Shown piece by piece: positions 1 through 39,630 of a DNA stretch of 39,630 nt. Made by a program: the position numbers and the translations under genes. Each line of letters begins with the position of its first letter. The stretch's first letter is position 1. Location: NCBI GenBank assembly GCA_947629255.1, contig CANRDF010000008.1, positions 1-39,630 on the forward strand. Direction: 5' to 3'. This stretch comes from an uncultured Bacilli bacterium (GTDB lineage: Bacteria; Bacillota_I; Bacilli_A; RF39; UBA660). The notes below the pieces were generated by a model that worked only from the letters and a program-made list of their open reading frames with translations, ran no database searches and was not told the origin of the DNA.

Positions 1-213
1 AATCAAGATGAAGAATTTGTAAGATTTGCAACCGATGAAGAAGATATGCAAATGATGCTGAATTCAGAACGTACTGTAGGTCATGATGAAGGACGTGAAG
101 AACGAAACATTGAAATTGCAAAATCTATGTTGGAAAAAAAATATGATATTCAAGAAATCATGAATCTTACAGGTTTATCAATTGAAGAAATAAAAAAATT
201 AAAAGAGGCTTAA
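1..213 (+). CDS. Rpn-family (PD-(D/E)XK nuclease/putative transposase) protein, C-terminal part
   Basis: The open frame runs in from the left edge and stops with TAA at 211-213; about 70 residues are visible. The tail contains a glycine-glutamate-arginine stretch (DEGREERN), then an IAKSMLEKKYDIQEI helix and a short helix-turn-helix-like end (IMNLTGLSIEEIKKLKE). This is the characteristic C-terminal tail of the Rpn recombination-promoting nuclease / 'PD-(D/E)XK nuclease family transposase' proteins that are multi-copy in gut Firmicutes. The catalytic N-terminal nuclease domain lies outside the window, so neither activity nor completeness can be judged. The family assignment rests on the tail alone. 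Confidence 0.6.
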   Translation, partial: NQDEEFVRFATDEEDMQMMLNSERTVGHDEGREERNIEIAKSMLEKKYDIQEIMNLTGLSIEEIKKLKEA

Positions 214-228
214 AAAGCCTTTGTTTTG
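201..228. terminator. Bidirectional rho-independent terminator between convergent genes
   Basis: A six-base stem AGGCTT (206-211) / AAGCCT (215-220) with an AAA loop overlaps the stop codon of the upstream gene. It is followed by a T-rich stretch on the plus strand, and by CTTTTAATTTTTTT when read on the minus strand. It can therefore serve both the Rpn-type gene and the convergent zinc-ribbon gene. Confidence 0.55.
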
Positions 229-229
229 G

Positions 230-745
230 TTATTCTTCAACTCTTATAGAAGTTACTATGAAATCATAGTCTTCTAATGGATAAGTTTGATGGCAAAATT
301 CACAAACACCAGTTTTATTAATACTCATACTTGCTCCACAACTAGGACATTTCCGAACTCCATCAATTTCTTTTACATCATTCTTTTTTTCTAAAGTGAT
401 GTAATTTTTTTTCTCAATTCTTCTTTGATCTGTTCCAAATATAATGTTTCCGGTTGAGTTATCTATAATATAATCCATATATCTTGATATTAATTCGATG
501 TGAACCACTGTTTTGTCTTCTTGCTCTTCAATATCAACTACTCTCGAGTTCTTCACATTGATTTCATCATAGATTTGTTTTTGATTTTTCTTTTTGTTTT
601 CTTCTAAAATAGATGCATATTTTTCATAGACCTCATCACTTAAAAAATGTTTTACATCTCGTAAGTTTTCGAGAGTCATTCCTGTATAAAGTTTGACAAA
701 AATATTATCAATTTTTGTTTTGATTAAAGTTTCGTTTATTTCCAT
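230..745 (-). CDS. Tim44-like domain protein with C-terminal zinc ribbon (soluble paralogue)
   Basis: A 171-residue protein. Residues about 5-115 form an alpha+beta domain resembling Tim44-like domains (helical start, then VVHIELISRYMDYIID and a basic strand). The C-terminal third has a zinc-ribbon pattern, CPSCG followed by CEFCH. It is a shorter paralogue of the product at 1439-2296: same domain order and same strand pattern (…RYMDYIID… versus …RFYDYVIE…), but without the signal/transmembrane and Ser/Gly/Trp-rich region. The start ATG has an AAGG a few bases upstream. It lies 8 nt behind the DUF308 gene, so it is probably the last gene of a three-gene operon. Function unknown; the pairing of a membrane-anchored and a soluble version suggests a common envelope-associated role (inference). 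Confidence 0.7.
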   Translation of the reverse strand: MEINETLIKTKIDNIFVKLYTGMTLENLRDVKHFLSDEVYEKYASILEENKKKNQKQIYDEINVKNSRVVDIEEQEDKTVVHIELISRYMDYIIDNSTGNIIFGTDQRRIEKKNYITLEKKNDVKEIDGVRKCPSCGASMSINKTGVCEFCHQTYPLEDYDFIVTSIRVEE

Positions 746-753
746 AATTTACC

Positions 754-1410
754 TTAAAGATTTTCCAAAAACTCAATTGATCTATTTTTGGTAAGAATGG
801 CATTCGCTGCATTTAAAATTCCTGATAATACACAGTAGGCACCAGCTAATTGAGTAAATAAAATATTTGTAAATGGATTGATAAAAATTAGTATACTCAT
901 AAATATAGATAGAAGCGCACTGACAAAAAGAGTTAACCAACTTTTTTCACTAATCATTTTTAAACGTAATGCCAAATCAATTTTCATGACTGCTAAATAA
1001 ATTAACCAAAAACCAATGAATATCGTAATCATTTGAGTGAATGTAAATGGACTCATGATAATAAGAACTCCTAAAATTAAATCTAAAATTCCGTATAAGA
1101 TATGGAAACGGAAAAAGTAAAGTTCTCTACTTTTTAAATAAGCATAGATGTTTAAACCTCCAAAACATAATACTACAATTCCAAATAGAATACCAATCAT
1201 ATTAAGACTTAAAGTGGGATTTAATAAGAACAAAACTCCTACTAAAATGAGTAATGCTGATAAACCAATTTCAATCCACATAATATTTGTGAATAAGCGG
1301 TCTAGGTTTGTGAATAATCTTTTTGTTCTTTTATGGAACATTCTTTGAAAAAATTCTTGAAAACTCAAAGTATCTCTTACTTCTTCTTTATTTTCATTAT
1401 ACATATACAT
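754..1410 (-). CDS. DUF308 / HdeD-like integral membrane protein
   Basis: 218 residues, hydrophobic throughout, with about six predicted transmembrane segments (for example LLILVGVLFLL, LNMIGILFGIVVLCFGG and MITIFIGFWLIYLAVM). The arrangement of repeated short hydrophobic hairpins is typical of the HdeD/DUF308 family of small membrane proteins. The first ~40 residues are a charged cytoplasmic tail (EVRDTLSFQEFFQRMF). An AAGGAG lies 4 nt before the first ATG (MYMYN) and 10 nt before the second, so either could be used. It is the middle gene of the operon, 28 nt after the membrane-anchored Tim44-like gene. The molecular role of Firmicutes DUF308 proteins is not established. Confidence 0.7.
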   Translation of the reverse strand: MYMYNENKEEVRDTLSFQEFFQRMFHKRTKRLFTNLDRLFTNIMWIEIGLSALLILVGVLFLLNPTLSLNMIGILFGIVVLCFGGLNIYAYLKSRELYFFRFHILYGILDLILGVLIIMSPFTFTQMITIFIGFWLIYLAVMKIDLALRLKMISEKSWLTLFVSALLSIFMSILIFINPFTNILFTQLAGAYCVLSGILNAANAILTKNRSIEFLENL

Positions 1411-1438
1411 GCAACTCCTTTGTGTCTTTATTATACCA

Positions 1439-2296
1439 CTATTCTTTGGATTGAGAAAGGTTTGTTTTCTTACTTAAAATATATTTTGTGGATAACTTCT
1501 CAAATTTGGTATGACAATATGGACAAGTGTCTATATTTTCTTTGATTTCGGCTCCACAGTTTGGACATTTTGTTACCTTATCTTCCACTCCTTTTACAAA
1601 TGTTAAATTGTATCTTACTATAACTCGGCGAGATTTATCTCCTCTTACTACTTTATTCGTTTCTTCTTCTATTACATAATCATAGAATCTTACTTGTAAA
1701 TGAACTTGAACTGAAACTGTGTCTTCTGTTTTCGACATGTTGATAATTTTGATATCATCTAAAGAGAAATTGTCCATGATATTCTTTTGTTTCTTTGTCT
1801 TTAATATTTGTAACTGACTTTCATACATGTTATATAATTCATCTGTTAAGAGTTTACGAAGAGTATCAAAATCAAAGTTTGTCCAAGCATTTTGTATTTG
1901 AACAAATGTGTCATAAACATTACTCTTAAATTCTTCAATGTTCATATCTGGGTCGATGGCATGGATTTGTTCTTCACTCATTTCTTGATATTGTGGATAA
2001 GCACTTGTAGAAGAACTGTGGCCTTTATTTGATGAAGATACAATGATAATGATGATTACAGTCATGAATACGATTAGAAACACAACAGAGGGAGTACTTG
2101 AGCCTAAAGAATAAGAGCCATAATAACCATCATCGTCCCAATCCCAACTACTTCCTGAGTCCCAGCTTGAGCCAGAATCCCAACTAGAACCTGAATCATA
2201 ATCAATGTCCCATCCTGAATCAGCTTTCACAAATTGAAATACAAAACCTAGACTTAATAAAAATATTAATAAATAGCTTATCCACTTCTTTTTCAT
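1439..2296 (-). CDS. Membrane-anchored Tim44-like protein with SGSSWD repeats and zinc ribbon
   Basis: 285 residues. An N-terminal signal/anchor (residues ~5-25) is followed by a low-complexity stretch with three SGSSWD-type repeats and an acidic DWDDDGYYG segment. A second hydrophobic segment (~72-90, VVFLIVFMTVIIIIIV) precedes a Tim44-like domain (~115-245), and the C-terminus has a zinc ribbon (CPNCG…CPYCH). Tim44-like domain proteins with this Ser/Gly/Trp leader and zinc ribbon are seen in Firmicutes; their role is not defined. It is the first gene of the operon. A good ribosome-binding site (AAGGAG) precedes the ATG and a TATAAT lies at 2320-2325 on the minus strand. The zinc ribbon and Tim44-like domain should face the cytoplasm if both hydrophobic segments span the membrane (inference). 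Confidence 0.7.
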   Translation of the reverse strand: MKKKWISYLLIFLLSLGFVFQFVKADSGWDIDYDSGSSWDSGSSWDSGSSWDWDDDGYYGSYSLGSSTPSVVFLIVFMTVIIIIIVSSSNKGHSSSTSAYPQYQEMSEEQIHAIDPDMNIEEFKSNVYDTFVQIQNAWTNFDFDTLRKLLTDELYNMYESQLQILKTKKQKNIMDNFSLDDIKIINMSKTEDTVSVQVHLQVRFYDYVIEEETNKVVRGDKSRRVIVRYNLTFVKGVEDKVTKCPNCGAEIKENIDTCPYCHTKFEKLSTKYILSKKTNLSQSKE

Positions 2297-2343
2297 AGTT
2301 TTCTCCTTAGTTTGTCCTTATTATATCATAGTCTTAGAAGAAT

Positions 2344-2372
2344 TTGCATTTTTTCTTAAAGTATGATAGTAT
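2344..2372 (+). promoter_or_regulatory. Promoter of the femAB-gmk transcript
   Basis: -35 TTGCAT (2344-2349) and -10 TAGTAT (2367-2372) are separated by 17 nt, 28 nt ahead of the femAB-like start codon. The start is preceded by AAGGGG. The divergent minus-strand TATAAT (2320-2325) is close by, so the two promoters are packed within about 50 bp. Confidence 0.6.
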
Positions 2373-2400
2373 ATACATCAATTAAAAAGGGGCGATACCT

Positions 2401-3672
2401 ATGAATTTAAAAGAATTATCCATTGAAGAATTTACAGACTTTGTGTCAGCTAGTCCACTTTGGACTCATTATCAAACGATTAACTATGCGCTTTTGATGG
2501 GAGAAAATGGTTTTGATTATGATCTAATTGGTTTTGTGAATGAATATGGTCAAATTAAAGCTGCTTCTTTAATACTTACGAAAACAATTAAGTTTCATAC
2601 CAAATATGGTTATGCACCTAAAGGATTTATTTTAGATTATTTTAATCAAGGTTTATTAAAAGAGTTTGTGGAAGCTTTAAAAGCTTATTATAAAAAGAAA
2701 CATGTTGTATTTATTAAAATTAATCCTGAAATTGCTATAAGTGAAATTGATACAACAAACTTTGTAAAAACTTATAATTGGAATTATGATATAAAAGAAA
2801 TATTAGAAGATAATGGTTTTATTAAATTAAAAGATAATTTATATTTTGAGTCTCTTTTACCAAGATTTAGTGCAGTTATCTCTTTAAAAAATTATGATAT
2901 TAAGGAAATAAGTAAAAATACCAGAAATAAAATTAATCGTTCTACTTTAAAAGGACTTCATTTAGAAAAGGCTGAGAAATCTGGAATTGATATTTTACAA
3001 AACTTTATTGCTAAGAAAAGAAATACACGTGACTTTTACTATAAAGATTATTATAATGTATTTGAAAGAAATGATATGATTGATTTATTTTTAGTGAATA
3101 TTCATCCTGATGAGTTTTTAGTGAATGCTCGTAAACTTTATGAATTAGAATTAGAAAAAAATAATCATTATCAATCTTTATTAGAAAAAGAAAGTACAAA
3201 TAAAAATATTAATCAAAAGATGGATTCTGATCGAAAGTTACTTTCTTATAAGCATGATGTAGAACTTGCAACAGAATTAAATAAACAAAAAAATCGTATT
3301 TATATTGCTGGCGCTTTAGTCATTCATTTAAAGAATCGTATTCAAATATTAATGAGTGGATATGATAAGAAATATAAATCTTTTGATGCTAATTATTTTT
3401 TACATCATTCGATATTAGAGTATTATAAAGAAGATTATGATTATGCTGAATTAAATGGTATGACAGGAGATTTTTCTTTGGAAAATCCATATAATGGATT
3501 AAATCAATTTAAGTTAGGTTTTCGTCCAAGAGTTTATGAATATATTGGTGAATATGACTTACCAATTGATTCTAAAAAGTATTATAAGTTAAGAAGCAAT
3601 GGAGTTTTAGCTAAGATATTTAATAAAACAGATATAAAAAAGAAGAATGAAAAGGAGAAGAAAAATGATTAA
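2401..3672 (+). CDS. FemAB/FemX-family peptidoglycan bridge aminoacyltransferase
   Basis: 423 residues, matching the usual 400-430 for FemA/FemB/MurM/FemX proteins. These transfer amino acids from aminoacyl-tRNA to the peptidoglycan stem peptide on lipid II at the inner face of the membrane. Recognisable features are the opening FTDFVSASPLWTHYQT, the SAVISLKNYDIKEISKNTRNKINRS segment of GNAT domain 1, a charged coiled-coil arm (about residues 238-300, ELELEKNNHYQSLLEKE…), and the ending YDYAELNGMTGDF…GLNQFKLGFRPRVYEYIGEYDLPI, typical of the second GNAT domain. RBS AAGGGG is upstream of ATG. Its last 8 bases overlap the start of gmk, so the two are cotranscribed. The amino acid transferred cannot be told from sequence. 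Confidence 0.88.
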   Translation: MNLKELSIEEFTDFVSASPLWTHYQTINYALLMGENGFDYDLIGFVNEYGQIKAASLILTKTIKFHTKYGYAPKGFILDYFNQGLLKEFVEALKAYYKKKHVVFIKINPEIAISEIDTTNFVKTYNWNYDIKEILEDNGFIKLKDNLYFESLLPRFSAVISLKNYDIKEISKNTRNKINRSTLKGLHLEKAEKSGIDILQNFIAKKRNTRDFYYKDYYNVFERNDMIDLFLVNIHPDEFLVNARKLYELELEKNNHYQSLLEKESTNKNINQKMDSDRKLLSYKHDVELATELNKQKNRIYIAGALVIHLKNRIQILMSGYDKKYKSFDANYFLHHSILEYYKEDYDYAELNGMTGDFSLENPYNGLNQFKLGFRPRVYEYIGEYDLPIDSKKYYKLRSNGVLAKIFNKTDIKKKNEKEKKND

Positions 3673-4342
3673 AAAGAAGAAAAATGGGGAGTTAATTGTT
3701 ATTTCAGGAACTACATGTGCAGGTAAAGGAACGATTGTAAAAGAACTTGTGAAGAAAAATGAAAACTTAAAAGTATCTATCTCTTATACTTCTAGAGAAA
3801 AAAGGGAAAATGAAATGGATGGAAAAGATTACTTTTTTGTAACACCAGAAGAATTTGAGAAAAAAATTCAAAATGGAGATTTCTTAGAATATGCTAAAGT
3901 TCAATATGGAAAGTACTATGGTACTCCTAAAAAAGAAGTAAAAGAAATGCTTGCTAACGGAAATGATGTGATACTAGAAATTGATGTTCAAGGGGCTAAA
4001 CAAATTAAAGAAATGTTTCCTGAAACCATTTTGATTTTTATTCTTGCTCCTAGTATGGAAGAAGTAAAAAGAAGAATTAAAGCAAGAGGAATGGAAAATA
4101 ATGAACAGATTATTAAGAGATTCCAAGTTGCTTATCAAGAAATTAATGAAATCAATAAATATAATTATGTAGTTGTGAATGACATATTAGAAGATGCTGT
4201 ACAAAAAGTAGAAGCTATTTTAATAAGCGAGAAATGTCGAGTAGATCGAATTGAAGAAATTGCTGTTGAAAATCAAGAAGAAATTATTCATGAATTCTTA
4301 ATGGATAAAGAATTCGATAATACACCTTTAGATATTGATTAA
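3665..4342 (+). CDS. gmk: Guanylate kinase
   Basis: Catalyses ATP + GMP to ADP + GDP in the cytoplasm. The P-loop is GTTCAGKG (residues 15-22). It is followed by the GMP-binding TSREKRENEMDGKDYFF region and by LEYAKVQYGKYYGTP, all in the normal order; IDVQGAKQIKE is the usual Walker-B-like segment. I chose the ATG at 3665 because GGAG (3654-3657) sits 7 nt ahead and the usual N-terminus follows. An upstream in-frame ATG at 3647 would add MKRRRK but places the Shine-Dalgarno inside the gene. The product is 225 residues, about 20 longer than typical because of an acidic C-terminal tail (ENQEEIIHEFLMDKEFDNTP). It overlaps the femAB-like gene by 8 nt. Confidence 0.93.
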   Translation: MIKKKKNGELIVISGTTCAGKGTIVKELVKKNENLKVSISYTSREKRENEMDGKDYFFVTPEEFEKKIQNGDFLEYAKVQYGKYYGTPKKEVKEMLANGNDVILEIDVQGAKQIKEMFPETILIFILAPSMEEVKRRIKARGMENNEQIIKRFQVAYQEINEINKYNYVVVNDILEDAVQKVEAILISEKCRVDRIEEIAVENQEEIIHEFLMDKEFDNTPLDID

Positions 4343-4345
4343 ATT

Positions 4346-4384
4346 AAAAAAAGTTATTGTGTGTGTTTGCAATAACTTTTTATT
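4346..4384. terminator. Bidirectional terminator between gmk and the convergent surface-protein gene
   Basis: The stem is AAAAAGTTATTG (4348-4359) paired with CAATAACTTTTT (4370-4381), with a 10-nt loop and T/A runs on both sides. It can end the gmk transcript on the plus strand and the 774-residue surface-protein transcript on the minus strand. Confidence 0.85.
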
Positions 4385-4399
4385 TATTTAATTTTTTAA

Positions 4400-6724
4400 T
4401 TATGGAGTAAGAACGATGCGGAAACTACGACTTTCATATGCTTGCCCAGCAAGATTACCAAACGCTGATATACCTGTATCCGTACCATCTAAGTAAGCAC
4501 CACCTCGTTCAACCCATGGATTGGTAAGACTGACAAAGAAAGAATCATCTGCATTATAACTTCCTAAATATCTACTAGACAAAGTACCATCATTTTTTTT
4601 ATATGCCACGTTATAGAAGGGTCCGAATTCTTTTGTTCCATCCCCTAATTTTCCTCTATTATAATATTGATTATTAATATTATAATCATATAAATCATAG
4701 TATTGCGGGGAAGGCCATTCTTTACCATCTGATTTAGAGGCATTTTCATTAGAATAAGAACCATTAAACCCAGAATTGTTTGTAGCATTAGGTCCTGTTG
4801 TTGGAGTAGAAACATCAGTTTTTACTTGCATAACTCCCATAACATATTCCCATGCTCCTCCAGACATATCATAAATTCCAGAATAATTTTCTGTTGTACT
4901 TGATGCCACACTTAGTAAATTATCATAACGATTTACAATACTAGAATCTGTACCATATTGATTGCATTCTTGACTACTTCCTGTATATCCACATGTTGGT
5001 TCTTTGACGGCTGAACTTCCTGTTACATAATTACTATTATTATTCATTCTTACTTCTTCACATTTTCCATTTGTACATCTCCCATATTTACTGTAAGTAA
5101 GATAAGCAACAGCTCCCCATTCCATATTCTTCATCATATGACTATCTAAATTTGTCTTGTATTCTTTCGATGTATAAAAAGCATTAGCAATTTGAATACT
5201 TCTCCAACTATAGACATTTGGTTTTATAATGACTTTTGATGCATCTTTCACATTCACTTGGACTGTACTAACGTCAGTCGCCCCTTTATATCCTGTTTCA
5301 AATTTGCCGACCCAGAACCCATTACTATTAAATGAGGTGAATGCAGGATGTGTTAAGTATTCTCCTTTTTCTGTACTTTGACTTATTGGCATACTTTTAC
5401 TTTCAAATTCAATTCTAATTGGTTGTTGTTGATTTAAGTTTGGTTCTTTTGTAGCATTTTCTATCGTACCTAAATTTTCAATTCCTGTAAATTTACTTGT
5501 TTCTTCTTCTCCATTCCACAAAAGATAACGATATCTTGGTATCCATACAAAATAACTTTCAATATTATCTTCTGATATCACTTCTCCTGCTTCATATGTT
5601 TTATTTGTAAAATCTACATATTTGAGTAATCCATTACTATTTGTTATTTTAAAATTATCTGTAGACATTGCTTTAAATTCTTCTTCTGTTAGGGCTCGAT
5701 TAAAGATAGCTGCTTGTTTTATATCTATTTGGCTAAAAACACTATGATTCGTTTTTCCAGGATTTCCACCAAGAATAAAGCCTAAAGAGGATGATTTTAT
5801 AGTTCCCTGGACATTTAAAGTAGCTTTCACTTCCCCATCTATAATAAGTTGAAGTTTTTCATTATCATATGATCCTATAATGACATGGTAAGAATTAATA
5901 TCAAATTCATTATTTGAAATTGATACGCTTTTAGATCCATCTTTAATATATTCATTAAAAACAAGATTTTTAGAACTGTCCATTCCAAATCCACCACCAG
6001 CTCCTTCCCAGTTTCCAAAATAAGCAACAGTATTATCACTATTATATAATTTAGCATTAAGTACTAAAGTAATCCCTTCACTAAAATTATAATTAGCAAG
6101 TCCTAAATCAATGTAATCATCTTGTCCATCTAAATGAACATATTCATCTTCTTTTTTTGCATCATGAACATTACTTCCAAGTAAATCATAACTATTTTTT
6201 GTAATCACTGCATTTGCCCATTGTTGATTTCCATAATTATACCATTCTTGTGTAATATCAGCTTTTCTAACTGTTCCATTTTCATCTATAGTAACTGGTG
6301 TTAAATCTCCTTCTAATTTAGGTACCGCTCCATTTAATAAAGCTTCACTATACTCGGTTTTAAATTTTAAATAACACTTTGTTTTGGTGTCTGTTAAGTT
6401 AGAGACTGTTGGCCCCCATACCTGATAATCCCAATAAACAGTCGCACCATTCGTACAACTACTACTTTCTTCATCAAAAGTATATTTTTCTTTTTCAGTT
6501 GCTTTGGGAGCAGATTTAACAATATTATTATCTATATAAAATGCAAATTCTATGTCTCCCATGTCTCTTACTTTTCCTTTAATCACATTTTGATTGATCT
6601 TTACTTCAAATATGGCAAATGTTCTATAAAGGATGACCCCACTCACTAATAAAATACATACTATAGTAAACAATATAATTCCTATTCTTTTATTATCTCT
6701 TTCTTTAAATCTTTTTAGCTTCAT
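4400..6724 (-). CDS. Anchored surface protein: N-terminal TM module, LamG-like domain, C-terminal FGE/C-type-lectin-like domain
   Basis: 774 residues. Residues ~13-35 are a hydrophobic anchor (IGIILFTIVCILLVSGVILY). It is followed by a ~100-residue module, RTFAIFEVKINQNVIKG…CYLKFK, shared with the protein at 19229-20578. Residues ~195-355 look like a LamG/concanavalin-type jelly roll (YVHLDGQDDYIDLG…, FILGGNPG…, AAIFNRALTEEEF). From ~390 to the end the motifs FVWIPRYRY, GFWVGKFETGY, GIYDMSGGAWEYVMG and RSFRIVLTP match the formylglycine-generating-enzyme/sulfatase-modifying (SUMF) fold, which here is probably a binding domain rather than an enzyme. It is divergent from the HTH gene at 6969; a TATAAT and a palindrome lie upstream. 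Export and display follow from the anchor; the ligand is unknown. Confidence 0.72.
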   Translation of the reverse strand: MKLKRFKERDNKRIGIILFTIVCILLVSGVILYRTFAIFEVKINQNVIKGKVRDMGDIEFAFYIDNNIVKSAPKATEKEKYTFDEESSSCTNGATVYWDYQVWGPTVSNLTDTKTKCYLKFKTEYSEALLNGAVPKLEGDLTPVTIDENGTVRKADITQEWYNYGNQQWANAVITKNSYDLLGSNVHDAKKEDEYVHLDGQDDYIDLGLANYNFSEGITLVLNAKLYNSDNTVAYFGNWEGAGGGFGMDSSKNLVFNEYIKDGSKSVSISNNEFDINSYHVIIGSYDNEKLQLIIDGEVKATLNVQGTIKSSSLGFILGGNPGKTNHSVFSQIDIKQAAIFNRALTEEEFKAMSTDNFKITNSNGLLKYVDFTNKTYEAGEVISEDNIESYFVWIPRYRYLLWNGEEETSKFTGIENLGTIENATKEPNLNQQQPIRIEFESKSMPISQSTEKGEYLTHPAFTSFNSNGFWVGKFETGYKGATDVSTVQVNVKDASKVIIKPNVYSWRSIQIANAFYTSKEYKTNLDSHMMKNMEWGAVAYLTYSKYGRCTNGKCEEVRMNNNSNYVTGSSAVKEPTCGYTGSSQECNQYGTDSSIVNRYDNLLSVASSTTENYSGIYDMSGGAWEYVMGVMQVKTDVSTPTTGPNATNNSGFNGSYSNENASKSDGKEWPSPQYYDLYDYNINNQYYNRGKLGDGTKEFGPFYNVAYKKNDGTLSSRYLGSYNADDSFFVSLTNPWVERGGAYLDGTDTGISAFGNLAGQAYESRSFRIVLTP

Positions 6725-6747
6725 ATTTTTCCTACTCTCTGTAATTT

Positions 6748-6788
6748 ATTATAACATAACTTAGGCGCAAAAGGTTACTATAAGTAAC
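6748..6788 (-). promoter_or_regulatory. Surface-protein promoter with a 15-bp operator-like palindrome over the -35 region
   Basis: On the minus strand TATAAT lies at 6753-6748. Where the -35 should be (about 6771-6776) there is no good hexamer. Instead there is a perfect palindrome, GTTACT-ATA-AGTAAC (6774-6788). Its left half with flank, AAAAGGTTACTAT, recurs at 6916-6927, closer to the divergent HTH gene. Together this suggests a dyad bound by the neighbouring HTH protein, acting on both promoters. The binding protein is inferred. Confidence 0.5.
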
Positions 6789-6968
6789 ATTTCTTTAAAT
6801 TTTTAAGATTGATGCATTCTAATACTCATTTTTATTATGGTTATATGAAACTTTATTTATTACAATTTAATAAAAAAAAGATTGTTTTTTACAGTAAAGC
6901 TTTATTTTTGACATAAAAGGTTACTATTGGTGCACCGTTTTTATGAGAAAATTTATTTGTGATATGAA

Positions 6969-7259
6969 ATGAATCGAGAATACAATTTTAATGTTGATAT
7001 TAAAGCTGTAGTATGCCAAAATATGAAAATTGCAAGAAAACTTGCTAAGATTAGACTTGAAGATGCTGCAGAAATCTTTGATGTGACTAATGAGCATTTA
7101 AAAAGAATTGAGGCTCCTAGAGATAGAAATAATATGTCTATTATTATGCTTTATAAAGCTTGTATTGTCTATCAACAAGATCCCAATTTCTTTTTTAGAG
7201 ACCCTAATGAAAATCTAAAATTATTAGAAGAAAAAGAAAGAGAATCTCTTTATCAATAA
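6969..7259 (+). CDS. XRE-like helix-turn-helix protein, probable regulator of the divergent surface gene
   Basis: 96 residues. The core IARKLAKIRLEDAAEIFDVTNEHLKRIE has the spacing of a Cro/CI-type helix-turn-helix (residues ~20-60), and the family-typical fifth helix follows (LYKACIVYQQDPNFFF). The tail is charged. It starts 244 bp from the divergent surface-protein gene. The intergenic region contains a perfect 15-bp palindrome and a second half-site, as expected for an autoregulated divergent repressor or activator. No strong Shine-Dalgarno is seen before the ATG. A second HTH/surface gene pair of the same layout occurs at 19229-20902, which strengthens the functional link. Confidence 0.72.
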   Translation: MNREYNFNVDIKAVVCQNMKIARKLAKIRLEDAAEIFDVTNEHLKRIEAPRDRNNMSIIMLYKACIVYQQDPNFFFRDPNENLKLLEEKERESLYQ

Positions 7260-7283
7260 CTTGTTTGAGATTCTTTTTTTTAC
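7236..7283. terminator. Terminator overlapping the 3' end of the HTH gene
   Basis: AGAATCTC (7241-7248) pairs with GAGATTCT (7267-7274) across an 18-nt loop, with a long T run after it on the plus strand. On the minus strand the stem is followed by CTTTCTTTTT, so it may also serve the convergent TOPRIM pseudogene. Confidence 0.55.
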
Positions 7284-7294
7284 TATTAAAGTAA

Positions 7295-7896
7295 TCAAAC
7301 TAAAATACTATTTTGTGTTAAGCATTCTATTAATGGTATAAATACATCATATTTTTTATCCAATATAAGAGAAAAATCAAGTGATTCTATAAATCCTTTA
7401 GTAGCAAAACCTTTTTGATAAAGCCTATTTCCTTTATTAAACAGAAATTCTAATTTCTCTACCCCATTTTTCCCGATTATTTTATTAGGCTTTTTAATAT
7501 CTAGATAATTTTAATATTCCTTGCAGATCTAACAAAAACCAATCTTCAATGCATTTGTCTGCTGATAAATGATAGATTTTACTTACACCTAATTCATGTA
7601 ATTTATTCTCTACCTCTTTCCAGTTAATAGATGGCTTTTGAGTGAATTCAAAAACATCTGTATCATAGCATAAGAAAACAATTTTTTCGTAGTCTTTATA
7701 TTTCATTTTTAAATCATTTTTATAGATATTTAATAATTTGTTATCAAATTTTGTAATACCTTTCAAACATCTTTTTTCTAATTTATCTATTGGAAATTTT
7801 TGAATATGATATTTTTTTTAATTTCGTTTAGTAAAACGTTATAAAATTCTTCTTCTGTTTCTCCCTCAGTAAATATAATAACATTTTTTTCCTCAT
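7295..7896 (-). pseudogene. TOPRIM (OLD/RloB-like) nuclease partner of the AAA ATPase, three single-base frameshifts
   Basis: Piecing three frames together gives a ~200-residue protein. It starts MRKKNVIIFTEGETEEEFY, which is the TOPRIM entry motif with the catalytic Glu. It then passes through KIVFLCYDTDVFEF (the DxD) and KIYHLSADKCIEDWFLLDL, and ends KGFIESLDFSLILDKKYDVF with TGA at 7295. The start ATG (7896) has GGAG 9 nt upstream, overlapping the end of the ATPase gene. Frame breaks lie in a 7-A tract (coding strand, 7884-7890), an 8-A tract (7812-7819) and one extra T near 7505-7512. Restoring them gives exactly 201 codons. It may be a pseudogene, a phase-variable gene or one rescued by slippage on A tracts; a sequencing artefact is possible. 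Confidence 0.75.
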
Positions 7897-7902
7897 GACT
7901 AG

Positions 7903-9174
7903 CTACTCCATATACTTTTTCAAAGTTTCTAAATCACTTTCATCCCCACTCATTAAAGAGAATAAGTAATCTCCTAATAGCATATCAGAAACTCTTGCAT
8001 CATATATAATCTTATTTACCGATTTTTCATTTATTTTTGAAAAATTAGCTAAACCATCATTGTTTGGTAAACCTAAATATATACTAGAAGGACTTAAATA
8101 ATTTACGAGATATGGAGAATGACTTGTAATAATAATTTTAGTGTTTTTTGCAAATCCATTTAATGTTATTAAATATCTTTGAAGAATTTTGGGATTTAAT
8201 GAATTTTCTGGTTCCTCAATTGCTACAATTGAACAATGACTTATCTCAGCTAAAACTAAAGTAATAAGTATAAGCAATACTCTTCTTACTCCATCTGACA
8301 TATTGGAAAAAAGAATAGGTTCTACAACATTCTCTTCCATTGCAAACAAAAAATAGAGCATATTTTCTTCTACAAACTTTTTAGAATTTGAGAAGCTTAC
8401 TAACTTATCTTTATTCAACTCATACTCTACAATTCCAATTTGACTTATAAAAGGAAATATATCTTTCATAGTATTGATGATTAAATTGTATTTTTCAGGA
8501 AAATCACTTTTCAAATTAAATAATAAAAGTGGTATATTTGAATTTTCATTTAATACATAATTTTTTGTATTTTTTTTCATTAAATAATTATCATAAAATT
8601 TACTCGTATTAAAATGTCTATCAATATATATATTGATTAAATTTAACTCATTTATAATATTTTCAAAGAATAAATTATCATATGCTAAAAGCTTATTTAT
8701 AATTAACTCGTCATCTTCAATTTTTATGTTTTTTGTACATTTTGCACTGAAAGAAGGTTTTATCATTGCGTCATTTTCATCACGTTTTATAAAACTTACA
8801 TATTTTTGAGAATTTGTAGATTTTATCTTTAGATACTCTTGTAATATTTTAGATTTTTTATGCGAAGTTTCCCATGCAAAAGTATAACCATAAATCATTT
8901 TATTATATTCATCATTATTTTTATTGATAAGCTCTAATTCAAATAAGAAATTGTCATATAATATATTTTTATTTAAAGGCTTCGAATCTATATCCATCAT
9001 TTCGCGTTTCTGCTCTCCTATAGCACGAATAAAATTTAAACCAAAAATAATGGCATCCAAAACATTTGATTTTCCATAACTATTAATAGATAAAAGACTC
9101 GTTATTTTATTTAATTCTATTTCTATTTTTTTGATATTTTTAAATCCGCCTAAAGTTATTTTTTCAATTTCCAT
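7903..9174 (-). CDS. OLD-like AAA (AAA_15/AAA_21) ATPase of a defence-type ATPase/TOPRIM pair
   Basis: 423 residues, beginning with the family-typical MEIEKITLGGFKNIKKIEIEL. The Walker A is SINSYGKSN (29-37): the first glycine of GxxxxGKS is replaced by Ser, a variation also met in OLD-like 'NNYGKSN' proteins. The signature/Walker B region is VAIEEPENSLNPKI with the catalytic Glu, and the H-loop is ITSHSPYLVNYL. Such ABC-type ATPases pair with a TOPRIM nuclease in OLD, PARIS (AriA/AriB) and AbiL-type anti-phage systems; which class this belongs to is not clear. Here the partner directly follows (7295-7896) but is frameshifted, so the module is probably inactive or variably expressed. The ATPase reading frame itself is intact. 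AGGA precedes the ATG. Confidence 0.78.
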   Translation of the reverse strand: MEIEKITLGGFKNIKKIEIELNKITSLLSINSYGKSNVLDAIIFGLNFIRAIGEQKREMMDIDSKPLNKNILYDNFLFELELINKNNDEYNKMIYGYTFAWETSHKKSKILQEYLKIKSTNSQKYVSFIKRDENDAMIKPSFSAKCTKNIKIEDDELIINKLLAYDNLFFENIINELNLINIYIDRHFNTSKFYDNYLMKKNTKNYVLNENSNIPLLLFNLKSDFPEKYNLIINTMKDIFPFISQIGIVEYELNKDKLVSFSNSKKFVEENMLYFLFAMEENVVEPILFSNMSDGVRRVLLILITLVLAEISHCSIVAIEEPENSLNPKILQRYLITLNGFAKNTKIIITSHSPYLVNYLSPSSIYLGLPNNDGLANFSKINEKSVNKIIYDARVSDMLLGDYLFSLMSGDESDLETLKKYME

Positions 9175-9194
9175 TATTTCCTCATCTCTTTATC

Positions 9195-9223
9195 ATTATA
9201 TTCTACATTTATAAAATAAGCAA
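9195..9223 (-). promoter_or_regulatory. Promoter of the ATPase/TOPRIM module
   Basis: On the minus strand -35 TTGCTT (9223-9218), 17-nt spacer, -10 TATAAT (9200-9195), about 20 nt ahead of the ATPase start codon. Confidence 0.65.
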
Positions 9224-9273
9224 TATTTTTTTACTTATTTTTTTCAAAAAAGTTAAAATTAACGTCATTTTAT

Positions 9274-9306
9274 AAAAAATAAGTAATTTTTTATTACTTA
9301 TTTTTG
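9274..9306. terminator. Terminator after the NUDIX pseudogene
   Basis: Perfect 10-bp inverted repeat AATAAGTAAT (9278-9287) / ATTACTTATT (9293-9302) with a five-base loop. It is flanked by A and T runs, so it can work in both directions. It lies just beyond the stop codon of the minus-strand NUDIX gene. Confidence 0.7.
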
Positions 9307-9312
9307 TATATT

Positions 9313-9787
9313 TTAAATCGCAATTCCTTTTGTATCTCCGTATTCGTTTGCATTTTGTTTCAATTCTTCTTCAATATTATCTAAAGAAATATATCGTAAT
9401 TCAAAATTGCCATCTATTTCATCTTCTGTATATTTGTATTTTCTAAATTTGGAAGCTCATCTGTCTTTACTTCAAAATAGTATATTTCTGTTTTACGATT
9501 CTTTCCTTCCATAGGCCAATCCTTATAATATCCTATCATGCATACAAACGGAGTACTATTATCTAGTTTTAAATCCATACCCGTTTCTTCTAAAATTTCT
9601 CTATGAAGTGTATCAACTAGAGACTCATTTCTTCGACATGTCCTCCTGGAAATTGATATTCATGATGTGAATAACCAAGTAAAATTTCATTTTTAGAATT
9701 AATGAGTAAACCTTTTACTCTTTGTACCACTTCTGTCATGTCTGCATCTGTTAAATTATATTCATTATTTACTACAATCTTTTTCAT
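9313..9787 (-). pseudogene. NUDIX hydrolase, two single-base frameshifts
   Basis: The combined frames give a ~158-residue NUDIX protein. It has an N-terminal strand region (VQRVKGLLINSKNEILLGYSHH), then the NUDIX box FPGGHVEE(N)ESLVDTLHREILEETG, and ends NEYGDTKGIAI. The restored box fits GX5EX7REUXEEXGU exactly. One A is missing in the box (T run 9628-9630 on the plus strand) and one near 9433-9435, each causing an early stop. The ATG (9787) has GGAG 10 nt upstream, inside the end of the serine-hydrolase gene, so the two form an operon. Like the TOPRIM neighbour, all breaks are in short A runs. A functional gene in relatives would hydrolyse nucleoside-diphosphate-linked compounds; the substrate cannot be predicted. 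Confidence 0.8.
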
Positions 9788-9790
9788 CAC

Positions 9791-10840
9791 TTATACTCCA
9801 TTCTCTTTTTGCTTTAAACAATATTCTTTCTTTTCTTCATAGTTTTTAGAATAGATATTGTATATTTTTTTACTTAAGTCGCCAATAATTTTAGAATAAT
9901 CATCATACGCATATCTTGTAAATATAGAAACTACGTATGGATTCTCATTTTGATAATAAATTCCTATTTCATTATAGTGACGAGAAGCATAACCATATTT
10001 ATGTAAAAATCTTACATTATCAAAATTAAGCTCATTATAGTAATCGCTATCCATGATATCTTCTAAAAAAGAACTGTATTCATTTTGTAAAGATAATACC
10101 CGATAAGCTTCTTTTAAAATATTATATCCATCAATGGCTCTTAAATTTCCAAATTTATCACTTGAGGAAATTGTCGTTTTGACATTAATACTTTCAGCAT
10201 ATTTTTTTAGGTTATCTATTCCAATATAATCAACAAGCATCATATGAGCAGTATTATCACTGACTGAAATTGCATATTCCATAATTTCTTTTAAAGGAAC
10301 TGCATCACCAATTTTATGATTTTTCATTCCTTCACTATAAACAAATTGATGTTTACTTTCATAAGTCATAGTAGAAGATAAGTCAACCTCTCCGGCAATC
10401 GCTTTATTAATTAAATATAAAACATCCACTAATTTGATTACACTTGCTCCAAAGTAAATCGTGTTCTCTGTTTTATGTATAGTATATTGATTGATTACAT
10501 CTTCTACATAAAAGCTTAAATTCCAGCCCTCATATTCTTTCTCTAAAGCATCTATTTCACTCTGTAGGCTCTCACTTTGATAAGGTGATAACATACAAGT
10601 TTGATATTTTTTTTCTTTTTCTATTTTTTTCAATCTTTCTTGTTCTTCTTTTTCTTGCTTTAATCTTTCAATTTCTAATTTTTGATTTTCGATTTGTTCA
10701 TTTAATAAGATTTTTTCTTTTTCAACCATATAAAGTTGATTTGCTACTAAAGAAGAACCTAATAAGATAAGACATACTAAAAGAATACGTAATAAAATAA
10801 TGATTTGATTTATTTTTTCTTTAGCATTTTTCATATCCAT
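9791..10840 (-). CDS. Membrane-anchored serine hydrolase of the class A beta-lactamase/PBP-like fold
   Basis: About 349 residues. An N-terminal membrane anchor (~14-36) is followed by a coiled coil of Glu/Lys/Gln repeats (~40-80), then the hydrolase domain. The active-site motifs are in order: SVIK (S-x-x-K, near 133-136), SDN (~194-196) and KYG (~281-283) in place of the classical KTG. The replacement argues for a beta-lactamase-related peptidoglycan hydrolase or transferase rather than a true beta-lactamase (inference). The first in-frame codon upstream is GTG; I use the ATG at 10840. A TATAAT ends only ~10 nt before it, so the mRNA may be almost leaderless. It is followed by the NUDIX pseudogene in the same operon. 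Confidence 0.75.
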   Translation of the reverse strand: MDMKNAKEKINQIIILLRILLVCLILLGSSLVANQLYMVEKEKILLNEQIENQKLEIERLKQEKEEQERLKKIEKEKKYQTCMLSPYQSESLQSEIDALEKEYEGWNLSFYVEDVINQYTIHKTENTIYFGASVIKLVDVLYLINKAIAGEVDLSSTMTYESKHQFVYSEGMKNHKIGDAVPLKEIMEYAISVSDNTAHMMLVDYIGIDNLKKYAESINVKTTISSSDKFGNLRAIDGYNILKEAYRVLSLQNEYSSFLEDIMDSDYYNELNFDNVRFLHKYGYASRHYNEIGIYYQNENPYVVSIFTRYAYDDYSKIIGDLSKKIYNIYSKNYEEKKEYCLKQKENGV

Positions 10841-10849
10841 CACATTATC

Positions 10850-10878
10850 ATTATACTATATTTTATAAAGTTTGTGAC
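10850..10878 (-). promoter_or_regulatory. Promoter of the serine-hydrolase operon
   Basis: On the minus strand -35 GTCACA (10878-10873; four of six match TTGACA), 17-nt spacer, -10 TATAAT (10855-10850). The predicted transcript start is only about 3 nt before the ATG, implying a leaderless message. Confidence 0.55.
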
Positions 10879-10890
10879 TTTGTTCTTTTT

Positions 10891-10951
10891 ATTTTGTTTA
10901 GTATAGTAAACAAAATTGTTAAAAATTGTATTTTTGTTTAGTACACTAAAC
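10891..10951. repeat. Two operator-like inverted repeats, centres 40 bp apart
   Basis: Repeat 1 (10891-10916) has 10-bp arms ATTTTGTTTA / TAAACAAAAT around GTATAG. Repeat 2 (10936-10951) is GTTTAGT-AC-ACTAAAC. Both contain TTTTGTTTAGTA (10892-10903 and 10932-10943), an exact 40-bp direct repeat. They lie upstream of the serine-hydrolase -35 box, a position suited to an activator or a looping repressor; the protein is not known. Confidence 0.5.
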
Positions 10952-10963
10952 TTTTTTAACAAC

Positions 10964-10996
10964 AAAAAAAGTACTGAAATTTCTTCCAGCACTTTT
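10964..10996 (-). terminator. Terminator of the str operon after tuf
   Basis: On the minus strand the stem AAAGTGCTG (10995-10987) pairs with CAGTACTTT (10976-10968) with one G-U, a 10-nt loop, and a T run (10970-10964). It lies 14 nt after the tuf stop codon. Confidence 0.85.
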
Positions 10997-11010
10997 AAGT
11001 CATAACTTAA

Positions 11011-12177
11011 TTATTCAATGATTTCAGATACAACTCCAGCACCAACAGTACGTCCACCCTCACGGATAGAGAACTTAGTACCGTTTTCTAATGCAACTGG
11101 TGCGATTAGATCAACAGTCATATCAACATTGTCACCTGGCATAACCATTTCAACACCATCAGGTAACTCGATAACACCAGTTACGTCTGTAGTACGGAAA
11201 TAGAATTGAGGTCTGTAATTTGAGAAGAATGGAGTATGACGTCCGCCTTCTTCTTTCGTTAATACGTATACGCTTGCTTTGAATTTGTGATGTGGTGTAA
11301 CACTTCCTGGTTTAGCAAGAACTTGTCCACGTTCTACTTCTTCACGAGCAATACCACGTAATAGAACACCTGCATTGTCACCAGCTTGAGCAAAGTCTAG
11401 TGATTTACGGAACATTTCAATACCTGTAACAACAGTTTTCTTAGTGTCTCTTAAACCAACGATTTCAACTTCGTCATTAAGGTTTAATTTTCCACGTTCA
11501 ACACGGCCTGTAACAACAGTACCACGTCCAGAAATTGTGAAAACGTCTTCAATACTCATTAAGAATGGTTTGTCAGTTTCACGTTGTGGAGATGGAATAT
11601 ATTCGTCAACTGCTTTCATTAAGTCACGAATAGATTGTTCAGCATCAGGATCTCCTTCAAGAGCCTTTAATGCAGATCCACGAATGATAGGACAATCTGA
11701 ATCGAAATCATATTCTCCTAATAATTCACGGATTTCCATTTCTACTAAGTCAAGTAATTCTGGATCATCTACTTGGTCACATTTGTTCATGTAAACAACG
11801 ATTTTAGGAACTCCAACTTGACGAGATAATAGGATATGCTCTCTTGTTTGAGGCATAGGGCCATCTGCAGCAGATACTACAAGGATAGCTCCATCCATTT
11901 GAGCAGCACCAGTAATCATGTTTTTAACATAATCGGCATGTCCTGGACAGTCAACGTGAGCATAGTGACGTTTTTCAGTCTCATACTCAACGTGAGCAGT
12001 ATTGATTGTAATACCTCTTTCTCTTTCTTCTGGAGCTTTGTCGATATCTTCATATGCAACATAGTGTCCAAATAATTTTGTAATTGCAGCTGTTAATGTG
12101 GTTTTACCATGGTCTACGTGTCCAATGGTACCAATATTAACGTGTTCTTTTGAACGGTCAAATTTTTCTTTTGCCAT
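11011..12177 (-). CDS. tuf: Translation elongation factor Tu
   Basis: 388 residues. GTPase that carries aminoacyl-tRNA to the ribosomal A site. The G motifs are GHVDHGKT (19-26), RGITINTAH (54-62), DCPGH (76-80) and NKCD (131-134). Domains 2 and 3 contain [14 protein letters not shown] and the C-terminal [18 protein letters not shown]. Length is close to the family norm of about 394. It is the last gene of the str operon, 65 nt after fusA, and has its own promoter in that gap. A good RBS (AAAGGAG) precedes the ATG. Confidence 0.98.
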
Positions 12178-12204
12178 TTGATTTTTTCTCCTTTCACTTA
12201 TTCT

Positions 12205-12233
12205 ATTTTATCTAATGCTTGAAATAAATTCAA
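12205..12233 (-). promoter_or_regulatory. Internal tuf promoter in the fusA-tuf gap
   Basis: On the minus strand -35 TTGAAT (12233-12228), 17-nt spacer, -10 TAAAAT (12210-12205). A short inverted repeat (CTTGAA…TTCAAG) covers the -35. This would let tuf be made above the level of the rest of the operon. Confidence 0.55.
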
Positions 12234-12242
12234 GTATTATTT

Positions 12243-14318
12243 TTAATTAACGCTGTTTTTCTTGATAATTTCTTCAGCGATTGATTTTGGAACTTCTTCA
12301 TAGTGGTCTAATTCCATTACGAAGTTTCCACGGCCTTGTGTATTAGAACGTAAAGTCGTTGCATAACCAAACATTTCTGCAAGTGGAACCATAGCTGTGA
12401 TTTGTAAGGCATTTCCACGAGATTCTTGTCCAAGTGGACGTCCACGACGACTTGTTAAGTCTCCCATAACATTACCCATATATTCATCTGGTACAGTTAC
12501 ACTTACCTTCATAATTGGTTCAAGTAATACTGGATTACATTTGTTTTTAGCTTCTTTCAAAGCCATAGATGCCGCAATTTTGAATGCCATTTCTGATGAG
12601 TCTACATCATGGTAAGAACCATCAAATAATGTAGCTTTAACATCTACCATTGGGTATCCTGCTAAAATACCACCAGCCATAGCTTCTTGTAATCCTTTAT
12701 CTGTTACCGGAATGTATTCACGAGGAACAACTCCACCAACGATTGCATCCACGAATTCATATCCTTTTTCAGGATTTGGTTCAAAACGAACCCAAACATG
12801 TCCATATTGTCCACGTCCACCTGATTGTTTAATGTATTTACCTTCACATTCACCCATTTGTTTAATCGTTTCACGATAAGCAACTTGAGGTCTACCAATG
12901 TTAGCTTCTACATTAAATTCATCTTTCATACGACGTACTAATACTTCTAGATGTAATTCTCCCATACCACTGATGACAGTTTGTCCAGTTTCAGGGTCTG
13001 TTTTATACTTAAATGTTGGGTCTTCTTCTGCTAATTTTTGTAAAGCAATTCCTAACTTTTCTTGGTCTGCTTTTGATTTTGGTTCAATTGCTTCATCAAT
13101 AACAGGTAATGGGAATTCCATACCTTTCATGATAACAGGATTTTTTTCATCACATAATGTATCAGCTGTTGTTGTATTTTTAAGTCCTACAGCAGCCGCG
13201 ATTTCACCACAGTAAACTTCAGAAATTTCTGTACGATTATTGGCATGCATCTGTAAGATACGTCCAATTCTTTCTTTTTCACCTTTCGTACTATTAAGTA
13301 CATAAGAGCCACTAGCTAAGTGTCCTGAATAAACACGGAAGAAAGCTAAACGTCCTACAAAAGGGTCTGTCATAATTTTGAACGCTAAAGCTGTAAATGG
13401 TTCTGAATCACTTGGATGACGGAAGACGTCTTCTCCTGTTTTTGGGTCAAAACATTCAATAGCTTCAATATCTGTTGGAGCTGGCATGTAATCAATAACA
13501 GCATCTAATAATAATTTGATACCTTTATTTGATAAAGCATCTCCACAAAGTACTGGGAAGAATTTTACTGCAAGAGTTCCTTTACGGATTGCACTCTTAA
13601 TTTCTTCAATACTTAATTCTTCACCATTTAAATATTTTTCCATTAAAGCATCATCGAATTCAACAACAGATTCAATTAAATCTGCTCTTTTTTCTTCAGC
13701 AATTGCTTTTAAATTTTCTGGAATTTCAATTTCAGTAGCATTTTCTTCTTCTTTACCATCATAGTGATAAGCTTTCATAGTTACTAAATCGATAACTCCA
13801 TTAAATTCGTTTTCAGCTCCAATAGGCCATTCAATAGGTTTGGCATTTGCGCCTAATCTTTTAGAAATGGTCTCAAGACTATATGCAAAATCAGCTCCTA
13901 ATTTAGCCATTTTGTTACACATAATAAGTCTTGGAACTTTGAATTCATCAGCTTGTCTCCAAACTGTTTCTGTTTGAGGTTCTACTCCAGCTTGAGCATC
14001 TAGAAGGGCAACTGCACCATCTAATACTCTTAGAGAACGTGAAACTTCTACTGTGAAGTCTACGTGACCTGGGGTATCAATAATATTTAATCGGTATCCT
14101 TTCCAGTGAGCTGTTGTAGCTGCTGAAGTAATAGTGATACCTCTTTCTTTTTCTTGTTCCATCCAGTCCATTTGAGAAGCTCCATCATGAGTCTCTCCAA
14201 TTTTATGAATTTTTCCTGTATGGAATAGAATTCTTTCTGTGGTAGTCGTTTTCCCGGCATCAATATGAGCCATAATTCCTATGTTTCTAATTTTATCAAT
14301 TGTAACATCTCTTGCCAT
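12243..14318 (-). CDS. fusA: Translation elongation factor G
   Basis: 691 residues, normal for EF-G. GTPase driving ribosome translocation. The P-loop is AHIDAGKT (17-24), followed by switch [18 protein letters not shown], and [10 protein letters not shown] for the G4 region. The domain IV region contains [13 protein letters not shown] and the C-terminal domain contains [18 protein letters not shown]. Between rpsG (12 nt upstream) and tuf in the standard str operon. Note NKMAK in G4, where most EF-Gs have NKMDR: the Asp of NKxD is replaced by Ala, which is uncommon and worth checking. Confidence 0.97.
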
Positions 14319-14330
14319 ATTTTTGCCCTC

Positions 14331-14798
14331 CTACCATCTGTAATGTGCGAAAGCCTTGTTTGCTTCTGCCATTTTGTGAGTATCCTCACGTTTTTTAACT
14401 GCTCCACCTGTACCGTTAGCAGCATCTATAATTTCGTTAGCTAACTTTGTAGCCATACCTTTTCCACTTCTTGTTTTTGCATAATTTACAAGCCATCTTA
14501 AAGCAAGCGTTTGACTTCTCTCATCGCTTACTTCAATTGGAACTTGATAGTTGCTTCCACCAACACGACGTGATTTTACTTCAAGTGCTGGCTTAATATT
14601 CTCTAGTGCTTCTGTATAAACTTCAATTGCAGGACGTCCTGTTTTTTTGTTTACGATATCAAAAGCTTCATAAAGAATTTTTTGAGCTGTTCCTTTTTTA
14701 CCATCTAACATAATTTGATTCATAAGTTTAGTAACAACTTTGGAATTATATATCGCATCTGGTAAAACGTCTCTTTTTTCTGCTCTTCTTTTACGCAT
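14331..14798 (-). CDS. rpsG: 30S ribosomal protein S7
   Basis: 155 residues, the usual size. S7 nucleates assembly of the 30S head and contacts 16S rRNA and tRNA at the E site. It begins [27 protein letters not shown], continues [34 protein letters not shown] (the classic S7 signature), and ends [13 protein letters not shown]. It lies 18 nt after rpsL with AAGGAGG before the ATG. Confidence 0.98.
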
Positions 14799-14816
14799 AC
14801 TTTTTTCCTCCTTCTA

Positions 14817-15230
14817 TTATTTTTTTGGTTTTTTAGCACCGTATTTACTACGTCCTTGCATACGTTTTGCAACACCTTGAGTATCAAGTGTTCCACGAAC
14901 AATGTGATAACGTACACCGATTAAGTCTTTCACACGTCCTCCACGAACTAAAACTACACTGTGCTCTTGTAAGTTGTGTCCTTCTCCTGGAATATAAGTA
15001 TCGACTTCTCTTCCATTTGATAATCTTACACGGGCATATTTACGTAATGCTGAGTTCGGTTTCTTTGGTGTTTTTGTTCCTACACGAGTACAAACTCCAC
15101 GTTTTTGAGGACTATATGTATTTGTTTGTTTTCTTTCAATTGTATTGTATCCTACATTTAAAACTGGGCTTTTACTCTTTCTTGTTTTTTTACTTCTACC
15201 TTTTTTAACAAGTTGATTAATTGTAGCCAT
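14817..15230 (-). CDS. rpsL: 30S ribosomal protein S12
   Basis: 137 residues. Decoding-site protein. It begins [12 protein letters not shown], preceded by AAGGAG; an upstream in-frame extension (MCVNEKGEN) is not part of the family and includes the RBS, so I reject it. [11 protein letters not shown] and [12 protein letters not shown] carry Lys at both positions where streptomycin-resistance substitutions are known, i.e. the wild-type, streptomycin-sensitive state at those sites. The C-terminus is [16 protein letters not shown]. First gene of the str operon. Confidence 0.98.
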
Positions 15231-15284
15231 ATTTTCTCCTTTCTCATTTACACACATCCTGGTGTATCAAACATTTCTTTAAAT

Positions 15285-15308
15285 AAGGTTTCACCGAAGT
15301 AAAACCTT
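15285..15308 (-). promoter_or_regulatory. Leader hairpin of the str operon with a UUCG tetraloop
   Basis: On the minus strand AAGGTTTTAC pairs with GTGAAACCTT (10 bp, one G-U) around a TTCG loop closed by C-G, one of the most stable RNA tetraloops. It sits between the promoter and rpsL. There is no real T run after it, so it is probably a leader/stability element or a protein site rather than a terminator. A second small hairpin (TACAC…GTGTA) follows closer to the RBS. Confidence 0.55.
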
Positions 15309-15326
15309 GATTTAAAAATCAATGAT

Positions 15327-15355
15327 ATCTTATCATTTCATTATATGCTTGTCAA
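15327..15355 (-). promoter_or_regulatory. Main promoter of the str operon
   Basis: On the minus strand -35 TTGACA (15355-15350, consensus), 17-nt spacer, -10 TAAGAT (15332-15327). The leader to rpsL is about 90 nt. Confidence 0.8.
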
Positions 15356-15414
15356 GTACAAATTTTGAAAATTCACCTAGCAACTTTTGAGCATTTTGTT
15401 GTACAAGTTTAATA

Positions 15415-16296
15415 TTATTTCTTATTTATCATTTCATTAACTAGCTTCCCCACATTAGTGCCAAGTTTATTTTCCAAACCTATTATGTTTTCTTCATATT
15501 TTTTCTCGCGTCTAATCGCATCATGAATATATGGTTCTAATCTTGAAAAATCAAATTTTGTTTTCGTATAGCCACACAAATCATGTAATTTACTTTCAAT
15601 ATATCTTTTATCCTTTGAAATAAATTTATTTTTTAAAAGAATATCCGGTTTTTCTTTTTCAATTTCACGAAAATGTAAAAATAGCCAAAATTCAAAACAC
15701 GGGTTGCTAACATAATAACCAATATTATTGCTTTTGCAAAAATCATATACATAATCATATTGTTCTTTTGAAAAGCTCTCTGAATCTCTATCAACTACCA
15801 AACAAATTTTATCAGTTAATGGAGAATAGGTAATATCTTGCCACGATAAATATTTCATGAAATTTTGAGATAGATCAAGATAAATTTCTCCAGAGAAAAA
15901 TTCAAAAACAAGTTTTTTCAATTCTTTATATTTAATAATTTTATTGTCCTTATACTTTTTTGTAATGAATTCTAATATTGGATTAACATCTTTATGATAT
16001 TCATGACCCCAATTTTTTAATTTATTTTTTAATTCTTTTACTGTGATTTCATTACTATTCACAGCAAGTAATTCTTCAATCAATTTTATAATTTTCGACG
16101 GGTTACTTTCTCCTACATTTGCATAATCTCTTAACACATTTATGATTTCAACATTTTTAGATAAAATAGATGTATTTAATTTTTTAAAATATTTTCTTTC
16201 TGTAATATCGCCTTCTGAAAAAATGTAATATTTTGGTTTAACAGAAAATATTTCGGAATTTCTTTCTTTTCCAAATTCAGTTTCAATTCTACTCAT
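15415..16296 (-). CDS. RloB/AbiLii-like TOPRIM protein
   Basis: 293 residues from the ATG at 16296, which overlaps the ATPase stop codon (ATGAGTAG), suggesting translational coupling; a TTG 27 nt upstream is an unlikely alternative. The RloB family motifs are KPKYYIFSEGDITERKYF (TOPRIM-like entry with Glu), CLVVDRDSESF (DRD) and YYVSNPCFEFWLFLHF. In C. jejuni RloB is found beside type I restriction genes. In lactococcal AbiL the same pair (AbiLi ATPase and AbiLii) gives phage resistance. A nuclease role controlled by the ATPase partner is the likely function (inference). The central region (~85-140) is rich in Lys/Asn. No clear terminator follows before the str promoter region. Confidence 0.75.
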   Translation of the reverse strand: MSRIETEFGKERNSEIFSVKPKYYIFSEGDITERKYFKKLNTSILSKNVEIINVLRDYANVGESNPSKIIKLIEELLAVNSNEITVKELKNKLKNWGHEYHKDVNPILEFITKKYKDNKIIKYKELKKLVFEFFSGEIYLDLSQNFMKYLSWQDITYSPLTDKICLVVDRDSESFSKEQYDYVYDFCKSNNIGYYVSNPCFEFWLFLHFREIEKEKPDILLKNKFISKDKRYIESKLHDLCGYTKTKFDFSRLEPYIHDAIRREKKYEENIIGLENKLGTNVGKLVNEMINKK

Positions 16297-17596
16297 CGAT
16301 ATCAATATTGGCAATCGCGCCAAATCTACCTTCCATATATGCTTTATCTATTTTTCTATCAAATCTTGCTACATCTTTAAATTCTTCTAATGAGTATAAT
16401 TTAGAAGAACAGTCATCATTTTTTTCAGTAAACCATATTTCATCTCTTCGTACCAAATCAAAATCTAATGTTTTAGATTCATGAGTAGTTACTATCAATT
16501 GTGTGTTATTATTTGTCTTTAAAAATTTTGACAAAAATCCATTCACCAAAAGAGGATGTAAACTATTATCTAATTCGTCTATTGCATAAACTTTATTTGT
16601 TGAAAATATGATATCTAGCAATTCGAATATTCTTATGGTACCAGCAGATTCTTCGTATGCACCAAATTCATCATTACAATTTATGTGTTTAAATTTCAAA
16701 GATTTCACCACTGTATCCCCCTTTTCATCAATTTTAAATGTATAAACATTGTTACCTATCGTTAAAGACATTTTTTTATTTAAATCTTTTTTCAAGTTAT
16801 TAATTTCATTCATTAAGTTTGAAAAGACATTATCTGGCAACATATTTTTAATATTTTTCATGTCCTCATCTACCTCTTGCAATTCTTGAATATTTATTCC
16901 TAATTGTTGAAGAATTCTTACCTTTTCTTCTTTATTATCCATAAAGCCAATTTCAACAGGTCGATGGGTATTTGGTCTAATGATAATAAAATCTTGTTCA
17001 AAGAAATTATAGATATTTTCTATTTCTTCAATTAATGAATCTTTAGTATTAAACATTGATAATCTTCTAACAATCTCACTTAAAAATAGTATAGATGAGT
17101 TTGTACGCATCTCTTCTAAGCAATTCATAACACTGATATTTTTTAAATGTTTTATAGTTTCATATCTAGCATTTTCTACGTCTCTATCAAAAAGCACTCT
17201 TTTGCGAGAAGACGACATATCAATTAACCATTCTGAAATAATTCTTTTTTCTTTTATAATCATTTCATATCCATAGGAATACATTTTTCCATTCATTAAT
17301 ATTTCATATTCAAAGTATGATGGTTCTTCCTTCAATATTTCTTTTCCCCTAAAATATATATTTTCAATAATAATGTTTGTCCCAAAATCTAGAATGTCAT
17401 GAATAAAATCCATAGCCGCGATTAAATTACTTTTTCCACTCCCATTAGCACCATAGATTCCTGAAAACTTCAAAATTTTTTTATTATTCTGTTCATATAT
17501 ATGACTTTCGTTATTTCTCACTTTTCCTGCAATGAAAGAAAAATGTTGTAAATCTTTAAATGATTTAAAATTTTTCACCTTAAAACCTATTAACAT
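16289..17596 (-). CDS. RloA/AbiLi-like AAA (AAA_15) ATPase
   Basis: 435 residues. The start MLIGFKVKNFKSFKDLQHFSF is typical of the family. The Walker A is GANGSGKS (49-56). Walker B is VYAIDELDNSLHPLLV with the D-loop, and TTHESKTLD is the H-loop region. It is the first gene of a two-gene module with the RloB-like gene (8-nt overlap). A strong RBS (AGGAGG) and a plausible promoter precede it. By analogy with AbiL the pair may be an abortive-infection or anti-phage system. Unlike the ATPase/TOPRIM module at 7.3-9.2 kb, both reading frames here are intact. Confidence 0.8.
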   Translation of the reverse strand: MLIGFKVKNFKSFKDLQHFSFIAGKVRNNESHIYEQNNKKILKFSGIYGANGSGKSNLIAAMDFIHDILDFGTNIIIENIYFRGKEILKEEPSYFEYEILMNGKMYSYGYEMIIKEKRIISEWLIDMSSSRKRVLFDRDVENARYETIKHLKNISVMNCLEEMRTNSSILFLSEIVRRLSMFNTKDSLIEEIENIYNFFEQDFIIIRPNTHRPVEIGFMDNKEEKVRILQQLGINIQELQEVDEDMKNIKNMLPDNVFSNLMNEINNLKKDLNKKMSLTIGNNVYTFKIDEKGDTVVKSLKFKHINCNDEFGAYEESAGTIRIFELLDIIFSTNKVYAIDELDNSLHPLLVNGFLSKFLKTNNNTQLIVTTHESKTLDFDLVRRDEIWFTEKNDDCSSKLYSLEEFKDVARFDRKIDKAYMEGRFGAIANIDIDE

Positions 17597-17622
17597 TTTT
17601 AGTCCTCCTATCCTATACTACC

Positions 17623-17651
17623 ATTATATTATAATTTTTCTCTTTCGTGAA
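17623..17651 (-). promoter_or_regulatory. Promoter of the RloA/RloB-like module
   Basis: On the minus strand -35 TTCACG (17651-17646), 17-nt spacer, -10 TATAAT (17628-17623), about 26 nt ahead of the ATPase start. Confidence 0.5.
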
Positions 17652-17735
17652 GACTATTATACATATTTTTTTGCAATTTTCAAGTTTTTGTGTGATTTTT
17701 TCACATTTAAAGTGTATTTTTTTTAAAATTTAGTC

Positions 17736-17771
17736 AAAAAAAGAAAATAGATATATGATGTAACTATTTTC
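17736..17771 (-). terminator. Terminator of the AAA_14/DUF4143 gene
   Basis: Perfect stem GAAAATAG / CTATTTTC (17743-17750 and 17764-17771) followed on the minus strand by seven T (17742-17736). It lies about 35 nt after the stop codon. Confidence 0.8.
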
Positions 17772-17806
17772 AGTTTATATCAATTCACTTTGATATATTC
17801 AAACCG

Positions 17807-19096
17807 TTAAGGTTTTAAAGCTGTGATAGGTAAAATATAAATTCCTGTTTCTGGGTCTTTCACTACATCTTTCCATAAACCACATATAATACACATGAAT
17901 GTTGGTTCTTTTTTTACTTCTTTAGAGAATCTCAAAAGATTTTGTTTGGCACTTTCAATTTCATTTGAACCTAATTTAATTTCAATAGCTCCATAATCTC
18001 CACTTGGAAGTTCTACTATGGCATCTACCTCTAATCCATTAGAATCACGATAGTGATATAGTTTTCCTTCTAGATATTCTATGTATATTCTTAAATCTCT
18101 TTCTACTAAGGCTTCAAAGAAAAGTCCAAATGTTTTGATATCATTCATAAGCTTTTCAGGATTAATATCTAATGCTGCACAGGCTAAAGAAGGATCAGTA
18201 AAGTGTCTTTTTTGAGATTTTCCTACTACCGATTTGCTTCTTAAATTTAAACTGTAAGCTTCTTGATTTTCAATTAAATTTAATTTTTGCAAAACGTTTA
18301 GATAATCAGCAATTGTATTTCTTGATAATTGATAATTTTTATCTGTAGTATAATCTTCAATATCTGATATTAATGTAGCATTACTCACTACCGTACTTTC
18401 GTTACGCGCTAATGATTTGATAAGCATTTCCATCTTCATTCGGTCTCTTTTTATTCCATCTTTATCTATATCAAAATCTAATACGGCCTTTAAATAACTT
18501 TTTGGCATTCTATAAACTAGATTATCTTCTGTATCTTTGTTTTCTGGCCATCCACCTCTTACAATTAAGACCGCTAATTTTTCGAATGATGTTTTTTCAG
18601 TTGTTTTATTTTTTTGAGTTCCATCGAATAAAGCTTGAAGGGAAGCCTCACCCGTAGAATCTTGTGATTCATATAGACTCATAGAGTACATTTTTATTCG
18701 ATTTATTCTTCCAGCACCAGAATGATGTATTTTATCTTCATCTTCGCTTTTTCTTAAAGTCGTAGATTCTGTTAAAATATATTTTCCTTTTTTTGTATCT
18801 TCATCACATTTATGTCTTACTGCATCCCATATTTCTGGAACTTCACCCCATTCATCTATTAATTCTGGTGGTTCTTCATTTAATATTAAAGATACGTCCA
18901 TTTTTGCTTTTTCACGTTTATCAAAATTTTCTGTACTATCGTCTAAATATACAACTGAGTTTGCATGATTTAAGGATGTCCATGTTTTTCCACACCATTT
19001 TGGTCCTTCAATAGATATGGCTCCAAACAATTTTAAATCTTCTTCAATCAGTTTATCGATTAGTCTTTCTTGATAACCATCTCTTTTTAATGACAT
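17807..19096 (-). CDS. AAA_14/DUF4143 ATP-binding protein
   Basis: 429 residues from the ATG at 19096, which has GGTGA just upstream; a GTG three codons earlier is possible. N-terminal AAA_14 domain: Walker A GPKWCGKT, Walker B ELIDEWGEVPEIW. Sensor-like YILTESTTL has Glu where the family usually has Gly (LTGS). The C-terminal DUF4143 half has a winged-helix-like region (LSRNTIADYLNVLQKLNLI) and the ending LEVDAIVELPSGDYGAIEIKLG, which resembles the D-x(n)-E-x-K core of PD-(D/E)XK nucleases. These proteins are multi-copy in gut anaerobes and often suspected of toxin, defence or mobile functions; none is proven. Four 23-bp tandem repeats lie upstream of its start. Confidence 0.82.
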   Translation of the reverse strand: MSLKRDGYQERLIDKLIEEDLKLFGAISIEGPKWCGKTWTSLNHANSVVYLDDSTENFDKREKAKMDVSLILNEEPPELIDEWGEVPEIWDAVRHKCDEDTKKGKYILTESTTLRKSEDEDKIHHSGAGRINRIKMYSMSLYESQDSTGEASLQALFDGTQKNKTTEKTSFEKLAVLIVRGGWPENKDTEDNLVYRMPKSYLKAVLDFDIDKDGIKRDRMKMEMLIKSLARNESTVVSNATLISDIEDYTTDKNYQLSRNTIADYLNVLQKLNLIENQEAYSLNLRSKSVVGKSQKRHFTDPSLACAALDINPEKLMNDIKTFGLFFEALVERDLRIYIEYLEGKLYHYRDSNGLEVDAIVELPSGDYGAIEIKLGSNEIESAKQNLLRFSKEVKKEPTFMCIICGLWKDVVKDPETGIYILPITALKP

Positions 19097-19144
19097 ATGT
19101 TTCACCGTCTTTTCTATGTTGAAATTATATCACATTCTTTTCCA

Positions 19145-19234
19145 TTGTGCAACTTTAGACGATTTTGTTGTGCAACTTTTGGCGATTTCATTGTGCAGTT
19201 TTAGACAATTTTGCTGTGCAATTTTAGATTATTG
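19145..19234. repeat. Four tandem 23-bp repeats
   Basis: Units begin at 19145, 19168, 19191 and 19214, all with the pattern (T/C)TGTGCA, then A/G/T-rich, then AGAC/GGC and ATTTTG-like endings. The first three are exactly 23 bp; the fourth is 21 bp and runs into the stop codon of the surface-protein gene. No spacers of different sequence occur. They lie between the end of the surface gene and the start of the ATPase gene. Confidence 0.8.
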
Positions 19235-20578
19235 TAAAAATGTATGATACATTCCAGTCTGGTTTTCTGTAGTTAAAGTAGTTCCTTGTCTAGTTAATGT
19301 TGCACCTTTTATATTGATTGTTAGCTTTCCATAAATTTCACCGTACTGATAATTAAATATTCCATAAACAAGACTTATTCCAGTTTGTTCTAATCCTTTT
19401 ATTATTGGATAATTTTCTATTGAACCATTTAACTCTAAAGTTCCTTGATATATTAATATTCCATATGTATTACCAGTAATAGTTGTATTCCCAGATATTA
19501 CTACGTTGCCAACGTGATCAACATTAGTCTGAATTCCAACTAGCAATGTTGTAGTAATTTTTGAGTCTTTCACTAGTATATTGCCACCATTTCCACCAAT
19601 TCCATAAGGCGCACTCATATTTGAATTAATTATTTCTAATTTGCCTGTTTCAGAAGTAAATACTCCACAAACTCTGCTAGAGGATGTATTTTCTAGGTCA
19701 ACATTTTCTAATTTCATATATGATTGATCATTAGCCCGTATAGTGTGATTACTTGTATTTATTAATTTTAAATTTTCTATTTCTGTATGAGAATTACTAT
19801 AAGTCATGATTATGCCATTTATTATTCCTTTATTCTCTTTACTAGATTTTAAATATAGAGTTCCTGAATTACTTATAGTTCCATTTTTTGTATGTCCATT
19901 TAAATCAATTGTAACTTCTTTTGTTTCTGGAATAGTCCATGTACTTTGTGTTTCTTCATCAGTTAAAAATAATATATAATTTTTACTATCATCAATATTA
20001 TCTATAGCATTATTTGATGTATCATAAAATCTACAAGTACTATCTTTTGTGATATTACTTAAATGAATTCCATCTGTCTCTTCTTTCGCAGTAATTCCAT
20101 TATTACATAATAATATATTTCCTGTTTTTTCTATCATTAATTCATTCGATGATGTTGGTATTTGATATTCTGTTTCATCTGTTTTTACTTTATAATAATT
20201 TCTAAAATATAAATTACATTTTGTTCTTGATTGTTTCATTCCTTTTACTGTAATAGACCAATCTTCTTTATTTAAACTAGGTTTGATAGACTCATCTTTT
20301 GCTCCTAATTCTCCACAGTAACTTTTTTCTTCATCTAAAATATATCCTTCATTTTTTTGAGGCATATCCTTTTGGATTACATCATCTACATAATAAGCAA
20401 AGTAAATATCTCCAGGATCTTGTACAGTTCCCTTAATCACGTTTTGATTTGTTTTGACTTCAAATATAGCAAATGTTCGATAAAGAATCACTCCACTTAC
20501 CAGCAAAATACATACTGTAGTAAATATTATTATAGTTGTTCTTTTATGATTTGGTTCCTTAAATCTTTTTAGTTTCAT
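19229..20578 (-). CDS. Anchored surface protein with shared N-terminal module and beta-helix-like repeats, possibly C-truncated
   Basis: 449 residues. The first ~65 residues (membrane anchor TTIIIFTTVCILLVSGVILY, then YRTFAIFEVKTNQNVIKG) are close to the 774-residue protein at 4400-6724, also at DNA level. A Cys-containing module follows (YCGEL…KCNLYFR). From ~185 onwards there are repeating short strands rich in Asn, Gly and Thr (ITIDLNGHTKNG-like, KLENVDLENTSS, KLEIINSNM, VVISGNTTITGN), suggesting a right-handed beta-helix (pectate-lyase-like fold). The protein stops inside the block of 23-bp repeats, so its C-terminus could have been trimmed by recombination there (inference). A consensus promoter with a palindrome and a divergent HTH gene lie upstream. 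Confidence 0.7.
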   Translation of the reverse strand: MKLKRFKEPNHKRTTIIIFTTVCILLVSGVILYRTFAIFEVKTNQNVIKGTVQDPGDIYFAYYVDDVIQKDMPQKNEGYILDEEKSYCGELGAKDESIKPSLNKEDWSITVKGMKQSRTKCNLYFRNYYKVKTDETEYQIPTSSNELMIEKTGNILLCNNGITAKEETDGIHLSNITKDSTCRFYDTSNNAIDNIDDSKNYILFLTDEETQSTWTIPETKEVTIDLNGHTKNGTISNSGTLYLKSSKENKGIINGIIMTYSNSHTEIENLKLINTSNHTIRANDQSYMKLENVDLENTSSSRVCGVFTSETGKLEIINSNMSAPYGIGGNGGNILVKDSKITTTLLVGIQTNVDHVGNVVISGNTTITGNTYGILIYQGTLELNGSIENYPIIKGLEQTGISLVYGIFNYQYGEIYGKLTINIKGATLTRQGTTLTTENQTGMYHTFLQ

Positions 20579-20599
20579 CGTTTCACCTACTCTATATTT

Positions 20600-20628
20600 A
20601 TTATAGACAAATTTTGTCTAAACTTCAA
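20600..20628 (-). promoter_or_regulatory. Surface-protein promoter with a 17-bp palindrome in the spacer
   Basis: On the minus strand -35 TTGAAG (20628-20623), 17-nt spacer, -10 TATAAT (20605-20600). The spacer holds a perfect palindrome TAGACAAA-T-TTTGTCTA (20604-20620) that overlaps the first base(s) of the -10. A protein bound here would block RNA polymerase. The divergent HTH gene at 20672 is the natural candidate. Confidence 0.7.
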
Positions 20629-20671
20629 TAGTTAATTTTTATCTATGGTTAAATATACTTGGTGAGAAACA

Positions 20672-20902
20672 ATGAACCGATTAAAAGAAATGAGAGAAGA
20701 TAGAGATATTTTGCAAAAAGATATTGCCAAAGATTTAGGTATTACTCAACGCAACTACAGTTATTTTGAAACAGGTATGACAGCTTTAACAGAAGATATT
20801 TTGAATAAACTTGCTGATTACTATCAAACTAGTATCGATTATATTCTGTATCGAACCGATAAAAAAGAAGCTTATCCTAAATCTCACATTATGAAAGATT
20901 AG
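20672..20902 (+). CDS. Small XRE-family helix-turn-helix regulator
   Basis: 76 residues. MNRLKEMREDRDILQKDIAKDLGITQRNYSYFETG… is a textbook Cro/CI-type HTH, followed by NKLADYYQTSIDYILYRTD, the usual last helix. It is shorter than most and has only a short basic tail. It is divergent from the beta-helix surface gene; 93 bp between them contain the promoter and 17-bp palindrome. A TATACT (20654-20659) and GGTGAG upstream of ATG suggest a very short leader. Confidence 0.85.
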   Translation: MNRLKEMREDRDILQKDIAKDLGITQRNYSYFETGMTALTEDILNKLADYYQTSIDYILYRTDKKEAYPKSHIMKD

Positions 20903-20915
20903 GTTAAGCTTTTTT
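20868..20915 (+). terminator. Terminator overlapping the HTH gene's 3' end
   Basis: AAGCTTATCCTAA (20868-20880) pairs with TTAGGTTAAGCTT (20899-20911), 13 bp with a single mismatch, and is followed by TTTTTA. It is unusual in that half of the stem lies within the coding sequence. Confidence 0.7.
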
Positions 20916-20925
20916 ATTGTCTTAC

Positions 20926-20950
20926 AGTTGTCCGAAAAAATCGGACAACT
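20926..20950. repeat. Perfect inverted repeat AGTTGTCCGA / TCGGACAACT
   Basis: 10-bp perfect arms around five A's. No T run follows on either strand, so a simple terminator is not supported. It could be an operator or an extra RNA hairpin. It sits between two convergent terminators, so its role is unclear. Confidence 0.6.
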
Positions 20951-20966
20951 CACTTTAACCATTTTA

Positions 20967-20992
20967 AAATCAGAAATTTTACTTTCTGATTT
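20967..20992. terminator. Terminator of the ung transcript
   Basis: Perfect 10-bp stem AAATCAGAAA (20967-20976) / TTTCTGATTT (20983-20992) with a six-base loop. It overlaps the ung stop codon, and TTTT follows on the minus strand. Confidence 0.65.
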
Positions 20993-21656
20993 ATTCTATT
21001 CTTCCCCAGTTGATTGGAGTAATGCCTTTCGACTCTAAAAACTGATTACATTTAGAGAATGGCTTACTTCCAAAAAAACCATGATTTGCTGAAAAAGGAC
21101 TTGGATGTGGAGATGTAATGACATAATGAATTGGGTTTGTGATAAGAGCTTTTTTCTCTTTTGCAAAATTACCCCATAATATAAAGACGACTGGTTCTTT
21201 TTTTAGATTGATTACTTTGATAATGTAATCTGTTAGTTTTTCCCAACCATAGTTTCGATGAGAAGCAGGCTTATCTTTTTCTACAGTTAAAACAGCATTT
21301 AGAAGAAGGACTCCTTCTTTAGCCCAGCCTGTTAAATCTCCTTCACTACGAATAGGTATTCCTAAATCATCTTTTAATTCTTTATAAATATTTTGCAAAG
21401 ATGGCGGAACTTTAATTCCTTTTTGAACAGAGAAAGAAAGACCATGAGCTTCTCCTTCTCCATGATAAGGGTCTTGTCCCATAATCACAACCTTGACATT
21501 TTCATAAGGTGTTAGTTTTAAAGCATTAAAGATATAATTTCTTGGTGGAAAAACGGTATGCAATAAATACTCATGTTCAATCATACCATAAAACTCTTTG
21601 AAGCCATCACTTTCCCAAACACTCTTTAATTTTTCATCCCAGCTATTTCCTATCAT
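20991..21656 (-). CDS. ung: Uracil-DNA glycosylase (family 1)
   Basis: 221 residues, the family's usual length. Removes uracil from DNA at the start of base excision repair. The water-activating loop is GQDPYHG (60-66, Asp62) and the Leu/His loop is HPSPFS (185-190, His185). The GLSFSV segment and GHxF-like end (NHGFFGSKPFSKCN) are in place. Last gene of the run dnaB-M23-walJ-rlmH-nucleotidyltransferase-ung; 29 nt after the preceding gene. Confidence 0.97.
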   Translation of the reverse strand: MIGNSWDEKLKSVWESDGFKEFYGMIEHEYLLHTVFPPRNYIFNALKLTPYENVKVVIMGQDPYHGEGEAHGLSFSVQKGIKVPPSLQNIYKELKDDLGIPIRSEGDLTGWAKEGVLLLNAVLTVEKDKPASHRNYGWEKLTDYIIKVINLKKEPVVFILWGNFAKEKKALITNPIHYVITSPHPSPFSANHGFFGSKPFSKCNQFLESKGITPINWGRIE

Positions 21657-21685
21657 TTTTACACTTCCTTCTTATGAATTCCTTT

Positions 21686-22273
21686 TTATTCTTCATCCCA
21701 CTCTATGATATTTAAATTAGAAAATCTATCTTTCCAACTTTTTACCTTTTTTTCATATTGTTCTTTAGAATTCTCTTTATTTTTAATAGGTCGTATTGTT
21801 TTGGTAAATATATCTTCTACTCCATATGGTGCATATAAAAATAACTCACCATTTTTTTTAGTTACACCTACTGCTTGAATTGTAGCATATAATCTTTTTA
21901 TGGAATCGTTTATGTCTATAAAAGGTTTGCACTCTTTCTGGGTAATTTTTGATTTCCATACATTCATAATTCTAATATTATGTGTATCAAACTTATAAGA
22001 CATATTTAAGTCTTCAAAATGATTTGTTAATTTTTGTTTTAATTCTTCTTCTTTTTCTTCTCTTAAATCATCCTTATCTTCAAATAAGATATCAATATCA
22101 TCAATGTTATGATTTAATGGCAAATGATCTAGATAATTCCATACCGTTTGGTTTAATGAACCTGTACAAATACAATAATTAGGAACGTTTAATTCTTCTA
22201 AATAATCTAACACTTTCATTAAATCGGTATTTTGCTTAATGATTTCTAAAAACTTTTCTTCCATTTCTGACAC
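21686..22273 (-). CDS. NTP_transf_6 (DUF925) nucleotidyltransferase-like protein
   Basis: 195 residues. The motif CTGSLNQTVWNYLD…DDIDILFED matches the GG/GS-x(9)-DxD pattern of nucleotidyltransferases in the DUF925/COG3575 family. The later parts NIRIMNVWKSK and FLYAPYGVEDIFTKTIRPI match that family's conserved ending. Substrate unknown. It lies 11 nt after rlmH and 29 nt before ung, so cotranscription is likely. An insertion of charged Glu/Lys residues (~75-90) follows the catalytic motif. Confidence 0.75.
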   Translation of the reverse strand: MSEMEEKFLEIIKQNTDLMKVLDYLEELNVPNYCICTGSLNQTVWNYLDHLPLNHNIDDIDILFEDKDDLREEKEEELKQKLTNHFEDLNMSYKFDTHNIRIMNVWKSKITQKECKPFIDINDSIKRLYATIQAVGVTKKNGELFLYAPYGVEDIFTKTIRPIKNKENSKEQYEKKVKSWKDRFSNLNIIEWDEE

Positions 22274-22284
22274 TTCCTCAAATT

Positions 22285-22719
22285 TTATTTATGATAACTT
22301 TCATGATTTCTTATTTTAAATGAACGATAAATCTGCTCAAGGAGAATTCCCCTAAAAAGACCATGAGGAAAAGTCATATGCGAAAATGATATGGCTAGGT
22401 TACTTCTTTTCTTTATCTCTTCATGAAGTCCTAAAGACCCGCCAATCACAAATGTGATGTTGGAGTGATAAATAAATTCTTTTTCCATTCGACTTGCAAA
22501 TTCTTCACTCGTCATTGATTCCCCCTCAATTTCTAATGTAATCACTTCATCTTTATCGCTGATATATTTCATGAGATTGTTTTTTTCTTCTACAATATTA
22601 CTATCTTTCACTTCAACAATTTCAATTGGATGATATTTCGAAATTCTTTTTTGATAATCACTTACTAAATCAACCAAATATTTTTCTTTTAATTTACCCA
22701 CGCACAATATCTTTATCAT
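22285..22719 (-). CDS. rlmH: 23S rRNA (pseudouridine1915-N3)-methyltransferase RlmH
   Basis: 144 residues from the ATG at 22719 (MIKILCVGKLKEKY); a TTG codon three residues earlier is not needed. RlmH belongs to the SPOUT family and methylates N3 of pseudouridine 1915 in helix 69 of 23S rRNA. The family signature FVIGGSLGLHEEIKKR (SAM-binding knot) and the C-terminal SHMTFPHGLFRGILLEQIYRSFKI are clear. It overlaps the walJ gene by 26 nt; no separate Shine-Dalgarno is seen, so translation may be coupled. Confidence 0.95.
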   Translation of the reverse strand: MIKILCVGKLKEKYLVDLVSDYQKRISKYHPIEIVEVKDSNIVEEKNNLMKYISDKDEVITLEIEGESMTSEEFASRMEKEFIYHSNITFVIGGSLGLHEEIKKRSNLAISFSHMTFPHGLFRGILLEQIYRSFKIRNHESYHK

Positions 22720-23476
22720 CGACGACAATTGTCACCTCTCTTTGTCTTGCACATTTCACTTCTGGTAATGTTTTTTCATAATCTTTAAATGTATTTTTTA
22801 AGGTTTCTAGTGCTTTTTCTTCAGTGTTATTCGTTTCTGATAAGTGCATCAAGATAATTTTTTTAGTCCGTTCGCTTACTAATTTAGTTAAGTAAAAACT
22901 GCTATCATTATTAGATAGGTGTCCCAAAGTTCCTAGAATTCTTTGTTTTAAATATTTAGGATAAGGCCCATCCATGAGCATTTCAATATCATGATTGCTT
23001 TCCATTAAATAGTAATCGGCATCTTCTAAGACTTTAAAGTATTTCCGATTTAAGTAACCAGTATCTGTTAAATAAACAATTTTTTCATTTCCAGTATCGA
23101 CTAAGAAGTTTCTTCCGTCACTTGCATCATGACTGGAATGAACGGATACAATTTTTAAAGGTCCAATAAAGAAGTCTTCATCGTAGACAACAACATTATC
23201 ATATTCTTTTAAGTAATCTAAATCATAAAACATTTTCTCTGTTACATATACTTTTGGATGATATCTTTTAATAAATACTTTTAGGGCACTGACATGGTCA
23301 TCATGGGTATGACTTATGATAATTGCATCAATGGTGGAACCATCAATTTCTATTTCTTTTAATTTATCCGTAATGTATTTATTGTTTTTGCCTATATCAA
23401 ATAAGATTCTTGTCCCGTTACTTTCTATAAAAGTAGAATTTCCTTCGGAACCACTTGCTAATACAACGATTTTCAT
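22694..23476 (-). CDS. walJ: MBL-fold hydrolase of the WalJ (YycJ) family
   Basis: 260 residues from ATG 23476; GGAG lies 9 nt upstream, which decides this start over one five codons earlier. Metallo-beta-lactamase fold: LASGSEGNSTFIES at the N-terminus, metal motif SHTHDDH (HxHxDH), a further His at HSSHDAS, YLTDTGY for the bridging Asp, and LMHLSETNN for the last His. In Bacillus this gene belongs to the walRK operon region and affects cell-wall and DNA metabolism. It starts with an ATGA overlap with the M23 peptidase gene. Confidence 0.88.
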   Translation of the reverse strand: MKIVVLASGSEGNSTFIESNGTRILFDIGKNNKYITDKLKEIEIDGSTIDAIIISHTHDDHVSALKVFIKRYHPKVYVTEKMFYDLDYLKEYDNVVVYDEDFFIGPLKIVSVHSSHDASDGRNFLVDTGNEKIVYLTDTGYLNRKYFKVLEDADYYLMESNHDIEMLMDGPYPKYLKQRILGTLGHLSNNDSSFYLTKLVSERTKKIILMHLSETNNTEEKALETLKNTFKDYEKTLPEVKCARQREVTIVVDDKDIVRG

Positions 23477-24996
23477 CGGAACAAACTCCATGGATTATAC
23501 CAAACGCCCCCATGATTTGGCATACCAGTCGTTAAACTAAAGTGTAAGTGTGTTCCTGTTGATGACCCACTGCTACCCATGTAACCAATGACTTGACCAG
23601 CACTTACCTTATCGCCTACATGAACAATGATATCACTCTTCATATGGCCATACAAAGTATAGTAGTTGTTTTCATGTTGAATGGATACAAAGTTTCCATA
23701 ACTTCCACCACACATGCTTCCATAGTAACCATAGTTTGCACATGAAGTATTCACTTCGACAACAGTACCTCCACGAGCTGCATAGATAGGAGATCCAAAT
23801 CCTGTTCCGGATATATCTAGACCACGGTGAAATGAACCCCATCTTGGCTCGTAATCCGTTGTGATAACATAAGGCTTATTCGTAGGCCAAACCCAGTCTA
23901 GACCAGTATTAATAGAACCTGCTGTTCCACCACTCACATTTGGATAGTATCTAGGACCTACGGCAGTAATTTCTTGCACAGCTTCTCGAATGGTGACTTT
24001 ACTTAAAACCGTTGTATCCTGTGTACGTTCACCATTAATAATACGATACTCCTGCGTAATTCTTTCAAGTCCGGTGACTCCTGCTTGAGTGATTTTGCTT
24101 GTATTATAACTCATCGAATCATCTGTCACAGTGACTTTGGTGAATGCTTGCTCCACATCTTCTGTGGAACGAACTTCTTCATAAAGAGTTAAAATTGGAT
24201 TAATGATACCGTTTGCTAAAGTGTCTCCAATGGATAAAACAGCATTTTCGTTTCGAAACTTTGGATTTAAAATCATAAGTTCACGAACATTTAATTCGCT
24301 GGATGCAGCGATGCTACTTAAGGTATCTCCTTGTTTCACGGTATAGTTTTTTTGAGGTTCTATCGTTCCATAAAGAAGATATTGAGTAAGTTCACTTGCA
24401 TTCGTAAATATTTTTTCTTTGACAGGAATGTATGCTTTTTTAATCACAATGCTTTCTTCAAATTCCATATGATTAATTAAAGACCCGACATCACGAATCG
24501 GTTCTTGAGAGTTTGTAATATAAGCATTGTATTCTTGTTCAGATACAAATGTGGTAATAAAACGATGCTCTGCTTCTTTATAAATTTCATCATCTAAGAC
24601 ATAGATATTTGTCACTTTTTCTTCTTCGGTTTCACTTTTAGGTCTCGTGATTGTAATCATATATCCTTCAATAGTAAAATCACTTTTCTCTCGCATTTGT
24701 TCATAGATATTATTTGCTGATGTGACTTTCTCATTATATGTTACATATTCTTCAATGTTAAATCCGTTTGGCGGATACACTTGACTCACATGATACGTTT
24801 CTTTGATATCTTGTTGTTCTTCATTAATCATATTTAACAATTCGTCTTTATTTTCAACGAGTCCTAGAACTTCTCCATTCAAATAAATTTGATAAACGTT
24901 TTTTGGAGTTCGATTCATTGGATGAAAGCCACTAATTACAAATACAATAATTAAGATGACACATATGACCCCTGCATAAATTCCTTCTTTTTTCAT
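23473..24996 (-). CDS. Membrane-anchored LysM / G5 / M23 metallopeptidase
   Basis: 507 residues. N-terminal anchor (~6-24), a ~190-residue extracellular region, LysM (~218-263, NYTVKQGDTLSSIAASSELN), a G5-type domain (~270-350) and a C-terminal M23 domain (~380-507) with FHRGLD (HxxxD) and GTHLHFSL (HxH) zinc ligands. This architecture is that of peptidoglycan endopeptidases involved in cell-wall remodelling and cell separation. It is downstream of dnaB (12 nt) and overlaps walJ (ATGA). TGA here is a real stop, which supports the standard genetic code. Confidence 0.9.
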   Translation of the reverse strand: MKKEGIYAGVICVILIIVFVISGFHPMNRTPKNVYQIYLNGEVLGLVENKDELLNMINEEQQDIKETYHVSQVYPPNGFNIEEYVTYNEKVTSANNIYEQMREKSDFTIEGYMITITRPKSETEEEKVTNIYVLDDEIYKEAEHRFITTFVSEQEYNAYITNSQEPIRDVGSLINHMEFEESIVIKKAYIPVKEKIFTNASELTQYLLYGTIEPQKNYTVKQGDTLSSIAASSELNVRELMILNPKFRNENAVLSIGDTLANGIINPILTLYEEVRSTEDVEQAFTKVTVTDDSMSYNTSKITQAGVTGLERITQEYRIINGERTQDTTVLSKVTIREAVQEITAVGPRYYPNVSGGTAGSINTGLDWVWPTNKPYVITTDYEPRWGSFHRGLDISGTGFGSPIYAARGGTVVEVNTSCANYGYYGSMCGGSYGNFVSIQHENNYYTLYGHMKSDIIVHVGDKVSAGQVIGYMGSSGSSTGTHLHFSLTTGMPNHGGVWYNPWSLFR

Positions 24997-25008
24997 ACAA
25001 ATTCCTTC

Positions 25009-26361
25009 CTAAAATTCTCCTTCATCAGCTGGAGAAAAAGATTTAAAGCTACTTTTATTTAATTCAAAGAGTAATTGAATTAAGCCTGTACTCCCACGTC
25101 TTTGCTTAGCAATAATTAAGTCTACTGGTACAATGTTTTGTTTGTTATCTGCAGTCTTAGCTTCAAAGTAATCTTGACGATTTATGAATAGTACCAAGTC
25201 TGCATCTTGTTCAATCGAACCTGATTCACGTAAATCGGATAGTTTTGGTTGATTTGATTCACGTCTTTGTTCGACACCACGGGATAGCTGAGCTAAGGCA
25301 ATGACAGGTACTTTTAATTCCATGGCCATTGTTTTGAATGAACGTGAAATTTCAGATACTTCCACTTGACGAGATTCTACTCTTCCACCAGTTGTAACTA
25401 ACTGTAAGTAATCGATGATGACAAGGCCTAGCCCTTTTGGATTTCCGGCTAAACGACGACATTTGGCTTTAATTTCGGGAGCCGTGATGGATGCATTATC
25501 TTCAATATAGATATTCGTGTCCGCAAGTTCACTCATAGCCTCGGTATAACGTTTCCAATCGTTTTCATTTAACATACCAGTTTTTAATTTATCATTTTCA
25601 ATTTGGCCTACAGAACTAATCATACGATTTACTAGTTGGTCAGCACTCATCTCTAAGTTAAAAATGGCGATAGCTTTGTCTGTTTTAGCCGCGGCATTGG
25701 TTGCAATATTAAGTGCAATGGCCGTTTTACCCATACCAGGACGGGCAGCGATGATAATAAGCTCTCCTTCATGGAATCCACTTGTAGATTTATCTAAATC
25801 AACAAAACCAGAAGGAAGTCCTGTAATCGCTGATTTATTTTTACTCATTCTTTCTAAGTTTTCTTGAGCTTGCCTTAAAGCTTCTTGAATGGTTTTGAAT
25901 TCACTTGTTTGTCTTGCTCGAACTACATTTAAAAGTTTTTGTTCGGATTGATCTAAAAGATGAGTTAAGTTATCTTCTTCGTTGTAAGCATCGGTGATAA
26001 TATTTGTTGCTGTATTAATTAATCGTCTTCTTGTTGCTTTTTCTTTAACGATGTCCATGTAGTAATCTAGATTCGCACTGGTGGCAACCGAATCAATCAG
26101 TTCCATTAAGTATTCATATCCACCAATCGCATTTAAGTTTTTTTGTTTATCTAATTCATTTTTGACTGTTGTCGGGTCAATGGGTGAGCCTTCTTTATAA
26201 AGACTTGCTAAGGCATTAAATATTTTTTTGTGTTCTGGTTTAAAGAACATATCTTCTGTAATGTTATCTAAAATTCTTTCAAGTGCATAAGGGTCTAAAA
26301 ACGCAACACCTAGTACACTCATTTCTGCTTCTAAATTTTGTGGTAGTTCCCTTGCTGCCAT
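25009..26361 (-). CDS. dnaB: Replicative DNA helicase DnaB
   Basis: 450 residues (normal ~450-470). Hexameric helicase that unwinds DNA ahead of the replisome. N-terminal domain begins LPQNLEAEMSVLGVAFLD. The Walker A is ARPGMGKTAI (near residue 207). LGLVIIDYLQLV is the Walker B. The DnaB motif LRESGSIEQDADLVLFINR and IIAKQRRGSTG are intact, with no intein. 8 nt after rplI. Confidence 0.97.
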   Translation of the reverse strand: MAARELPQNLEAEMSVLGVAFLDPYALERILDNITEDMFFKPEHKKIFNALASLYKEGSPIDPTTVKNELDKQKNLNAIGGYEYLMELIDSVATSANLDYYMDIVKEKATRRRLINTATNIITDAYNEEDNLTHLLDQSEQKLLNVVRARQTSEFKTIQEALRQAQENLERMSKNKSAITGLPSGFVDLDKSTSGFHEGELIIIAARPGMGKTAIALNIATNAAAKTDKAIAIFNLEMSADQLVNRMISSVGQIENDKLKTGMLNENDWKRYTEAMSELADTNIYIEDNASITAPEIKAKCRRLAGNPKGLGLVIIDYLQLVTTGGRVESRQVEVSEISRSFKTMAMELKVPVIALAQLSRGVEQRRESNQPKLSDLRESGSIEQDADLVLFINRQDYFEAKTADNKQNIVPVDLIIAKQRRGSTGLIQLLFELNKSSFKSFSPADEGEF

Positions 26362-26369
26362 ATTCTCAC

Positions 26370-26810
26370 CTACTTCTTTACTGTTATCTTTATTTTAAAT
26401 TGAACTCTTTTATGTAATTCAATGTTCACTTCATGAACTCCTAACGTATCAATTGGATGGTCTAATTGAATGCATTTTTTATCAATGTTATATCCTAATT
26501 TTTTTAGTTCATCACTAATTTGTTTACTCGATATCACTCCAAAGACTTTATCTTCTTTTCCAGTTTTTACATGAAACTCTAGATGTTCTTTTAAGATATT
26601 TTCTTTCATTTTGGTAAGGTCACTTACTCTTGTCTCTTCTTCTAAATGACGATTTAAAAGTTCTTTGTCTAAAACTTCTTTACTTCGTTTTGTTTCTGGA
26701 ACGGCTAAACCTTTTTTAATTAAAAAGTTGTTTGCATATCCATCACTGACATCAATAATTTGGTCTTTTTTCCCTTGCCCTTTTACATCTTTTAATAAAA
26801 TGACTTTCAT
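26370..26810 (-). CDS. rplI: 50S ribosomal protein L9
   Basis: 146 residues. Begins MKVILLKDVKGQGKKDQIIDVSDGYANNFLIKKGLA, the L9 signature. The rest is the long helix and the C-terminal domain (KVFGVISSKQISDELKKLGYNIDKK). AAAGGAGG precedes the ATG. It starts the cluster rplI-dnaB and is preceded by its own weak promoter (TATAAT 26842-26837 on the minus strand). The gdpP gene that often precedes rplI in Bacilli is absent. Confidence 0.96.
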   Translation of the reverse strand: MKVILLKDVKGQGKKDQIIDVSDGYANNFLIKKGLAVPETKRSKEVLDKELLNRHLEEETRVSDLTKMKENILKEHLEFHVKTGKEDKVFGVISSKQISDELKKLGYNIDKKCIQLDHPIDTLGVHEVNIELHKRVQFKIKITVKK

Positions 26811-26836
26811 TTCTTAAACCTCCTTTAAGTGAATTT

Positions 26837-26842
26837 ATTATA
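26837..26842 (-). promoter_or_regulatory. Possible rplI promoter (-10)
   Basis: TATAAT on the minus strand, 27 nt ahead of the start codon. The -35 at 17-nt spacing (TATACG) is poor. A hairpin AGATGC / GTGTCT followed by six T's lies just upstream (about 26882-26900), a weak terminator for the rpsF-ssb-rpsR transcript. Confidence 0.4.
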
Positions 26843-26901
26843 TCAAAAATTTTAGAATTCGTATATACTGTACCAATAAAAAAGACACTTTTTAAAAGCA
26901 T

Positions 26902-27117
26902 CTATTTTACAAATGGAATAAATCCCATAAATCTTGCATATTTTATTTGTTCAGCAATATGTCTTTGATGTCTTGCACATGCACCAGTCATACGTCTAGG
27001 TAAAATTTTACCTTTTTCACTAATATATTTATTGATAATCATAACATCTTTATAATCAACGCTTTTTCCAGCACACATTTGACAAATTTTTTTCTTTTTT
27101 CTTCTAAATTCTGGCAT
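26902..27117 (-). CDS. rpsR: 30S ribosomal protein S18 (zinc-binding type)
   Basis: 71 residues. MPEFRRKKKKICQMCAG, then DYKDVMIINKYISEKGKILPRRMTG, then ACARHQRHIAEQIKYARFMGFIPF. It keeps CxxC near the start and a C/H pair later, so this is the zinc-carrying C+ version. S18 binds S6 in the 30S platform. 22 nt after ssb. Confidence 0.96.
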   Translation of the reverse strand: MPEFRRKKKKICQMCAGKSVDYKDVMIINKYISEKGKILPRRMTGACARHQRHIAEQIKYARFMGFIPFVK

Positions 27118-27139
27118 AAACTACTCTCTCCTTTCTCAC

Positions 27140-27619
27140 TTAGAATGGTAAGTCATCATCCGTTAATGCGACTTCATTTCCAAAATCATTAAAAATATTT
27201 TCTGTAACATCGGTTGTTGGTAAATCTTGTGGTTCCTCATAAGTTGGCATAGGTTGAGAATAACTCGTACTTCCTCCAGCAGAACTTCCATCTTGTGAAC
27301 TACGGCTTCCTAAGAATGTTACATTTAAAGCTACAACGTCGGTTGTATAATGTTTTTGTCCATCTTGTCCTGTATAAGAACCTGTTTGAATTCTTCCATC
27401 GACAGCGACTTGAGAGCCCTTAGTACAATATTTTGCAATATTCTCAGCTTGTCTTGCCCAGGCTACACAGTTAATGAAATCTGTTTGAGGTTGTCCACCG
27501 TTTTGAGAACTCGTCGGACGGTTAATGGCTACAGAAAATCTAGTGACTGACATTCCACTTCCCGTTGTACGTAGTTCTGGATCCCTTGTTAATCTTCCAA
27601 TTAAAATTACCTTATTCAT
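27140..27619 (-). CDS. ssb: Single-stranded DNA-binding protein
   Basis: 159 residues. OB-fold domain (MNKVILIGRLTRDPELR…NCVAWARQAENIAKYCTKGSQVAVDGRIQTGSY…), then a flexible Gly/Ser/Gln linker, then the acidic DDDLPF tip that recruits repair and replication proteins. Located between rpsF and rpsR as in B. subtilis; only 3 nt from rpsF. Confidence 0.97.
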   Translation of the reverse strand: MNKVILIGRLTRDPELRTTGSGMSVTRFSVAINRPTSSQNGGQPQTDFINCVAWARQAENIAKYCTKGSQVAVDGRIQTGSYTGQDGQKHYTTDVVALNVTFLGSRSSQDGSSAGGSTSYSQPMPTYEEPQDLPTTDVTENIFNDFGNEVALTDDDLPF

Positions 27620-27622
27620 ATG

Positions 27623-27913
27623 TTACTCTCTTTCTTTACGAATAATTAAATGTCTTAAAACGTTTTCATCTAAACGAATTTTACGGTCAAATTCACCAAT
27701 GCAATCTTTGTCAGCTTCTACTTGCATAACAAAATAGTATCCATTCATTTCTTTTTTGATTGGATAGGCAAATTTCTTTTCACCAAGTTCTTTGTACTCA
27801 GCAACTTTACCTTTTAAGTCAGAAACTAATTTTTTATAACCTTCAGCAGTTTTCTTTACGTCTCCGCTTTCCATAGTTGCTTTTACAATAAACATAATTT
27901 CATAATTGTTCAT
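27623..27913 (-). CDS. rpsF: 30S ribosomal protein S6
   Basis: 96 residues. Starts MNNYEIMFIVKATM. YKELGEKKFAYPIKKEMNGYYFVMQVE is the family core, and RLDENVLRHLIIRK ends it. S6 forms a heterodimer with S18. AAGGAGG lies before the ATG. First gene of rpsF-ssb-rpsR. Confidence 0.96.
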   Translation of the reverse strand: MNNYEIMFIVKATMESGDVKKTAEGYKKLVSDLKGKVAEYKELGEKKFAYPIKKEMNGYYFVMQVEADKDCIGEFDRKIRLDENVLRHLIIRKERE

Positions 27914-28020
27914 TTTTTTACACCTCCTTATGGTCTAATGGCTTTCTCATTTTTCAGAAAAAGCAAGGAGTAAATTTCATTACTCGCGATTATTTTAGCA
28001 TAAGTTGCTAGGATTGTAAA
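27914..28020 (-). promoter_or_regulatory. rpsF promoter and structured leader
   Basis: On the minus strand -35 TTTACA (28020-28015), 17-nt spacer, -10 TAAAAT (27997-27992). The leader contains hairpins GAGTAA / TTACTC and CTTTTTC / GAGAAAG before the RBS. In many bacteria the rpsF leader binds the S6:S18 dimer for feedback control. I do not find enough of that motif to claim it here. Confidence 0.6.
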
Positions 28021-28044
28021 CCACTTTTTTACTTTATCCATATG

Positions 28045-28110
28045 CTATTTTATGATTAAGCTTTTGGTTTCACGCATTTCTTTTGGAACAGCAATTTCCA
28101 GGTGCGACGT
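28045..28110 (-). pseudogene. Damaged second copy of the gpmI 3' end
   Basis: 28046-28100 matches 29925-29979 (gpmI C-terminal codons to just before the stop) with a single mismatch in 55 bp. 28101-28110 matches 29997-30006. The 17 bp between these blocks in gpmI are missing here. The coding content is …EIAVPKEMRETKSLIIK followed by a stop. The unrecognised gene at 28124-29857 lies between this remnant and the intact gpmI. Confidence 0.85.
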
Positions 28111-28123
28111 CATCAAATACTTT

Positions 28124-29857
28124 TTACCATTCATGACATCTGTCGATATAACGTCTCATTAAAATGATATCACCTTGCATAGTATCTTGTTGATTTTCCA
28201 AATCAAAAAACATCATTTCAGGATTGTTGAGTTCCCTAAGACTATGACCCATTGTATGTACTTCCCTTACATATTCCTGTAATTTTTCTAATATTTCTTT
28301 TTCATCAGGTGAATCAAAAAATTTCTTTAAGCCTCGATTTATCCTCTCTGCGATATACTTGTCACCAAATCCATACCAATCATTTGCAATAAATTCCAAC
28401 ACTTGCAAATACTTTCCATATCTTATTGGTTTTAATAAAATAGATTCTGATGGCCATATATAAGATGTTACATATTTATTATTTTCTTTTTTTCGAATAT
28501 TTGTTTCTAATACTCCCAAATTCATATATCTTAAAAGAACATATAAAACTTCTAGGATATTTTCTTTATTTTCTAAAAATTCTTCCTTTAATGGATCTGG
28601 TCTTGGACATTCCCAATGCTCTCTTCTATATACTTTTGCTCTCATCAATTCTGTTTTGCAAATTTGTAAATACATTTTATCTTCAATTTTTTCTAAAACT
28701 GAGGAATTAATATTCCCGTTATTTACAGTAATGTTTTCCCTTTCACATAAGTTACTACTCACGATTTCTTTTATAAGCTTTTCCATATTTTCTAAAGACA
28801 TCCATGGTTGGTTTTTTTCTTCTATTTGTTTCATAAATGAAATAGGTTCGTATTGAGCTTTCAAAAAAGTATAATCTATATCATGAAGTTCTACTTTTTC
28901 TTTTAAAAGTAACATTAAATTTTGATTAAACAAAAAACATAATAAATCAACTAGTAAATCTTTTTTATTTTCATCTTGTAATTCTTGTTCTACTTTCTCT
29001 TTTAATCCATAATGAAATTGACTGAAAGCAGAAATCATTTTATTTTTATCCATAGTGATTTCACTTAAAAAAGTAAAGGGAGTTATCGTTATCCTGTCAT
29101 TTTTTGCCTCCACTCCATAAAGAGTTTCAAAGCCAATTGTACCCATACTACCGTTTATTTCTCTTACCCAAATAGAATCATGAAAATGAGGGTTTTTTAT
29201 AGAAATAAAATTTTTATCTAAGACTTCTATATCTTTTTTATCAATAGAAAATGTGATTGAATTTGGAATTTGTGAAACAATTCCATCTCTTCCTAAAGTA
29301 AGTAAATTTGCAACAGCACCGTAAAACATATTATAAGGTCTATCCGCGTCCTTAACTTTATATTTCAAGCGTCGATAATCAGAAAGATATGCCGGAGGTA
29401 TTACATGACCTTCATGCCGAGACATATAAATAGATTTGACTATTAAAAGGGGAGAATTATACATAAAACGCACACCTGGTTTTGCTTCTACGTCCGGAAT
29501 GTTTTTCTGTACTTTTTCATTCATAGTTTCTAATAATGCTTTTACTTCATCTCCAAAAGAAATATCTTCTCCAATAATTAATGTAGGAATCCTTATTTCT
29601 TTATATTGTCGTAATTCATCTGCATATTCTTTTGCCTTTGCATACAAAGCATTTTTTGTTAAAACAATTGGTACTTCTTTTTCCTTTATTTTTCCTTGAT
29701 TTAACAGAATCTCTTTATAAAGATTTAACAAATTTAATGTTTTGGTATCTAATACGACAATATATTTATAATATTCTTTTAAAACTTCCTCAAAAAAAGA
29801 ATAACATTTTTCATTTACCCGCGTTAATTGTTTCTCTAATTCTTCATAATTTATCAT
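28124..29857 (-). CDS. Unrecognised 577-residue protein, possible mobile cargo gene
   Basis: I do not recognise a family. No signal peptide or transmembrane segment is seen. The N-terminal ~130 residues alternate strands and helices (YIVVLDTKTLNLLNLYKEILL; VPIVLTKNALYAKAKEYADEL; IPTLIIGEDISFG). The last segment faintly resembles the PRPP-loop of phosphoribosyltransferase-like folds, but this is weak. The middle (~150-290) is rich in aromatic residues and the C-terminal half is helical and charged. RBS GGAGG precedes the ATG. A TAAAAT at 29890-29885 and a TGTCGAAA (29906-29899) lie upstream. It is placed exactly between the two gpmI 3'-end copies, suggesting it arrived by insertion. Confidence 0.7.
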   Translation of the reverse strand: MINYEELEKQLTRVNEKCYSFFEEVLKEYYKYIVVLDTKTLNLLNLYKEILLNQGKIKEKEVPIVLTKNALYAKAKEYADELRQYKEIRIPTLIIGEDISFGDEVKALLETMNEKVQKNIPDVEAKPGVRFMYNSPLLIVKSIYMSRHEGHVIPPAYLSDYRRLKYKVKDADRPYNMFYGAVANLLTLGRDGIVSQIPNSITFSIDKKDIEVLDKNFISIKNPHFHDSIWVREINGSMGTIGFETLYGVEAKNDRITITPFTFLSEITMDKNKMISAFSQFHYGLKEKVEQELQDENKKDLLVDLLCFLFNQNLMLLLKEKVELHDIDYTFLKAQYEPISFMKQIEEKNQPWMSLENMEKLIKEIVSSNLCERENITVNNGNINSSVLEKIEDKMYLQICKTELMRAKVYRREHWECPRPDPLKEEFLENKENILEVLYVLLRYMNLGVLETNIRKKENNKYVTSYIWPSESILLKPIRYGKYLQVLEFIANDWYGFGDKYIAERINRGLKKFFDSPDEKEILEKLQEYVREVHTMGHSLRELNNPEMMFFDLENQQDTMQGDIILMRRYIDRCHEW

Positions 29858-29923
29858 CTATTTTTTCCTCCATTTTTTCCTACTATTTTAATCTATAGTT
29901 TCGACATTATAAATCTTTTTTTG

Positions 29924-31426
29924 TTATTTTATGATTAAGCTTTTGGTTTCACGCATCTCTTTTGGAACAGCAATTTCCATATATTCTAAAACGGTAGGTG
30001 CGACGTTTGTTAAATCGCCTTTTTCTTCTAGTTTTATTTTTTGGTCGGTGATAATAAATGGTACTTTACTTAATGTATGGGTTGTGACAGGTTGTCCTTT
30101 TTCATCAATCATTTGGTCGGCATTTCCGTGGTCGGCTAGAATTACTAAAGTATAGAAATTTTCTTCAGCTTTCTCAGCTAATACATTTACACAGAAATCT
30201 ACTGTAATACAAGCTTTTACGGCAGCATCTAAAACACCGGTATGCCCGACCATATCAGGATTCGCATAATTGACTAGAATGAAATCATAATCTTTTTCCA
30301 TACATTGAATGACTTTTTTGGTAACATCAATCGCGCTCATCTCTGGTTTTAAATCATAGGTTGCCACTTTCGGAGATGGAATTAAAAATTTTTGACATCC
30401 TTCTAACGAACTGTTACTTTCTCCATCAAAGAAATAGGTAACATGGGCATACTTCTCTGTCTCGGCAATTCTTGCTTCGGTAAGGCCTAAGTTTGATAAA
30501 TAAACTCCTAAAGGATTGGTGACTTCTTCTCGTTCTAGGAAGAAGTTAGTTTTAATCTTGGGGTCAATAGGAAGAAAAGAATAAACGGCTACATCTTTTT
30601 TGATTCGATGAAACTCTTCAAAAGTCTCGCTTGTAAATGCACTGATGATTTGTTTTGCACGGTCTGTACGATAGTTCATCCAAAGAATACAATCGCCATT
30701 TTGAATTTCAACAAAATCTTTCGTTTTTAAAGGTGGGATAAATTCATCGGTAATATTTTTTTCATAACATTTTTGAATCATTAAAGGAATATTTGGAGTT
30801 ACTACACCGACTCCATTTGTTAGTAACTCATAGTATTTTTTTGTTCGATCCCAGTTTTTGTCACGATCCATTGCATAATATCTTCCACAGATACTCGCAA
30901 TGGTTCCGACTTTTGTTTCATTTAGTTTTTCTTCTAAAGGATGAATATAGTTATAGAGGGCTTTTGTCTCGGTATCACGCCCATCACTAATGGCATGAAA
31001 AGAAACATTTGTTATTTCTTCTTTTTGTAAGACAGAAATCAGTTTCATAAAATGGTCAAAACTAGAATGAACTTTTCCATCACTTAGTAAACCAATGACA
31101 TGAAGCCGTTTTCCTGTTTCTTTTAAGTAGTTAATCATTTGAGAAAAATTCTCATTTTCCATAGGCTTACCATCTAAAAACTCACTTAGCAAGGCAATAC
31201 TTTGTTTTATTTTTCTTCCGGCTCCAATTGTCATATGTCCAACTTCACTATTACCAAATTGTCCTGGTTCTAGTCCAACTGCTTCTTCACTTGCTTCAAG
31301 AAGGGAATGAGGATATTTATCCCACAGTTTTAAAAAGTTTCTTGGAGGTGCCATCATAACAGCATTTCCTAATTTATTATCACTGTAGCCAAATCCGTCC
31401 ATTACTACCATACATATTTTTTTCAT
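29924..31426 (-). CDS. gpmI: 2,3-bisphosphoglycerate-independent phosphoglycerate mutase
   Basis: 500 residues (usual ~510). Glycolysis: 3-phosphoglycerate to 2-phosphoglycerate, Mn-dependent. Metal/phosphate residues: VVMDGFGY (Asp10), FGNSEVGHMTIGAG (Ser60, the phosphorylated serine). ILADHGNADQM is one metal motif. The substrate-binding SDGRDT and the DRDKNWDR region are also present. Its 3' end is repeated, damaged, 1.9 kb away at 28045-28110. Confidence 0.96.
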   Translation of the reverse strand: MKKICMVVMDGFGYSDNKLGNAVMMAPPRNFLKLWDKYPHSLLEASEEAVGLEPGQFGNSEVGHMTIGAGRKIKQSIALLSEFLDGKPMENENFSQMINYLKETGKRLHVIGLLSDGKVHSSFDHFMKLISVLQKEEITNVSFHAISDGRDTETKALYNYIHPLEEKLNETKVGTIASICGRYYAMDRDKNWDRTKKYYELLTNGVGVVTPNIPLMIQKCYEKNITDEFIPPLKTKDFVEIQNGDCILWMNYRTDRAKQIISAFTSETFEEFHRIKKDVAVYSFLPIDPKIKTNFFLEREEVTNPLGVYLSNLGLTEARIAETEKYAHVTYFFDGESNSSLEGCQKFLIPSPKVATYDLKPEMSAIDVTKKVIQCMEKDYDFILVNYANPDMVGHTGVLDAAVKACITVDFCVNVLAEKAEENFYTLVILADHGNADQMIDEKGQPVTTHTLSKVPFIITDQKIKLEEKGDLTNVAPTVLEYMEIAVPKEMRETKSLIIK

Positions 31427-31469
31427 AATCGACTCTCTTTTCTCTATTTATGATTTTATCATAACTTTT

Positions 31470-31498
31470 AAAAAAAAGAAATAAGTGTTCCTTACTTC
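31470..31498 (-). terminator. Terminator after the rlmB-sigH-membrane protein operon
   Basis: On the minus strand GAAGTAAG pairs with CTTATTTC (one G-U), loop GAACA, then eight T's (31477-31470). It directly follows the stop codon at 31502. Confidence 0.85.
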
Positions 31499-31501
31499 TT
31501 A

Positions 31502-32164
31502 TTAATCTATTAATATTAAGAATTCATCAACTTTCCAAATGTCTTCTTCTTTTACTAAATCAAATTCGTATACATCATCTCGACTACAGATTCCTTTGTC
31601 ATCACACAATTTAATATTTTCTCTTGCTTTAATTCGTTCGTTCGTGGCAGATTCTAAAATAAGATATTCTTCGGATGCATCATAACTCGGAATTGCACTT
31701 GTTACAAAAATTGCATCAAATAAATCACGAGGTGCCATATATAGACTTCCAGATATATTAATATCACTTCTTTTTTCTATTTCTTCCATATATTGATAAT
31801 AATTGTCGTAAGCTTTAGATGATAATAATGTTTTTAATTCATTTAAAAATTCTTCATTTACCACCATATAGATATCATTCTCTTCACTTGTATGATTTGC
31901 TGAAACGTCACCAATATTGTAGTACTGAGCATCATGAAAGAAATTTTTTAAATTCGTTCTTTTTTCTTCCACAAGCTCTCTTATTTCACTTTCTGTCATA
32001 TCACTTGCATTTGTAAATTTAAGTTCCTCAGGTGCTGGTGGCTCTTCTGTATAATCAATATTTTCTCTTTTGCCTGTAAAACTCATTACTCCGAGTAATA
32101 CAAATACAAAAAGTATTCCGACAACTATGACTAACCCTAGACGTATCCATTCTTTCTTTTTCAT
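31502..32164 (-). CDS. Membrane-anchored protein of unknown function
   Basis: 220 residues from the ATG at 32164, which has GAGGAG 8 nt upstream. A cytoplasmic KKKEWIRLG start, one transmembrane helix (LVIVVGILFVFVLLGVMSF, ~8-29), then an extracellular domain with acidic Pro-rich linker (YTEEPPAPEELKF). The domain contains two cysteines in LCDDKGICSRDD that could form a disulfide. I do not recognise a family. It follows the sigma-factor gene by 5 nt, so it could be an anti-sigma partner or a target; no anti-sigma motif is seen. Confidence 0.65.
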   Translation of the reverse strand: MKKKEWIRLGLVIVVGILFVFVLLGVMSFTGKRENIDYTEEPPAPEELKFTNASDMTESEIRELVEEKRTNLKNFFHDAQYYNIGDVSANHTSEENDIYMVVNEEFLNELKTLLSSKAYDNYYQYMEEIEKRSDINISGSLYMAPRDLFDAIFVTSAIPSYDASEEYLILESATNERIKARENIKLCDDKGICSRDDVYEFDLVKEEDIWKVDEFLILID

Positions 32165-32169
32165 TCTAC

Positions 32170-32781
32170 TCACTCCTCATTTAATATGTTTGTCAATTTC
32201 ATACGAATCCTTTGCATAGTATTATCTATTTGTTTTGGACTTTTGTCAAGTATTCTTGCAATTTCATTATAATTCAAATTATTTAACATGTACAGAAAAA
32301 CTTCATATTCAATATCGGAAAGTTCTGTCTTAATTTTTTCACGAATTGTTTTTATAGTCTCTGCATCACTTAATTTTAAGGATGGATCAGAGGAAATATC
32401 AGCTAAAGTTTCTTTTAAAGAATTGCCTTTCTCATCATATTCATAATCTAGGGATAAACTCTCTTGAAATGTTTTGTATTTTGTTGATTTATGCTTCTTG
32501 AGATAATTAATAATTTTTCTTTCTATGCATATTTGAATAAATGTTTTAAATGATGCTTCTTTATTCGAGTCATAATGATTTATAGCATCTGTAAATCCAA
32601 CGTTTGCTTCTTGATTTAAATCGTTTAAGTCAAGTCCTAATTTTCTTGCCGTGGATGCATATTTCTTGACTGTCATATCAATAATAGGTTTATATTTTTC
32701 ATAAAGAGAGTCTCTTGCTTCTTCGTTGGTTTCACATACCATATCCATAAGAAGTGTATCATCTTCTTCATCGTAATTCAT
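32170..32781 (-). CDS. sigH: RNA polymerase sigma factor, SigH-like
   Basis: 203 residues. Region 2: DSLYEKYKPIIDMTVKKYASTARKLGLDLNDLNQEANVGFTDAINHYDSNKEASFKTFIQICIERKIINYLKKHKSTK. Region 4: LSDIEYEVFLYMLNNLNYNEIARILDKSPKQIDNTMQRIRMKL (HTH). Both match the SigH (sigma-30) type. The neighbour is rlmB, as in Bacillus (yacP is missing here). In Bacillus SigH serves post-exponential, competence and early sporulation genes. What it does here is unknown. ATGA overlap with rlmB. Confidence 0.85.
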   Translation of the reverse strand: MNYDEEDDTLLMDMVCETNEEARDSLYEKYKPIIDMTVKKYASTARKLGLDLNDLNQEANVGFTDAINHYDSNKEASFKTFIQICIERKIINYLKKHKSTKYKTFQESLSLDYEYDEKGNSLKETLADISSDPSLKLSDAETIKTIREKIKTELSDIEYEVFLYMLNNLNYNEIARILDKSPKQIDNTMQRIRMKLTNILNEE

Positions 32782-33473
32782 GAAAGGCCTCCCATTTTAT
32801 AAATCAGTATCCCGGCTGCCACAGATGCATTTAAGCTATTGACTTCTCCCTTCATGGGAATACAAATCACTTCATCAGAATTTTTACGCACAATAGGGCT
32901 GACTCCTTTGCCTTCGTTCCCAATAATCAAAACTTTTTTGTCTGGAAAGCTCATCTGATTCATATCTTTTCCATCCATTGCAGATGCATAAACAAAGAAA
33001 TTGTTTTGTTGTAATTTTTTTATCGCATCTACCAAATTGGTTACTTTGATAATTTTTACATTTTCTGTTGTACCAACACTAGTTTTTATTACAGTATCTG
33101 TGACATCTACACTTCTATCTTTGGGAATAATCACCGATTTTATACCCGCAGCTTCACAAGTACGAATAATAGCTCCAAAGTTATGAGGATCTTCTAAATG
33201 GTCTAGAAGTACTACAAAATCTTCCTCTAAACAAGATTCTAAATTTTGATATTCAAAATCATTTCTTTCAAAAACAACTCCTTGATGATTTTGTTTGCAC
33301 ATTTTATCTAAAATGTTTGGCTCTACCAAAAGATAATGAATATGATTTTCTTTTAAAAAGTTAAATAATTCTTCATCTTTTTTGCTTTTACTTACATAAA
33401 CTTTTTGAATTTGTTTAGGATTTGTCATATAAAGAACATTTTTTCCAAATGCTAGCACACCAAAACACCTCAT
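32778..33473 (-). CDS. rlmB: 23S rRNA (guanosine2251-2'-O)-methyltransferase RlmB (TrmH/SpoU family)
   Basis: 231 residues. N-terminal substrate domain (FGKNVLYMTNPKQIQKVYVSKSKKDEELFNFL), then the SPOUT domain: VLLDHLEDPHNFGAIIRTCEAAG (motif 1), IIGNEGKGVSPIVRK (motif 2), and CIPMKGEVNSLNASVAAGILIYKM (motif 3). The start ATG is only ~10 nt from a TATAAT, so the mRNA is nearly leaderless. The N-terminal residues match the family, so the start is credible. Confidence 0.93.
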   Translation of the reverse strand: MRCFGVLAFGKNVLYMTNPKQIQKVYVSKSKKDEELFNFLKENHIHYLLVEPNILDKMCKQNHQGVVFERNDFEYQNLESCLEEDFVVLLDHLEDPHNFGAIIRTCEAAGIKSVIIPKDRSVDVTDTVIKTSVGTTENVKIIKVTNLVDAIKKLQQNNFFVYASAMDGKDMNQMSFPDKKVLIIGNEGKGVSPIVRKNSDEVICIPMKGEVNSLNASVAAGILIYKMGGLS

Positions 33474-33483
33474 TTCAAGTGTT

Positions 33484-33513
33484 ATTATACTATACTTTTG
33501 TTTGAGTCGTCAA
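33484..33513 (-). promoter_or_regulatory. Promoter of rlmB-sigH, giving a near-leaderless message
   Basis: On the minus strand -35 TTGACG (33513-33508), 18-nt spacer, -10 TATAAT (33489-33484). The rlmB ATG (33473) starts 10 nt after the -10, leaving a predicted leader of about 3-4 nt and no room for a Shine-Dalgarno. Confidence 0.65.
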
Positions 33514-33572
33514 ATGGTATCAAAGTTCATTTTTTAGACATTTTTGTAAATTTTTTGCATTTTTTTGACAAA

Positions 33573-33622
33573 TTCGACTTTTTTCGACAAGTTTCGACAT
33601 ACCACTTGTTGTAGAATATACA
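33573..33622 (+). promoter_or_regulatory. Promoter of ncRNA-like unit 1 with three 10-bp-spaced TTCGAC boxes
   Basis: TTCGAC occurs at 33573, 33583 and 33593, exactly one helical turn apart. Read on the other strand the last two are TTGTCGAA and TGTCGAA, the core of the Spo0A box. A -35 TCGACA (33594-33599) and -10 TATACA (33617-33622) with 17-nt spacing are present. TAGAAT (33612-33617) is an alternative -10. Confidence 0.6.
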
Positions 33623-33625
33623 CTC

Positions 33626-33845
33626 GTATTCCAAGGAAAAATTTTTGATTTAATTAAAGTTTCTGTTTTTCTTGTATTTAGTTGTCGATACCTTTTGTTT
33701 CCCTTGGAATACATCCTAGCAAGAATTCACTCATTTGTTTCTAAGGATTAATTTTTCCACTTACCTCTTATATGTCATGTATTATGTATCTCAATTCTTG
33801 CTAGCAAATGAAAAAGGTTTTCAAGTCGGCCTTTTTCTTTTTTTA
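33626..33845 (+). ncRNA. Structured ncRNA-like unit 1
   Basis: About 220 nt after the promoter. Helix 1 pairs GTATTCCAAGG (33626-33636) with CCTTGGAATAC (33702-33712), 11 bp, enclosing 65 nt. Helix 2 pairs CTAGCAAGAATT (33716-33727) with AATTCTTGCTAG (33793-33804), 12 bp, enclosing 65 nt. The terminator is GAAAAAGG (33810-33817) / CCTTTTTC (33830-33837) then seven T's. The loops are pyrimidine-rich (…CCACTTACCTCTT…). There is no downstream gene on this strand, so it is a stand-alone transcript rather than a leader. A 64-codon minus-strand frame through it has no RBS or family signal. Unit 2 is a paralogue. I do not recognise an RNA family. Confidence 0.6.
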
Positions 33846-34028
33846 TCGCATAATCCTTCTTGGCCTCGGATATAATACAACTTTATTTTCGTTATCCAAT
33901 AGTTCTTCAATTACTAAATTTTTGTCTACATATTAATAGTTTTCTGTCATAAGATTTCTAAAATCTTTTTTTAATTCATGAATATCTCTTTTTTCTTGAA
34001 CTTATTGTTTCAAATATGACTTTTTCAT
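33843..34028 (-). pseudogene. Decayed N-terminal fragment of an AAA-ATPase_like (PD-(D/E)XK-linked) gene
   Basis: 62 codons with two internal stops. The readable parts, DFRNLMTENY(stop)YVDKNLVIEEL and NKVVLYPRPRR, correspond to the start of the AAA-ATPase_like family, whose members usually read …NYYYVDKT…TRPRRFGKT. The Walker A that should follow is lost (IMR then stop). It lies between the two ncRNA-like units. Confidence 0.65.
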
Positions 34029-34073
34029 GCAAAAAAATGAAAATATCTAAATTTTTTGCATTTTTTTGATAAA

Positions 34074-34123
34074 TTCACTCTTTTTCGACAAGTTTCGACA
34101 TACCACCTGTTGTAGAATATACA
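34074..34123 (+). promoter_or_regulatory. Promoter of ncRNA-like unit 2
   Basis: TTCGAC at 34084 and 34094 and a degenerate TTCACT at 34074, again at 10-bp steps. -35 TCGACA (34095-34100), 17-nt spacer, -10 TATACA (34118-34123). The ~95 bp from 34052 match 33551 onwards with only a few differences. Confidence 0.6.
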
Positions 34124-34126
34124 CTC

Positions 34127-34300
34127 GTATTCCAAGGAAAAATTTTTTCTTCAGTTAGTCATAAAAATTTCGCCCTTCTTTCTATTACACTTGGAATACA
34201 TTAGCAAGACATATTGTAGACATATATATCCTTTCTAAGAATACAGTCTTGCTATTACAGGAAAAAGGTTTTAATGGTTATCCTTTTTCCTTTTTCCTTT
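34127..34300 (+). ncRNA. Structured ncRNA-like unit 2
   Basis: About 170 nt. Helix 1: GTATTCCAAG (34127-34136) / CTTGGAATAC (34190-34199). Helix 2: TAGCAAGAC (34202-34210) / GTCTTGCTA (34246-34254). Terminator GGAAAAAGG (34260-34268) / CCTTTTTCC (34282-34290) and a T-rich tail. Helix 1 arms are the same as in unit 1. Helix 2 arms share only TAGCAAGA/TCTTGCTA and then change together (GAATT/AATTC versus GAC/GTC), i.e. compensatory. Loops differ in length and sequence. As the SPFH gene starts ~55 nt downstream, a leader/attenuator role is possible for this copy. Confidence 0.6.
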
Positions 34301-34354
34301 TCAAATTAAAGGATCCTATGATAAAATAAACCCAAGAAAGGAGTTTGAGTTATT

Positions 34355-35140
34355 TTGAAAAATACCTATGTTGCCAAAAACAAAAATGTGAATATTCGTA
34401 AAATAGTCATTATCGTAGCCATTAGTATCGTTCTTCTTGTAACTCTTCTTTGTAGTTTTCAAACGATTAATTCAGGTGAGATTGGTCTTAAAATCCGTTT
34501 TGGAAAAGTCATTGAAACCAATATGAAAGAGGGATTTAATTTAAAAATTCCTTATATTGAAAGTATCGTAAAAATGAGCATCAAAGTCCAAAAAACAGAA
34601 CTTGAGACTTCATCTGCTAGTAAAGATTTACAAGATGTATCTACATCTCTTGCTGTAAATTTTCGAGTGAACCCTGATATGGTCGTAAATCTTTATAAGA
34701 ATGTTGGTAAAGACTATGAAAGCATCATCTTACAACCCACAATTGAAGAGTCTGTAAAATCGGTCATTTCAAAGTATAATGCTGAGGAACTTGTAACAAA
34801 ACGAAATGAAGTTTCTGACTTAGCTTTGAAAACTTTACAAGAAAAAGTGGAAAAATATGGAATTATTATTGATGAGTTTAACATTATTAATATTAATTTT
34901 AGTGAAGAATATTCTAATGCCATTGAAGCAAAACAAGTTGCTGAACAGCAATTAGAAAAAGCCAAATTAGAAGCCGAAGCACAGTTGGTTGAAGCAAATG
35001 CAACAAAACAAGTGAATGATTTATTAAAACAAACTTTAACAAAAGAAGTTTTGATTCAAAAATTCATTGAGAAATGGAATGGAGAGTTACCAACGAATTA
35101 TGCTGGAGAAGATATTTTATCTATTTTTAATTTAAATTAG
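34355..35140 (+). CDS. SPFH/Band-7 (prohibitin/HflC-like) membrane protein
   Basis: 261 residues. An N-terminal membrane anchor (~18-37), then the SPFH domain (TINSGEIGLKIRFGKVIETNMKEGFNLKIPYIESIVKMSIKVQKTELETSSASKDLQDVSTSLAVNFRV…). A helical tail rich in Ala/Glu follows (EAKQVAEQQLEKAKLEAEAQ), as in prohibitin-like proteins that assemble into ring or microdomain scaffolds. The start is TTG (34355), 11 nt after AAAGGAG; no in-frame ATG exists before the domain. Not in an operon. Confidence 0.85.
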   Translation: MKNTYVAKNKNVNIRKIVIIVAISIVLLVTLLCSFQTINSGEIGLKIRFGKVIETNMKEGFNLKIPYIESIVKMSIKVQKTELETSSASKDLQDVSTSLAVNFRVNPDMVVNLYKNVGKDYESIILQPTIEESVKSVISKYNAEELVTKRNEVSDLALKTLQEKVEKYGIIIDEFNIININFSEEYSNAIEAKQVAEQQLEKAKLEAEAQLVEANATKQVNDLLKQTLTKEVLIQKFIEKWNGELPTNYAGEDILSIFNLN

Positions 35141-35166
35141 AGTGATGAACAATTCACTCTTTTTAT
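35139..35166 (+). terminator. Terminator of the SPFH gene
   Basis: AGAGTGA (35139-35145) pairs with TCACTCT (35154-35160), loop of 8 nt, then TTTTATTT. The stem starts within the stop codon. Confidence 0.8.
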
Positions 35167-35177
35167 TTCAAAAGAAA

Positions 35178-35200
35178 AGGAAACTTTTGAAACGTTTCCT
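35178..35200 (-). terminator. Terminator downstream of yihY
   Basis: On the minus strand AGGAAAC / GTTTCCT with a 9-nt loop, then TTTTCTTTT. It lies ~120 nt after the yihY stop, beyond the pseudoknot-like region. Confidence 0.6.
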
Positions 35201-35206
35201 AAACTT

Positions 35207-35308
35207 CAGTATTAGCTTTAAGCCCATATTCTCTTCAATACGCGGTTAAAATACAATGCACGACTAATACTGGTGTGCACCATTATTATTGTAACCGTGT
35301 ATTTTTTG
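35207..35308. other. Interleaved inverted repeats (possible RNA pseudoknot)
   Basis: Helix A: CAGTATTAG (35207-35215) / CTAATACTG (35264-35272), 9 bp perfect. Helix B: AATACGCGGTTA (35237-35248) / TAACCGTGTATT (35292-35303), 12 bp with one G-U, followed on the plus strand by a T run. The order A-B-A'-B' is that of a pseudoknot, or of two alternative folds. A third small stem TGCAC / GTGCA competes with helix A. Confidence 0.5.
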
Positions 35309-35318
35309 TTTATCATTC

Positions 35319-36143
35319 CTATTTTTTCCAAACACTTACTTCCTCAGCATTTATGGCTATCGCGATAACAATGACGTAAGCAATGATATAGAACCAAAGC
35401 ATTAAAACAACAAAGTGAGAGAGTCCTCCATATAAAATATCATAATGGGCAAAGTGACTTACATAGAAGGAATATAGCCTGGTCGCGATGACAAAGCCAA
35501 GTGTTGTGAATATGGCACCCTTAGTCGTTGCTCTGCTTGGGATATCTGTATCTGGAGCCATGGTGTAAATAATTTTAATGAGTAGGAAAATGAGTAACCA
35601 TGATACTGGACCTTTTGATAGATTAATGATAAAGGTAATAATAGAAGTGACTGTTTCATTCATATTTACATATTTTATCAGTTCAATAAAACGGTCTCCA
35701 AAAGCTGGTATGAGTAATAAAAATAAGATTAGAGTAATTAAGATAAATGTCATAATTAAAGATTTTATTTTTCTTTTTAGATAACTTGTATTTTCACATT
35801 GATATAACTGATTTGAGGTAATAATTAACGAACTTGTCCCCGCACTCGCGGCTAGAAAGGAAATCATAACCAAGATAACAAAGTTTGGAGTGAATTTAAT
35901 TTCTTCAATGATTGGCATGATAAGGTCTTTGATTTCTCCTCCAAATGCCTTTAATAAGAAGTTCCCAATAAAATCATAGGAAAAATGAAAAAGGGAAGCT
36001 CCATATAAAATTAAGGTTATCATTGGCACAACGGCAAGCAAGAAAAAGAAAGCAAGTTGTCCGGGTAGTATTAACATTTGAGGTTTTGCTAATATTTTCC
36101 ATAACCGTTTTATGACTCTTTTTGCTTTCTCTATTAATTTCAT
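35319..36143 (-). CDS. YihY/BrkB-family polytopic membrane protein
   Basis: 274 residues with about six transmembrane segments. The family patterns are PGQLAFFFLLAVVPMITLILYGASLF at the N-terminus, SAGTSSLIITSNQLYQCENTSYLKRKIKSL in the middle, and GGLSHFVVLMLWFYIIAYVIVIAIAINAE at the end. The function of YihY-family proteins is not settled. ATGA overlap with the GGDEF gene upstream. Confidence 0.88.
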   Translation of the reverse strand: MKLIEKAKRVIKRLWKILAKPQMLILPGQLAFFFLLAVVPMITLILYGASLFHFSYDFIGNFLLKAFGGEIKDLIMPIIEEIKFTPNFVILVMISFLAASAGTSSLIITSNQLYQCENTSYLKRKIKSLIMTFILITLILFLLLIPAFGDRFIELIKYVNMNETVTSIITFIINLSKGPVSWLLIFLLIKIIYTMAPDTDIPSRATTKGAIFTTLGFVIATRLYSFYVSHFAHYDILYGGLSHFVVLMLWFYIIAYVIVIAIAINAEEVSVWKK

Positions 36144-38158
36144 TTTTCTTCTTCCTTTTTCTGTTCTTTTGTTTTTTTGATTTCTTCAATACATTCATTT
36201 AATGCATCTTCAATGGATTTTAAATCATTTTCAATCATGCTATAAGCGACTGTTGCTCCATAATCATAAGGTAAGTTTTTGAAATCTTTCTTTAATTTGT
36301 TTAAGTAACTTGTAATTTGCTTTTGATTATATCCAATTAAGTATACTACAAATTCGTTTCCATCTGTTCTCATGATATCGGTGTTGTCTAGTTGAGTTTT
36401 GATTAGACTATTCGCGGCTGCTTTGATTTGATTGTCTCCTTCTTCATAACCTAAAGTATCATTGATTTCTTGAACTTTATCTAAGTCTATCATAATAATA
36501 CTTTGTGGATAAATTGTATTTTTATTCCAATTTGATAAATTTTCATTTAAATAATTTCTGTTTTTTAGGGATGTTAATTGGTCAATGTATTTCAGTCTAT
36601 CTTCTTTTTTGACTTTCTTTTGCATTCTCACTTTTTTACTAGAACGATAAATGAGTAGAAGGATAAGTCCAACGATGAGAATTCCATATAATGCATATTT
36701 AGCAATTGATGTCATGATAGAACCTCTATTTTCTGTGACTAAAGCATCATGGAAACCTTTTTCGATATAAGAATGATTATCTAAATAATTAAAATATTTT
36801 GTTAGTAATGTATTTAGAGTTTCGCTTCCTAACGAACGAATCACGTACGTTGAATTTGTCGTTTCTCTATATCTTGAAGTGTAGTTGTTTAATGTAGAAC
36901 GTCCTAAATAAGTGCCTGCCACTTCATCGATTGCAAGTAAGGCTTTTTTATCTTTTAATACATCACTGATTTTATCTTTTTTATATGTTTTTAAATTTAA
37001 TCCTTCTTTATTCGATAGATATTGATAAGCAAGGGTATTTTCTTCGACATAAAGGGTATAATTTTTTAGAGTTTCACTTGAATAAATTACAACTGGATTG
37101 GATTCATGCGCATAGATATCTATCACAAGTGGGATAGCAGTATCAATCATGACTCCATTATTCATAGATGTATCATAGTTTGCATATAAAGAAATTTTGT
37201 TATTGTTTAAATCTTTGATCATTTTCTTTTCATTGTTGTATTTTGTATATTTAATTTCTATCCCAGAAAAATCTTGGAATGCATCTAGGTACTTCGCAAA
37301 AATACCACCAAACTGACGGTCTCCATAAACTTCATATGGGGCATGTACACGATAACCAAATGTAACATTAGATTTTTGTAAACTTGCTAAAGCAGAATCA
37401 GAAATATTTAAACTTGTTTGAAATAAAGCTTTTTCTTCACTCGTTAAAGATTTTTCTAAGTTACTTTTAATCCAACGATTTGCAAACTTCTTCATAATGC
37501 GGAAGAGGATACTATTTGAAGAATCATCAATATAATAATATCTTTTTAAATCACTAAAATGATAATTAATTGTATAATTTTTTGATAAAATTCGATTCAT
37601 GTATTCTATTCTTGGAATGACTAAATAGGAAACAGTTCCTTGGTCTAGGGCATTAAAGAGCTCATTTTCATTGTTAAATGATGTATAAATGTTTTCATTT
37701 TTTAAATATGCTTTGACTTTATTTGTGTCATTCTCTAATATACCTATTTTTTTATTTTTAATCTCATTTATAGACGTAGTTTGGTCTTTGGTGTTACTTA
37801 CCATTACAAAATGGTCTTCATAAAAATTGAGTGCAGAAGAAGATAACTCATTTCCAACTTGTAAGGTAATACCAGTTGATGCATCATTTCTATTCATGGT
37901 AATTGGATTTAATTTTAGCCCATATTCATCAGTAAAATCTTTGATATAAGAATAGAAAATTCCTTCTCCAAGATTTCCAAAAAGATTGCTGTTATTAATA
38001 ATGGATATATTTTGTACTTTGGTTTCATTTTCACTAATCCATTGTCTTTCTTCCGTGGTTAGCTTGTTTTCGTTGTCTTGGAAAACAAAGAATAATATAA
38101 CTCCAACAATGATTGTTAATATTCCTAATACGATAATGATACTTTTTTTCTTTTTCAT
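36140..38158 (-). CDS. Periplasmic-binding-protein-like sensor with GGDEF domain
   Basis: 672 residues. Anchor (~5-26), two tandem SBP_bac_3-like extracellular lobes (~40-270 and ~285-490), a second transmembrane helix (~505-527), then a GGDEF-type domain (~545-660): DQLTSLKNRNYL, IMIDLDKVQEINDTLGYEEGD, then RTDGNEFVVYL. The signature reads DGNEF instead of GGDEF, so diguanylate cyclase activity is doubtful and it may be a degenerate c-di-GMP sensor or a GTP-binding domain. The acidic/Lys-rich tail follows. It is between a small membrane protein (3 nt) and yihY (ATGA overlap). Confidence 0.8.
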   Translation of the reverse strand: MKKKKSIIIVLGILTIIVGVILFFVFQDNENKLTTEERQWISENETKVQNISIINNSNLFGNLGEGIFYSYIKDFTDEYGLKLNPITMNRNDASTGITLQVGNELSSSALNFYEDHFVMVSNTKDQTTSINEIKNKKIGILENDTNKVKAYLKNENIYTSFNNENELFNALDQGTVSYLVIPRIEYMNRILSKNYTINYHFSDLKRYYYIDDSSNSILFRIMKKFANRWIKSNLEKSLTSEEKALFQTSLNISDSALASLQKSNVTFGYRVHAPYEVYGDRQFGGIFAKYLDAFQDFSGIEIKYTKYNNEKKMIKDLNNNKISLYANYDTSMNNGVMIDTAIPLVIDIYAHESNPVVIYSSETLKNYTLYVEENTLAYQYLSNKEGLNLKTYKKDKISDVLKDKKALLAIDEVAGTYLGRSTLNNYTSRYRETTNSTYVIRSLGSETLNTLLTKYFNYLDNHSYIEKGFHDALVTENRGSIMTSIAKYALYGILIVGLILLLIYRSSKKVRMQKKVKKEDRLKYIDQLTSLKNRNYLNENLSNWNKNTIYPQSIIMIDLDKVQEINDTLGYEEGDNQIKAAANSLIKTQLDNTDIMRTDGNEFVVYLIGYNQKQITSYLNKLKKDFKNLPYDYGATVAYSMIENDLKSIEDALNECIEEIKKTKEQKKEEEK

Positions 38159-38161
38159 AAA

Positions 38162-38656
38162 TTATTCCTCCGTTGAAGGTTCTGGCATTGGATTGTTATT
38201 ATTCCAAACGATGATAGAGCGATTGATATTTTTAGCTCCCATAATTGTAAATCCTGCAACTTCTTCTGTTCCAGCACTTATTAATGTATAATGAATGTCA
38301 TAAACACTTTTATAGTCATCATTAATTACTTCTAATGCGGTTCCAGCAATTTCTTTGGCTCTGTCTAAGGTTACATTATTAAACTCGATACGAATATAAA
38401 TAATTTTTCCTTGTGTTCTCACATCAACATTTGTAACCGTATCACTTTCTTTTAATTTGGAAATAATTCCTTCTTTATCTTCATCTTTTAATGCATGCTC
38501 TTCCATACCATCTAGTCTATCTCCATAAGGAGATTTATTTCCTCCAAAGAACATTGTTACACAGACAATCGCGACTGTAACAAGGCACGCGAGGATAATA
38601 AAGCTTAGAATAAACAATATTCGATTGTTATCCCAAATTTCTTTTATTTTTTTCAT
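38162..38656 (-). CDS. Single-pass membrane protein of unknown function
   Basis: 164 residues from the ATG at 38656 (GGTGAG 4 nt upstream; a TTG four codons earlier is in frame). One transmembrane helix (ILFILSFIILACLVTVAIVCVTMFF), then a ~115-residue extracytoplasmic domain: DRLDGMEEHALKDEDKEGI, VTNVDVRTQGKIIYIRIEFN, TALEVINDDYKSVYDIHYTLIS. The end is Asn/Pro-rich. Family not recognised. Followed 3 nt later by the GGDEF gene, so it could be part of the same sensory unit. Confidence 0.7.
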   Translation of the reverse strand: MKKIKEIWDNNRILFILSFIILACLVTVAIVCVTMFFGGNKSPYGDRLDGMEEHALKDEDKEGIISKLKESDTVTNVDVRTQGKIIYIRIEFNNVTLDRAKEIAGTALEVINDDYKSVYDIHYTLISAGTEEVAGFTIMGAKNINRSIIVWNNNNPMPEPSTEE

Positions 38657-38685
38657 ATACTCACCCAATTCAATTTTGTATCCTT

Positions 38686-38714
38686 ATTATACATTAAATT
38701 TTATGTTTTTGAAA
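38686..38714 (-). promoter_or_regulatory. Promoter of the membrane protein-GGDEF-yihY operon
   Basis: On the minus strand -35 TTTCAA (38714-38709), 17-nt spacer, -10 TATAAT (38691-38686), 29 nt ahead of the ATG at 38656. Confidence 0.6.
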
Positions 38715-38776
38715 GTCTTTCTTATTCATATCTTAAAGACATACAAAAAGAGCAAGTGATATTCTCATAATTTATT

Positions 38777-39484
38777 TTATTTTAATTTTAGTTCTTTTTG
38801 ATTAAACTCACTTTTTGAATCATTATTCTTTTCATTTAGATAGTCTAATATTTCAGACAAATAGACAAAATTGTTGTTAAAATTGCATGACTCTTTCACA
38901 ATTGCGTATCCTTCATAATTTTCTGGTTGCCAAGTTTCAATATTAAAAATTTTCGTATCTGATAAAGGATAACCTATAATTATCTGTTTATTGGTCCCAT
39001 CAATTTTCTCTATATAAAATAGTTGAATATCTTTTGCTCGAAGACTATTTTCTGCAAAAAAATCACTTTTTAATTTTTCAATGTCCGATTCAGTTAAATT
39101 GTTTATTACATTTAAAGTGTATGTTACATCAGAATTGCACTTATTAAAAGGCAAATACCCCACTAAATAAGAATACCAACTTCCAAAGCCTTCTTGTTCT
39201 CTATTAAGCAAAGTATAAAAAGGTAACGTACTTAAATATTCATATGATTTAAAATCATAATACTTACCATTTTTTTCAAAATAAATTTCCCAGTTTCCAT
39301 CTTGTTTTTTATAAAGGCCAGCATACTGTCCAAGATCACGAGTTTCTTCTATACAAGAAACCACTTCCTCACTAGATAATATTTCATTAGACCCACATCC
39401 ACTTAGACTTGTGACACTTAAACTTGTTGCTAAAGCAAACATAGCCAATTTAGTTCTTAATAATTCTAATCTCTTATTTTTCAT
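38777..39484 (-). CDS. Lipoprotein of unknown function
   Basis: 235 residues. Signal peptide with a lipobox LSGC (Cys30), so lipid-anchored after cleavage. The mature part contains DLGQYAGLYKKQDGNWEIYFEKNGKYYDF and TYTLNVINNLTESDIEKLKSDFF, and a polar Asn/Lys end. No known domain recognised. RBS GGAG 6 nt before ATG. Single gene; the group II intron end lies upstream. Confidence 0.75.
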   Translation of the reverse strand: MKNKRLELLRTKLAMFALATSLSVTSLSGCGSNEILSSEEVVSCIEETRDLGQYAGLYKKQDGNWEIYFEKNGKYYDFKSYEYLSTLPFYTLLNREQEGFGSWYSYLVGYLPFNKCNSDVTYTLNVINNLTESDIEKLKSDFFAENSLRAKDIQLFYIEKIDGTNKQIIIGYPLSDTKIFNIETWQPENYEGYAIVKESCNFNNNFVYLSEILDYLNEKNNDSKSEFNQKELKLK

Positions 39485-39555
39485 AAAATTCTCCTATTTT
39501 CCCTGTAAAATTTATTCTAACACACAACCCCTTTATAATCAATCTCATCTGTTAA

Positions 39556-39630
39556 TCGAGTAGAGAAAACTTTTAAGTATTTTTCCCTCTCACACCACCG
39601 TACGTACCGTTCGGTATACGGCGGTTTAAT
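39556..39630 (-). mobile_element. 3' end of a group II intron (domains V and VI), class C-like
   Basis: On the minus strand domain V is ACCGCCGTA-TACC-GAAC-GGTA, then a CG bulge, then TACGGTGGT. Stem arms are at 39625-39617 and 39602-39594, with a two-base CG bulge at 39604-39603. The CGC in the first arm fits the catalytic triad of class C introns. A domain VI-like hairpin follows, rich in A/T with TCTAC(T)C near 39565. The intron body, including any reverse-transcriptase gene, lies past the window's right edge. The exact 3' splice site (near 39556) is estimated. Confidence 0.75.

Follow-up and report, generated by a model that had tools for sequence, protein, structure and literature searches.

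Two predicted paralogous genes for small RNAs (~225 and ~178 nt), which each have a promoter and a terminator of their own and are putatively controlled by Spo0A, lie side by side in the genome (G000) of an uncultured spore-forming gut bacterium, and the second of them would act in trans on Shine–Dalgarno (SD) sequences; we consider this reading of the locus fairly probable. Both units are contained in the 881 bp that separate rlmB from a Band_7/SPFH gene in the window, by which we mean the whole stretch of 39,630 nucleotides that was analysed. The original prediction of two tandem structured RNA-like units was confirmed at this place, and its interpretation is partly supported.

Layout of the two units

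The promoter and the 5′ arm of the first helix form a direct repeat (33547–33656 and 34048–34157) of 110 nt with 91% identity at a spacing of 501, which bears out the predicted pair of units about 500 bp apart with a shared upstream block and the same helix-1 arms (GTATTCCAAG/CTTGGAATAC, identical in both units). Past the 110-nt repeat the loops of the units have diverged, also as predicted. Both units follow one design, namely TTCGACA-AGT-TTCGACA, the spacer ATACCACYTGTTG, TAGAAT, ACACTCGTATTCCAAG..., hairpin 1, hairpin 2 and a terminator hairpin, and the features of the locus are as follows:

32170–32781, − strand: SigH-like sigma factor gene, adjoining rlmB (TIGR02859 spore_sigH, 95 bits, below the curated cut-off of 294.8)
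32778–33473, − strand: rlmB
33573–33599, + strand: unit 1 box array, TTCGACT (33573), TTCGACA (33583) and TTCGACA (33593) at exact 10-bp steps
33612–33617, + strand: unit 1 −10-like element TAGAAT, at a distance of 22 bp from the middle-box TCGACA (sigma class predicted)
33622–33845, + strand: sRNA unit 1, fold z −4.44 (transcript ends predicted)
33626–33712, + strand: unit 1 helix 1, 33626–33640 with 33698–33712, pyrimidine-rich loop
33716–33804, + strand: unit 1 helix 2, 33716–33727 with 33793–33804, CUUACCUCUU in the loop
33810–33844, + strand: unit 1 intrinsic terminator, from the terminator scan
33850–34024, − strand: remnant, lying between the units, of an AAA-ATPase_like (PF09820) gene, reading ..ENY*YVDKNLVIEELLDNENKVVLYPRPRR..
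34074–34100, + strand: unit 2 boxes, TTCGACA (34084) and TTCGACA (34094), the distal one decayed to TTCACTC (34074)
34113–34118, + strand: unit 2 −10-like element TAGAAT, part of a copy of the promoter module
34123–34300, + strand: sRNA unit 2, fold z −5.65 (transcript ends predicted)
34127–34199, + strand: unit 2 helix 1, 34127–34136 with 34190–34199, anti-Shine–Dalgarno-like CGCCCUUCUUUCUAUUA (34171–34187) in the loop
34202–34254, + strand: unit 2 helix 2, 34202–34210 with 34246–34254, AUAUCCUUUCUA (34226–34237) in the loop
34259–34300, + strand: unit 2 terminator hairpin, arms 34259–34268/34282–34291, interrupted T tail
34355–35140, + strand: SPFH/Band_7 protein gene downstream of unit 2 (context)

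The relic between the units (YVDK...VVLYPRPRR, 175 bp) has 67% DNA identity to an intact-looking paralogue on another contig (C11) of the same genome, which matches PF09820 with an E-value of 4e-27, and similar genes are present in the genome G001. The pair of units probably arose by duplication, with a gene inserted between the copies and then lost. The sigH-like gene that had been pointed out nearby is indeed present, but it is simply the next gene after rlmB, and its position is uninformative.

Two other elements were seen in the window. A group II intron match (RF00029, 47.6 bits) lies at 39555–39626 on the − strand, and a CAGTATTA...TAATACTG element at 35190–35300 lies in the leader of a BrkB/YihY-like gene (35319–36143, − strand). 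Sequence and place of the latter are kept in G019 and G024 (loci L041 and L042) and it has no Rfam match, and it is possibly an undescribed leader RNA.

Folding and terminators

Unit 1 folds at −47.2 kcal/mol (z −4.44) and unit 2 at −40.6 kcal/mol (z −5.65), and none of the 200 dinucleotide shuffles that served as controls for each unit folded as well. Two hairpins and a terminator of its own had been ascribed to each unit; both units fold beyond their shuffles and the terminator of unit 1 was picked up by the scan (1 found, 0.2 expected), but the terminator of unit 2, a clear hairpin with an interrupted T tail, was missed by the strict scan. No SD-led ORF was present in either unit, and in sequence both are independent transcription units with promoter, terminator and no ORF, the terminator of unit 2 being the weaker.

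The arms of helix 2 in unit 1 are CTAGCAAGAATT/AATTCTTGCTAG. The claim that this helix is kept by matched changes between the paralogues (GAATT/AATTC versus GAC/GTC) holds for one compensated pair (A-U to C-G), and the remainder is a length change; because there are only four sequences, two of each kind, helix-2 covariation is limited to this one compensatory pair. Thus the structure and the lack of an SD-led ORF agree with the proposal of a selected RNA rather than coding DNA, but the covariation behind that proposal comes down to a single pair.

Distribution and conservation

Among 37 genomes of the genus, the unit pair was found only in G000 and its sister species G048. A covariance model of both units, as had been proposed, could be built and finds both of them, but across these genomes its only further matches are the two orthologues in G048; the pair is in only two species, and covariance modelling across homologues is therefore impossible. 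A search for the helix-1 pattern over 84,980 species genomes gave a sole match, CANPXO010000002.1, a contig of the metagenome-assembled genome G048 itself. No homologue beyond G048 was found by DNA, rlmB synteny, covariance model or pattern. The rlmB neighbourhoods of G047, G019, G024, G016 and G042, the next closest relatives looked at, carry other sequences there, and phage and viral collections held no homologue of the units. A weak match in L042 (25 bits), situated in the leader region of BrkB, was dismissed. The units do not look like a MITE or repeat family, which would have terminal inverted repeats and many copies in the genome; there are two copies per genome, and the helix-1 arms occur as a close inverted pair at the units only. 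The predicted RNA family is young and lineage-specific.

Between G000 and G048, unit 1 has 4 substitutions in 218 aligned bases (1.8%), and unit 2 has 10 in 173 (5.8%), mostly in loops. These values prove nothing in themselves, because intergenic DNA between the two genomes generally differs by just 1–8% (fourfold sites differ by 20–40% in most genes) and the relic spacer between the units by 3%, that is, it is 97% conserved; we thus did not accept such conservation as proof that the units are functional, since the relic and the other intergenic stretches of the window are just as well conserved. The distribution of the changes is another matter: the helices carry zero substitutions, and stems plus terminators are changed at 1 of 171 positions versus 13 of 220 in the loops (Fisher p 0.005), which is moderate evidence for a conserved structure.

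Putative Spo0A boxes

Three TTCGAC boxes at 10-bp steps had been described; they are all present in unit 1, but unit 2 keeps two of them and its distal box is decayed. The TGTCGAA core is established for B. subtilis and C. difficile and its contacts are described (PMC3485338), and TTCGACA is its complement. The suggestion that the boxes are read by Spo0A, and that a Spo0A-like regulator should be sought in the genome, has fared well: one Spo0A is encoded in G000, and its recognition helix SRVERAIRHAIEV is letter-identical to those of the solved Spo0A DNA-binding domains PDB 1LQ1 and 1FC3. Moreover, a TTCGACA box (at least 6 of 7 positions) is found 93–133 bp before the start of spo0A in 29/29 genus members examined, and 17 of the 29 have another at a distance of exactly 10 bp, although the spo0A promoters across the genus are homologous and therefore are not independent draws. 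SpoIVA is present in 32 of the 37 genus genomes and SpoIIGA in both G000 and G048, and this is therefore a sporulating lineage. Because recognition helix, genus-wide spo0A boxes, TGTCGAA core and sporulation genes agree, the Spo0A assignment is the best-supported part of the analysis, and control of both units by Spo0A, with the boxes as putative Spo0A sites, is strongly supported by the sequence comparisons.

No ordinary sigma-70 promoter with a spacing of 16–18 was present at either unit. The distance from the middle-box hexamer TCGACA to TAGAAT is 22 bp. At the spoIIG promoter of B. subtilis, 0A boxes lie over the −35 region with a 22-bp spacer to the −10, an arrangement typical of activation by Spo0A~P. 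The boxes over the −35 region and the 22-bp spacer are shared by the sRNA units, and activation is therefore suggested; however, the units have one more box between −35 and −10, so that the sign of Spo0A control could also be repression, and their product would be an RNA and not sigma-E. The element TAGAAT (GTAGAATAT) would suit sigma-A or SigH, and no SigH-type −35 was seen by eye at the units.

Recurrence of the promoter module

The module TTCGACAnnnTTCGACATACCnnnTGTTGTAGAAT was found at 7 sites in G000 and 8 in G048 at up to 3 mismatches, with 0 for the reversed control; counting two further sites in G000 with other spacer lengths, the total is 17 in the two genomes. Besides the four sRNA copies, the module precedes mostly PDDEXK_2 (PF12784, PD-(D/E)XK) genes and once a P-loop kinase-like gene. 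In two of the copies associated with PDDEXK_2 genes (L099 and L100) the C runs of the spacer are longer or shorter, with 15 and 11 versus 12 nt from the proximal box to TAGAAT, and the N-terminus of the PDDEXK_2 gene falls outside the longest open frame.

With a looser definition, tandem boxes at 10 bp number 44 in G000 (about 45) versus 1 in the control and 32 in G048 versus 1, while G024 has 17, G047 has 9 and the other genus genomes have 0–4; a strong multiplication is thus seen in only four related genomes, G000, G048, G024 and G047. The loci behind the tandem boxes include spo0A, a SpoVIF gene, a HAAS-domain gene and several PDDEXK_2 genes. The boxes read in G000 and G048 lie mostly before PDDEXK_2 genes; these belong to several subfamilies and their core promoters differ, as though the nucleases had been linked to sporulation. 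In addition, TTTTTCGTGAAAAATCGTTCGACAAATTTCGACAAATGCCCATTTTATGGGC, a repeat that contains two boxes, occurs on several contigs (L105, L106, L110, L113, L114, L115 and L116) with no obvious gene directly after it. With the box rule derived here, in which TTCGACA recurs at 10-bp steps and spo0A itself serves as the anchor, the Spo0A regulon of the genus can be read from sequence.

Pairing of the loops with start regions

The units were paired in silico, with accessibility included in the energies, against a sample of 203 start regions that came from the window and from ten further stretches of this genome. Strong sites of unit 2 number 24 in start regions versus 1 in gene interiors. When its best pairings to 50 start regions were averaged, 1 of the 99 shuffles of its loops did as well, and in the number of strong pairings 0 of the 99 did. 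The segments responsible are CGCCCUUCUUUCUAUUA and AUAUCCUUUCUA, which are unchanged in G048, and the loop stretch CAGUUAGUCAUAAAAA beside them is changed there in several places. The loops of unit 1 pair with start regions no better than their shuffles. A trans-acting, SD-masking role is thus supported in silico for unit 2, while for unit 1 it is no more than an assumption, and at least one of the units looks built to block ribosome-binding sites.

spo0A was rejected as a standout target, ranking 12 of 203 for unit 1 and 58 of 203 for unit 2. The start region of a co-regulated PDDEXK_2 gene on another contig (C75) pairs with unit 2 at −16.6 kcal/mol, better than all 203, in a nearly unbroken stretch that takes in the SD and the start codon. 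We rejected PDDEXK_2 mRNAs as conserved targets, the pairing being strong in G000 and absent in G048. An enlarged Spo0A regulon, in which multiplied PD-(D/E)XK nuclease genes and the sRNA pair share one module and unit 2 restrains translation of the nucleases, is kept as speculation because the C75 pairing is not kept in G048, and we think it very improbable.

Proposed mechanism and alternatives

In the mechanism that we propose, Spo0A~P would bind the 10-bp-phased TTCGACA boxes (in reverse TGTCGAA) overlapping the −35 region, and most likely activate RNA polymerase at the TAGAAT −10 across the 22-bp spacer. In both RNAs, two rigid helices would be maintained and long loops rich in pyrimidines left exposed. 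Unit 2 would most likely pair its CCCUUCUUUCU and AUCCUUUCU segments in trans with SD regions, thus lowering the translation of some mRNAs on entry into sporulation, and unit 1 is a diverged copy that would have different targets.

Unit 2 and Band_7 share a strand, with 55 bp between the end of the unit and the start codon of the gene, and the broken T tail of unit 2, which fails the strict scan, could be that of a conditional terminator, so that unit 2 might be a cis-acting leader of the SPFH/Band_7 gene (34355) and unit 1 its orphaned duplicate. However, unit 1 has the same build and a strong terminator followed only by the antisense relic, with no same-strand gene; a 5′-UTR position before a co-oriented gene, as in a riboswitch or attenuator, is found for unit 2 only and not for both copies. 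Neither is there an Rfam riboswitch or leader match, and a promoter-like TAAAAT (ending at 34327) stands between unit 2 and Band_7, although such motifs are equally frequent in shuffles. We consider the leader quite unlikely. About equally improbable in our view are functionless transcripts, by-products of a mobile or multiplied 35-bp Spo0A-type promoter that spread with PDDEXK_2 genes. Such an origin would agree with the place of the module mostly before PDDEXK_2 genes, with the mobile-type gene relic between the units and with the expansion of the boxes in four genus genomes only, but the RNA parts lie outside the multiplied element and the covariance model finds only two units per genome; moreover, changes have affected the loops and left the helices whole in either copy and either species, and each unit has kept a terminator.

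The sign and the identity of the regulator leave room for a different course of events, in which the boxes are bound by another regulator, or Spo0A represses, so that synthesis of the RNAs takes place during growth and stops at sporulation. A protein bound at the proximal box, at about −31 to −25 and thus between the −35 and −10 positions, could block polymerase, and the uncommonly low variation of the spacer ATACCnCCTGTTG could mean that another factor reads it. Against this alternative, spo0A is preceded by such boxes throughout the genus and the Spo0A encoded here has the known recognition helix, and we regard it as unlikely. Activation of two paralogous sRNA genes by Spo0A remains the reading that we prefer.

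Comparison with known systems

Rfam gave no relevant match for either unit at gathering or relaxed thresholds, in line with the earlier statement that no known RNA family was recognised, and the papers searched held nothing on sporulation control in this uncultured gut lineage. The LhrC family of Listeria consists of multi-copy tandem sRNAs that form hairpins with pyrimidine-rich loops and have promoters under a response regulator. As the precedent that it had been suggested to be, LhrC holds for the layout, that is, tandem copies, pyrimidine-rich hairpin loops and response-regulator control, but not for kinship: a covariance-model match is absent at either threshold, and the type of regulator and the build differ. 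Tandem copies are also known for 6S RNA in the Bacillus cereus group; 6S RNA was ruled out, as the units have two separate hairpins, not one long hairpin with a central bubble, and no Rfam match.

SurA of Bacillus subtilis is an sRNA controlled by Spo0A. CsfG belongs to the sporulation programme and is said to be conserved among spore formers (Marchais 2011, via PMC12456014). Like these, the units would be genes for small RNAs that are turned on during sporulation; the known examples, however, are by description single genes, and CsfG, as far as that account goes, is conserved among spore formers whereas the unit pair is in two species only. In Clostridioides difficile, SpoY and SpoX act on spo0A mRNA, and SpoY, by binding a G-rich motif that resembles an RBS, prevents translation of its target spo0A (PMC10267692). 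These too are sRNAs that belong to the Spo0A circuit of a spore-forming species, and by description unit 2 resembles SpoY in its pyrimidine segments directed at SD sequences; here, in contrast, the Spo0A boxes are on the sRNA promoters and spo0A is no standout target. The units are thus a predicted new RNA family of a known kind, if true an undescribed family that would join the few sRNAs directly linked to the master regulator of sporulation, and the nearest known systems, compared by description, would be SpoY by function, the SurA-type Spo0A-dependent sRNAs by control and LhrC by layout.
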